This document shows, in pieces, positions 1 through 64,000 of a stretch of 64,000 nucleotides of DNA (its first letter is position 1; each line of letters opens with the position of its first letter). This DNA comes from Telopea speciosissima. Taxonomy: Eukaryota > Streptophyta > Magnoliopsida > Proteales > Proteaceae. The stretch is from the NCBI RefSeq assembly GCF_018873765.1, contig NC_057923.1, positions 20,679,913-20,743,912 on the forward strand, given 5' to 3'. The position numbers and the translations under genes are program-made. The notes under the pieces are model-generated. The model was not told the origin of the DNA. It did not search any database and was given only the letters and a program-made list of their open reading frames with translations.

Positions 1-121
1 CTCTGTGTACTTCTATCAGGGTGTTTAATGCATGAGTGGGTGTTAGGCATTTAAGCAATGGGGCGGATACTGATCTCTTATGTAGTTCCCCTTCCACTAG
101 AGTATATAGTGTTGGGCAACC

Positions 122-2990
122 TCAAACCTTGCATGCCTCGACCCTATCTTCTGGTAGAATGTCATCCTTCAGGTACACGACGATTGGATCAATCCAACTA
201 GGCTCTATTTCGATGGGTACGACCTCTTTAACTTGGTGGGAGGGTTCGGACAAGCTTTCAATGTACACCGAGCCATCCAGTTGGGCTAACGCCTCCGTTG
301 AGAGGCGTGAGAGCGCGTCAGCCTTTTCGTTCACGTTCCTTAGTATTCTCTGCACCTCAAACATCTCAAACTAATTGACCAGCGCTTTGGCCATGGCCAG
401 GTATGCCACCATGCGTTCATCTTTTGCCTCATAGTCCCCATTCATTTGATTCACGACCAACTGTGAATCAGCTCGAACTACCAGTCTTTTGACTTGGTTG
501 GCCTTGGCCATCCTAGGGCCTGCTATCAATGCCTCGTACTCAGCTTCATTGTTGGACGATGGGAACTTGAAGCGCAACATGAACTGAATTTTAAAACCTT
601 TAGGACTTGTCAAAATGAAGCATGCTCCATAGCCTTCTGAGTTGCTCGACCCGTCTACGAACATAGTCTAGGATGGTTCTGGATCAGTCCCTATCTTCGT
701 CTGGTCCTCTCGTTCTGGCTCGTTCTCTCCGTGGGTGCATTCAACGACAAAGTCTGCTAGGGCTTGGCCTTTTATGGCCATCCTGGGCTTGTACTCGATC
801 TGATACTCGCTCAGTTCCACTGCCCACGCGATCAGCCTTTCGGACACATCTGGCTTGTGGAGCACTTTCTTCAGTGGCTGATCGGTCATGATCGATATCG
901 GGTAGGCCTGGAAGTACGGCCTTAGCTTTCTTGCTGCCTTCACAAGAGCAAACGCGAGCTTTTCAATCTGGGGATAGCGAGTTTCAGCATCTAGCAGCAC
1001 GTGGCTGACATAATACATCGGTTTTTGTATCCCATCTTCTTCTCTTACCAAGGTCGCACTTACTGCTACCGACGATGTGGCTAAGTATATCAGCAGCTCC
1101 CCTTTGGGGACAGGTCATGCCAACAGGGGTGGATTGGCCAGATATATCTTCAAATCTTTGAACACATTTTGGCAGTCTTTGGTCCTTGAGAAGCCCTTGA
1201 CGTCCTTCAAGTTCTTCAGGGTCTTGAAGAATGGTAGGCACTTATCTCCAGACCGCGACACGAACCTTGCCAGTGCTGCTATTCTTCCATTCAATCTCTG
1301 CACCTCACGGATTATCCTAGGTGGGCTCATCTCTTGGATGGCCCGTATTTTGGTTGGGTTAGCCTTAATCCCCCTCTGGGACACCATGTACCCAAGGACC
1401 TTTCCCGAGCTTACGCCGAATGCGCACTTGGACGGGTTCAGCTTCATCAGGTGGGTGCGTAACATTTGGAACGCCTCATCGAGGTCAGCAAGATGATCTT
1501 CTACCTTTATACTCTTGACCAGCATATCGCCCACGTATACTTCCATGTTCCTGCCAATCCGCCCCTTAAAGATCTTGTTGACCATTCTTTGGTAGGTCAC
1601 CCCTGCATTTTTCAGGCCAAAAGGCACGACCAAATAGCAAAAATTTTCCTGGTCTGAACGGAATGCTATATATATCTCATCCCCCTCTTTCATCATGATC
1701 TGATTATATCCTGAGTACGCGTCCATGAAGCTCAACCTTTCGTGTCATACGGTCGCGTCTATCAGGAGGTCTATTCTGGAGAGTGGGTACTCGTCCTTGG
1801 GGCATGCCTTGTTGAGGTCTGTACAGTCCACACACATCATCCACTTCCCATTTGGCTTTGGTACCATCACTACGTTGGCTAGCCAGATGGGGAATTGTTC
1901 TTCTCTGATGAAGTCAGATGCTTTCAATTTCTCTATCTCTTCTTTCATTGTGGATTGTCGCTCTGGGGCGAAGGTTCTTCTCTTCTGCTGCACCGGCTTC
2001 TTGGTTAGATCTACGTGCAGGGCATGCTCTGTGATGTGGCATGAGATGCCTGGCATATCAGCCGCTGACCAGGCAAATACGTCCCTATTCCTTCGAAGGA
2101 ATGAGATGAGCTGGGGTCTTGGTCATCCAGCGCGACCTCCATGAGTTCTTCAACTGGCTCACCTCGTTGAAAGTGTTGATCGCCCTCGCAGTTATCTGTG
2201 ACTTCTATTGCAAAGGCCGTTCCTCTGCAGTTGCAAATGATCTGCTTCAAGAAAGCAACATGGCACTCTCGAGCTTTCTTCTACTCTGTCCTGCACTCCC
2301 CTGTGCCATTGGGGGTGGAGAACTTGAGTTTGAGGTGTTTGGTGGAGACCACGGCTCCCAGCTCGTTCAAACTTGGCCTACCAAGGATGACGTTGTAGGC
2401 AGTCATGACCCGAACTACCATAAAGTTTACCTTTATGGTTTTTTGATAGGGGGCGGTCCCCACTGTCATCAGGAGCTCTACCAACTCCTCAATCGGGGTA
2501 GGCTCTCCTGAGAACCCATACAGTGGCGCGGCCTCAGGCTTCAGCATGCCTGGTTAGAACCCAAATTGCAAGTAGGCATCATACGACAGCATGTCCACTG
2601 ATGCCCCCGTATCCACTAAAATTCTGTGAATGGGCCCGGTTGGCTATAACTGCCTGAACCACGATAGCATCGTCGTGTGGCCAGCTTAGCCCCTCCATGT
2701 CTTCGTCTGAGAACGTAATCATGGGCTCGGTCAGTGCTCTTTTCTCGGGCATCTCGGCCACCTCCACAAACTGCACCCTAGCCTTAGCCTTGCGTGACGA
2801 TTCCTATCCTGGTCCTCCCAGGATGGTGAGGATGGCAGGTGCAGTGGAGGTGTTTGCTTCATTATCAGTCCTCCTGACCTCCCTGCGGTCGTCTCATCGC
2901 TCTTCTTGGCAATCTCGATCATCTCCATCTCTTCGGCGGTCATCCCTCTTTGGGTCGCCCCTTGTAACTTTGCGACCTCTTGAGTTATCT
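122..2990 (-). mobile_element. pol part of the Tat-lineage element: protease, RT, RNase H, second RNase H
   Basis: Fossil pol region, read right to left. Protease-like sequence lies near 2280-2900 (AYNVILGRPSLNELGA). Reverse transcriptase lies near 1115-2060 (NGKWMMCVDCTDLNKACPKD, MDAYSGYNQI, YLVVPFGLKNAG). The standard RNase H is near 670-1050 (YYVSHVL, IMTDQPLK). A separate archaeal-type RNase H is near 122-664. Two RNase H domains are a known feature of the Tat lineage. The region is broken and lacks the integrase in this window. Confidence 0.87.
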
Positions 2991-3007
2991 CTCCCATCTT
3001 CCTTGAC

Positions 3008-4801
3008 TTAGCGCCTCGGTTGGCCTTTTTGGATCACATCCTCTATCTCTCTCGTCAGTTGCCTGTAGTCCTTAGTGTCATGGCCCACATCGTTGTGAAA
3101 CTTGCAGTATTTCATTTTGTTCCTATCTTTAGGCTTAGAGAACATTGGCCTGGGCCACTGTAGCAGATCTCGATTGTACACCTCCATCAGGATCTTAGTC
3201 CTGCTGGTATTGAGTGGTGTATAATCTGGACTCTGGTCTCGGTCTGAATACCGATCTAACCTCGGCCTCTTTGTGTCCTTCTTTTCCTCTTTCTCGTTCG
3301 CCCTCTTCTTCTCTGGAGCCTTAGGATCTACCGCTTTTTGTGCCTTCATAATGTCGAACATATTGGCATACTGGTAGAAGCGATCCAGCAATTGGGGCAT
3401 GGGGGTGACGGGTTCAAGGGCGAGCAACTTCACCAAATCATGGTTGGTCACCCCGTTGTGCAGGGCGTTGAAGGACATGGCATCGTTCCAGGTCCTTGAT
3501 CTCCAGGGCCTCCCCGTTAAAGCGCATGATGTAGTCTGTTATAGACTCATCAGGTCACTGCTTTACTGCCAACAAGTTGGTTGCGCCGTCTTCTTTTGTT
3601 TGACGCTACTCTGGAAGCGGTTCACAAATGCCTTGGCCAACTCGGTGAAGCTTTTGATAGAGTTGGGCTTCAGCCTGGCGAACCAGAGTGTTGTTGGTCC
3701 TTTTAAGGAGGTCGGGAAGGAGCGGCACGATACGACATCTGACCTGTTGTACACTGTCATTATGGCATTGAAGTAGCTGATGTGATCATTGGGGTCGCCC
3801 TTCTCATCATAAGCTTCAAAAGTGGGAGGTTTAAAGCCTCGGGGGAGGTCAGCCCTCATAATCTCGATCGTGAAGGGATATTGGCAGGGCCTGAAACTCT
3901 CCTCAGGGGAACTGCCCTTTTCTAGGGCCTCCAACTTAGTGTTTGTTTCTCTGAGCTTACGGTCAAGCTCACTCTCAACATCCTGATTGACCACGGGGTC
4001 AGCGCGTGCGCGACGCTCGTTCAGCTCGTCCCGTTGATCATGTTTGGGCGATCTCTGCTGGTTAACTCGCTCAGTACTAGCGTCTGAGGCTTTAGAGCGA
4101 CTTCGATCAGTTCTGCCATGGGTCCCCTGGTTGGTGGATACTGACTACGCCACTACACGAGAAGGATTGCTCCTCGTGGGCAGGTTTTCGGTGCGAACAA
4201 TCACCGATGGGGGTAAGTTCCTTCGAGATGGGTGTGATGACCTAGCCTTGCTCCCAGTCGAGTGTGCGTCTTCTCTGGCAGGCCTCGGGTTCTCTCGCGC
4301 TAGCCTGGGGAGTACTGGCGTTGGGGGCAGGACTGGTGCTGGAGGTAAGGTTGCTGCTGCGGTGGCTGTTAGGTTGGTCGCTCGCAAAGCCTGCAACTCC
4401 TTGACTACCTCTTTGAGGAACTCATTTTGTTGGAGGACTTGCTGCTGCAGATCCTGGATCTGACCCACAGAGGCCGGCGCGGCTAGATTCATGGTCGTCA
4501 GGATGAATCCCTCCGACAATGGAGGTGGGGGCGGCAATTCCCTTGGGCCTAGGTTGGTTTGCCCCACTTCAGGAACTGCGCTGGGTCCAGGCGCTCTTGT
4601 TGTCGCCGGTTAGGACTCTCCCAGGCCTACTGCCACCGCCGATAATTGAAATTCGGTTGATGACGCAATCGTTCTTCGCAGGGTCTGCTTTCCAGCCTGC
4701 CCTCTTCCACGAGTGTTTCTTGCCACCCGCCATACTACTGGGTTTTCCACGGCTTGTGGAACTTCAATGTTGGTGGGAACCATGTTATGTTCGCCCGCCA
4801 T
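3008..4801 (-). mobile_element. gag part of the Tat-lineage element
   Basis: Fossil gag region. It begins with a start at 4801 (MAGEHNMVPTN), passes through a proline-rich stretch with a heptad-like, glutamine-rich helix near 4400-4450, then the retrotransposon gag core near 3570-3900 (FEAYDEKGDPNDHISYF, TLWFARLKPNSI). It ends in a charged stretch with a zinc-knuckle-like CKFHNDVGHDT motif near 3060-3110. The order and motifs match Tat-type gag proteins, which package the element RNA. The copy is broken. Confidence 0.85.
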
Positions 4802-4828
4802 GGTCTTTGATTGATTGACTGGTAGAGG

Positions 4829-5390
4829 TAGGGCTGCAAGTTTGGCCCTGTCGGCCTGAACCCGCCCTGAGCCCGAACAGGGCCTGGGCTGAGATTTCTG
4901 GCCCTGAGGGTGGGTTAGGGCTAGAAATTCCTATCCCTGAGTCAGGGTAGGGTCGGGTCGGGTCAAGGTTGAGACTTCGGGCTCAGCCCGACCCTAATTT
5001 TGACCCTGATTTTTTACCTTGATTTTGGCACTGAAGAAATTTCTTTATTTATAAAAAAATAGAAGCTATTACTAATATATAGTTTGTATTGTGGAAAAAC
5101 CAATTGCTACCAAAAGGTCTTGGGTTCAAGTCTCCTCTCTCACATCTTCTCTAGACTTGTTATTTTAATTTAATAATTTTTGCAGGGCCAGGGCCATTAG
5201 GCCAAGCCCGACCCAATTAGGGCCAATCAGGGTGGGCCTGGGCTGGGCTTGGCTCGTCAGGGTCAGGGTTAGGGTCAAGGTATTAAGGCGCTGAATCAGG
5301 GTCAGGGCGGGCCTAGGCCCAGCTAAGGGGACTCAGGGTTGGGCTAGAGTTTTAAAAAGCCCGGCCCAACCCGACCCTGTTGCAGCCCTA
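4829..5390. mobile_element. non-autonomous hAT-type element nested in the retrotransposon leader
   Basis: The 562-bp element starts with TAGGGCTGCAA and ends with its reverse complement TTGCAGCCCTA. It is flanked by a perfect 8-bp direct duplication, GGTAGAGG, at 4821-4828 and 5391-5398. An 8-bp target duplication plus a TAGGG-type terminal repeat is the signature of the hAT superfamily. The body is full of GGGTC/GACCC-type words (for example CAGGGTCAGGG) around an AT-rich core, and codes for nothing recognisable. A tRNA-promoter-like GGGTTCAAGTC at about 5121 hints at an older SINE piece inside. Related copies lie at 17878-18406 and 28774-29220. Confidence 0.9.
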
Positions 5391-5414
5391 GGTAGAGGGT
5401 TTTAATGGCTTGTG

Positions 5415-5438
5415 ATTGTCGTTCCCACAGACAGTGCC
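5415..5438 (-). other. primer binding site of the Tat-lineage element
   Basis: On the reverse strand this reads TGGCACTGTCTGTGGGAACG, close to the primer site that commonly follows the 5' LTR of plant Tat-type elements (TGGCGCCGTCTGTGGGAA). It lies directly inside the presumed LTR edge at 5446. It fixes the orientation of the element and the position of its leader. Confidence 0.7.
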
Positions 5439-5445
5439 AATCTAT

Positions 5446-6200
5446 TGCATCAAGAAACTCGCCAGAGCGTGCTATGCCTACAAGATGAGATTAGCAGAGA
5501 GTACCGACGACGCAACAGATAATCCAAGTTGAATTCAGATGATCGTAATGAGTGTTACCTCCTTTACTTAAGGTGGGCGATGGACAGAATCCTGCCCTAA
5601 TAGGAAAGCTAGATCCTCGGAGTGGAGTGAGAATGTTTAGGAGAGATGTGGGGATAACGTTTATCCATAACTTCCCACGTGCCTGATTTGGCACAATGTG
5701 GGCGAGAATCTCGGGCCATGGTAGCTCATGGCAAGCCATAAGGCGTTTGTACAAAGTATGGAGGTCGCCCCTCCTGCTGGCTGGGACCAGGTTGTTGTCA
5801 TTTGGACAATGGCGCAACGAGCTAGCACTGTGGCATCGCGCCCTGCGGTGCATGTTGCTCATTGGCCTCGTTCAGAACGAGGTCGTTGGCTCGCGCCTAA
5901 ACACGCGTGGCTTTAGCTCGCTCTCCACGCACTTATCAACTCGTTCCCGCGGTGGCAGGTTCCTTGACCCATCAGAAACCATATCCCTCGTTGTGCGGTA
6001 ATATGGAAACTCCTAACATTAATGGACCCCTACTGACTAGGGAAGCACTTTCCCAAGAGAACTCTGCAACAAGATCTCCTACCAAGAATAGAAAACTGAC
6101 TAGTACGGGACTCTCCATCACTGCCTCTACCTACAGTCCACATTTATATACTCAGGTATAGATCACAATGATCATCTATAATTCTAGTAATCTATCTACT
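5446..6200 (-). repeat. 5' LTR of the Tat-lineage element
   Basis: The LTR lies just outside the primer site. Its inner edge is taken at the TG at 5446, forward strand. A reverse-strand TATA-like stretch (TATATAAATG, 6141-6150) fits the LTR promoter. The outer edge is not clear, and very little U3 seems to be left before the unrelated peroxiredoxin-like fragment begins near 6207. No second LTR is available for comparison. Confidence 0.55.
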
Positions 6201-6206
6201 GCTATC

Positions 6207-6412
6207 CAGAGAAAAGCTTTTCAGTTTGACTCTCATCGAAGCTCTCTCTCCGGTCGCCACTGCTACTGTAGGACTAAAGGATCTTTGCTTTTCCGGTTGG
6301 CTCCAACCTTAACCTCAAATCCATTGTTTGCATAAAAAAGAATGACACCCATTGCTGTCGATGATGTCATCCTCGATGAAACCCTGGCCTGCTTCGAGAG
6401 TCAAACTGAAAA
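6207..6412 (+). pseudogene. type II peroxiredoxin 5' UTR plus first-exon fragment
   Basis: This stretch matches the reverse strand of the peroxiredoxin locus at about 20400-20600. The match starts in the 5' UTR (shared words CTCATCGAAGCTC, ACTAAAGGATCTTTG, CTCAAATCCATTG) and runs through the ATG at 6342 into codons reading MTPIAVDDVILDETLACFE, against MAPIAVGDVIPDGTLAYFD in the intact gene. Similarity is lost after about 6412, well before the peroxidatic cysteine, so no enzyme can be made. Because the untranslated leader is included, this is a copy of a transcript start or a genomic fragment. It lies in opposite orientation to the intact gene, 13 kb away, against the edge of the retrotransposon LTR. 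Confidence 0.85.
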
Positions 6413-6424
6413 GTTCCATGCGTG

Positions 6425-6560
6425 GGACGTAGGGGCCACACCTAGACACAGTGCGGGTGGAATGACTGCCCCGCCCCATGAATGGTGGAAATATCGCCCC
6501 CAATGTGCCAACGCACTTTCATTGCCTGTCGTTCGCTCATGGCCCCCGCGTTCTCATGCA
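6425..6560 (+). repeat. dispersed repeat shared with 10240-10390
   Basis: The words GGCCACACCTAGACACAGTG, GCCCATGAATGGTGG and TCATTGCCTGTCGTTCG here recur in slightly changed form at 10240-10390 (GGCCACGCCTAGACATAGTG and onward). Both are short and non-coding. No clear terminal repeats were found. They are probably decayed copies of one small transposon; a looser relative may lie near 47960-48120. Confidence 0.55.
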
Positions 6561-6880
6561 AAGAACGGTCCCCCATATCGTTATTATCTTAACCAGGTAG
6601 TGATGATATGCCAAGCTTTCAGTTTTGATCTTTACCCTATAATTTCTCAAACTCTCTTATTGAGGACCCCCCCAATGTAAACTTCCACATCTCTTTCTTC
6701 ATTGATACTTTAACATCCTAAATTACCTCTTACAACTAGTCCATCGTTTTGAGCTCCACCTCCTGCTGCGATCTTCCCTTGGTGACCTCCCGTTGCATCC
6801 TCTCTTGTAGCATGTAGAGAAAGGCAGATAGAGAAGAAAGAAGCGGTTAAAGTTCATTGTTTGGCAGATACAGAAAGACC

Positions 6881-6917
<37 letters not shown>

Positions 6918-7099
6918 GTTAGCCAAGGTGACGGGATAATGGGGAAACGAGGCAGAGTTTGTGACTGGTGACTGGTTTGAGGGTGATTTAGGGATTTTAA
7001 AGTACCAGGAGACCAAGAGCGTAGAAGTTTACTTTCTGTGGAAAATCAGAAAAGGAGTTTGAGTAATTATAGGGTACATGTAAGAGACTATTAGAAAAA

Positions 7100-7215
7100 A
7101 AATATTATTATTATTATTTTTAGATAGATACATATTCCATGGGAGGGAGGGAGAGAATATGAGAACCAAGAAGCTTGAATCCAATACCTCCTATTAGGCG
7201 GGCTACAAATTATTG
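7100..7215 (-). mobile_element. SINE-like remnant
   Basis: Similar to 52205-52345: both share a T-rich start, GATAGGTA/GATAGATA, a GGGAGGGAGGGA-type word, and on the reverse strand a Pol III B-box-like GGATTCAAGCT (GGGTTCAAGCC in the other copy). This is the arrangement of tRNA-derived plant SINEs. The A box is not clear, so the call is tentative. Confidence 0.45.
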
Positions 7216-7384
7216 TCTCATACAAATGTTTTCATTCACTATTTTGGGAGGAGGATCTACACACTAGTAGCTTGGAAAGAAATCCCCAAATGAATAAGGG
7301 GCGACGACAATTCTTCTGATAAAGAGAAAGGAGGAAAGAGAAATATCAATTTGAGAGAGTGTAAACTTAACCGGGCAATTAAAA

Positions 7385-7530
7385 TATTTTGAATAAAGTT
7401 TTCCTCCACCCATAGAAGACCGTTCCCCATAACCTTGGAGCTCACAAACCCCTCCTAGAGTTTTTATACGTTCCAAAATACTCTCCCAATATCCATTACC
7501 ACCCTAATGTGGGTGGAGGGAATCAAGGTC
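7385..7530 (+). mobile_element. MITE copy, TTTTCCTCCACCCA family
   Basis: It begins with AAAGTTTTCCTCCACCCATAG and continues with words shared with 28010-28197 (CACAAACCCCTC, GTTCCAAAATA, GTGGGTGGA). The family has inverted ends built on CTCCACCCA. This copy is worn and its right end is only partly preserved. Other members are at 28010, 34600 and 48456. Confidence 0.6.
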
Positions 7531-7945
7531 CAAATAATTTTCCAATTTTTTATTTATTTTTTGGCATAAGGTCAGTGCACCATGCATGGTCAAGCACTGA
7601 CCTTGGTTAGTGGACAAGAGGGGGTCCCCTATTTGACGCATCATCACCCACCCTGCATAATGTGAAAACCTTCACCTTCTTTTTTAAACCAAGTTTTACT
7701 TTCCCCTCACTTTCTTTTACTTTGCATATCGAGTCGTGGCTTTGAAAAAACACTGTGAATGGTTGAAACATAAGAGGGGATGGAAGTTTAAATATTAAAG
7801 GGAGACCTTCTCACCCACCTAACCCTTGATTTGACCAAAGTTGCGGATGATTTGAAGCAGAAGAACAAGGGTCGCGCATGTACAAATATGGCCGCTTTGG
7901 GAAATTAGTTCGTCACATTACCTCATCGGGTGGGTGAAGTAGACG

Positions 7946-8783
7946 ATGGGAAACGAAGCAATCTTCGTGGAAGAAGCGAAGAAATGGCTTCAAGAGCTCG
8001 GGCGGAGACGCTTCAACCAAGATATCCAATACATATCGCTTCAAGGTCTCCAGATCGTACAGGCCCAGAGGGATTCGATACTCTTCAATCAAATCCTTCA
8101 CAAAGAATTAGCTGTAAAATCTGATATCATGTCTCATCACCCTTTCTTTTCTACTTTTCTCTTTTAATCGTCTTCTTCACTCCCTGTATCCTTCGTACCT
8201 TAAATTCCCTTATTATTCTTTTTTGTGGGTCTGAACTTTTGTTATATATATTTGTGAGTAGTGTGTTTTGAGGGGTTTCAAAATCTGTGCAGGATAGAAG
8301 AGGGAATTGTCATGTGGGAGCCATAGCTTCCATAATCGATGCAGTTGGGGCGACAGCTATAGCGACTTACACAGGGGACCTCAAAGTCTCTGTTGATTTC
8401 AACATTTCCTACTTCTCAACGGTTAAGATCGAGGTTTCTTCTTCCTCCGTTTCAATTCCCAATTGCTCTTCAGCTTATTCTTACCAATTTGAATTCCATA
8501 GAACAGTCAGTGGTGCCCAATTGATTTTTATGCGTACGGTGTGGCTAGAATTTAGATCAAAACCCATAACCCAATCATCTAGTCGGACACTAAGCAAATC
8601 TCTGTGCAACTGCAGGAAGAGGTGGAGATTGAAGCTAAGGTGGTAGCACACACAGGAAAACTTTCATTGACGACAGTGGAGTTTAGGAGGAAGAAGGATG
8701 GAGTGGTGGTTGCTTTGGGTAAGCAATGGATGTCTCAAATCAACGCCATTCCAGGTCTTCAATCTCTCCGAACTAGGCTTTGA
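7946..8783 (+). CDS. ACOT13-like hotdog-fold acyl-CoA thioesterase, copy A
   Basis: Three exons: 7946-8113, 8293-8433 and 8616-8783. Introns are GT-AG and both fall between codons. The product is 158 residues, usual for small plant thioesterases of the 4HBT/PaaI (ACOT13-like) family, which hydrolyse acyl-CoA thioesters. Exon 2 holds the family core GNCHVGAIASIIDAVGA, matching the plant form of the HGG...D motif; the aspartate in IID fits the catalytic acid. Exon 3 supplies the hotdog strands (KLSLTTVEFRRKKD). No transit peptide is apparent. The ATG was chosen because copy B has the equivalent start and the same NEAI...EEAKKW opening. Its neighbour at 11593-12357 is a tandem paralogue. Physiological substrate unknown. 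Confidence 0.88.
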
Positions 8784-9689
8784 TTTCGACCCAAATTCAA
8801 CTTCAAATGGACAGAGTCAATTTCTTTTTGCTTCAAATTTCTTCTTTTGTTCTCCGAAATGTTCTACTTAAGATTTTTCATCCCACCCCAAATCCATCAT
8901 TGAGAATATGCAGTTCAGATCAGAATGGGCCACAACAGAAATTTCCAATTGTGAGTTTACTGTTTTTAGTTTTAAGTTATATGTATTTTTTCATTTTATT
9001 TTCCAATATACTAACCTTTGTTTTGTAGTCAAACGTTTTGGGTATGTGCCCATCTCCAACATTTAATTAAAAATATTATTTTAGATAGTTTTGATCAAGT
9101 AAATAAGGTGATGGATTTAATCGGGTAGACTAAGGTATCTAACACCTTCCTTGGTCTGCAACTTAACTTTAACTTACAATTTAGTTTGATTGGCTTTCAT
9201 TGTAGCCGTCATGGAATCATGTTTTTATTTTGTACATCCTAGGCCCTAAATCTAGGTAGCGATTCCTCACACCCATTCCCTATCTTTGCTCAAGAGAAGA
9301 GGATGCTTCTTTAAGTGATCCAACTTGCAATTAATAGACTTCCCCCTATCCCCCTTCTCTTCAATGCCTCAATCAAACGGCAATGGGAAGGAAGCCTTAC
9401 AATATTGGAGCCGATGATGACAATATCTTCATCTCCGGCCCCGTACTTCCTCCTTCTGAACAAGTGTAGGAGGAAGGTGCAGTGCTTTGCGAATGGCACT
9501 GGTGAAGTTTTGAAAAGTTTGACTTGTTGCCTTTTATCTTCAATTTAGATCTCAATTGTGTTGATCCTTCTAAAACTTTAAGAATTGAGAAGCACTTCGT
9601 TTTTACTTCTCAATTTAGATCATTCATCATAATTATTTTTGAATACCCCTTTTGAAACAGAGAAAGGGTTTGTGGCAAGAGATCGTGCT

Positions 9690-9950
9690 ACAAGCATGGT
9701 TTTAAGAATCGGGAATCGGATCTGAATCGGTTGACACCAATCCCAATTTCCACTGTATGTTCCTAATCATTGCTTTCTGAATTGGAATCGGATTGGCTGA
9801 TTCTTAGTCATTTTCTTTTTAAATCATCTTCAATCGGACCAATTCCCGATTCCTAAACCGATTCATTTTTCACCATAAAATAGCTTAAATTGCCAATTCC
9901 TGAACCGATTCAGGCTGATTCTGATTCGATTCAGATCAGAATCCTCTCTG
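9690..9950. repeat. AATCGG-rich degenerate dispersed repeat
   Basis: The stretch opens with GGTTTTAAGAATCGGGAATC and contains many direct and inverted copies of GAATCGG / CCGATTC, so much of it can fold on itself. This composition is common in worn plant DNA-transposon remnants. No intact ends or target duplication were seen. Confidence 0.45.
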
Positions 9951-10239
9951 ACCGGTTTCGCTCCCAATTCCGAGTTATAGTACAGGGAGGGAAAGAAATT
10001 CTGGGTAGAAGTTTTAAAGGGAAAGCAGAAATGAAATTCTGCGTAGAAGAATTTGAGTAATCATACATAGGAACTGAAAGAAAATTATCCCTCACAAAAG
10101 TTCTCTCTCTATTTTGAGAAAAGGACATTCTACACTGCTAGAATGGGAAGGAATCCCAAACAGACCAAAGGTGGTTGGGGATGATGGCACAGGAGAATAT
10201 AGAGGAAAGAGAATACTGATAGTTTAAAGGGAAAAGGTT

Positions 10240-10390
10240 CTCTTGGGGGAGGCCACGCCTAGACATAGTGGGGGCGCAATGATCGCCCACCCCCCATGAA
10301 AGGTAGAAATCCTAACCCCAGATGCCAGCATGTGTGTTCTCATTGACTGTGTCTCTTTCGTTCCCCCCACAAAGATCGCTCCTCCTAGTT
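10240..10390 (+). repeat. second copy of the 6425-6560 repeat
   Basis: Shares GGCCACGCCTAGACATAGTG, CCCCATGAAAGGTAGAAAT and CTCATTGACTGTGTC with the copy at 6425-6560, in the same orientation. Non-coding; boundaries approximate. Confidence 0.55.
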
Positions 10391-10436
10391 TAAAATAATT
10401 AAAAATTGATGTGACCGGATGCAGCATTGCTAAAAT

Positions 10437-10540
10437 GCTGCCTAGTGCAGTTGGTGAGCTATGGTGCGCTTCATGCCCATTCTCAGTAGGAGGTCTCGAG
10501 TTCGAGTCTCCTGGATGGTACCTTCCTCCCCCCCCCCCCC
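10437..10540 (+). mobile_element. tRNA-derived SINE candidate
   Basis: It has an A-box-like TAGTGCAGTTGG (10443-10454) and a B-box-like GAGTTCGAGTC (10498-10508) about 55 bases apart, the spacing of an internal Pol III promoter. A homopolymer C run and TT follow. This fits the tRNA-like head of a plant SINE; the body and tail are too worn to define. Confidence 0.5.
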
Positions 10541-11161
10541 TTAAAAAAGGAAAGAGCAAAGTACATGTACCCCCTGGTGTTTGAAACAATAACAAAACAC
10601 CCCCTAGTTTCACCTTTTACTTGCACCCCCTGGATTATTGGGAGGTTTATAGATAAGCCCTTATAGTCAAATTTAAACCGTGAGTTGTAGTTAAACTTTT
10701 GAAAAACCCTATATTACCCTTCAATTTTTCCCATAGACCATTTCACCCTTATGAGACATAAGGGTAGCCCAAACCCATCTTCCCCAAATAAGCCGTTATA
10801 GTCATGTTTAAACCCATCTTTCGTTTGTCTCCTTGGTTTTTGGATGAAATGATGGTGGAGGTGTTTTTGGTTTGTCGGAGTTTGAGGCATATGCCGCAGA
10901 TCCAGTGGTTTTGAGGTCTTAAATTCGCTTTCCTTCTAAATTTCTCTGTATTTATTATTTTCAGCTGGAAATTGTATTTAAATAATTCTTTCGTATGATG
11001 AATTGTTGTTGATTTGGATTTTTCGGTTTGATAAATGAGTATTATTGTGGAATTTAATGTGGATCTGGACTGATCCAAGGTTGTTGAGCTGGTTTATGGT
11101 ACTGAATCTTTTGTTTCTTTCTTAAAAACTTATGTTGTGGAGGTAAATGAACTATTTGTTT

Positions 11162-11384
11162 TAGGGCAGGGTCAATCAGGGTCAACCCAACCCTGCCCGA
11201 CCCTATCAAGGTCAATCAGGGTTGGGTTGGGTTAGGGAAAACCCTAGCAGGGTCGGGGTGGGTTGAGGGTTTCTTAGGCCCTACCAGGGTTGGGTTGGGT
11301 TGGGTTAGGGTTTAGGTTAAGGCCCCTAGGATTGAGTTAGGGTTTAGGGCAGCCCCGACCCAACCCGACCCATTGACATCCCTA
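11162..11384. mobile_element. short hAT-type remnant rich in GGGTC words
   Basis: It starts TAGGGCAGGGTC and ends GACATCCCTA, whose reverse complement TAGGGATGTC is a usual hAT end. The 223-bp body is built from GGGTTGGGTT and GACCC words like those of the elements at 4829 and 17878. No 8-bp target duplication is visible. Confidence 0.6.
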
Positions 11385-11530
11385 GCCATACTTTTGGATA
11401 GAGTTCTTTTTCCCATATTTGGATATTCTCTGTGAATGATTGCCCCGTCTTAAAAGGAGATGAAAGCCAAATTTGGGAATTTATTCTCCAACATTTCTTC
11501 CTTGGGTGCGTGCAGAGGGGGGCGAAATAT

Positions 11531-11552
11531 CAGAGAGAGAGAGAGAGAGAGA
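11531..11552. repeat. GA microsatellite in the copy B leader
   Basis: A run of GA dinucleotides about 40 bases before the start codon of thioesterase copy B. It is probably transcribed as 5' UTR, where such tracts are common in plants. Confidence 0.8.
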
Positions 11553-11592
11553 GGAAGCAGGTGGAGTTGGAAGCATACGGGGGAGTGGGACG

Positions 11593-12357
11593 ATGAGAAA
11601 CGAAGCAATCTACTTGGAAGAAGCAAAGAAATGGATAGAAGAGCGTGGGCGGAGATGCTCAAGTCAAGAAAATATCTTCTACCTAATGCTTAACGGTCTC
11701 CAAATCGTACAGGCCCAAAGGGATTCCATGCTCTTCAATTACATCCTTCACAAAGAATTAGCTGTAACTCACTCAGATATCATCCCACCTTTTTTTTCCC
11801 CTAATTTTCTCTTATAGTCTTCTCATCCTCTGTATCCTACCTTCCTTCAATTCTCTTCTCTTTCTTTTGTAGCTCTGACCTCTGTTATTTACTTCTATGG
11901 GTAGCCTTATTTATTTATTTTTTTTGCAGACCCAGATGGGTAGATACAAATTCATTGTAATTTGATTGATTTGCAGGATAGAACAGGGAATTGTCATGTG
12001 GGAGCAATAGCTTCTCTAATCGATGGAGTTGGGGCAATAGCTATATCGATTTACACAGGCGACTTCAAAGTATCTATTAATCTCAACATTTCTTACTTCA
12101 CAACGGTTAAGATTGAGGTTTCGTCTTCCGTTTCAATTCCCAAATGCTTTTCCCACCTGGATTGTTCAAAAACTTGAATAAATCATTTATAACTGCAGGA
12201 AGAAGTGGAGATTGAAACTAAGATGGTAGCACACAAAGGAAAGCTCTCTTTGACGACAATAGAGTTTCGGAGGAAGAAGGATAGAGTGGTGGTTGCTTTG
12301 GGTAAACTATGGATGTCTCAAGTCAACGCCATTTCAGGTTTCCGAACTAGGCTTTGA
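11593..12357 (+). CDS. ACOT13-like hotdog-fold acyl-CoA thioesterase, copy B
   Basis: Three exons, 11593-11763, 11977-12117 and 12199-12357, with the same two intron positions and phases as copy A. The product is 156 residues. Exon 2 carries GNCHVGAIASLIDGVGA with the core glycine, histidine and aspartate positions kept; exon 3 carries KLSLTTIEFRRKKD and ends FRTRL, as in copy A, but is three residues shorter near the end. The reading frame is open upstream, so an earlier ATG at 11473 is possible; 11593 is preferred by alignment with copy A. The second intron is short (81 bp against 182 bp in A). Expected role is hydrolysis of acyl-CoA or related thioesters; substrate unknown. Confidence 0.87.
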
Positions 12358-13359
12358 TTTCGACCTAAATTAACTTCAAACGATTAGAGTCAATTTGGAC
12401 CTTCATTTTCTTCTTTTCATCTCTCCATTATATTTTTGTTAGATTTTTCTCCCAACCCAAACAATTTAAAATGAAAATGAAAATGAAAATTAGAGTGAAT
12501 TTTCTTTTAATTTGTTGTTTTTTCGATTACTAAAACTCAGAGCCAATCGATAAGGTCTCTCTATCAGCAATTGAGCATCAGTGATTGATAGCTCTAATCT
12601 CTGCAAATCACTTTCCAATATACATTTCATGCACCTAGCTCGCAACAGATAATAAGAACTTGTAAGATTTGATAAGAAAATGTGCATTGAATTGAGAATT
12701 CCTGGGTCCTTAACGATAACCAATGACCACTTCATTTGCTGAATTACCCTCGATCAATTAATCAAAGCTTCATCCACATTGATCAAACTCCAATTGAGAG
12801 AATTTCACAAAAATTTGGTATAAAAAATCCATCACATAAGATTTTTAACCTCATATTCCATGGTATCTTAATTATGGAGCTGATTCAGATTCTAGTCCCA
12901 GAGGAACAAGGAAAATAAAAGCTTTTCCCAGAATGAAATTAGAAGTCGTTTCCTATTGAATGTTTGCAAGTCTTTGATCAGACAGAGAAGTCGATTCTGC
13001 CAATGGTTTAGATAGTTCTTCGTTTGTTTTTATTTTTGTTTTTGTTTGGGCTTTGCCCTTGTCTTCTCCTTTCCATCTGCAGGTGTATGAAACATCCTCA
13101 GATAACAATGTGGTGCAAGAAGCAGAGCAATCCCCTTGGAGTGTGTCCCTACAGATTTGAGAGATCATAGGCCTCTAAGTTCTAACCAGTGAATCATTCA
13201 AGTAATGGGACATATTCCTGGGTCCATCCAGGCAAAAAGCAACCGAGCACTCCTAAACACCTCCAATCCAGAAATCTGGAAGGAGGAGGTGCATTGGCAA
13301 AATATTCAAGCATCTGGTTAGAATAACAATCACTTCGACTTTTCACAACACATTTAAGG
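12358..13359. other. downstream flank of copy B, no gene seen
   Basis: AT-rich, with short reading frames lacking family features. Nothing recognisable apart from possible 3' UTR of the thioesterase gene. Confidence 0.5.
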
Positions 13360-13684
13360 AAGTGTTTGGTTCAGTTAATCTGAAGAATTAGAGTCTACGG
13401 AATCTTGATTCTTACAAGCAAATACCTTTTGGTTGATTCTGATATGGATTCTACGGAAGTACAGAGCAGAGGTGAATTCTAACGAAAAACAATTTTTGAG
13501 GTACCTAGTATATAAATCAGAAGTTGGGTAATTCCAACCCTAAATCTCCAAATCGCAAAATCCTATTTCCAAAAAATGGAGACTGCAAGCCGAACGAAGA
13601 GGAACTCGATTGCTTTCTACCTCCAGCACGCCATCGCCTTCAACCTCCAGCACGCAACGCTTTCAACCTGCTTCTCACTGCTCT

Positions 13685-13830
13685 CTGCTATCTCTCTCTC
13701 TCTCGTGCTCTCTATTATTTCTCGCTCTCTCTCTCTCTCTCTCTCGTTCTCTCTGCTCTCTGCTCTCTCTCTTTTTTGCTCTGTCCCTCTTTGCTCTCTC
13801 TCTCACTCTCCATCGCTCTAGCTCTTCTCT
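13685..13830. repeat. CT-rich low-complexity tract
   Basis: Dense CTCT/TCTC runs. All three forward frames stay open across it and give serine/leucine-rich peptides, which is an effect of composition. It resembles the CT-rich 5' UTR of a plant gene and may be part of captured gene sequence inside the TIR-bounded segment. Confidence 0.65.
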
Positions 13831-15971
13831 CACTCTGTCCATCTATGGTGGAAGCAGTGGGTCTAGGAGTCCAGCCATTATCTTCAGTTTGAGGGAGATA
13901 CGGAGGGAAGAGAAGGGGTTACATTGCCCTAACGTTTATGTTGCTGTTGTTCGTTCTTCTTACTGTTAATTATTGTTTGCATTCGCAGAATAGAGACAGT
14001 TTTCTATTTGTGAGTTTTAGTTTTAGGCAGATTCACCGATTGAAGCACGAGAAGCTCGAACCAAGTCTCTCTCTCTCTCTCGCTCTTGCTCTTGCTTTGG
14101 GTTTGTGTTGAAGAAATCGACCAGTTCTGTAGTATATTTTGTGGTTGGCATTGGTTTTAGTTTGATGTGTTAAAATTTCTTCTTTGATGATGCTCTTGAG
14201 GATCTAAACTTCTTCCTTCATTCTGTAATTTTTTTATTTGATTTTTTTCTGGGTTTTGGGAGAAATTAGAGATAGGGCAAGGTTCCTGTTTGAATTCTTC
14301 TTTCATTTTGATAAATAGATGTTGAGAATTACTGATTATCATGATAGGGATGAAGTTATCTCTATAGTTCCGGCTTAAATAGACTATTCGACAATTACAG
14401 TTTTTGATTGATTCATGGAGTGATGTGTATGAAATATGAGTGGAGAACAGCCTTGGAGACGGAAGGTCTGATAGAAAAGGTTTCTGTTAGTGACCATAAA
14501 AAATTTATTTTCAACAAAGGGTACAGTTCATGAGGGTTGGTGATAAGCAAGGGGTGATCAGAAAGGTTTGCGTGGACATGAGCAATATTTTATGGTTGCT
14601 TGTCTGTGTTAGTTTACTTCCTTCTAAATTCTAATGTATGAAATATGAATTGGGTAATATTCATTCAATTATACAAATTGGTATTAACTGTATGCTCTCA
14701 TAAATTGAGTAATATGAATTTACTTCCTTCTAAATTCTATTTTTTTGTTGTTGATACTCCCACTTGGGGGTTTTTTTTTTGTGGTAAGAGTCACAACTAA
14801 TTAGGGTTCTTGATATTACAACATTTTTTTTTGTTGAAATGTATACTTATCTCTCTCCCTCTCTCTCATCAAATCAATGAAATATGATTAAATAAAAAAA
14901 TATATATCAGATCCATAGAAGTTGAGGCTTACAAAAAAAATTAATGGAACTCTTTAACTGTTACTGTTTTGATTAATGGATTTCTCTAAGATAGTTGAAG
15001 GCATGGTTCAGGAAGGGATAAGAAATGGGCTTTCAGGGTGTTGGGATGAGTGAGAAATCATGATGAAAGGATAGACTGTAGTACATGTCGATTCTTGAAG
15101 TCAAATTTAGCATATAGTGCATACTGTTCAATAAGAAAAGTTGTGAAGGTGATGAGGTTAGAACTTCACATTCAAGCCCTGAAAATGGCAGTCTAGCTAA
15201 CTGAGAGATCTTATCTTCACAGAAAAAGAATATTTGAAAGCCAGTGTACTTTTGATTTCTTAGGCTGATGGGGTGTTTCTTTTTACTACAAGATAGATTG
15301 TTGAAGTCATCATATTCTAATAGTAGCCGCCATGAATGATGGGCTTTAATTATGATAGATCATAGGGGTGATTCTCATCAATTTTTCCTGGTATTAAGTC
15401 GATGTGCAACAGATGATTCTCCTCTCTTGATTAAACCAGTTTTTAGCAATCTAAGGTAAAGAATGTGAAGGATTGAATTATTCACCCAAAAAAATTGTGA
15501 AGGATTGAGAATAATTGTTACTTTGTTTTTTACTTGCTTATCTTGGTTGAACCATTTCTTACAATCAAAGTTGTTGCAAGGCATGGGAAATATTGAGAGT
15601 TATTTTAGCCACGTTTAACTTGCTTCTCTTGATTAAACCATTTCTTACCATCCAAGGTTCTAAGCATGTGTAGGGTTGACAGTGATTATAACCATGTTTG
15701 ACTTGTTTCATGGCCTCCTGATTTCAATTTTGACCATTAAAGACTAGGCATAGGAACCTTACCTCAGGACCTTTGTAGAACTGGAAAAAATGAGGAAAAA
15801 CCAAACAGGAAAAAGCAACAAATTAGAGCACAACCTGAGAGCTGCATGAACAAAATGATAGAGATTTTTTCAATTCCCCATGTGTTTGTACTTTTCCCAC
15901 TTCAATTTTCATTAGAATCTTCTGGTTTCTATATTGGTAGCTCCATAGAACTCTACTGGTACTCCTTGGTT

Positions 15972-16792
15972 GTGCATGATGAGCTACCTTTTGCAAGAAT
16001 TGATTTGAAGCAACTGACAAAAAATGACTAATTATCTTATGTCATAACTCCAGTATAGCAAAACTTTGCATTTCAAGGCATTTTTCCTGTTTGAATGCTC
16101 TGTGACAAAGGATTAGCATTCAATCAAGGTTTTTCAGCTATTCTTTATTCAGTTTTTTCTTCTTTAGCCTTTACTTTTTTATTACAAGAATACAGTGTTG
16201 AATGCTTCCAATTAGGGAATTGCAGAAATACCATTGTAAAAACAGCAAGGCTGCTAAAAATGTAGTCATGGTTAATGATGTTGTCTGATCAATTATTTGG
16301 TCTTATTTGATAAGTGACTTGGCAATTGAATGCAGCAATGTGGAAATAAGGACAATATTTTTGCTTACCAAAAAAGAAATAAATAAATAAGCAAGAAAGT
16401 ATTTAAAACTTTTTCATTCTCTGCTACCACAAACTAGCCTACATAAGCAAGTTGAAATCTTTCTTGGATGACTGGACTGAAGCATAGGATCCATTATCAT
16501 TATCTCAGTGTTTTATTGCTTGAAATTTTGTTTTTCATATGAAAATACTAATTTAGGAAGACAAGATTCCCAGATTGTTGTATTTTAGGTGGTGGAAATT
16601 TGAATGGTGAAAGAAAACAAAAAGTTAAGAAGATTCTCTAATTCATTTTGTTGTGTATTGTGATACTACAGGTTCAACTTGGATGGTATGATTCTGGAAC
16701 CTTTGACAAACACATTGAAGAGTGGCCACAACGAGGTGGAGCTAATGGAAGTTTGAGATTTGAAGTAGAACTGAAACATGCAGCCAATGCTG
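15972..16792 (+). pseudogene. chloroplast-type ascorbate peroxidase gene fragment, two exons
   Basis: The clear exon is 16672-16792, bounded by AG and GT. It reads [18 protein letters not shown], then [20 protein letters not shown], then NA. This matches stromal/thylakoid ascorbate peroxidases (RLGWHDAGTYNK, [17 protein letters not shown]), which use ascorbate to remove hydrogen peroxide. The distal active-site arginine is glutamine and the distal histidine is tyrosine, while the tryptophan is kept, so it could not act as a peroxidase. About 650 bases upstream, 15972-16031 reads ARIDLKQLTKND, weakly like the preceding exon (AxEDIKxLLxTK). No transit peptide, haem-ligand histidine exon or later exons were found. 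It lies inside the TIR-bounded segment. Confidence 0.8.
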
Positions 16793-16958
16793 GTAAGGAT
16801 TCTTCGTTGTTCATAATCTTATCTGGCAGCACTGAACTATACCTGATTGTATATATTGTATTCTAGAACTTTAGGACTGTGTCTTCCCAACATCATGAAT
16901 GTCAAGGTTTTGTGGCAAGGTCTCAGGGTTATTTGTAAATTCCAAGCTCCATTTGATA

Positions 16959-17035
16959 GGTCTTTAGCTCAAATTGGTAGAGCACTTGGAATATGAGCAT
17001 GTTCCAGGGATGGTGGTTCGAATCCACCAAGGCCC
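16959..17035 (+). tRNA. tRNA-like sequence, probably not a working tRNA
   Basis: Acceptor halves GGTCTTT and AAGGCCC pair with one mismatch. The D stem GCTC/GAGC is intact, and the T arm is perfect: GGTGG, TTCGAAT, CCACC. It holds an A-box-like and an exact B-box sequence (GGTTCGAATCC), and TTTTT follows at once as a Pol III stop. The anticodon region is wrong: the CTTGG/CCAGG stem encloses about 14 bases in place of 7, and that region folds into its own hairpin. It is either a decayed tRNA, a tRNA with a tiny insert, or the head of a SINE. No amino acid is assigned. Confidence 0.5.
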
Positions 17036-17877
17036 TTTTTACCCAAATGTTCATAACATAGTTAATTATGACAATAATTTACACAATTTTAAGTGGTGTT
17101 CTGCATTATCTTTTTCTTTCTCACACATCAATTTTTTTCTTTGGTATAGATGGATCACAAAAAGATGTCATAGACATTGTTCAAAAGCTTGACTTACAAA
17201 GGAGACAATTAAAACCATGTGTGGGTTTTTTGATGTGTTCGGTTTTTTTTACAACTTGGTATTTGGACTATAATAACTCTTCATTTCATGGATTACAATT
17301 TTCTTTTTGTTTTTTAGCTGCGTCTTTGGATAATGATATTTATCATTATTAGAAGTAAGAATTTAGTGATTGTGGTGGACTGTTCACATTTTTTTATTTA
17401 TGTTGGATTGCAAAGTAATGGCACAATTACATAAGTAGTGGGATAATGTTAATAGCAAGGTAATGGCAATTAGTTTGTATGAGAGGAGAAAATTAGTCTG
17501 TAAAAATTCTTTTTCTTGCATATGTTGGACTGAAAAAGAGTTAACAAATGACAGAAACATGGGAACCAAACAGTTTTTAAATCAGATTCCAATTGAATCC
17601 AATTGACAAACTTAGGATAACCAAACAGGTTTTCATAAAGAATCAAGACACAGAATTATGGTAACCAAACAATTATTCAGGAAGATTCATGTTACAGAAT
17701 CAGGATAACCAAACAGTTAAATTTTAAAGTTACGAATCCACAGAAACTGATTTCATAGAATCTGATCCAGAATCAGAATCAGAATCTTATTCTTTAGAAT
17801 AACTGAACCAAACACTTAGGGATCTCTATGAAGCACAGGTGATATATGTATAATTCCATACCAGGCGTTTTCCAAGT

Positions 17878-18406
17878 TAGGGCTGCAACAGGGTCAGATT
17901 GGGCCGGGCTTTATAAAACCCTAACCCAACCCTAAGTCCCTTTAGCTGGGCTCAAGCCCGACCCGACCCTGACTCAGGGCCTGAAAAATCCAACCCTAAC
18001 CCGCCCCTCAGGGTCGGGCCCGGCTGAGGAAGAAGGAAATGCATGGGCTGAAATGGGACAGGGAGAAACTTTTCAATTTTACATAAAATAACACTAATAA
18101 AATGTATTATATCACTTATTATCTTCATATATAATATATTATATAACAAACTGTGGTTGAAGTTTAAAGTTTGTAATATATATATTATATTAATATATAT
18201 TCTGTAGTATAACTTAAAATAGGGTCAAACCGGGCTAGGCTAAGCTTAGCCCAAGGCCTCAACCCTGGTCTGAACCGACCCTAACTTAGGGCCAAAAATT
18301 TCTAATCCTGTCCCACTCTCAAGGCCAAATATCTCAACCCAGACCCTATTCGACCTCAGGACAAGCCAAGGCAAGTTCAGGCCAACAGGCCAAACTTGCA
18401 CCCCTA
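17878..18406. mobile_element. hAT-type element, same family as 4829-5390, inverted
   Basis: It begins TAGGGCTGCAACAGGGTC and ends AACTTGCACCCCTA. These two ends match the right and left ends of the 4829 element, so it is an inverted copy. The body has the same AT-rich centre between blocks of GGGTCGGG / CCCGACCC words. Eight bases on each side do not match, so the target duplication has decayed or the ends are slightly off. Confidence 0.75.
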
Positions 18407-18982
18407 GTAAATATTCTAACGATTCTAGAGTTTTTATTAAAAATCAGCCTCAAAGACCAATCAATAATTGAGATGTGAAGAGGAAAATGCCCATTCATCA
18501 GTGAAGGTCCATGTCACCCTCTAGGTGGTTCTAATAAAAAACAAACCAATGATTCGATCCTAACAAGTGGTCCTAATAAAATACCAACTAATGATTCACG
18601 CATTAATTGACTTCCTAGACATGGCAGGTAGATACCGTGTGCAGCAGTTTGACCATTTTCCACTTCGTAGTTGATTGAATTTTGAAATTTCTTTCACCAA
18701 GCGTTCCTCACGGGAGAATCAATAAACAAAAATTTACCCAAAAAACACAACACCAACTAATACCATCTGAGAACTTCTTATATTAAAGCAAGGTAGCACC
18801 ATTAAGATCAAGGGAATGCTACTTCCCTAGCCATACGATTCTGTCCACATTCAACTTAAAATGACAAAACATGCACGATAGTGTTCAATTATTTTCTTAA
18901 AAGAAAAGAGTTTTAAGTTGTGACCAAGGAAGATGGACTGGGTAGTAGGAGATACTTAAAGGCAAGAGCGGGGGTGAGTTAG
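18407..18982. other. 3' flank of the peroxiredoxin gene
   Basis: No gene. The part nearest the peroxiredoxin stop codon (about 18780-18982) is probably its 3' UTR on the reverse strand. The rest is unremarkable AT-rich DNA. Confidence 0.5.
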
Positions 18983-20420
18983 TCACAAAGCCTTGAGAAT
19001 TTCTTCTGCACTGGAGACTGTGAACTCTCCTCCCGCTTCAACATTAGCTACTTTCACCTTGAGGTCGTCAACCAAGAGAGCAAACCTGCGAGACCGGGTT
19101 CCAAGTCCTTTCTCTGCAAGGTCAAGCTCAAGCCCCATGGCTTTAGTGTAGTTGGCAGAGCCATCAGCAAGGAACTTCACATGTTTGTTGTCTGGGTACG
19201 TCTTTGCCCATGCCTTCATCACAAAGGGATCGTTCACTGCAATTAGATAAAATCAGGGTCAGACATAAATACTCGTTAAATTCATTCCCCAGTTCCTCCA
19301 GAGGAACCTGTGTTCTTCATCCTACATTAACCAGAGAAGATAAGATAGCATGTTCTACAGTACATATGCATCAAGACAAACAATAAGAGATTCTGCTTTT
19401 AGGATTGTAATTAGATTGCAATGTCTTTGAAATGTCAATGTGATTGGAAGAAACCCTAGAGCCTTGAGAAATTTCTTCTTTTCACACAAACACAAACACA
19501 AACACAAACACATACCTATGTCTATGCATGAATTATTGTCATGGGAGATAAAGAACCACTAATAAACAGGTTGAATGGGTTTCTGCAAGAAAGCCTGGGA
19601 AGGACGAGGAGGACACAATTGTATAAGAGGAACCTCTGAGGATCAAAAGATGAGAACAGAAAAAAATAGTAAGCCCTAAAAAATCTGAAAATGAGGAGAA
19701 GGGAAATTACCACTAATAAGCAGAATTTCAGCAACGCCCTTTGCCTTGAGCACTTCTGCGCTCTCAATGAAGCCTGGCACATGCTTCATGCTGCAAGAAT
19801 CCAGAGCAGACATTTGATACATGAAATTTATACCAGTATAATTAAGTGGGGAAATGGTACTCAAGCAAAGAACAAAATTCAATTCCAATTGTAGTAAATA
19901 AGGAAAATAAAATGGAAAAGAAATGGGAAAAACCCTAATCTGTTGAAAATTAGCTTAGTAAGAGTCGATAGATAGATCGTATGGGTCTGTTTATCCGGAA
20001 AGTTAATTAAGTTAACCAGTTTGGCTAATCGATACGTAGCCCCTGCGAAATCTCGACAGCGAAGCCAAGAAGCAAGACCACCCCTTTGCATTCGAGTTTC
20101 AAACTCAAGGGGAGGGCGATGATCTGATGATCGAGATGATATCCCAGCTATCTGATCTGATTAATTATGATTTTTTTACAGTATCATCTAGCCAGATCGG
20201 CTTCACAGTGTTGAGAAAGAAACAAAGAACAGTCAAAAGAATAAAAAGCAGAGAGAAAGAGAGACCTGCAAGTAGGGGTGAAGGCACCGGGGACTCCGAA
20301 GAGGATGACTTTCTTTCCAGCGGCGAGGGAGTGTATGGAGACGTTCTGTAGCTGATCAGACTCGTCGAAGTAGGCAAGGGTTCCATCGGGGATAACGTCA
20401 CCAACAGCTATGGGTGCCAT
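18983..20420 (-). CDS. PRXIIB: cytosolic type II peroxiredoxin (PRXIIB-like), resolving Cys replaced
   Basis: Three exons on the reverse strand: 20420-20266, 19790-19711 and 19236-18983, GT-AG introns, giving exactly 162 residues, the usual PRXIIB length. The product reduces peroxides with a cysteine, fed by glutaredoxin or thioredoxin, in the cytosol; there is no transit peptide. MAPIAVGDVIPDGTLAYFD is the family start. The peroxidatic cysteine is Cys51 in PGAFTPTCSMKHVPGF (split across exons 1 and 2). Residue 76 is Leu (EILLISVND) where cytosolic plant PRXII proteins have the resolving Cys (EILCISVND). The rest, including GTRSRRFALLVDD and GGEFTVSSAEEIL, is normal, so the gene looks functional. 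The start at 20420 is preferred over an in-frame ATG at 20432 by family length. A partial copy lies at 6207-6412. Confidence 0.95.
19485..19513. repeat. CACAAA tandem microsatellite in intron 2 of the peroxiredoxin gene
   Basis: Four to five tandem copies of ACACAA-type hexamers within the intron between exons 2 and 3. Such tracts vary in length between individuals. Confidence 0.75.
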
Positions 20421-20787
20421 TATATTTTGCAAAGCAATGGATTTGAGGTCAAGGTTGGAGCCGGCCGGAAAACCAAAGATCCTTTAGTTCTACGGCGGTC
20501 GCAGTGCAACGGCGACCAACGAGTGAGCTTCGATGAGATTCAAACTGAAAACGATTTTCTTCCGAACTTTTCTGAACTCTGTTACTGTATTTATAGTAGG
20601 AGGCAGACCATTGTTTTTTTTTTCCTTTACTGAATTTAATAGTGCTCTTACATCCGGCATGAAAGCCCTCAAGGAGGAGTGGTTGCTGAATTTGTGGTCC
20701 TGGTGGATCGAATCTCTTATTAAAATTGACCAAACGCTATTGTTCATATGGGGTGACTCACTTATTCCTAAGAGCCATGCCTGGCTT

Positions 20788-21224
20788 TGAGGGTGTCAAT
20801 CGATCGGTTGGGGTCGGTTTTGGTTCGGATTGAGTCGTTGTCTGAGTGGGAATGATAAATCCGAAAACAAATCAATAAGGAAAGTTCAGTATCGGTTTGA
20901 TTTGGGGTTGTATTGGTTTTTTGTAACGTTTTATTATCGGGGTCGGTTTCAGTTTCAGTTCAGTTTTGGTTCGGTATAACATACATATTTAAAAAAAAGT
21001 AACTATTTTTTACTGGGTTTCAGGTTCCCATTAGAATAGATCGGTTCGATTTCGGTTTTGGTCTGGGTTTTGAGCTAGTTTTGATCTCGGGTTATTTTGG
21101 TTTTTTAGTGTGGTTCGATTCGGTTTCGGGATCGTAATACTGCAATATGAAACTTGTCCAATAAGACATCGATGTGATTTGGTTCGGGCGGTTTACTCGA
21201 TTCGATCCAATTTTGACACCCCTA
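20788..21224. mobile_element. hAT-type MITE in the upstream region of the peroxiredoxin gene
   Basis: The left end TGAGGGTGTCAAT pairs with the right end ATTTTGACACCCCTA (reverse complement TAGGGGTGTCAAAAT), a common plant hAT end. Flanks CCTGGCTT (20780-20787) and CCTGCCTT (21225-21232) agree at 7 of 8 positions, fitting an aged 8-bp target duplication. The body is rich in GGTTCGG/GGTTTTGG words and non-coding. It lies about 370 bases upstream of the peroxiredoxin start codon. Confidence 0.78.
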
Positions 21225-21980
21225 CCTGCCTTTGGTTCACGGAAAGACCCCAAGCCCACGCTCGTTATGTCAAAATGGTAGAATAACATTTTGAAAATCT
21301 TCTGGGTGAATGAACATACATGAGAGGATATGTAAAAATAAGAAAGAGCCATGCCATTCACAATCTTTTCCCCCTTTGTGTATAACCATGACCTATTTCC
21401 TAAACCATGAATCATTTAGCTTCGCCCAAAAAACAAATGCCCTCATTGCCAAATCCACCCAAGTCAACTATAAAAAGTGATCCTTGATTGGAGTGATACC
21501 AAGTTCAAATCATCTTGAGTCTTTTCTTGAATATTGAATATTTATAGATCCCCTCCGTCGATGGAAAAATGTATATTGTATGGTCAACCGAACCTCTTCA
21601 AAAGGGAGAAGAAAGAAAAAAGAAAAAAATATATATTTGCATGGTCAACCAAACCTCGAGATTCATAACAAGTCTTTAATCCTCAAGTTAGGGTGGAGAC
21701 TTATAAACAATACTGATGAGCAATGTACTAAGGTTATAAAGGCTAAATACTTTGCCCCACACATCCATCTTTGACCCTACTATATGCAAAAAGAAAGACT
21801 CTTGATCGTGAAACAGTATAACTCATATGCTATCAACCCTAAAAAATATGGTCCTTCACAAAATTGGTAATGGCAAAATTTCTTTTTTTTGGATTGACCC
21901 ATGGTGAAATCAATTCCAAGTCACTGCATAACCAATTTTTTGTATGATGAATTCAAAGGGGATTCGGTCTGTAGTTACTT

Positions 21981-21998
21981 TTTTATTTTTTTATGAAA

Positions 21999-22085
<87 letters not shown>

Positions 22086-23922
22086 TTAAAAATAAGAGTA
22101 ATTTACAAGAAAGCCCTTACAGAGATGTTCAGACTTCTCAATAAGGGGTTTAAGAGCCAAGGAGTTCAACATAGTTATAAGTTTAGCATCCTCTAAACAT
22201 TTGAAAGAAGTATTAGTAAAGTTAGTTGTGTGATCAACGAGTTCTAAAAAGTTTGGGAGGAGGTTCCAAGGAATCTTACTAGACTCAAGAAAGAGGAGAA
22301 GATTGATCAATTCTCTGTTTTGACTCCTAACTTATATGATTTTGACTCCTATAGAAGCATTAAGCTTATGAGTCACACTATGAAATTATGGGAGAAGGTT
22401 ATTGAAGTCCGTTTGAGAAGAGAGACTCATATCTCAGTGAACCAATTTGACTTTATGACAGGTAGATCTACGATAGAAGCTATATACTTATTGATGAGGT
22501 TCATGGAAAGATATAGAGAAAGCAAGAATGATCTCCATATGACCTATATTGACTTCGAAAAAGCATATGACCAAGTCTATAGAGATTTAATCTAGCGTGT
22601 CCTAGTGAGGAGAGGAGATCTTAGTAAATATGCGAATATTATTAAAGATATGTATGAGGGTGTGGTGACTAGAGTGAGATCTGTGAGAGGTCAGGAAATG
22701 GAATTTTCAATTACGATTGATTTACACCAAGGATCAGCCTTAAGCCCATATCTATTTGCGCTTATCATGAATGATCTAACGAAGAACATTCAAGATGAGA
22801 TCCTGTGGTGTATGTTTTTCGCTGATGATATCATTTTGGTGGATGAGACAAAAGAAGGGATTAACTTTAAGTTAGAGCTTTGAAGGTCAACCATGAAAAA
22901 AAGAGACTTTAAGATCAAAGATGGAGTATATGATGTATACTTTTAGTCACACTGTGATGGATACTGATATGATGTGAATTGAGGATAGAGAGTTACCACA
23001 AAGTGACTTTAGATATCTAGGATCAATCATAAATGAAGAATGTGGCATAGAGGATGATGTTTCATAGAGAACTAAACTGGGATGGATGAAGTGGAGAGGT
23101 GCGTCTAGAGTGTTGTGTGACCAATGTATTCCTTTAAAGCAGAAAAATTCTATAGAACTGTTGTACGACCGACTATGATGTATGGAGCAGAATGTTGGGC
23201 AGTTAAGAAGTGTCATATTGACAAGCTTTGTGTAGCAGAGATGAGGATGTTAAGATGGATGTGTGAAAAAACAATGATGGATAAAGTATCAGATGAAGGT
23301 ATTAGAGCAGACGTGGGAGTCATCCCGATCAGTGCCAAGCTCCGAGAGAGTCGTTTAAGGTGGTATAGTCATATTCATTGGAGGCCTAAGGACGCCTCAA
23401 TAAGGAGTGATATGATCCCAATTGAAGGAGCTAAAAGAGCTAGGAGTAGACCTAAAATGACCATAGGAGAAGTGGTGAGGAAAGGACATGCATATCCTAG
23501 GTCTTGTACCAAGTATGACTTCGGATAGGGCCTATTGGAGGGCAAGGACCCACGTAGCAGACCCCATTTAGTTGAGCTTCTCTTGTCATGCTGGGTTGGG
23601 CTTTTTCCCTCTTACTATCTTTCATCTTTCATTTGGCATTTGTCATTTTCTTTTTCCATTTCTCCTTTCTTTCCCCATTCTTTTTTGCTAGAATTTAGTT
23701 TTCCTTTGCTGTGTTTGGATCCATGTAGCCGACCCCATTAAGTTGGGATAAGGCTGAGTTTGCGGAGTTTGTAGTTGGTTGCCTGTTTCCATCCATGTAG
23801 CATCCATGTGAGTTCCCCTTCCAATACATCCATAGAGTTGAGAAAACCTGAACAAAACCAAAGAGAAGATTGTTTATCAAATTTCTGGAGAGGAAAAGAG
23901 AACGACACAGTTGTGCCAATAG
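21981..23922 (+). mobile_element. RTE-type LINE inserted in the L1 remnant
   Basis: The 15-bp sequence GGTCTGTAGTTACTT occurs at 21966-21980 and again at 23923-23937, bracketing the insert as a target-site duplication. Inside, the forward strand encodes RTE-clade reverse transcriptase: KLMSHTMKLWEKVIE, TGRSTIEAIYLLMRFMER, IDFEKAYDQVYRDL, LHQGSALSPYLFALIM and the catalytic FADDIILVDE (about 22815-22850), then KFYRTVVRPTMMYGAECWAV and AEMRMLRWMC. Most of this stays in one frame, with in-frame stops at 22593 and 22881 and a shift near 23520. Endonuclease sequence is absent, so the copy is 5'-truncated. The 3' end has the family's ADPxKLGWDKAEF-type tail (about 23720-23770). Confidence 0.88.
21999..22082. 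repeat. compound TA-GA microsatellite
   Basis: About 26 TA units followed by about 16 GA units, close to the 5' side of the RTE insert. Likely to be length-variable. Confidence 0.95.
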
Positions 23923-25230
23923 GGTCTGTAGTTACTTCGATCATAATAGATTGAACACATCTTCCATCCCTTCCTTTCCCTACTTGTTATGTATCTGCTT
24001 TTGTTAATTTGTCTTTAACTAATACTGTAGACAGTTAGAGATGTTTTATCTCTAAAAACGGTAGATTCACTACTCGGTTAGCAACCGATTTTATTCTATC
24101 TACTTTGAGACTGTCTAAACGAGCTAGAAACTCACGGGTGGCGCTTTCTCTAGAAGCTTCCTATTCATCCCAAATTTAAACTATTTTTTTGGCATGTTTT
24201 ACATGCAGGGATCCCTGTCAAAGCGAGTCTCTCGAAATGTATCCAAATGGATTCCCGTTGTGTATTTTGTGGATCTTGTGTTGAATCCATATGGAACCTC
24301 TTCCTTTCATGTGATTGGTCTAAGCATATATGGGTGGCAGGCCCCTTTAGAACAGAGTATCTCTCCCACTAATCTATGGTCCAGCTTTGTGTTTCTTATC
24401 TCTCTTACAAACACTTTGACAAGGCTTTTTCTAGATGGTTGTTCTTCTCGGTTTTTATTATAACCTGTTATTTTATTTGGCACCTTAGAAATAAGGTGAT
24501 ACATAAATTTGTCAAACCTGATCCTATGTGGGTCATCAATAATATCCGGGCATGGTTATGAGACTTGAATATTTTACCACCTTCCCCCACATTTTCCTAT
24601 GAGATTTTTAATCCGGATCAATGTGAGAACTCTTTATTATCATGTTTGGATTCATTGCCCATATTACACTATCCTATTCTGATTTGCATAGGAACAACTT
24701 ACCCTCCTTTGAAGAGATGGATGTATTCCATTTTGTTGAAAGGACAAATTATTTTGATAGCTGCAGGATTTTTGGGAACTAACAATTTTTTGAAGACAAA
24801 ACTTTTTGGTCTAGCCCAAGGTCTAGATCATTCTTCTCAACTAGGTTACAAAATCAAGGAAATCTGGTGTTGCAACAAGGATATCCCTGTCATGATTTCA
24901 TCCCCAACTACTATGGTGCGACCCTAAGTCTAATTTCTATATTGATAAAGTATCACAATCAACTTCTGTCATTCCTATCATCACCACTAAGAATGGTCAT
25001 ATTTTGGATCTTTCCAACATCTTAACTAGACATGTAGCTGATATATAGCAGGACTTTGTTTTGTATGATAACATTGTACAAACTCTGTTATCTTTCTTCT
25101 AATATATCTTTTATTTTTCTCTCCCAAAAAAAAAAAAAAAACAAGAAAATGAAAAGGATTAGAAAAGGAAAATACACTTCAATCAATCCCTACCCTTCAA
25201 TGAGAATATAAGAATACAAAATAATAAAGA

Positions 25231-25381
25231 TAGCCGCCATAGAGCTGCCATCACCGCCAGAGAGCCGTCATCATCGCCAAAGAGCTGTCATTGCCACCAC
25301 AAAGCTGCCATTGCCTATAGAGAGTTGTCATTGCTGCCAGAAAGTCTCATTGCTATCAGAGAGCCATCATCACCACCAAAG
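25231..25381. repeat. 20-bp minisatellite
   Basis: About seven imperfect tandem units of the type GAGCCGTCATCATCGCCAAA, with variants such as GAGCTGTCATTGCCACCACA. It runs directly into the 177-bp satellite. Each satellite unit also contains one such segment at its junction (CGCCACCAAAGAGCCATGAA). Confidence 0.8.
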
Positions 25382-25436
25382 AGCCATGAAACCCCCAAAA
25401 GTGCTCAAAAAAATCTAAAAATGATAGAAAAATCAA

Positions 25437-25494
<58 letters not shown>

Positions 25495-26455
25495 TAGATA
25501 TTCCTAGATACAAAATATGCTAAAAATGATGAAAACACTTTATTATTAAATGATAACCTAAGATGTTGTACAAAAAAAACCCATATCGCCACCAAAGAGC
25601 CATGAAACCCCCAAAAGTGCTCAAATAATATCTTAAAAATGACAGAAAATTCAACCTCTATATAAATTAAAATAGATATTCCTAGATAACAAATATGCTA
25701 AAAATGATGAGAACACCTTATTATTAAATAATAACCTAAGATGTTGTAGAAAAAAACCCATATCGCCACCAAAGAGCCATGAAACCCCCAAAAATGCTCA
25801 AATAATATCTTAAAAATGATAGAAAAATCAACCTCTATATAAATTAAAGTAGATATTCCTAGATAACAAATATGCTAAAATCGATGAAAACACCTTATTA
25901 TTAAATAATAACCTAAGATGTTGTAGAACAAAACTCATATTGTCACCAAAGAGCCGTGAAACCCCCAAAAGTGCTCAATTAATATCTTATAAATAATAGA
26001 AAAATCTACCTCTATATAAATAAAAATAGATATTCCTAGATAACAAATATGCTAAAAAATGATGAAAACACCTTATTATTAAATAATAACCTAAGATGTT
26101 GTAGAAAAAAAACCCATATTGTCACTAAAGAGCCATGAAACCCCCAAAAGTGCTCAAATAATATCTTATAACTAATAGAAAATCAACCTCTATATAAATA
26201 AAAATAGATATTCCTAGATAACAAATATGCTAAAAAAATGATGAAAACATCTTATTATTAAATAAGGGGACAGTTTTCATACACGGCTGTGTAAGCCGTG
26301 CATGTGAGAGGGTGAGAGTTTCAAGGCATTAAAATAGGAGTGGGGTTTTATGACTTTTCTAACTCCCTGTGAGAGGGGACACCACCGTGCATGCTTGCAC
26401 AGCTGTGTATGAAATCTTTGACCATTAAAGAATAACCTAAGATGTTGTAGAAAAC
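25382..26455. repeat. 177-bp satellite, about five tandem units
   Basis: Units start with GAGCCATGAAACCCCC at 25382, 25597, 25774, 25951 and 26130. The spacing is 177, 177 and 179 bases in the later units; the first unit is 215 bases because it contains a long TA run (25438-25489). Conserved words include GATATTCCTAGATA, ACCTTATTATTAAATAATAA and CCTAAGATGTTGTAG. The units are highly similar, so the array is young. The last unit is split by a Mutator-like MITE. Confidence 0.93.
26266..26423. mobile_element. Mutator-like MITE within the last satellite unit
   Basis: The 158-bp insert has ends GGGGACAGTTTTCATACACG and, at the right, CACAGCTGTGTATGAAATC followed by TTTGACC. The ends share TTTCATACAC(G/A)GCTGTG as inverted repeats. 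It is bracketed by ATTAAATAA (26257-26265) and ATTAAAGAA (26424-26432), a 9-bp duplication with one mismatch, as expected for Mutator superfamily elements. The other satellite units show the undisturbed site ATTAAATAATAACC, confirming an insertion. It is non-coding and mobilised in trans. Confidence 0.9.
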
Positions 26456-28009
26456 ACCTATAAATTAGAACACACTCTAAAGAATGCAAACCTAACAGTA
26501 GACACCAAAGATGAGTGGATTTATTTTAAACAATAAGAGGGGAGAAAACATTTCTAGAACAATAAAACATTCAATAACAATAAAGCATTCAATAATGTAC
26601 GGAGGATTATTTTAAAATAGCAGTAACATGTAGGTTTTAGAAAACATTAAAAATAACATAAAAGCAAGGAGAAGAAAGAAAAAGTAGGTTCAAGACGGAA
26701 AAATATCTCCTGTGATTCCCTGACCGGTATAGTTTCCCTAATGTCTCTAATAAGAGGGGGGGGGTGGACCTCACCCGGGCAGAGTGTTCAGTCAGGAGTG
26801 GAATGGTCATTTCGCCTGCCTTGTTAGCTAGGGAACCGCAGGTGATAAAGATCCAGTTCAAGACCCCAACCTTAAGGGTAAGACCAAGCAAGAAGAAGGG
26901 AAAAGGGATCAAGAAACCCTACATGCACTATGCACCATTAAAATTATGAAGAAAACCAAACAAGGGAGAATCTACCTACTGAAACCAATTGTAAACACTA
27001 TATTAATGCATGATCATAGCATGTACCATAAAGCAAAATAAAAATGAACGTAGAGCAAACATGATGCTTTAGGCGGGTGGTCCCAAGAAATTATGCAACG
27101 GCGAAGGCTTGATCACGAGACCTCGCTTACTGAGGCAAAGTATCATGTCCCCTCCAAGCCAGCTCCGCTAACCCCTTGAGGTTAAGCCTAGATATCAATG
27201 TCTAATAGCCTCACTCGATGTCTAATGCATGAAGATTGACATCAAGTACATGGGCATTTTGGGCCTGTTCGGTTCGAGGTTTGAATTGGGCATGGTCCAA
27301 CCTAGTCCAAATCCATTAAACCTGAAAAAAACATATAAGTTTTATTCTAGTAGAAGTCTAAATTTAATGATTCAAAATGCATTTTGAAGCTTATTCCAAA
27401 TACTTATAAATGTTTACAAAAAAAGTACTATTAAAAATTATCCTCAAAACAGGTCTCACATGATTAAAATGTAATATGTACTGTTCCAAACTAGGGATGC
27501 AAATCAGACCAACTTTGAGTTTAAGGATGTCGATTATTAAAATCATTTTAATTGAAAACTTATGTTAATTTTAAATCTATTTGATCATACTTTAACCTAG
27601 TCAACCCTATAGAGGCATTTTGATCATTTTACTTTACCAGATGATTCAAGACACGTTTAAAATTACATGGAACCTCTCAAACCACAAAATAAAACATTCC
27701 CACAGTTCTCAAACACTTGTTAATCATCGTTGAATATGCTTGAGGATTACAAAATAAGGTATCTAAACATGATAGGTCATGTGGTTGACACCAACCATTG
27801 TATTATCTGGTGGTTTATGAAGTCGATCCCAATCCATCCAACGGTCAGGTTGCCAAATATCTAATCGGTCCCATGGATTAGGACTAGGACCTGTTAGTAA
27901 GATGGCAGTGGATCTTGGTTCTTAAATAGTACTAGTCACGCGATTCTTAATCGATTCCAAAACCCAAAACGACAAATTGTCCAAAAATGAGTGCTTTCTA
28001 GCCCATATA
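26456..28009. other. intergenic DNA without a gene
   Basis: No coding signal. A GC-richer patch at about 26690-26900 and another at 27060-27240 stand out against AT-rich surroundings but match nothing recognised. A TAGGGATGCAAATC word near 27494 resembles a hAT end without a partner. Confidence 0.5.
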
Positions 28010-28197
28010 TAGTATAGGACAAAGTTTTCCTCCACCCATAGAGGATGGTTCACCCACCATCCTAGGGTTCGCAAACCCCTCTAGGATTTTTGAATGTTCC
28101 AAAATATCCTCCCGATACCTATTCTTGTCCTCTCCCATCCCTCGGTGAATGGGATCCCATTCACTGTGGGTGGAGTGAAACTCGGTCCTATATTATA
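28010..28197. mobile_element. MITE with TATAGGAC...CTCCACCCA inverted ends (best copy of family)
   Basis: The left end TATAGGACAAAGTTTTCC then TCCACCCA is mirrored at the right, whose reverse complement reads TATAGGACCGAGTTTCAC then TCCACCCA. The 188-bp body lacks coding potential. Target duplication is ambiguous because both flanks are TA-rich. Related copies are at 7385, 34600 and 48456. Confidence 0.75.
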
Positions 28198-28773
28198 TAC
28201 AAGTCATAATCTATGGTAAAATTAGATGAAAATCTATGAAAAGGGCAGACAATTGCAAATTATAACATGAGTATGTTTGGCCCAAGCGGTCCTTACAGTT
28301 ATTCAACTCGGTTCGATTTCGATTCCAAAAAACATATCACCCTAATGGTTAGGACCAAAACCAACCAATTAATGATTGGTCTGGTTAGGTCTGGTTTTAA
28401 ATCGGTTAGTCCCAGTCTGATTAAATGGTTTCGACCCTAGCAAGTGTGATGGAAAGGGTTCCCTAGTGCATAAATTTGGCCTGAAACAAGGTTGGGCCAT
28501 ACTGGACTAGGATTAAGGCAACAAGGCCAGCCCAATCTGTTCCCTAGCCCAAATTCATATAGGGGTTAGGTATATTATATACACCATAGGGGTATACCAT
28601 GTCTACAATGTACATAATATATTATGGTTTCAAAGATTTTTGCTGTTTAATTGGAAGAGTTAGCACAGTGTTGATGGGCCCTTGGTATTTATTTTACTCC
28701 AACAATGGTCAAACCCTCAAGGGTATCATCATTGTGGTTAGTACTCCCTCTGTCCCATAAAGACAGTTCTATT

Positions 28774-29220
28774 CAGGTTTGCAACTGGGTTAGGCCTGGT
28801 TTTTTAAAATCTCAGCCCAATCTTAAATCCCTTTAGCTCTCGACTTAGGTCCAGCCCAGTTTGAGATTGGTTGGAATATCACAGCCGAGGACAAGCCCTA
28901 CTGGGGCTTAATCAGCCCAGCTTGCCCCAGCTGATTGACCCTGATTGCGCCAGTTGGCACTGATTGACTAAGGCTGCCCCTATTTTTATCATTTCAATGC
29001 TAGGCAAGGTTGGGCTAACCCCTTTTTTAAACCATATGTATGATATTATTATGTATAAGTGTGTGTGTGTGTGTATAGACCTATCTCGATCCTAGAATCT
29101 CAACCCTGGCCCAGCTTAGGCTCAGTCAAGCTCAGGACAGGCATGGCTGAGCTTAGGCTTTGTCATGCTCAGGGTGGCCATGGGTGGACTCGAGTTTGCT
29201 GGGCCAAACTTAAACCCCTA
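28774..29220. mobile_element. worn hAT-type copy, same family as 17878-18406
   Basis: It starts CAGGTTTGCAACTGGGTTAG and ends GGGCCAAACTTAAACCCCTA, matching the ends of the 17878 copy in the same orientation. The flanks GTTCTATT and GTTTTTTT agree at 6 of 8 bases, which may be a decayed target duplication. GT microsatellite DNA lies inside at about 29059. Confidence 0.6.
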
Positions 29221-30859
29221 GTTTTTTTTTTTTGTTTTTTTGGGGAGGGGGGGAGTGCTTTTTTTTGTCAACAACATAAAAAAGATTCAATAGGAGAAAT
29301 CATAGGAGAGAAACCTCGTACCAAGAACAAAATGTACAATAAACGAAGGAGGTGTAATACCCCCTTCACCGGTTTGTGGTTTTTAACTATAAGAAATGGG
29401 CAAGAGATTGTTGTTTAGTCGCTTGGCCTTACACCAGTGTGGGGCTAATGAGAATGCGCACAAGGGCATCAACAAGGATGGGATACTTGATTTCACAGGA
29501 GAGGAGCAATAATTTCGCACTTCAGGGAACATTCTTTTTGCCATTTATATGCCCATTTTGAAAATCAAGATATGAAGTTTGTTGGATTCTGCATAATTCC
29601 GGTATTTAATCATCCATACTTTATTGTAATTAATTGTCATAATTGTTTCCTCTCTACTACATAAGCGATAGTAATACGTATAAATGTATAATGTTTTCAA
29701 TGCCAGTCTTATTGGTCACTGTGCTGGTGTAGGGGCTACATGACCGGTTAGCGACTTAGCATTCTCTTGCGCTATTAAAATTTACCCCTCTTAAATCATT
29801 AAAAATACCTGCCATCTCCAGCCCACATACCTTGGCTTGAAGTTTATATCTGCCATGGATGATAGACACTAAATGTTTTTTTATGATTCTCTTCAATGTA
29901 ATCCACAACTATTATCAGAGGCTTGTCTGTATTTGGACTAATTGCTGATCTTAAGCTTCATTTATTAAATCATTTTGTTGGAAAAAGAAATAGATGAATT
30001 AGTTACAATCTCTGAGATTTTATTCCAACTTCTGTCATGGATTTTGCATCATTTGCAACCACATTTTGAACATTTTGAAGATTGACGAGGAACTAATTTT
30101 AGGTAAGACATTGATATTTTTTTAGTTTACAAATGCAACACAGTTCTTTGATTAGCTTGATTGGACAAATGGTTCCCTCCCCCACAACCAAACTGTTTGT
30201 TTTTTGGTTTCAAACAGTGTAAGACTTTCCCATTTCCAACTCAGATTTTTCGACAGTCACCAATTACTCCTTCAAGCTACAAACAAGAGAAAGGTCCTCC
30301 AACAGCAAAGCTGCCTTGCAATAAATTGCCACAAAGTTGTCACCAATTGGATGTGAAATCTCTTTTTAAGTTTATGCTTACCATGAATTCTGATGGGTTT
30401 GTGTGTTTCACCTCAGTTTCTCAAATAAATTTTATTTTGCCTTTGTCATTTGCAGGTAGCGCTGTACCCTTACAATCAAGTAACACAACAGAGTTAAAAC
30501 AGTTTCAGTCATCACCAGAGAGAGAGAGAGAGAGAGAAACGAGGTGCTGGTTCAAATTTAACCTTTTCCACACATTTTTTTCCACTAACTTTGTTACAAG
30601 AAGATTTTTCCAACAAAAAAAAGATACAATCTAACACAGATATACACCAGGATGGTTTCATATCAACCAAGACAAATATATAGAAGCAGGTATTAATTGG
30701 GGAGTTTCTATTGATGACCCACCAATTGGTACCACATACCAAGTTTAATGGGTTTTGAAAATTTGTAGAGAGGTAGCCCCAAAAGGTTTAATGGGAAACC
30801 ATCCATAAAGCCTTTTGCCAAAATAAAATACACTGATAATGGATGGGTAATCCTCAGGC
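29221..30859. other. intergenic DNA and 3' flank of the NPF gene
   Basis: No supported gene. The 157-residue forward ORF at 30161-30634 has no family features and runs into a GA microsatellite. The part next to 30859 is likely the 3' UTR of the transporter gene. Confidence 0.5.
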
Positions 30860-33419
30860 TTAGGTTGCAATACTTTCTCCAGCTCCACCTTCAACCTTGG
30901 TTTCCTTCTCTTTGTTAGATCCATAAGCCCAACAACATACCAGAAAATAAACCATATCAACTGAACAAACAATTGCAAGAAGCCAGTAATAATAGTCATA
31001 GTGACCCTTATTAGGGTTACTTGACACCCAACTCTCCTTACCTTCTCCCTTTGTAATTCCATCCACAATCTTCACTATGAGACTCCCTATCAAGTTACCA
31101 GCAGCCATACCCAATGTGAAAAGAGCCATTGCCATGCTAGCCATGTTCTTAGAGAAATGAGAGTAATAAAACTCTATTTGTGCCACAGCACTTATTGCCT
31201 CAGCTAAGCCATTCAAACATTGCTGTGGAACCAACCACATAGCCGACATGTCTACCTCTCTGAATGCATTTTCTACTAACCCTTCTCTGATTGCAGTTCT
31301 CCTTCGAACCCTCTCAACTCCTGCTGAGACTGCCATGGCTGCAACAGAGACCAATATTCCAATCCCCATACGTTGATTTTGGCTAAGCCCTTGAGGCCTT
31401 CCCATGTGTTTTGCCATTAGAGGAACAATTAAACGATCATACATGGCTACCCATATCGTCAAAGTGAGTACCAAGAACACTGAAAACGAACCTGCTGGAA
31501 TTTGGAAGTGAGAAGTAATGTGTCTATTCATGGTACTTGCTTGGATTGCTGTGAATGAGGATTGGTTTATGACCACCTGTACAATGATACAACTAGACCA
31601 TATAGGAATAACTCTCAATAGTGATTTCAGTGATTCCACTTGATCCACTGTGCAGAGCTTCCATGGATTTGATGGTGAGTTATCAGGTTTTACATCTGTC
31701 ACCTGATTCCCAATGATGCAAGCTTTGTTTAAGAACCTACAAAGAAAAATTGATCAATGGAGTTCTCATTTAATCAAGCGACGGTCAGAAAGTGAAATAG
31801 AAATATAGAACAGCAAATTGTAAGAAAAGTTCAGTTTTTTTTTTCCCTACAGATGGAGCAGCTTCAGGGAGTTCTTGGGTTAGATTGTTGGAACAAAAGT
31901 CTTTTACCATTCCGAAGGATTAAGACCTATCGTTAGATGGGTTCTAACATGAATGGGGAAGAAAGGGAAAAAATTGAATTTATTTTGGTCAAAAGAAGTT
32001 AATGCAGGATTGAAATTAGCACAGAGGAGGAGTTAATGGCTGGATGGGGACTAGCGTACGCTAGAAGCCATTATAGTACTTGCTGAAGTCAGCATAGCTG
32101 ACCTGATTTTTGGTTTTTTACCGATCCCTATGAATCATAGACTTAAAGTACTGATTTGGTGATGGTGATGGTGATGGAACAGGTGCATAGAATCATGGAA
32201 ATGGAAAAGATCAAAACAAATCTAATTTGATTTTTACCTATGAGAATGACTATTCTGTTTATGTTTATCAATTGCTTGTGAAAATGGGCAAGAGTACCAC
32301 ACCTTAGGTTCTTGGTCGGTTCAATGAGCTCTGAATCTGGGGCTTGATGGTAGTATTCATTAGAGTTGTTGGCAGGGAAAGAAAGATTTCTGTTTTTAAA
32401 AGCCACCACAAACACTTGAAAGAATCCAGTGAACAAGCTCTTACTGGCCTTCACTTTGATGTAGAGAGGAGAACCCATTAAGAACAGGAGAGAAGCTATG
32501 AACATGAGAAATGCAGGAACTGCAAAACCTACTCTCCAACCCAAACGGTCTTGAATGTACACTATTACGGTGAGTGCAAAGATGGTGGAAGCACCAGTGG
32601 AAGCATAAAACCAGTTGAAGAAGCTCTGTAAGAGGCCCTCATTGTTTGGATCTCCTTTCTTGATCAACTGATCTGCTCCAAAGGCAATGGAGCAAGGCCT
32701 AATGCAACCGGCACCTATGGACATGAGACCAAAGGAGGAAAACAGGAAACCCAGTTGGGCCGCCGAGGCGGATTTGCATTTTCCGTACGATGCGTTACAG
32801 AAGGGAGAGGGCTTCGTTTCTGGAACCATAGCTGTTAACCATAGCATAATCATCCCCTGCCATGACCAAAACCACTGTTAAAAATTGGATCTTTTCTCAA
32901 AAGAAACGAACGAAACAGAGTAAAGATTGTGGGGGAAACCCAAATGAAAGCTTTAATTACAAGGAGGCTAGAGAAGGAACCCAAGGCGACGACACGAAAG
33001 CGACCAAAGCAAGAATCGGAGAGGAAAGCTCCCACCATGGCAAGGGCATTAGAAGTAGCAGACCAGAGCAAGAGAATGGTAGTTCCAGTGGCGGCATCCA
33101 AGTGATAATCTTTCATCAAGTAGAAGATCATATTGGGCATAAGCCCATAACTTGCAACCTTCTCAAACGATTCATTCACTGTAAAATTACAATAAGAACA
33201 GAGAAATGTGAAGTAATCAAGAAACCCAGTTGTAGTTGTGAGATTATTCTCAAAAAAAGAGAGGGAAAAACAAGTAACCTTCTCAAAAAATGGAAAAATG
33301 GAAGAGCTAATGAACTCACATATGATGAAGGGCATGGTTCTCAAGCCACCCTTTCGCATTGTTGAAATTGAACACAGTTGGGTCGTTTTCGGAGAGCTTC
33401 GCGTCAACTCCTCGTCCAT
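30860..33419 (-). CDS. NRT1/PTR family (NPF) proton-coupled transporter, NPF1/NPF2-like
   Basis: Four exons on the reverse strand, 33419-33320, 33178-32961, 32856-32303 and 31736-30860, all with GT-AG introns, give 582 residues, normal for NPF proteins. These plasma-membrane or tonoplast carriers move nitrate, peptides, glucosinolates or hormones with protons, using twelve membrane segments. Exon 1 ends KGGLRTMPFII; exon 2 begins NESFEKVASYGLMPNMI, which holds the ExxEK motif used for proton coupling. Later signs are FGADQLIKKGDPNNE with SFFNWFY in exon 3, and in exon 4 CTVDQVESLKSLLRVIPIW, NGLAEAISAVAQIEFYY and a hydrophobic C-terminus. The sequence style points to the NPF1/NPF2 branch; the substrate cannot be told. 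The four-exon structure is typical. No defect seen. Confidence 0.93.
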
Positions 33420-33467
33420 CTTCTCTCTTTCCTTCCTTCACCTCCAACTACTACTCTGCTTTTAATT

Positions 33468-33470
<3 letters not shown>

Positions 33471-33500
<30 letters not shown>
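33471..33500. repeat. GA microsatellite in the NPF leader
   Basis: Fifteen GA units about 50 bases upstream of the NPF start codon, so CT-rich in the transcript sense and probably in the 5' UTR. Confidence 0.85.
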
Positions 33501-33505
<5 letters not shown>

Positions 33506-34599
33506 GGTGTTTTGGGAGCCTGAGCTTTGTGTAGTCATATATCCAGTTGCCCACAGCCCACGCAATGGGTAGTGGGGTTTTCAGAAATCACAGAGTAACG
33601 TAATAACAGGTGCAACGGTAGAAAAATTATTGAAATCCTTCGTTCAAGCACAGTAGATTAGGAGAGGGATAGAAATGGAAATTGGATCTGGAGATTTCAG
33701 AAAAAGTCTTGTAGTGTGGAACTGTTTATGTAATTGTTGGCCAATGGTGGTGAATGGTCCTCACATTTCTAACAATACAAGAGTAATCAAGTTCTGAAAT
33801 TGCAGATAACCATGGAAGAAAGAACTCCACAGAACAATCTGTAAGAGTGGGTATAATCTGAGTAAGGGAAGAAATCAAAGGAAAAGGACAAAATGTTTGA
33901 TATAATCCAAGACAATGTCACTTTGGCTATACGAACAAATGGATCTTTTTCTCTGTTCTAGTGAAGATCTCCAGCAATTCCTCTGATCTCAAACAAGCCA
34001 CCATGGCCCATAAGTCAATTATTACGATTTTGTCTATTTCCTATTACAGTATAACCCTTATTTCAAGATACTTCAAAATACCAAATTTGACCTTTATTTT
34101 GGGTGTAATCTTTTCTACTGTTAACATAAAGGGGAAGCCATAAACTCAGAACTTCTGGTGAGTGTTACCAAACGCAGCCTAAGCTATCAAAAAATTGACC
34201 CGGACTGACAGATCGAATCAAAATCGACTAATTAATCGAAGTTGGATCATGCGCTCGAGAGTGATTGACAGTGATAATCGATCGTGATTGACTGGTTATA
34301 GCCCAATTAGACCTATAATATCTTGATCAACTCATTTATAATCTGTTTACTATCCGTTTATAGCCCAATTAATCCAATTAGTTTGTTTATATCTTCATCA
34401 CCTGCTTTCATCTATTAGATTGGAACGGATTAGACGGGTTTGCCCTTGATTTTTTTCAAAAATCTTTTTTTATTTTATTTTGTAGTTTTACTCCTAGTTC
34501 GTATCATTCCATTGATATGGGATCGATTAGATATCAGGATTGATCTATGCCAATGCTAATATGTGACCTAATACCTCAAACCATTAGTTATTATGATAA

Positions 34600-34790
34600 A
34601 AAAAAATGTAGAACCGATTTTCGCTCCACCCACAATGAATGAAATTCCATTAATCCTGAGACAGAAGCGGATGGGAGAAAGCATCACGAGGGTCTTTAGA
34701 AAACATACTAAAACCCTATTAGGGTTTATGAACCCTAAGATGGTGGATGAGCGTGTAAACTCACTAAATAAACCACAGGGGAAGGTCAAG
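34600..34790 (-). mobile_element. MITE copy, CTCCACCCA family
   Basis: Begins ACCGATTTTCGCTCCACCCA and continues CAATGAATGAAATTCCATT and TATGAACCCTAAGATGGTGG, matching the reverse complement of the copy at 28010-28197. The far inverted end is lost. Confidence 0.6.
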
Positions 34791-36496
34791 AACATTGTCA
34801 GAAATTTGAGAGGAGATATGTGAAGTTGCCTAAGGGATTCATCATTAAATCATACTTCTCTAAGTCAGCAAAAGATTTAAATATTCAAAGAGGGAGAAGT
34901 AGAGGAAATAAAGAAAACCTTTATAGATGCATGTGGATGTGGGTCACCTAGGAAAAGAGTGCAATTGCAACCTGCCCTATACAACTATATATTAAATACT
35001 CATAAACTATAGATTAAACTAGAGAACACAATGTAAGTGGTATGGATTATACCCATTATTAAATTAAGATTGTACATAAGAAAGAAGAAAACAAAGAGAC
35101 CCAGTTGGATTTGGTTCACAAACTTCACATGGGGAGATGGGTTAAAGGAAAATGGATGGACCCAATACTTGGAAATGGAAATTGGTCCTACCAGAAGACA
35201 ACCAAAGTTTATGGTCCAAAGGTCACAAAAATAGCCACACTGCAGTAAAGATATGGAAAGTTGATAGTTTTGCAGCTTTTCTCAATTCTTCTTTTTTGTT
35301 GTACCCCTTACTGTCAAGAAAAGCTTGACATCTTTATATTATCTTATTAGTTGGGTGGATGGAAATTTTATCCTCCTATACAATATTCTATATCTAGGCT
35401 AGTCATGGTCAAAACCCAACATGTTCCTTGGCCTGGTGTATCTTAGGATGTAAATCGGTTTGATTTGGTTTTGGTTTTGGTTTATTCATTTGGGTTTCTG
35501 ATCAATCTCGACTGTTTATAAACTCAAACCGAACCCAAATCGATTATTAATTGGTTCAAAGTTTTGAAGCCATAGTTGCATGGTTTTAATCTTGCTTTTG
35601 ATTATTATCTATTTTAAACAGAATCAAATCAATTAAAAAAATAGCTTACACTAGCCCAAACCAAAACCGAACCAACTAATAACGGTTCAGTCTGTCGAAG
35701 GGTTAATTATACAGTAATTTAGCATCAATTTTCTATAATCCTTGATTCAAACAGAAGGGTGTTTCCACATGGTCTGGATTTTGATATCAAAGTCAAATCC
35801 TTCAAACTCCTTGAAAGTTGAAACTTGAAACTTGAAAAGTGCTGCATTCTTTGACAACTTAACTAATAAGTTGAACTATAAGGTTCATACATTTCTTAAT
35901 TACCTTAGACCTCTACAGCTTTTGATGGCTAACGACAGAGAGATCATAACCCAAAATAATTCAGAAAAGTTTTCTTCTTTTTTCAATTTGAAAGGATGAA
36001 AACCAAAAAAAAAAAGAAACCCAGCAAGCAAAGCAAGAACGAAGTGACTTCTGTTTCTATCTTCTGTGCTTTCTATATTTGTCCCTGGATTCCAGGCTTT
36101 GGTTGACTCTTCAGTCCAGAGAAGATATTCGTGTATGGGTGTGTGTTTATTTTAAGTCAGGATTTGAGGAGATTTGTAGTTCTTAATGAAAGCTATTAAG
36201 TGAAGACTAATCCAATCATTTAAGGCTTTCAAGTTTTAGATCTCAAAGAGGCAGTTAGAATATCCTGCAACAAGGTAGGGCAGGTGAACTCAGTAAAAAG
36301 TCACACCAAATGTTCAATGTACAAGCACACGACAATAACAAAATGGTTTTTTTTTTTTGGTCTTCTTAATTGATAGAAAGAAAGGGAACTTTACTGCTGA
36401 AGAGAATCTAATCTACGAAACGAGATGGTAATCCATACTACCGAGTCTGCAGGCTCACAGCCACAATGGCAGGGGCCCAACCCAGATTCAAAAACT

Positions 36497-36520
36497 CCCT
36501 CTCTCTCTCTCTCTCTCTCT
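36497..36520. repeat. CT microsatellite
   Basis: Twelve CT units in otherwise unremarkable intergenic DNA. Confidence 0.85.
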
Positions 36521-37420
36521 GGAAAAAAAAAAAGCCAATGATGACAACAGCTTCGCCTTGTTCTTCTTTCTATTGATATTAACAAGACAGATAGCGTGGG
36601 GGAGAGGAGTTGGGACTTTGCATTCAAACAATCTAACCCCCTTTACGGCTCTTCTCCACTTCTTTACAACTTCAGAAACCCTGCTCCTCTGTTCACTGTT
36701 ACCCATAACGTGCCCTTGATTCAATAGCTTAGTATTGAGTCATTGGGGAAATTGTATGTCTTGATTATTGTATCCGTTTCGAAAAATGACCTGCTCCGAT
36801 ATTTTTGATCGCGATTCGAATGAAACTTTTTTCTCAAATCTGTGATGGTAGCGGAGGGCTTGGGCTGACCCGATGGATCGACTCGATCTAATGGAGGAGT
36901 ATTTATATTCTTTACCCGCTTTGTCGTAAAGAGAGTAACATTTGGGGTTTTTTGATTTAGGGTTTCTGGGAGAGAACAACAACGTCGATTTGGGTGTTCT
37001 TGAGAGATCTCCATTGTTACTTTCTCTGATTTACATAGTGAAACATCTTCAGCTTCGCCCGTGGATGTAGCATACTATATTGGTGTGTGAACCACGTAAA
37101 ATCTCTTTGTCATCTTGCTTTATTTTTGTTTCTATTCGTGTTTTGTTTTAGTGTTTGTTCTAACAGAAAAGGTCCAAGTGGGCTTGGCCAGTGGTAAAAG
37201 ATGTAGTGTGTGAACAAGTTCTGAATGAACCCTCCCCCCCCCCCCGCCTTGTTGATAAAGCTATCCTTTCCCCTTTGTATTGAAGGCATTTTGCTTGCAT
37301 CCACCTTCCCCTATCAAAAGAGGCTTATGAGTTGAAAAATATATTTTTCGCTCGGGTTAAAGGTTAGGGAGATCACATTTAATCTTAGGAGAGAGAGTCT
37401 CACTGTGAATTCCATGACTC

Positions 37421-39344
37421 TGTTGGACTTCTGGCATAGTTTGGCAGTGTTTAGGGAGTTCTAGGTGTATGTGTTGTCATTGTTGGCAACAGTACATGGG
37501 TGATGGTATTTTGATGCCCAAGGGCATTTCAATAATTTTACACTTGTCTTGAAGTGGGTTGAGTTTTCTGATGGTTGTTGATGAGTTTTAAATGCATTCG
37601 GCATGTGATGACATGTGGTTTTTCATGAGATGTTTCATGGTGGCATGTTTGTGAGTTCTTGGTGTTTATAAGGGTGTGGGCCCACCAAGGGCTAAGGTGG
37701 CTTGATGGCATGTCATCGAGTTGGCATTTCTTAGGGTGATGTGGCAAAACACAAGGCCATCGATTTTTTGGTTCTACCCAATTGGAACAGCTCACATGGA
37801 CTCATGGGCAAGGCAGATGGACAAGAGCGCCCTATGCCTAGGCAGAAGAAAGGCAGTTATGCCCATGTGCATGGGTGGCAACAAGGCCACAAGGCCATGG
37901 CCTAGGGGGCAAAGGGCTATCTATGGGCCTGCGGCAGGCAAGGGCATGGCCCTCGCATGTGCCAGACGGCATGCCCACAGAGGCCCCTGAGTGGGAAGGC
38001 AGGCCATGCCGGGCTTGGCCACATGGCTCTTGCATGCAAGGCAATCTCCTTCAATGCCTTAAAAAATATTTGAGGCGTTTTGGTTCTAGTAGCTATTGGA
38101 ACCATTTAACATTCAGTGGGATTTATCCTATTATTCATATAAATAGATGGGGTATACAAAAAGACTCAAAATGGCAGAGGGGCTTGAGTGTTATTATGAA
38201 ATTTTCGGTTGGTACTGAATGGTGGGTTCAAAATGAGACATGTCAACATTTGTTCTGATAGAAAGGCATGCGGGAATGTATTTGCGTTAGATTCTTTCTC
38301 CTAGATGCTCATTGGTTGTGTGCAGAGAGTCCTTGGTAATCGACGTGGCACAGAATTAAAGGGTTTTGCGAGATTCCTTTTGGGGAGCTTTAGTTAGCTG
38401 AGTAGAGAAGTGTGCATATGCGATGCTATACGAAGCCCAAAGGTTAAGAGTCATAATGATTTGGGGCAGAGTGCGTACACGATTTTAATCATGTCAAATT
38501 CTCTTTACTTGGGTAAGACATTTTATCTGGACACTGACACAAGACGTCAGATCTGACGGCTATTGACTGACGTACTAGGAATCTTTGGATTTGATGGCCA
38601 GAAATCCAGCCGACATAACTGTGAGCTTTCAAATGTCATGATCTTTAGTACTACGCTACAAAATTTCACAAAACATCCTTCGAAATACTCATTATGCCCT
38701 TTGGAACTTTAAATACCCATAATTTGGACTATACAACTCCAAATTTGATGATTCTATTTGGAGATTTTTTAGAATTTCGTGAAGAACACTTTGGGAGTGT
38801 TCGTGACAAGTGTGCCAATAAATTTGATTTTTGAGAGTTTTTTATAGTCAATGCATTTGAATGTTTGGGATGACTTGAAGATTGCTTTGATTCATCATTT
38901 TGAAGGTGTGTGAGCTTGGTGGAGCTTGTGAATTCTTCATTGGAGGATAGGTCTTCAAGTGGCTAGTCCACTTAGGTGAAATATTCCTTCTTTTTTTTTT
39001 TTTTTTTTCATTTGTAGATCCTAGGATGTGTTGATGCATGATGTATACTCCTAGTTGATCATTGTGGGGGATTGGGGATTTCCATTTTACATTATTAATT
39101 CATTACTTATAAGAACTTTTTGAGTTGTTGATAAGGTGTTTGTAAGAAATCCTAATATGATCTAGGTACTCATAGTTGAGGTTGTGAGTGGCTGGGGTTG
39201 TTGCCCTTTATCTTTTTAATATCAATGACTAAAGCCATAACTGTATATGGGTATTGCACTGTGGATGTAGGTTTATTGCCGAACCACTTAATTTGTGTGT
39301 TGTAGTTTGTTGATTGTGCCTCTTGAAGTACTATGGTGTGTGCA
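37421..39344 (+). repeat. possible Copia-type solo LTR, broken or incomplete
   Basis: The segment starts TGTTGGACTT and ends GTGTGTGCA, compatible with TG...CA ends. Near the right it has TGTGGATGTAGGTTTATTGC and CGAACCACTTAATTTGTGTG, a wording seen in the U5 part of many plant Copia LTRs. The flanks GACTC and GAGTC agree at 4 of 5 bases, suggesting a 5-bp duplication. About 1.9 kb is long for a Copia LTR but within range for the Maximus/SIRE group. No internal gene is attached, so it would be a solo LTR. Some transposon mixture inside cannot be excluded. Confidence 0.45.
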
Positions 39345-39851
39345 GAGTCGGTGTTACTATGGTGAGGAAGAATCTTTTCTGTTTGTAACTTACCTTTTTA
39401 GGGTTCTTTAGATTTGAAACGGTGACGACCCATAGAAACTGAGTAAATTGTAAACTGAGAGAGAGGAAAGAACATTATAGTCTCAATGGGTAATGGAAAG
39501 TTAAGCTCAGGTTGACCTGTCCAGTACACCCACACTCCACGTCTTTTCTCTTTGGGAGAGACCATGTTCTCGTGTTCTCCAATTAGGTTTAACAACATTG
39601 GCTTGGCCATTTGCTCTGGAAGAAATCGAAGAAGCGGTTCACGAAGTATCATTGGCTAGACTGGAGGAACCTACGAGTAATGAAAGATTTTTTTTTGGGC
39701 CCTTAAACACTACGGATGACCTCATAAGGATCATGACAACACTGGCGGTTTAGCTGTTGGGCCGTTCTTGGATTTCAATCCAACGTGTTTTTGCAGATCG
39801 AGGGATTCTTTACGTTGAAACAGTTGAGTTCAATCGTCATCTTGTTGACAG
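39345..39851. other. flank upstream of the F-box pseudogene
   Basis: No gene is supported. It might contain a first exon of the F-box locus, but no start codon and donor pair could be chosen with confidence. Confidence 0.4.
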
Positions 39852-41262
39852 GAGATCGAGCTAATTGAGGAGGATCACATAAGCAATCTACCGGACGAGG
39901 TCTTGAGCTACATTATATCATTGTTGACATTGAGAGAAGCAGTGCGAACTAGCACTTTATCAAGAAGGTGGAAGTATCTTTGGAGAACATCAGTTTCCAA
40001 TCTTGATTTTGATGCTGACAACATGCTTGAATTGGGAGCTAGAACCCCTCAACAATACATCAAGCTTGTCAAGAAAGAACATCCAAATTCATATGAGTGG
40101 TTGATCAAACCTTGGAGCTTCTTTAGGATTTTAAGGTTCAAAGGTTTAGGATTTGTTCTCACTGGGATAACAAGTATGCCAGTAATCTTTACAAATGGAT
40201 CAAGTTTGCAATAATATCAGGGGTCAAAGAACTTCATCTTGACTTCTACAACAAAAGTAGTTCTAGACCAAATTCTGGGCTGTACAGATTTCCCTCTGAT
40301 CTTCTTGCTTGTGGAAAAATATCATCCTTGAATCACTTATATTTGAGTTGTTGCACCTTCAACATCTTGAGACCTTACCCTGGTTTTGAAGGTTTTGACT
40401 CATTTACACCCTCTCACTAGAATATGTATTTATAACTGACAAAGATGTAGAGGATCTATTGTGCCATTGTTCTCACCTTGAATGGCTGAAGTTGGCAAAA
40501 TGCAACTGTATAGTGTATCTAAGGATCTCCAGTCCATCCCTGAGACTCAAGTACCTTGGAGTAAATGATCTTTCTCAGTTGGTTGAAATCAAGTTATGTG
40601 CTTCAAGTCTTGTCACATTTGAGTTCACAGGGTACATGGTAAATTTTTGTTTTGAGAATGCTCCACTACTAGAAAATGTAATGCTTCATATTGGGGGCTT
40701 TTATACCATGGATGGAGCGACCTATTCCGTAACAAAACTTCCAACCTATCTCCCTCAACTTGAGACTCTAGTCATTTACAACACTTAGCTTTATTTTGAG
40801 CCACTGTTTCCATTAGAAAACTTACCAACTTACAGTAAGCTCACTCAATTAGTATTGGTTGCTACAGCACCAGAAAAACATTTTTTCATTTGGATTACTA
40901 CCCTTATGAAGGTTTCACCTTTCTTGAAAAAACTCCAACTCCATCTATCTCACTTAAAAGATGAATCTGAAACACAAGAAATTATTAGGCCTTCTAATTT
41001 CCCTCATATCAACCTCAAGTTTGTTGAGGTAAATGGGTTTGTTGGTTACAAAGAACAGATTGACATAGTAACTTACATTCTTAAGAATGCTATTGCACTT
41101 GAGTCTCTGTTGATCGACACTCATCCTAGATTTTATCTTGGAGATGGCAAATGGAAGACCCATGATCACAAATGCTTGGTATCTACCAGGGAAAGTAAGC
41201 AGATATATAAGTTGCTTCTTCAAGAATCTCGGCTTGCAGATGTTCGGCTAACAATTCTGTAA
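39852..41262 (+). pseudogene. F-box/LRR (FBD-type) protein pseudogene
   Basis: The F-box starts right after a possible splice acceptor at 39851 ([31 protein letters not shown]). F-box proteins of this plant family are substrate receptors of SCF ubiquitin ligases, with leucine-rich repeats binding targets. Downstream repeats follow: GVKELHLDFYNK, SLNHLYLSCCTFNILRP, LEYVFITDKDVEDLL, HLEWLKLAKCN, LPQLETLVIYNT. The end is ESRLADVRLTIL at 41262. The locus is broken: a frameshift near 40100, an in-frame TAG at 40124, another shift near 40400 and an in-frame TAG at 40786, each inside continuous family similarity and not at splice sites. The paralogue-rich F-box family often leaves such relics. An assembly error could account for one break, hardly for four. 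Confidence 0.85.
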
Positions 41263-42551
41263 ATCTTATTAATCATTTTTTTTGTAACCATACAAGTTAG
41301 CAAGTATTGTAAAAAATCCAACTTCAAAATTGACTCAAATAGGTGCACATGTTTTGGCTTGGAGGAGAATTAGTTAAAAGGTTCTTGGAATTGTAATTAT
41401 TGATTGGAAATTCTATTTTCTCTTTAAAAACTTTCAGCCCATGACTGGAAAAAAAAAAAAAGGTAGGCCTAATCAATCTTGGTGGTAGGCAGGAGTACAC
41501 ACGAACTATAGCTGGCCAAATGGGTGCCCCAGCCAGTGCTGCTCAGATTGATTTATTCAGCTCTTGGCGGATTGTGAGTGTGATTTACATTGATGACCAT
41601 CAATGGGACTGTTTTGGGAAGGAATTTTGGAGACTACTGATTCAACCTCCGCTCAGTAGTGAAGCCTAGTACAACAGACTCGTCATATAAGAGGGTGTGA
41701 AAAGAAAATTTGTCCCCGAGTTGACAACATTAGCCCTGGAGTGCACTCATTGCATTAAATCTCCCTTGCTTTGGACCATGAGTCCCCATATGACTGGTAT
41801 AATGACAATCCACTCTTGTACCATTTGACAGCATTCAACAAAAAAGCTCGAGCTTTAGGATAGAAAGATCATTCCCAAAGATATTATATTGTCCCACAAG
41901 GGCTTACTAGCCAACTGATGTGAGACTAAACTCCCCTTCCATTCCTAGCCATGATGCGTACTTACCGTAGCATGAATCCAAATAATCTGAGTAAGTTTTT
42001 CAGCAGTCTAGAATTACTTATTTAAGATCATTTTAGGTCTAAAAATACAACTTTTTTTTTTGGTAAGGCTAAAAATACAACGTAGGCTTCACATTCAATT
42101 TGAAGTGTGCCTTCATGTGTCACAGAGGTATTTGATATGCCTCGTGCAACAAGTTCTCATTTTCTTGCCATGTTGCATGATTTAAACGGAGTAAATGGGT
42201 CCATGTGATAGAGAACCCTATGTCCATCTCATTTGTAAAATTTTAGTTTAAAATAAGAATGGGAAGGGGTTAAAAGTTTTTATAAATTACAAGGTTGCTA
42301 GTTCATTATAAATAGGTCTAATGGCAAATTTGTAATTTTGTTATCATTTTGAACTCAAATCGACATACTTCTCTACTTGGTTTGACCTGAATCCATAGAA
42401 GACCATAAAACCACTTTGTCTTCCATGATCTTTGATCTTCGAACTGCCACACACCACAGTTTTGTTGCCAGCATGGACGACATTAACAAAGAAAGCATTC
42501 AAACGACCTAGAATACGTAATTACATATCAAGAATGCATACCAAATGCAGC
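41263..42551. other. intergenic DNA without a gene
   Basis: AT-rich, with short homopolymers (A-run at about 41450, T-run at about 42055). No coding region or recognised repeat ends. Confidence 0.5.
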
Positions 42552-42663
42552 ATAAGGCTGTGTTTGGAATACGTTATCGGAATAGATTCTGGGTCTAGAA
42601 CGCATTCTAACTCGCTTTACAATGCGTTCTAGACCTAAAATCCATTTCGAGAACACAGCTTAA
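42552..42663. mobile_element. foldback MITE, PIF/Harbinger-like
   Basis: The left part TAAGGCTGTGTTTGGAATAC and the reverse complement of the right part (TTAAGCTGTGTTC) mirror each other, and GGTCTAGAACGCATT near the left half recurs inverted as AATGCGTTCTAGACC. The whole 110 bp can fold as one hairpin. The GGCTGTGTTTGG end with TAA/TTA flanks resembles Tourist-like MITEs. Confidence 0.6.
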
Positions 42664-42799
42664 GATTCCCAGTCAACCCTCTGGCTTGAATAATTAGAGT
42701 TACTTAAGGACAAAATACAATTTAAATGAAAAATTAATTCATCTACCCCTGAACAAGTTAAGCTTATAGAAAACGAATCCTAACATTATGCAGAAAAGA

Positions 42800-43211
42800 A
42801 TGAAAATCGCAAACAACAATCACACAATGTACACAAGGATTTTCATGGTTCGGCAAGATTGCCTACGTCCATGGTGAGATGCGATCTGTTTTACTATCAA
42901 TAGAGAATAGGGTTACAATCACTCGTCCTCACACCTCTCTTAGATTTCGTTACAGAGAAAGAACCCTCACTACATATTTATAGCAAAACCCTATACAGGA
43001 ATTTTACCGAAGTACTCATATAGTCCTCAAAAAATTTTCTCTGAGACTACCACCCCTGAACCCCCGCTTGGACCCACTAGTTTGTCGAAGTCCTGCCAAA
43101 ATAGTAGATTTATGTGCAAGTGAGCCAATTCCTCTGGGCCTCGAGGCTTACAGCCCTTCGAAATCAACCCACAAACCAAGCGACAGAATACAAGAGCTCA
43201 TACCCCCAACA
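42800..43211 (-). repeat. Copia-type solo LTR candidate
   Basis: On the reverse strand it begins TGTTGGGGGTATGAGCTC at 43211. A TATA-like GCTATAAATATG lies near 42980. Near the far side comes the word GGCAATCTTGCCGAACCATG (42850-42870), typical of plant Copia U5 regions. No primer site or polypurine tract lies beside it, and no internal gene follows. The left edge is uncertain, and no matching 5-bp flanks were found. Confidence 0.5.
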
Positions 43212-43373
43212 AAACTACATTTCATTTTCATAATATCTCATATAATTATAAGCTAACATATAATAATATTGAAACCATCCAACAAAGCATTTGATCTAAA
43301 ATTATTTATTACATATAACCAGAGCATTTAGTCTCAGAGTCAGTCCTTCATGAGAAGGAACTAACATTGAACT

Positions 43374-45303
43374 TTACATAGAACTAATAGTAGCATCAGG
43401 GAGATCCTTGTGCACATACTTGATGAAACGTGCTAGAACCTGAATGAGATTCTGGACATGAATAGGACCAAAGGTTTTTTCTTGATCATATAGAGCTCTA
43501 AATGATATGAAAGGGATCTTTTCTTGATGACAGATCAAAGCCATTGCTGCACTTTCCATGTCCACAGCACTAACTCCAAATTTTGAATACAAGAACTCCT
43601 TATATGCATCATTATCAAGATGAACACTGGCACTACTCCCTCTTTTCACTCTCACTATTCGTGGAATTTCGCTTAAACATGTTGATTCATCAATGCATTG
43701 CTCCAGTTTCATTTCCTAATGAACATCAAGAACATATCTGATTCAATTCACAGTACTGATGAGTTCAAAATCATAAAAAACAAAGAACTACTTAATTAGT
43801 TCTACTTGCCTCGAGTTCTCTGGTGAATTCATATATAGATTGACAAACAGGAACCCAGAAAGTTTTACTCTTCGAATCAGGGTCTTCTTCAGAATGAAAA
43901 ATCTCTTCTGGTTGATACCAAATATTATTCAGGAAATTATCTGCAGAATCATCATCTTTTGTTTTGTACGTATAATTTCCGAAATTCAAGTACCCATATT
44001 CCCTAGTAAAGTCTCCATCTTCCTCCAGAGAGAGTTTGTCTTCTGGCCCATCTCCATATCTCTGTACAGAAAGTAATAAAAAGAAGAAGAAGACAATTGG
44101 AAGGGAAGAAAAGATTATTGATCAGACATAAATTCAATTTATAGGACTAAGTGCTTTGCTACCTGCCAATTCCATAGTCCTGTGTGTGCCCAAGACTGAG
44201 GAACTACTATGTCCCCCACATTTTGAGCCTTGTCTGTATTCCCAGCAAATCCATAGTGAACAATGCCTTTAATTGAAAACAGAGTGCACATTATTTGGGT
44301 AGTAACAGCTGCATTCATCTGTAAAGAAATTGCAATTAAAATGTAAGAATTATGGGCTTAATTAATTATCTAAGTTGATTAATTGATGAGAATCAAGTTG
44401 CACAGACCGGTTTGATTTACTCTTCAGTTTAAGAATATGCTGGCCAAATCTATTGTGGTTTAGGGTTTAGGGTCAAGACGGTATTATATATACTATGTTT
44501 TGGGTCCCCACCTCTTCATTTTATTATTCTCCACTTTACCACAAGAGAGAGAGAGAGCAAAAGGAGGTCTGAGGTGCTTTAGAAGATCCAGAATCAAAGA
44601 GGAGAAAATTGTGAAGAACTGCATCGAACCATCTCAAACAAACTTCAGTGCAAAGTACGCATCTATTCTCCGGTTTTTATTTGATTCATATTCTAGATCT
44701 TGTATGAGATTCGATGAGGGTTAGATGCAAAACCCCAAGTCTAACATAAAATTCAAAAACAATAACAATAACTAAGGCAATTAAAATCAAAACTGAGATA
44801 AGGTAATATTAGTCCATATTCACATAAAAATACTAACCATGCCTTTCCCAGTTACAGCCAGTATTGCACTCTTATCTTCAAATTCACCTATATGAAATCT
44901 CCTCCCTTGAGAAATAACACAAATTAACAAAATATTAGTATTTCATCAACTTGGATACCTATTTATTTCATTTAGGTTGGCTGATCCTAATCAATTTTCT
45001 TTGAAATTGCGTCTAATCCATTAAAAATCAAACTATTTGTAGCTTTTCTTAAGTGAACAAGAAGGATTTTTCACCTGCATAATCAACGCGGTCGTAAGGT
45101 TTATCCTCAGATTCATAGCTTGATGATTGAAGAACAGGCTCCAATAAAGACTTGCTTGGGACCAGAACTCCAACAAATGGCCCTTCCCTGTTCACCTTCT
45201 TCATCTTCTTGAGCATTTTTTTAGAGAGTTCAGCTTCAGAGGCTTCAATTATGCATGATAACAAGACCAAATAAACCATGAGAAGACCCCTAAAACAACC
45301 CAT
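43374..45303 (-). CDS. bark-storage-protein-like member of the nucleoside phosphorylase family
   Basis: Five exons on the reverse strand, 45303-45075, 44905-44838, 44318-44163, 44061-43810 and 43715-43374, encode 348 residues. The first 25 residues (MGCFRGLLMVYLVLLSC and on to EASEAEL) form a signal peptide, so the product is secreted or vacuolar. The family (PNP_UDP_1 fold; bark and vegetative storage proteins, related to purine phosphorylases and MTA nucleosidases) is shown by IKGIVHYGFAGNTDKAQNVG, DIVVPQSWAHTGLWNWQ, FGVSAVDMESAAMALICHQ and IPFISFRALYD. The VDMESAA stretch holds the nucleoside-binding Met-Glu of the enzymes. Whether it still cleaves nucleosides or only stores nitrogen cannot be told. 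Intron 4 uses a GC donor (GAG then GCAAGT at 43809); the other introns are GT-AG. Confidence 0.9.
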
Positions 45304-47439
45304 CTTGTTTGCTGACCAAATGAGAGGACTGGTGAGAACTAACTCTTGATACATCCACACCCCCCCCCCCTCCTTAAATAACTAAGCCAAAGATATTTGA
45401 TATTTTAACTTTAGACAAAGAAAAATAAAATTGCTTGGTAATTTTTTGTTCTCTCCCCTCAAATTAGATGAAAATAGATCTATTTAAGTATGTAGCCATG
45501 CATGTAAAACAACATTCTTCCATAAACAAAGTGTTTCTGTAATCTCTATAAGGTTGTTTTTATTTGATGATCAATCTCTATCAAGAATTTGACTCCTCAC
45601 CTTACAGATACAAATAAGTTTCTTAGAATGATATAAAACCATGATACCTAAATTAATGTGGTTGTAGGTTAGAGAAAAAATCTAAGTAGTTACACTTTTA
45701 TATGCATGATACATTATTGGATTAGATAAATCCTATGGGTTGCCCTACTTAACAAAGTATTAGATGGACCCTTAATTTATAATAGAACAGTACTAATCAG
45801 ATGCAAATTGTCATTTTAGGGGTTAATTGTTGTTTTCGCAGAAGTTAATTCCTGTATTCTGTTCATTTAATCAGAACATGAGACAAACTAAATACCAATT
45901 AAGGTTTTCCCTCCATCAAGACCATAAAAAAGAGTTATAAAGGAATTTTAAAAAAAAATTCTACAAAAACAGATTCTAAGAAGAAAAAAGAAGAGGAAGT
46001 TTCCTATCAGTGGAACTTGGTTACCAAAATTAGATTTTGAGAATCCAAACTTGATGTCATCAATTGAAATCAAAATGAGGTAAAATTTCATTAGAGAGTA
46101 AACCTTTCATGAAGGTGATTAATTGGAGTTTTCTTTTGTGTGGGTAGATGGGTGGGTTGTGTTTGTTTCTATATAACCGTCTATTCTATAGTTCATTTGG
46201 AGGGATTGGGAGGTGGGGTGGGGTGGGGTGGGGTGGGGGTGGGGGAGGGGAGATTATCCCAATTGACTGCTGCTGGCACGGTCAGAAGATTCTGGGCTTT
46301 ATTTACCAAAAAAAGAATATACTGGGCTTTATATAACTGGGTTTGTTTTGCCTAAATTTGGCCAATTTGCGTGTGTGCTGCGACAGTTACCTATGACACA
46401 CTCAGCCCATACCAGCCCAGTCCATCAGAGAAAAAGAGGAGGGCACTTTTTTTGTGGCAACCGGCTGTAATGGAATTCTGAGCAGCGAGAGAAGTTAAGG
46501 TGGATGCCTCCACAGACTATGTCAGAGAGAGCCCCGATGACGATGAAGGATGGTGCCCTTTGTTGAGATTGTTGTAGAGGAAACCCATGTACTGTAGTGT
46601 AGGCAGCATTTTCCATATAAATCAATATTCTATTTCACAGTGAAGTTGCAACCTTGCGCCATAGTTGCATTAAAAGGGTTTTTTTTTCTCTTTTTTTTGG
46701 TCAAAAGAAGGCTATTCATTCATGCACACCCAACGCCAAACAACGGAGAACAAAATACGTAACACTGATAGATAACATGGTAATCGTGAGGTATGGATAT
46801 ACGATATCCAAAATCAAGGAGTGGAAATTAACCTGGTCTCACATGTCATTGATTGGGTCATCCAGACTAGGGGTTGGTTCACAACTACTACCCTAGAAAA
46901 CAGGCTGTAAAAACAGCTTAGTTTAAGTGCATACACATACGTGCCAATAAAAGGGTCCCCATATGTGCTGAAGAGTAAAATCCTACACTGTCCACGCGTG
47001 CCGACACACTGCCACAACCTACTTTCAAACAGACTTGCCGGATAGGCAATGGTTTGATGGATCGACGAGTGGAGCTTCGATTGACGGCAAGAAGACCATC
47101 AGAATCACTGCCACAACCTACTTTCGAACAGTACAAGGGTCTGCTGGATCGACGAGTGGAGCATTGTCCGACGATTGGAAAGGGTTGGTGCAGATTGAAC
47201 GGCCATTGGAACATTCGAGCCAAAGTCGACATCACCTGTAAACACACACAAAAAAAAGAGAAACGAAAAAACTCCCTTAACTGGGGGCCTCGCGGTGCAG
47301 TCCATAAAGAATCCAATAACTGAGACAGTCATATGGATCACAGAACCGGGGGTTGTTTGCCGACAATGGCAAAGAGCCCCAAACAACCACATAGCAGGGA
47401 GCTTCAGGGGAAGGGAAGGGGGAGGGAAGGGGGAGGGGG
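45304..47439. other. intergenic DNA with G-rich tract, no gene
   Basis: No supported coding region. The bases just beyond 45303 are the promoter side of the storage-protein-like gene and include a C-run (45361-45370). A GGGGT tandem tract lies at 46208-46250. An imperfect duplication of about 90-100 bases lies at 47008-47200, with CTGCCACAACCTACTTTC and GGATCGACGAGTGGAGC each occurring twice. Confidence 0.5.
46208..46250 (+). repeat. G-rich tandem tract, quadruplex-capable
   Basis: Repeated GGGGT units followed by GGGGGTGGGGGAGGGG. There are at least seven runs of four or more G separated by one base, well above the four runs needed for an intramolecular G-quadruplex. Confidence 0.85.
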
Positions 47440-47444
47440 AGGGG
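47407..47444 (+). repeat. second G-rich tract, quadruplex-capable
   Basis: Runs of three to five G separated by A or AA (GGGGAAGGGAAGGGGGAGGG and onward), seven runs in total. It lies at the left edge of an exon-like ORF on the opposite strand. Confidence 0.8.
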
Positions 47445-47603
47445 TCCAGAAACCAAAAGATCGATGAGAAGGTTGGGGGTGTGGAGGTGGTGGATCCGGT
47501 TGGGGATGACGGAGAGGGCGTCTGGAGGGCGGCGTAGCTGGGCTGCTTGAGAGTGGGTGTCGCCGTAGGGGAGACTCAGATGGCTGAGCAAGCGCATAAG
47601 CTT
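47440..47603 (-). pseudogene. exon-like fragment of an unidentified gene
   Basis: On the reverse strand a pyrimidine-rich acceptor (CTGCCTTTTCCAG) is followed at 47603 by an open frame: KLMRLLSHLSLPYGDTHSQA, then AQLRRPPDALSVIPNRIHHL, then HTPNLLIDLL. It is GC-rich and looks like real coding sequence, in contrast with its surroundings, but I do not recognise the family. Upstream and downstream exons were not found, so it is probably a transposed or relict exon. The frame passes into a low-complexity G/C-rich tract at its 3' end. It could be a chance ORF. Confidence 0.3.
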
Positions 47604-48455
47604 CTGGAAAAGGCAGCCTCAGATCTTGAGGACGATGGCCATAAGGATGGAAGAGGGTTGGAAGAAGACCGGAGCGGCGACAATGGAAAGGTAAGGAACA
47701 GATAAGGGGAAAGAGGAAAAGAACGAAAAAAATAAAACAAACAAACTTTACGCCACTGGGGCGGAGACTATCACGCCACTAGGGCGGACAAGCAGCTACA
47801 TCGTGAAGGATAGATCATGAAAGGGCGTTGGCAATATGGAAGATGGAGTTCAGAGCGGTGCTAGGGTTTTCGTTTAGAGCGTAAGTTACGATTGCAAGGG
47901 AAAAACATAGAAGGGCAAGAAAGAAATAAAATCAATACAAAAGTGGAAATTTTTATAAGGGAACACATTCTCTGTCTGAGAGTGTGGCCCTTGTGCCATC
48001 ATAGGGGCTAATTGGAGCACACACGGAAGCACCAACAGGAGCAAGATTTCCTCCTTTCATGGGGGTGTGGCAATCATTTTGCCCCATCCTGTGTCTGAGT
48101 GCAGGGGCTATACTCTACTCCTGGACAAAGTTTCTTTTTCTATTTTATAATCATTACCTCACATGACTGTATAACTAACTCTAAAACATATCAATTTGGG
48201 TTAGTAATTTGCAATTTACTTTGTAATCAAATTTCTTTGAGTTGAAAAGTAAAAGAAATTTTACACTAGAAAACATATGGGAAAAAAGAATGCTGCCCAA
48301 TGTTGTCCCACCTATGCCCTCTCACATGGGGCAGTAAAATGACCATCACATCGTCCCTTGGATGCCTATGCGTGCATTCCCATTGGCCCATGCGCTAGCA
48401 CAAGGGCCACGCAGCCCGGTAGCAAACCCCTTTTCAAAACAGATTTATCGATTAG

Positions 48456-48635
48456 GACCGAGTTTTCCCACACCCACGGGTAAGGGAGACTGATGGTTGC
48501 GGGTGGTGAGAGGATATTCTCAAGAGGTGGGAGGTATTATCGATTATGTCCTATAGGAGGCCAGACATTAATGACCCTAGGATGGAGGCTGGTCCTTCAG
48601 CGTACGGTGAAGGAAAAATTTTCCAATCAAATATG
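48456..48635. mobile_element. worn MITE copy, CTCCACCCA-related family
   Basis: Left ACCGAGTTTTCCCACACCCA and right GGAAAAATTTTCC resemble the ends of the family at 28010-28197; GAGAGGATATTCTC and GACCCTAGGATGG also match its interior. More diverged than the other copies. Confidence 0.45.
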
Positions 48636-48639
48636 ATAA

Positions 48640-49266
48640 TAGTTTTAGGTAAGTTATTACAAGGGAAAATTACAAGATTAAACATTGTTGGGTTTTTTAT
48701 TACAAAACTGTACACTTAGTGTTTGAATTCATGATAATATATAAATTGGGTTTAGGTTTACAAAACTAGCCAATATAGTGCTCCTCCTATCTATCTTGCC
48801 TGCTATACCCTTACTTCCCTCCACTTACTCTTCTCTGGTTATCATGTCTGCAACCCCTCCTGCTAGAACCTCCCTTGCCTTGCCCCGCCCCACCCCACGG
48901 CCTCCACACTCCATACCCAACCATTGCATTTGCTCCGCCTTGCCGCTTCAAGCCAAGCCGCTACAGGATACTACACATCTTGTGCACAAGCTGCCACATA
49001 AAAGTACAATATTCAATTCCTCTAACATCAGGATTGCGGAGGGGTTGCAGGGGCAGCAAGTTGGAGAGAGAGATAGGAAGAAGTTGGGGTGCGACAACGC
49101 GGGTGATGGTTGTAGGAGTTAGGCACAGTATAGTAATGGTGATGCGATGAGCAAAATTGGATGAGGGGTTGTGCAACGGTGAGGAATTGAAACAGGGGTG
49201 TGCGAAAGAGTGTGGGTGGGATGCGTTCTTAGGGATGATGAGGAGAGGAGTGGACAGTGTCAAGAG
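48640..49266. other. intergenic DNA without a gene
   Basis: Two overlapping forward ORFs (48778-49150) are composition effects in a CT/GC-rich patch; no family features. Nothing else seen. Confidence 0.5.
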
Positions 49267-49604
49267 TGTTGGGGACGAATGCACAACCACGAGGAAGAAC
49301 CCAAGCAAACAATCACACACAACACAAGGAATTTATTGTGATTAAGCAAGATTGCCTAGAACGACCCGAGAGAACCAGAGATTTTCCACTATTTCTTGAA
49401 ATTCTCTACACCACTCTTCATGTCACTAAGTGTTCCACTTTGCTTGTGACTAGGGTTTTACACACAGAGACAATATATAGGGAAACCCAAAACCTTAATC
49501 ACCACACAATTATAATTTTACCCATGTACATGAAATTGAACCAAAACCCATCCCAATTACATTTACGCGGACCCACAGAATATAAAACACACCCAAACCC
49601 AACA
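49267..49604 (-). repeat. 3' LTR of the Copia remnant
   Basis: On the reverse strand it starts TGTTGGGTTTGGGTG at 49604 and ends ...CCCCAACA at 49267. Directly before it lies a purine-rich AAGCCAAGGTGGAGAT (49605-49620), the usual Copia polypurine tract. No partner LTR is in view, so divergence-based age is unavailable. Confidence 0.8.
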
Positions 49605-51171
49605 ATCTCCACCTTGGCTTGGAGGTTATCTTGAAAAAGACTGGTGTTGCTATTGTTTCTTCGAATTTTGCCATTGTCTCTGCCTTACTCCCATGCCCAA
49701 ACCGGCATGGCCCACACTCCACTCGGGATGTCTCACACCTCACAACCATTGTACGATGTGATGTGACTCTACCTCTCCTACCATTACATCTTGCTTTGAG
49801 AGATCACCGCCACTCACCAAATCCGAAGTGAAAAACACCCACTTCTTTTCAAACTTGCACTTGTTCATTGCTTGAACCATCTGTAATCTCTATCCTCCAC
49901 CTATACCTCTTTCCTGAGTTCCAACAGGAGCTCCACTTGTTTCAACACTCCTTGCAAGCTTATACATATTCCCAATCATCTGTCTCTACATTACAACCAT
50001 AACCCCTCTTAAAACCCTAAGAAATCCTCCTTTAGATGAACATCTGAAACTTCTCAAATCCAGTGTTCCTAGTGAATCAGATTCTTCTTTAGATCCGGCA
50101 CATGCCTTACCCTATTAAAAGTTCGCACAATCCTATCAAACATGTGAATCCATAAGGTCTCAATCCCGGCAACCTTGCTTTCCTTGTTATTTTTCATTTT
50201 GATAGGTTCACTCTCACATGCATGATATGTAGCAAACTGATACCTGACTGAACACATATGAAATGAACAATCAGAATCTAAAATCCAATCTAAAGTATCC
50301 ATACCCGATGATGTAGTTAGAATGATATCTCCATCATCACTCCAAGACTCTTCCACGATACCAACAGTGGATGATTTACCTTCCTTCTCCTCATCCTCCT
50401 CGTTTCTAGCCTCCGTACGCCTTGGACAATTCTTCTTTATATGACATTCCTCCTCGCAATAATAACAATTTATTTTACGACCATTAGACTTTGAACTACC
50501 CTTGTACTTGTCGAACTCCTCCTGTCTCTCACTTAATCCGCCTCTAACCTGACCACCACCTACAACCAAGGTACTACCCTCCTCTGATGTCCCTTCAATG
50601 CTATTTTTCCGTTGTGTCTCATTCATCAGCAAAGCAGTAATTACCTTGTCAATTTTGAGAGTATCCTTACCAAATAGTAGTATAGTCACAATGTGATCAA
50701 ATGAAGGAGGTAGTGATGCCAATAGGAGAACTGCCTTGTCCTCGATAATCACATCAAGAGACAACAATTCCACCTTATCCTCAATCTTCACATCAAGAGA
50801 CGACAATTCCGTCAATATCCTGTTGAACTCATCCAAGTACACCTTAAACTTTGCTTCCTCTAACAACTAAAGACCATAGAATTCTTCAAAAATAGTTGAT
50901 GTGTCAACAACTTGGACTTGTAGATGCTCTACATTTTTGTTCAGACTTCCTCACAAAGAGTGTTATTCAAGATATGACTGGATCATACTGTTTTTCAAAT
51001 CCCTCAACTCTTGCCACTCATCGTCCCTCATTTTCTCTGGCTTTTCTAATTTTTTCCTGAGAGCCTTGACTGTCCTCTCCCGTGTAAGAATATTCTTCGT
51101 CTATTGTTGCTACAAAGTGAAGTCATTATGACAATTGAAAGGTTCTATGGAGAAATTTAAACTCTTCACCA
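49267..51171 (-). mobile_element. Copia LTR retrotransposon remnant, broken
   Basis: Fossil Ty1/Copia element read right to left: gag (about 51170-50480), CCHC zinc knuckle near 50420-50470 (CYYCEEECHIKKNCP), aspartic protease start near 50070-50290 (DWILDSDCSFHMCS, VRHVPDLKKNL), a short remaining stretch, polypurine tract and 3' LTR. A short segment of gag (SLDVKIEDK / SLDVIIEDK) is present twice in tandem near 50720-50800. Integrase and reverse transcriptase were not found, and no 5' LTR could be identified. It is broken in several places. A spliced or read-through strategy cannot be judged. Confidence 0.85.
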
Positions 51172-52204
51172 CCATCCAATTTACCTGACCTGTGTACTCT
51201 ATGCTTGTCATCAACCTGAACCAACCATATTATTGTTGATCTCTACACAAACCCACAAGATCTATACCAACAAGGTGGAATTGTCAAATCCATCCCTTCT
51301 ACTAAGTTCGGAACACTGGGACACAGACAAACCTTAGGAACACTAACCTACGTACCACACCCTTTGCACAAAATGAGATTTCCTGTACAGAGCAAAACCT
51401 GTACGGTACCAGCTCAATAAAATAGGAGCTGTCAAGATTAAGAGGGAGATCCAACATACCTAGTTTTTCTACTTCCCAACATCATTTCTGTCTAGCAATT
51501 TAGCTATTTAAGGACTGTGGGATTTATCACATGCATTGTAAATAGGCATGAAAGCAGGTATTGAAATACAAGAATGGTAATTTAATTTATTATAATTATA
51601 TATTTTCTCATATAGCAAACTTCTTTGCACATAGAACATCTAGGCGCACTCATGCCAATAAACAGGGCTAGTAAGCATTATCTACACACAAACCTGGTTT
51701 CTGTTCACCAATGATGAATCCACACATTTAAGTATTTGGATGAGACTCCTGGAATAGTAAAAATGGTGGATCATCTATCCCTACATGTATATACATACGT
51801 ACAATTAGGTGATGACATTTGCCACACCTACAACAACTAATGGTGCATAAAAGGGCATTTATAGAAACAAAAAGAACAAATGTCATCACATAATCATACG
51901 TGAAGCGTACACATGTGAGGTAGGTAATCCAAAGTCCAAACTTATAATTATGACCTCTGATTCTCTTCGATCTTATGGGTGGAGAAAAACTCTCCTCCAT
52001 ACAAATGCCCTTAGAATATTTTATGGTCATAAGGTTTAATTTGGGTAAGCTAATTATCATTCCTGCAACCAAAACAATAAAATTCATCATTCCAACAAAT
52101 AATTTCATTCAAACATACATAAAATGACATAAACTATGGGTATGCATTTAGTTCTAGCCATACACGCAACAGAGCTTTACTTTGAAAAGTGGCTTTGATT
52201 TTTT
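51172..52204. other. intergenic DNA without a gene
   Basis: No coding support and no matching 5' LTR for the Copia remnant on its left. Unremarkable AT-rich sequence. Confidence 0.5.
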
Positions 52205-52345
52205 TTTTTTTTTTTGATAGGTATCTATTCAACTATTCTATGGGGGAGGGAGGGAAGATGAGAATCATGAGGCTTGAACCCAAGGCCTCCTGGTAGGGTG
52301 GGCTTTTTTGCTCCACACCAACTGCTTTAAGCAGTTGTTCTCAAC
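52205..52345 (-). mobile_element. SINE-like remnant with poly-T start
   Basis: A T-run at 52200-52216 is followed by GATAGGTATCTATTCAACTA, GGGGGAGGGAGGGA and GGCTTGAACCCAAGGCC. On the reverse strand the last contains a B-box-like GGGTTCAAGCC and the T-run becomes a poly-A tail. It is similar to 7100-7215. Confidence 0.55.
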
Positions 52346-52429
52346 TAGCTTGGATATTGGTTACTAACCACTCACACATGGGGCAAAGGTGCTACAATAA
52401 AAGGCTTTAGGGGTCATAGATCATTTTCT

Positions 52430-52860
52430 CAAGGTTACTAATCTTGAAAGAGATTCTTGTATATGGAATAGTATCTTCTTACTTCAAGATGATTTCCTTT
52501 TTTTTGGGGGGGGGGGGGGTAAAAAGATGATCTCCTACAGTTGGTTTGCAAAAAGGCGGGAGATGGTTCTACTATTAACGTATAGAGAGATCCATGGATC
52601 CCTTTCATATATGGTTTTCAATTACCATCTTTAGTTACACCTCATCCCCTTTATATCCACGTCAATGATCTTATTTCTTGTTCACTGGATTGGATTTTTT
52701 ATATTTTACAGTCATATCTACCTTCAAAAGGTTATTAACCACATCACTAGAGTAAGTCTTTCATGGACCACCTTTAATAATGATTTGTTCTGCCCTTCAA
52801 CAGAATTTGGAGGAAGTAGATTAAAGTTTGGTGCACATTATTTTAGTAATCAAGGTTGAG
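52430..52860 (+). mobile_element. L1-type LINE fragment
   Basis: Forward frames give GDGSTIN, RDPWIPFIYGFQLPSL, HPLYIHVNDLISCSLDW and LSWTTFNNDLFCPS, the region between reverse transcriptase and zinc-binding domain of plant L1 elements (WxxGDGxxIxxWxDPWIP, VxDLI). Several frameshifts; a G-run at 52507-52519 sits in it. Both ends missing. Confidence 0.7.
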
Positions 52861-53027
52861 AACATAACCCTGATTCAAGTTTTCCCTTGAAGAAGTTTTG
52901 GAATCTGTGTTGGAAAAGGAATTTAGTTAGAAATCGAATTCTGATTCCCATTAGAAAAATTCAGGGGTAATATGGTAAGTATCCCATAACTTAATATTAG
53001 GGTTTTGCATTATATAAATATATGTTT

Positions 53028-53460
53028 ACTACAAGAAAGTGGAGCAATGTCGGCACTTCAGTTGGAGATATAACAATGCTTTTTATACACCCCATTAAAT
53101 ATGTATAAACCGCGACATATTATTTGAAATGTTGTTACCTATAGATATACAATGACTTTTATTAGAGTGTTTATTAATATACATCGTGATATGCCTCATA
53201 TTTACGTCATCATAAATTTATGGGAAAAGAACTATGTCTGGGAGTCTGGCCTACGCCAACACTCCCATGAGTCTATCTCTCTCCTCACCATGTGAAAAGA
53301 CACATCTGCCCCTTGTTTTGAGGAGGAGAGAGATAGACACATGGGAATGCTACGCCAGCACTCTCGGATAGAAAATTGCTTCCCTAAATTTTTGTACACT
53401 ATAAATGCAATAATTTATGCAGCGTTTATATATAAACGCCATTGTATACTTGTATCATAA
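53028..53460 (+). mobile_element. CACTA-like terminal fragment
   Basis: Begins ACTACAAGAAAGTGGAGCAA, very close to the conserved CACTACAAGAAA end of plant CACTA (En/Spm) elements. The following AT-rich DNA continues on both sides of a Mutator-like insert. No matching right end (TTTCTTGTAGTG) was seen, so it is partial. Confidence 0.5.
53222..53384. mobile_element. Mutator-like foldback MITE inside the CACTA-like fragment
   Basis: The two ends are long imperfect inverted repeats of about 60 bases: the left carries CTACGCCAACACTCCCATG and GTCTATCTCTCTCCTC, the right GAGGAGAGAGATAGAC and CATGGGAATGCTACGCCAGC. Flanks TAAATTTAT (53213-53221) and TAAATTTTT (53385-53393) agree at 8 of 9 bases, fitting an aged 9-bp Mutator-type duplication. 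Confidence 0.8.
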
Positions 53461-54708
53461 TACATAGCTGGGGCAATTACTATCACTCCCCTACACTTAG
53501 CCTATATTTACTAAAATTCCCCTGCCTTAAACTTCTTTTCCGATACTCCCCTGCTTTTAAACCTTTACATCTCCTTCTCCCCTCATGTTTTTAAATACCT
53601 AGATTGCCCTTCTTTTTCACCTGGTAACCTGCTTTTACCAAACCAAAAAAGAACCAACCAGTTATCATCTTTGACTCTCTAAGTCTCTCTTCTGTCTTTA
53701 CGTTTACCTACTTTACCAGTTATCATTTTACCTCTTTCCCTGCTACGGTTACCAACTTACCACTAACGGGTAACCCTAAACGGTTGACGGAAAGATGGAG
53801 CCGTGGAGGAGGGCCACTGGGCCAGAAGGCTCTTGCATAGTTCAATAATTCTATTTGTAAAGATTTCACGTTCTGCAAGAGTGCAAAAGAAACCTTTTTC
53901 TTCTTTTGACAAGTATTTTATTATTTGTCTTCTTCTAGACTTCTCCCGGCAAGTTAGCAATGTCTTTTCTTCTCAATTTTTATATGTTCAAACTTCGAAA
54001 CGTCAGTTGATAACAAATAGAGTTTTGATTTCTGTAACCCACATGCATCGCTTTGCCCAAAAGATCTTCTGAGAAGGAAGAGAGAGAGTTCTCTAGAGTT
54101 TCAAGAGAGATTTTGGACGGTTTGTGCAAGTTGGATCACTCTCTCTCTGTCTCAGCTACGTGTTGTTTTCCTCTGTTCAGTTGCAGTCTTCTAATCTTGA
54201 ATCTTCTACACTCCACGAACTGACATCCCAACCTTGCTGCTGCAGTTCCACTCCATTCTCCACTTCTGATCTTCTCCTCCTTTGGTTGCTGAAAGCTGTG
54301 GGTTGAAGGCAGAGTCGAGTTTTTTAGCAAAGGAATGTTTTATACTTAGCTCTTAGCCGACTTCTGATCCACTCCATTTCCACTTCTGATGTCTTCCTCT
54401 ATTGGTTTTAATTTGTGAGAATTAGAGAAGTGTTGAATGCATTCAATGATTGAATAATAATAAGGTTTTGATTTCTTAAAGTTTTTTATTTTAATTGACA
54501 ATGCTACTGTGGAATGTACGTGGATGTTTGTAAATGACTAAATGCAATTATTTTTTGTTAGTGCTACGGACTAGGGAATTGATCTTTGATCCAATGCATA
54601 AAGTAATATTTGAAAGTTGAAATCCATTTTCATTACTACTTGAAATCTAATGAATAAAATTGTAAAATCCGTAATAAATTTAAATTTTTAGAACTTGTGT
54701 GATTTCAG
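53461..54708. other. intergenic DNA, possible leader of a lost gene
   Basis: The first part (53470-53780) is pyrimidine-rich, with CCCCT words similar in style to 10560-10640. From 54060 to 54330 it is CT-rich like a 5' UTR. No coding region recognised. Confidence 0.45.
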
Positions 54709-54920
54709 GTTCCAGTTCTGAGTCGATGCTTGCTTTTATGTTATGGGCTGCATCGATCGAGGTACTAGACCAACCATCTGACACACCTATGGAGGATTCT
54801 GGGGAGGAGTCTTCTCAACTTGCCCTTCTAGAGTCAAAGAACCCTGATGGGGTCCCGCATCTGAGCTACCTGTGTCAGATATGCTACCTGGAGGGGATGC
54901 GAAACCTATCCCTTAACTAA
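54709..54920 (+). other. exon-like ORF of unknown family beside the retrotransposon LTR
   Basis: A good acceptor (GTGTGATTTCAG, ending 54708) precedes an open frame reading GSSSESMLAFMLWAASIEVL, then DQPSDTPMEDSGEESSQLAL, and ends NLSLN before a TAA at 54918. The acidic, serine-rich composition with a CQIC pair near the end is not recognised. The stop lies only a few bases before the presumed LTR start, so the element may have landed in a gene or its relic. It may equally be a chance ORF. Confidence 0.25.
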
Positions 54921-55323
54921 CTTATTGTAAGTATGAACTTATTTGTGTATTCGTATGCCGATTATATGACCAATTAGACTTTTAGGGGTATTCTGGTCAT
55001 TTTATCCCTAAGGGACCCACATCCCCAGAGGAGAATCCAATTCCCAATAATTATCCGTACCCAGTTTACCCATGATGTCATGTGACATCATTCTATAATT
55101 ACATTAAGGTAATAAGTACAAAATTCTGGTTAAAAATAATTTTAAAAATTAGTTTTAAAAGCTGTTTTTACATTAAAGGACCAAACAGCTCTTAGATAAC
55201 TCAACCACTATAAATATAAACCAATTATACTAATCATCAATCTAAGAGGTTAATAAATTAGTTATAGAAATAATTAATACTCAAATTACCACCCTACCCC
55301 TTAGTGCTTAAGTATTATGCAAA

Positions 55324-55333
55324 TATATAAACC
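55324..55333 (+). promoter_or_regulatory. TATA box of the 5' LTR
   Basis: TATATAAACC followed by C-run and CT-rich DNA; transcription would start about 30 bases on, near 55355. It is the only strong TATA-like signal in the LTR. Confidence 0.55.
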
Positions 55334-56579
55334 CCCCCTTTACTATTCTCCTTCTTCCTCTTATTTAAATATAAGAAGAATCGATCCAGCCTTGAGAGCC
55401 TTAGGGAAGCTTAGAGAAAGAAGAAGAAGAAGAGAGAAGTACATCATACGTTGGGACTTTGATTCTACACTTGGAGTTGAAGCTTGAGAGTGCAATTGGA
55501 GTTCTTCTTGCACAATCTAGCACTGCTGTCACACTGATATCACCATCAATTTCAGGTAGGTCCTTAAATTTCTACTGTTTTGTTCTTTTTCTTCTCTAAT
55601 CCTAAGCCTTAACCCAGTCCTAACCCATGGCACCTATTAAAACATGTAAACTAAGCTTTAAAAAAATAGAAATACTATCAACATAAACCTAATTTAGAAC
55701 AAACTAGGTTCTGTTATACCTGAAATTTCAGGGTTGTTTCTCTGCTGAATCTAATTTCAGGTTCCATGAACCAATTTATAAGCCCTAAATCATTAATTTG
55801 AGAAGTAATTAACCTAAATCCCTAATTTTAGTATTTAAATTTGAAATTCAACAAATTAGTGAAATGACCCACCTTAATTATTATCTGAAACCAGAAATTG
55901 GGACTGTGCATGTTAAGATCTGCCCATTTAAAGTAAAACCCCCAATTCTGCCCCTTGAACCGGACAACCGGTTCAGCCGGTTTAGTCATTTATGACCAAA
56001 ATGCCCTTGATGCCTTTACCTGACCTCTGGCTATGCTCTGACCTCCAAACATTGCTGATTTTCTGTTGGTAGGGACTGTTTCCAGTCTGTTCTTTTTGGT
56101 TTGTCTGTTCTGCTGAGCTTTTTGGAGGGTAATCGTTTATACCTTACCTACAGAGACAGGTAAGAAAATTATGACTTTAATTTTGGAGTGTTTATCATTT
56201 TAATTTGTTTTTGTTCTAATTGCCATGTCATACATCATCAAAATTATCCTGTTCATATAGTTTATTAGCTTTTATTTATTGCATTAGAATCTGCATATGA
56301 TTTAGGTTGCATTGGCATCTTGCATTTGCATTGATATCTACTTGTTACTGATGGCTATTATTGAAAAAGTATTGTTCTATTAAATTTAATTATACATACA
56401 TGTGCTATCATGCATAGATTGCATTGGGCTAGGCTATTTTATCATAACCCAGTACTACGCCCCTTACCAATAAAGGGTAAGGTGTTGGACCACCCGTGGT
56501 ACAACCGAAGAGTATGCCGGGGTGCCATTTACTGTCCCATGTTAGCGTGTGTATTCCACTGTGGGAACAAACAGTAGGG

Positions 56580-56770
56580 TTGGTCTTTGGGGGTCTGTTG
56601 GGTTAGCTGCCTGGTGATATGCTTTCCTGGCGGGTCTTCACCATGGTAGAATGGTTTCACTCGGGTGACCGATGTCTAGAGCTGCCTGGTGTCATGCTTT
56701 TTGGTTGGTCATTGGGGGTCTGTTGGGTTAGCTACCTTGTGTCATGCTTTCCTGGCAGGTTCTCTTCGAG
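56580..56770 (+). repeat. imperfect tandem duplication inside the LTR, 124-bp period
   Basis: TTGGGGGTCTGTTGGGTTAG occurs at 56588 and again at 56712, each followed by GCTxCCTxGTGxxATGCTTTC. The duplicated block lies in the R/U5 part of the LTR. Confidence 0.8.
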
Positions 56771-57407
56771 GTTAGCATCTACTACAGTAGTACTTATACC
56801 CCATGTGACTTAGTATCCATGTTAGGACATGCTACTTAAAACATTCATCATAATTGTTGTGATTTGTTTGCATGCATTCCCTTATGGGGCTCAGTTGAGA
56901 GCTCACCCCTCGTGATCACTCTATTTTTATAGATGAGGCTTCTATCACTACTGCATGTGTTCGTATGGGAACTCCTTCTATTCAGGATTCTCTTGTTGAT
57001 CGCATAGCTGATACTTATGTACTGGTGGAGTACGATGCTTCGTGCTCCTGTGATGACTGTTCGTTCTCCTGATCTCCCAGACTGATCAGGCTCTTTATTC
57101 CTTTTGTTTATATCACTTTTTGTAGTACTTATGTATATAACCTTTTTGGAGTTTGTGTTACACCTCTGTGAAGCAACATTGTAACCCTGATATAAATGGA
57201 TGTTCATATATATATAAATACTACTGTTATCAGTAGTTACCTTTAATTACTGTCTTATTTCTTATTAAATTGCTTCCGCTGCACTTTGATTTGATTATAT
57301 TGTGAATGAAACTGCGAATAGAGAATTGCATTGTGATCTTGGTTGGATGTCTGGGACATCCTGTCTCACTTGGCCCTTATTAACCGGGCTGGGGTGTGAC
57401 ATTTAAG

Positions 57408-57420
57408 TGGTATCAGAGCA
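57408..57420 (+). other. tRNA-iMet primer binding site
   Basis: TGGTATCAGAGCA is the classic plant initiator-methionine primer site, complementary to the 3' end of that tRNA. It sets the 5' LTR edge and the element's orientation. Confidence 0.95.
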
Positions 57421-57782
57421 TACCCTGCTCTTTTTTCTATTCGCAGTCAAATTCATGATTGGCAGCTCTTGAACTCATTGACCTGAAGGTGAGTTCAACT
57501 TAGGATTAATTAAAAATCTCAACTAAAAGCAACCAAGTAAAAATAAATGGAAATTGACTGTAGATAGTAATATAAAGATAAAACTTCTATTATATAGATT
57601 TGAATTATACAAAATTTCAGTGCATAGACTGATCTGGTTACATCAGGTTGATATAGGTTAAAAGCTGAAGACCATAGTCCTTACAAAGTATAAAAGAAAA
57701 TTACATATAAGTTAAGACCTAGTCTAAACTGGTAAGCTATAATAGTAGCATCGGATAGTCATCGTGGTTGTGGGCTCTGTCC

Positions 57783-58040
57783 CTAAAAGTGTGACCTCCA
57801 CTCTGACAGTTGGGTCTCCACTGCACTCATCCTTCCACCCAACTCAAAAAAACCCTGTTGAATGGTCCTCTCCATGCTTTCTAATCTGCTGAACAGTTGT
57901 GCCCATGTGGTACCATCACCTGTGTACTCTGGAGCAGCTGAAGAAGAAGAGGCACCTGGATGCCCAAATGATGCTACAAGCTGAGACACTGGTGGGCAAT
58001 CAATAGGCTGTGGCACTGGGACCTCGCCCTCGCACTGCAG
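57783..58040 (-). mobile_element. reverse-strand ORF in the element leader
   Basis: On the reverse strand an open frame reads PQPIDCPPVSQLVASFGHPG, then ASSSSAAPEYTGDGTTWAQL, then FSRLESMERTIQQGFFELGG, ending at 57783. The second half looks like a short coiled coil (LESMERTIQQGF, RMSAVETQL). A pyrimidine-rich tract ending in TTGCAG (about 58050-58075) precedes it on that strand, as at a splice acceptor. Antisense ORFs are known in some plant LTR elements, for example in the Grande/Tat group. I do not recognise the protein; it may be an element gene or a captured host piece. Confidence 0.4.
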
Positions 58041-59656
58041 CCATTATAGATCAAGCTGCAATAAAAACAAAAAAAAATATAATTTAGATAATGAGTGTAA
58101 AATCAATAAAATGTAAAAGAAAGTGTATTTCTTTATGCGTGATCATATATGGGACAGCATCCCATATGTAAGCGTGCATTGACCAAGAATACAACAAGTA
58201 TGTAGTCTAGTCAAGTGTAGAAAAATATATATAAGTATACATGTTATTCTTGTGTATGAGTACGTGTTTATAGCTTATAAACCCAATATAAGCCTAAACA
58301 AATGTAATGGACCAAGTTAGGCTAGACAAACAGGCACATTAAGGCTAACAACTTCATTTGGTCATTTTATCAAACATTAGCTGTGCATATTTAAGCTTGA
58401 TTTTATAGGGAGATTTGTGGTTATGATATACCATTAGAAAATAAAGCATCTGAAAGGGGAATACCTTAGAATAGTGGTCGGCATGAAAATATTCATAAAA
58501 ACAGTAAAAGAAACCCAAAAATAAGTTAGGAAGGTCATTTAGGCATTTTAACATACACTTGCTGAGCACAAGCTGGGCATAGTGAATGTTGCATATAGAT
58601 CTTGAGGAAATGAAAGAACAAGGGTGAAATCAGCAATAACATAGCACATTGTGACAAAATGAGCTAAGGAAAGTGAATGTGCGAGAAGAGAACAAGAAAT
58701 TTCTGTTTTAGTTGAAGAACAAAAAAAAAATATAGGAAGAGATGCTTATTTAGATCTAAAATGAAGTAAGAAAAAGAGAAGGAATGAGGATTTGATCACT
58801 TACATTTGATTTGGAGAGTGAAATCTTGTGTTAAGATCCCTTCTTTAGTCTTGAATGCTCTAAGGAACCCTCTTTGGGGTGTTAGACACGTAGAAAAGAG
58901 AAAGGGAGAAATAAGAGCCGAATGGGTTTCAAATAGAAAAGATGCAGGTTTTTACACTTTTAAAGAGGAATTGGTCACTGCCGAGTGAACCGGATGACCG
59001 ATTCAACTTGGCAGTGAATCCGATTCCCTTTTTGCTTGTGAATCCAATTCACCCCTTTTGCTTTCTAAAATGGTTTTATAAATTATAATAAATACTTAGA
59101 TAAATAATGAATTGTACCCTATAATATATTAAAGTAAAATAATTATATCCTTATAATATAATAAAAAAATAATAATAATAAATAAATAAATATAATAATT
59201 ATAATAAATTATTTAAAACAAAAATAAAATAGAATAAATTAAATTAAATTAAATTAAAACCAGATAAGTATAGAAATAATAATAATAATAATAATAAAAT
59301 AAAATAAATACATTAAAAATTATTTAAAATCATTTATAATTATTAAAAACTCATATAAGAATTTTAAAAATGATATAAAATTCTTAAAAATATGTTTGTG
59401 TAATATAAGGCTTGTATATGCATAAATTGAGTGTAAAGTTACACTTTCATGTCTTAAAAATGTTGTATTGTATGATTTTAAATGTATCAAGTGCTATTAT
59501 CATGCTTAAACTAGTAAATGGCTACGAAGTGAATGTTTATTTATTATTCATTATTCATTGCTTCACTATATAATAATATATTTAATATGTAGCATGATTT
59601 GTGAGTTTTCTTTATAGGAGTTCGATTATTGGCTTAACATATAACACCAACTTGAG
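58041..59656. other. rest of the element leader
   Basis: Non-coding as far as seen. It contains an AT-rich microsatellite-like stretch (59090-59400, AAT and AAATT units) and, on the reverse strand, a TATA-like TTTATAAAACC near 59075. Confidence 0.5.
59090..59400. repeat. AT-rich low-complexity stretch
   Basis: Runs of AATAAT, AAATT and TTAAAA units with almost no G or C, inside the retrotransposon leader. Confidence 0.8.
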
Positions 59657-59908
59657 ATGAGTTATGTGTTAAGGCCAATTGAGGAGTACAATTACAACCT
59701 TGAGAACATCAATGAACTCAATCGAGCGCTTGAGTTGCTTGTTAATGATCGGGTATATCTACAGTCTGTCTTATGGAATGATAGCAAATCCTTGTGGGCC
59801 AGAGATTTTTACATCATCGATCGAAAGATGGATTATCTTCGAGCCCACATTTCTCGCATCGAATCTATCCTCCACAGATGGGCAGATATACTTCAAGGCC
59901 TCCCTTGA
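59657..59908 (+). mobile_element. small forward ORF upstream of gag
   Basis: An 83-residue open frame starts MSYVLRPIEEYNYNLENINE and ends HRWADILQGLP. It is strongly helical in character (NELNRALELLVND, RKMDYLRAHISRIESIL), and lies 260 bases before gag on the same strand. Extra ORFs before gag are known in some plant Ty3 lineages (for example Ogre), but not as a standard part of Tekay/Del. Family not recognised. Confidence 0.4.
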
Positions 59909-60170
59909 ATTCTGTGGAGTACAATAAGGCTTACCCTGCCTTTATTACTATTTTCTCTATTCTGTGCATATATGTATATCAAACTACTGCATGTGCTGAT
60001 AGTTTGATGTTTACACTCTTTCTCAGCTGATCATTATGGATCCTCAGCCTCCTATCCCATATCAGAGGCATAACATCGGAGGGTGTGCACAGGCAGCCTC
60101 ATCCTCCAATCCTACCCATAATAATCCTCCAACTGGGGGTACATAAGCAAATCCTCCTCCTCCTTCTGAT

Positions 60171-61181
60171 ATGCCTGCTCACGACACAGCTAGCCTTATA
60201 AGGGCTATTGTGGAAGGGCAACAACAGCAAATGTATCAGATGATTACCTATATGGGTAATCAATTCCAGACAGCCATCAGAAGCATCCAAACTTCACAGG
60301 CAGCCCCTGCAACTCCTGTAGCCCCTGCTATCCCTCCCCCTCCTGCTCCACAACAGGATACTGAAGGCCACATGATGGAAAGGTTCCTCAAGATGCAGCC
60401 TTTAACTTTTGCTGAGATCAACAAGGACACCCTGCTTCCTGTTAAATGGGTGAAAGAGATGGAGAAAGCCTTCGAGTTTCTGGGATGCAATGACCAGCAG
60501 AAACTCATATGTGCTAGATATAAGCTACAGCATGAAACAGAGGCTTGGTGGGAAACCACAAAGCCTATCTTGCAAGTGGCTCACCCTATCCTAACCTGGG
60601 ACATTTTTAAACAAGCTTTCTTTGGGAATTACTTCCCCATCAGTGTGAGGAAGAGGAAAGAGATTGAATTGGCTGAATTGGTTCAGGGATCGAAGTCAGT
60701 GCTGGAGTACCAGCAGAAGTTTGAAGAGTTATTCTGCTTTTCTCCTCTTCACTTGGGAACAGATGAAGCTAAAGCACAGAAGTTTGAAGATGGATTGAGA
60801 CCACAAATTTCTTCGATTATGGCCACTAGACCGACCCAGGGGTACTCAGAGACCGTGCAAACTGCAAAGAGGGTTGAGGATAAGAAGAGGGATGCTTATC
60901 ATGTTAGTCAGTCTTCAGGCAAAAGAGCAACACCATTCCCTGACAGAGGATTCAACAAGTATAGCAGGTTTTCTGGATCTAGTGCAGTCTCATCCTTGCC
61001 ACAGCGAAGTGAGTCTGAGACATCAGTAACCAGGTCGGTGTATGCCAATCCAAGCACCAAGGTGTCAGATACTACTTCTACTGCTCCATCGAGTGTTGCT
61101 GAGTACAAATGTTTCACCTGTGGCCAGATGGGTCATACTTTTAGGACTTGCCATCACAAGAGGCCTATACTTCCTCCTTGA
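60171..61181 (+). mobile_element. gag part of the Tekay/Del-like element
   Basis: A 336-residue gag reading frame, apparently whole. It has an N-terminal glutamine-rich helix (EGQQQQMYQMITYMGN), a proline-rich linker, the gag core (LLPVKWVKEMEKAFEFLGC, YKLQHETEAWWETTKPIL, VRKRKEIELAEL, FEDGLRPQI), and a C-terminal zinc knuckle CFTCGQMGHTFRTCH of the CX2CX4HX4C type. The retained frame suggests recent activity of the family. Confidence 0.92.
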
Positions 61182-61217
61182 CAACCGGCCGGTAGACCTT
61201 AAGGTCGAGTCTACTCT

Positions 61218-64000
61218 GTGACTGCAAGTGAGGCTGAAGCCAATCAAGCTGTAGTTACTAGTAACTTTCTAAACTCAAGCTTGATTATAAATTTTAATAA
61301 TTACTGTCATACATACATAATCATCAAGTCATGGCATATAGGTACCATCCTTATATGTGATCATCCAGCATATACATTGTTCGATACTGGAGTGACGCAC
61401 TCCTTTGTGTCTCCATCCTTTGCTAAGAGGATTGGTGTGTTACCTAAGAGTTTATCAGAAGGTTTAGCAGTCAGTACACCTATCGGGTCAAGAATAGACT
61501 TGAATACTTTATATGAACTGTGTGCAGTGAGAATTGCTGGTAGAGTCATGAATGTACATCTGTTGCTGCTCGATATGACTGACTTTGATGTTATATTGGG
61601 TATGGACTGGTTGTCGGCTTATAAAGCTAGTGTACTATGTGCTAAAAGGAAGATAGTATTCCAGCCAAAGGGCAAGAAAGGATTCATCTTCGTGGGTGAT
61701 AAGAAGAAAAGACCAAAGAAGATGGTAATTTCAGTCTTAGAAATGAAGAAATTATTGAATAAGGGATGCCAAGGATACCTTGTGTCGATCTTGGATACCA
61801 AGACACAGGTTAGGCCAATGACTGAGATCCCTATTGTTGAGGAATTCCCTGATGTCTTTCCTGATGACTTGACAAGTCTGCCTCCACCAAGGGAGAATGA
61901 GTTTGTGATTGATCTCATACCTGGAGCGGCGCCAGTGTCTAAAGCACCATACAGAATGGCACTGATAGAATTAAAAGAATTACAGACTTATCTTCAAGAC
62001 TTGTTAAAGAAAGGCTTTATAAGACCGAGTATCTCACCTTGGGGTGCTCCAGTCTTGTTTGTGAAAAAGAAAGACGGCTCCATGCAAATGTGTATTGATT
62101 ATAGAGAGCTGAACAAACTAAAAATCAAGAACAAATATACTGTACCAAGGATTGAAGATCTTTTTTATTAGCTTCAGGGTGCCCAAGTCTTTTTGAAGAT
62201 AGATCTCAGATCAGGGTACCATCAGCTTCGAATTAAGGAAGCTGATGTTAGTAAGACTGCTTTCAGGACTCGATATGGGCACTATGAGTTCCTGGTTATG
62301 TCATTTGGGCTTACTAATGCTCCCGTAACATTTATGGCTTTGATGAACAAAGTTTTTCATGATGTCCTAGACAAGTTTGTGATAGTCTTCATTGATGATA
62401 TCTTGATCTACTCCAAGAATGAACAGGAACATGCCCAACATTTGAGGTTTGTATTGCAAAGGCTAAGAGAGAAGCAATTATGTGCAAAATTCAGCAAATG
62501 TGAATTTTGGTTGCCTCAAGTTGGGTTTCTAGGCCATATTATATCAGCTAGAGGGATTGAAATGGACCTAGAGAACGTTAACGTTGTGGTAAATTGGGAG
62601 AGTCCCAAAACAGTAGCAGAGATTAGAAGTTTTCTGGGATTAGCTGGGTATTACAGAAGGTTCATTGAAAACTTTTCAAAGATAGCCATGCCCATGACAC
62701 AGCTTACTAAGAAGGGCGCCAAGTTTGAGTGGAATGAGGACTGTGAAAATAGTTTTCAAGAGCTGAAGAAAAGATTGGTAACAGCCCCGGTTCTTGTTCT
62801 CTTTGATGGAATTGAAGGGATGGTGGTGTACACCGATGCCTCCAAGTCAGGGTTAGGATGTGTGTTGATGCAGAATGGGAAGGTTATTGCCTATGATTCT
62901 CGACAGTTAAAGGACCATGAGAAGAATTACCCTACACATGACCTAGAATTGGCAGTAGTTGTGTTTGCACTAAAATTGTGGAGGCATTACCTGTATGGTG
63001 AGAAAATTATGATTTTGACAGATCACAAGAGTTTAAAGTACTTCTTCACACAGAAGGAGTTGAACATGAGGCAAAGGAGGTGGCTTGAACTCATTAATGA
63101 TTATGAGTTTGATATCTCATATCACCCAGGTAAAGCCAATATAGTGGCTGATGCACTCAGTAGGAAGTCTGTAGATTAGGATATGGGTAGATTTAAGGTT
63201 GAGAATGAAATTCTGAAGGACTTACATGCTATGGATGTGGAAATGATATTTGGTGAAACTGAAGAATTGATTTTTGTATTGATGGTGCAACCATTACTGC
63301 GAGCTCAAATAATAGCAGCACAGTCCTCTGATGAAGAATTTCAACACATTGTGAATAGTATTAGTACTGGGGCCCAGAAGAGTGCAGATTTTTCACTGAC
63401 TTCTGATGGAGTGCTTATGTTTAAAGATAGACTATGTGTACCTACGGATAGTCACTTGAAGGAGCTCATTTTATAAGAGGCTCACCGATCTCCCTATACT
63501 GTGCATCCTGGTGGTACAAAAATGTACCAAGACTTGAAACAGTTCATTTGGTGGCATGGTATGAAGAATGATGTAGCAGCCTTGTTTCCAAGTATTCTAC
63601 ATGTCAATAAGTTAAGGCTGTTAGGAATAGACCACAGGGACTTTTGCAACCCCTAGCTATACCAGAATGGAAATGGGAAATATAACCATGGATTTTGTCA
63701 CTGACCTTCCTCACACTAGGAAGGGAATGGATACAATCTGGGTAATTGTTGACAGATTAACCAAAACAGCCCACTTCATTCCTATGAAGATTACTTACTC
63801 CATGGATCAGCTGGCTAAGCTTTATGTGGATAACATTATCAGACTTCATGTGGTACCAGTGAACATTGTGTCTGACAGAGACCCCAAGTTTACTTCAAGG
63901 TTCTGGAAGAGTCTATAGAAGGCTTTAGGTACTGAGTTGAGTCACAGTTCAGCACACCACCCAGAGACAGATGGACAGTCAAAGAGGACAACCCAGACTT
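61218..64000 (+). mobile_element. pol part of the Tekay/Del-like element: protease, RT, RNase H, integrase start
   Basis: Fossil pol. Protease lies near 61370-61700 ([27 protein letters not shown]). Reverse transcriptase lies near 61900-62570 ([48 protein letters not shown]). RNase H is near 62800-63170 ([34 protein letters not shown]). Integrase begins near 63480 and runs off the window, with its core visible (HTRKGMDTIWVIVDRLTKTA, VSDRDPKFTSRFW, HHPETDGQS). Broken in several places. A chromodomain, expected at the integrase end in this lineage, would lie outside the window. Confidence 0.92.

Follow-up and report, generated by a model that had tools for sequence, protein, structure and literature searches.

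The segment at positions 13360-17817 of the Telopea speciosissima DNA analyzed here (a stretch of 64 kb, referred to as the window) is most probably an old non-autonomous Pack-type class II (cut-and-paste) DNA transposon with PIF/Harbinger-like ends. It is bounded by a pair of terminal inverted repeats (TIRs), carries an array of the TIR core motif near its right end and contains two unrelated gene fragments in opposite orientations, with no recognizable transposase. A sequence-only reading, made from the letters without any database search, had proposed a Pack-type element at this place. Its description of a TIR-bounded element that holds gene fragments and lacks a transposase has survived the present analysis, whereas a supposed peroxidase exon pair and the view that the ends could not be assigned have not. 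The Pack-type reading is strengthened because a second, unrelated gene fragment was found in the opposite orientation to the first.

Terminal inverted repeats and flanking sequences

The left TIR (13360-13396, plus strand) starts with AAGTGTTTGGTTCAGTTA and pairs with the right TIR (17781-17817, minus strand). The two arms of 37 nt are 89% complementary (33/37) and their first 18 bases are identical, exactly as the sequence-only reading had described them. Under an independent-base model, the window would be expected to contain about 8e-7 inverted matches of at least 33/37 with arms no more than 12 kb apart. The 18-base identical run by itself is less striking than the 33/37 match: when simple-sequence pairs had been removed, which left 7 of the window's 1053 raw seed pairs, exact inverted pairs of at least 16 bases were found at three places in the real window and were also present in 5 of 20 first-order Markov simulations. 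A gapped match to the right end extends the left TIR to about 53 bp; when the ends are aligned over a greater length with gaps, the score of 106 falls within the range of 979 random pairs (mean 63, sd 15, maximum 122) and is not significant. The list of inverted pairs for 12800-18400 has 24 entries, of which the TIR pair is the longest (the next is 24 nt, 75%), and none of these pairs provides a nearby inverted partner for the tip of either end. A 33-base pattern of the end sequence matched nothing in IMG/VR or in the GTDB contigs, a result of little weight given that neither is a plant collection. Longer words from the ends were also looked up in the literature, where no transposon was named in the titles among the matches listed, most of which dealt with plant miRNA.

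The AGG repeat that had been reported to flank the element is indeed present on both sides (13357-13359 and 17818-17820), as a candidate target-site duplication recognized from the sequence. It is weak evidence, because a 3-bp flank match occurs in 1.9% of random segments of the element's length, and either a 3-bp match or a match of at least 6/8 bp occurs in 11.5% of them if the boundaries may shift symmetrically by up to 2 bp. An alternative duplication, TTA/TTA (13354-13356 and 17816-17818), requires ends that are unequal by 5 bp. Flanks of 9 bp show no match at the equal TIR boundary and match at 7/9 positions at some unequal boundaries.

The core of both TIRs, TGTTTGGTT, reads AACCAAACA on the other strand. 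The latter word occurs eight times in the 64-kb window, where 1.31 occurrences are expected, and none of 100 shuffles reached this number. Seven of the eight copies lie inside the element, including one in each TIR, one at 15799 and four in a right subterminal array (17564-17715, minus strand for TGTTTGGTT; spacing 55, 44 and 44). The earlier remark that words repeat near the right end is thus confirmed by four copies of an enriched motif. All four array copies are oriented like the right end; three of them have AA-N-TGTTTGGTT in common with the ends, and the sequence of the fourth is ACCTGTTTGGTT. No counterpart of the array was found at the left end. The array words are plausible as putative transposase-binding sites, to which the sequence-only reading had likened them.

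Gene fragments between the ends

A 121-nt exon of chloroplast ascorbate peroxidase (APX) is located on the plus strand at 16672-16792 (PDB 1iyn, 4.3e-19 over 41 amino acids). It is preceded by AG and followed by GT, and codes for 40 residues plus one base. The motif VRLGWHD of the solved enzyme (1iyn) has become VQLGWYD here (Arg to Gln and His to Tyr), and the replaced residues are the catalytic arginine and the distal histidine. When the window was searched with chloroplast APX by tblastn, the only significant match was the one inside the element (next-best E 0.50). Of the peroxidase exon pair proposed from the letters alone, one exon is therefore retained; the other, corresponding to the open frame 17137-17340, was rejected since nothing significant matched it (PDB best 0.24; Pfam SPC25 0.18, below the cut-off). 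Pfam also misses the genuine exon, which is too short for it.

The second gene piece, absent from the sequence-only reading, is a frameshifted coding fragment of a plant cytosolic sulfotransferase (SOT) on the minus strand at 14340-14562, which corresponds to residues 100-172 of plant SOT. It was detected by Pfam (PF00685, 8.5e-11, 42.2 bits with a cut-off of 22) and in PDB (1q44, 8.4e-10). By tblastn it falls into two parts that are read in different frames and match residues 100-133 and 128-172; the identities of the two parts are 47% and 53%, and an SOT query against the whole window was significant only inside the element.

It could be argued that the two ends come from different MITEs, or are solo ends, of a single family, which happen to stand in opposite orientation with 4.4 kb of unrelated pseudogene debris between them and have never moved as one unit. 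Such an arrangement would agree with the weak target-site duplication, with the lack of a left-end counterpart of the right array and with the presence of gene fragments elsewhere in the window (the peroxiredoxin piece at 6210-6402). However, two unrelated gene fragments fall between these ends, the 37-nt pair is the longest among the 24 listed, and neither tip pairs close by; we consider this explanation unlikely.

Remaining interior and search for a transposase

The interior also contains a tRNA-like sequence (16958-17036, plus strand), whose earlier detection by eye agrees with an Rfam tRNA score of 40.5 bits (gathering score 29). Its D and T arms are recognizable and its anticodon arm is over-long; ARAGORN assigned no tRNA type or anticodon to it, and it is probably a relic. 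A CT-rich tract, previously called leader-like, is present at about 13680-13830 (plus strand), and its composition, the sole basis for the leader proposal, would make it possibly a captured 5' leader. In addition, imperfect repeats are found at 15423-15709, with copies at 15423, 15539 and 15625 (a 26-nt family, 73-88% identical, or 77-80% in a second comparison).

No transposase or Myb/SANT domain was detected in the six X-masked frames of the element by Pfam at E values up to 10, which upholds the earlier statement that the element holds no transposase. The six-frame scan gave sulfotransferase at 3.9e-10 and, as its only other listing, RNA_pol_Rpc4 at 0.82. Single open frames gave weak Pfam listings below the cut-offs, namely TM250 (0.0051, in the CT-rich frame), DUF3675 (0.091), DUF4969 (0.15), SPC25 (0.18), DUF4328 (0.19) and DUF4131 (6.4). 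The PDB search covered five of the six X-masked frames, and for the sixth, where the main SOT piece lies, the query was the open frame 14157-14486; weak listings for frame 1 were three sulfhydryl-oxidase chains (0.035-0.045). As a control, we selected three more segments as long as the element; they gave no Pfam match at 0.01, compared with one (sulfotransferase) in the element, a comparison that bears only on SOT-like pieces and is blind to pieces as short as the APX exon.

These searches bear on the proposal that the segment is a decayed autonomous PIF/Harbinger element, in which ORF1 and a transposase were once present and have become unrecognizable, the gene pieces being late additions. 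The PIF-like core of the ends speaks for such an origin, as does the length of 4.46 kb, which lies within the 1.5-7.4 kb tabulated for PIF/Harbinger elements (six of the seven are at least 3.7 kb; PMC6327408). Yet the same six frames that are devoid of transposase and Myb/SANT matches still reveal a frameshifted SOT, and we regard the proposal as improbable.

Superfamily of the ends

The claim that the ends are unassignable was too pessimistic, as the core TGTTTGGTT is also found in TIRs printed for some PIF/Harbinger and Tourist elements. TIRs with this core include those of MtPH-M-2 (GYRYGTGTTTGGTT) and MtPH-M-3 (GNSYSTGTTTGGTT) in Medicago (PMC2213677), of OsPIF2 (GGGGTTGTTTGGTT; PMC6327408) and of kiddo, Tourist-D and Hbr (GGGGNTGTTTGGTT; PMC4471910), and the full core is contained in two of the ten Medicago TIR consensuses tabulated in PMC2213677. 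The core thus gives a hint at the superfamily without being diagnostic, because other families in the tables of PMC2213677, PMC6327408 and PMC4471910 carry related but different TIRs.

According to the rule given for PIF/Harbinger elements, the TIR starts with G(N)5GTT and the duplication is TTA or TAA (PMC2213677). The left end agrees with this rule, reading GGAAGTGTTTGGTT at 13358 with TAA before it, and the pattern TAA/TTA-G-N4-TGTTTGG is found at one further site of the window (42553). Read in the same register, the right end is CTAAGTGTTTGGTT, which lacks the terminal G and departs from G(N)5GTT, and the flank at the equal boundary is AGG, not TTA or TAA. On these sequence features, the ends look PIF-like, which falls short of establishing membership of PIF/Harbinger.

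Other superfamilies were also considered. CACTA elements have ends that begin with CACTA or CACTG, Mutator elements (MULEs) generate a 9-bp target-site duplication, and hAT elements start with C/T-A-G-N-G, a start that the ends examined here lack. Assignment to CACTA was rejected since these ends begin with AAGTG, and assignment to Mutator was rejected since the 9-bp flanks do not match at the equal TIR boundary. In the published material, Arabidopsis CACTA ends read CACTACAA, and hAT duplications are 8 bp long (PMC8903248). The segment might also be a Pack-type element that belongs elsewhere, to a hAT-like or unassigned superfamily. Its boundaries would then each lie 2 bp further in, at GTGTTTGG, and TTAAGGAA/TTAGGGAT would be what is left of an 8-bp duplication. 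This alternative would differ from the preferred Pack-type reading with PIF-like ends in superfamily alone, so that the probabilities of the two are not exclusive, and we find it quite doubtful: the 6/8 flank match at this boundary makes for a weak hAT assignment, the hAT start is missing, and matches of the 6/8 type are fairly common when boundaries may shift.

Other repeats and duplications in the window

Several further features were observed in the window. A repeat at 17877-18406 adjoins the right end of the element and has inverted matches at 5266-5390 (83%) and 4829-4987 (73%); it starts with TAGGGCTGCAAC, which resembles hAT-type MITEs. At 42553-42663, TAA followed by GGCTGTGTTTGGAA on the left and GAACACAGCT followed by TAA on the right delimit a short segment whose 38-nt arms are 84% complementary. 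With TAA and GGCTGTGTTTGG at one end, it looks like a short Tourist-type MITE of another family, and it fits with PIF-type elements having been active in the genome of T. speciosissima in the past. Another pair of inverted arms (27 nt, 93% complementary, 36 nt apart) is located at 53260-53349, and a tandem array that begins in a (TA)n tract extends over 25481-26265 (177-bp unit, 4.4 copies, 93% matches).

Gene-related copies were seen as well. The 5' part of a peroxiredoxin (Redoxin) gene on the minus strand (20359-20560) is partially copied, in inverted orientation, at 6210-6402 (81% over 204 columns), and this copy is a gene fragment outside the element. The regions 7942-8892 and 11589-12461 are direct copies of each other, 74-81% identical and about 3.6 kb apart, and possibly represent a tandem gene duplication; their translation appears thioesterase-like by eye (4HBT 0.086, below the cut-off).

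Relation to known elements and proposed origin

Gene capture by grapevine PIF elements was described in 2008 (PMC2528002), and an annotation of rice and maize reported Pack-PIF elements in 2022 (PMC8903248). Among the features of Pack-TYPE elements, the segment shows a TIR pair, host coding DNA between the TIRs (the APX exon and the SOT fragment) and no functional transposase. Like the element described here, the Pack-TYPE PIF/Harbinger elements of rice and maize are TIR-bounded and contain host gene fragments, with no transposase found, as they are presented in PMC8903248; their flanks are TTA or TAA in 52.4% (rice) and 81.2% (maize) of cases, in contrast to AGG here. Pifvine-3 of grapevine belongs to the PIF type and has captured exons together with introns, as the present element probably has, but it is multicopy and some of its copies have ORF1 and a transposase (PMC2528002), whereas no transposase was found here. 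In Medicago, the core TGTTTGGTT is shared by the TIRs of MtPH-M-2 and MtPH-M-3 (MtMaster), and MtPH-A6-4 has subterminal tandem repeats that are one-sided in some elements, similar to the right array; unlike here, the MtPH-M and MtPH-A6-4 TIRs start with G and have TTA/TAA flanks, and the Medicago repeat unit is 60 bp long with another motif (PMC2213677). Pack-MULEs likewise hold gene fragments between TIRs and differ in their flanks, since the 9-bp flanks here reach 7/9 only with unequal ends. Pack-type elements are hard to annotate because they resemble genes (PMC8903248).

In the Pack-type reading that we prefer, a PIF/Harbinger-type transposase acting in trans would bind the TGTTTGGTT sites of the ends and of the right array and would move the whole segment as a unit. 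Host DNA would have entered between the ends at an earlier stage; as neither the APX nor the SOT parent gene lies in the window, the source of the fragments is one that we infer. The captured material would be genomic DNA and not mRNA or cDNA, because the APX exon keeps its splice-site borders and intron-like flanks, and the captured pieces would have decayed afterwards. Mismatches at 4 of the 37 arm positions, the poor duplication of the flanks and the damage to both gene pieces make it probable that the element is old. Nothing indicates that it now has a function for the host, and the captured pieces look dead.

The element is thus probably a new example of an already described kind, to which it would add a chimeric (two-gene) Pack-type member with PIF-like ends. 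There is a slim chance that it represents a distinct TIR family, which would combine a PIF-like core with a 3-bp target of arbitrary sequence, would bear an array of additional transposase-binding sites on one side and would act as a collector of gene fragments. If so, the repeated capture of different genes in both orientations would make this family an exon-shuffling vehicle in T. speciosissima. Should further copies of the element exist, the link between end-motif arrays and gene capture would become testable.
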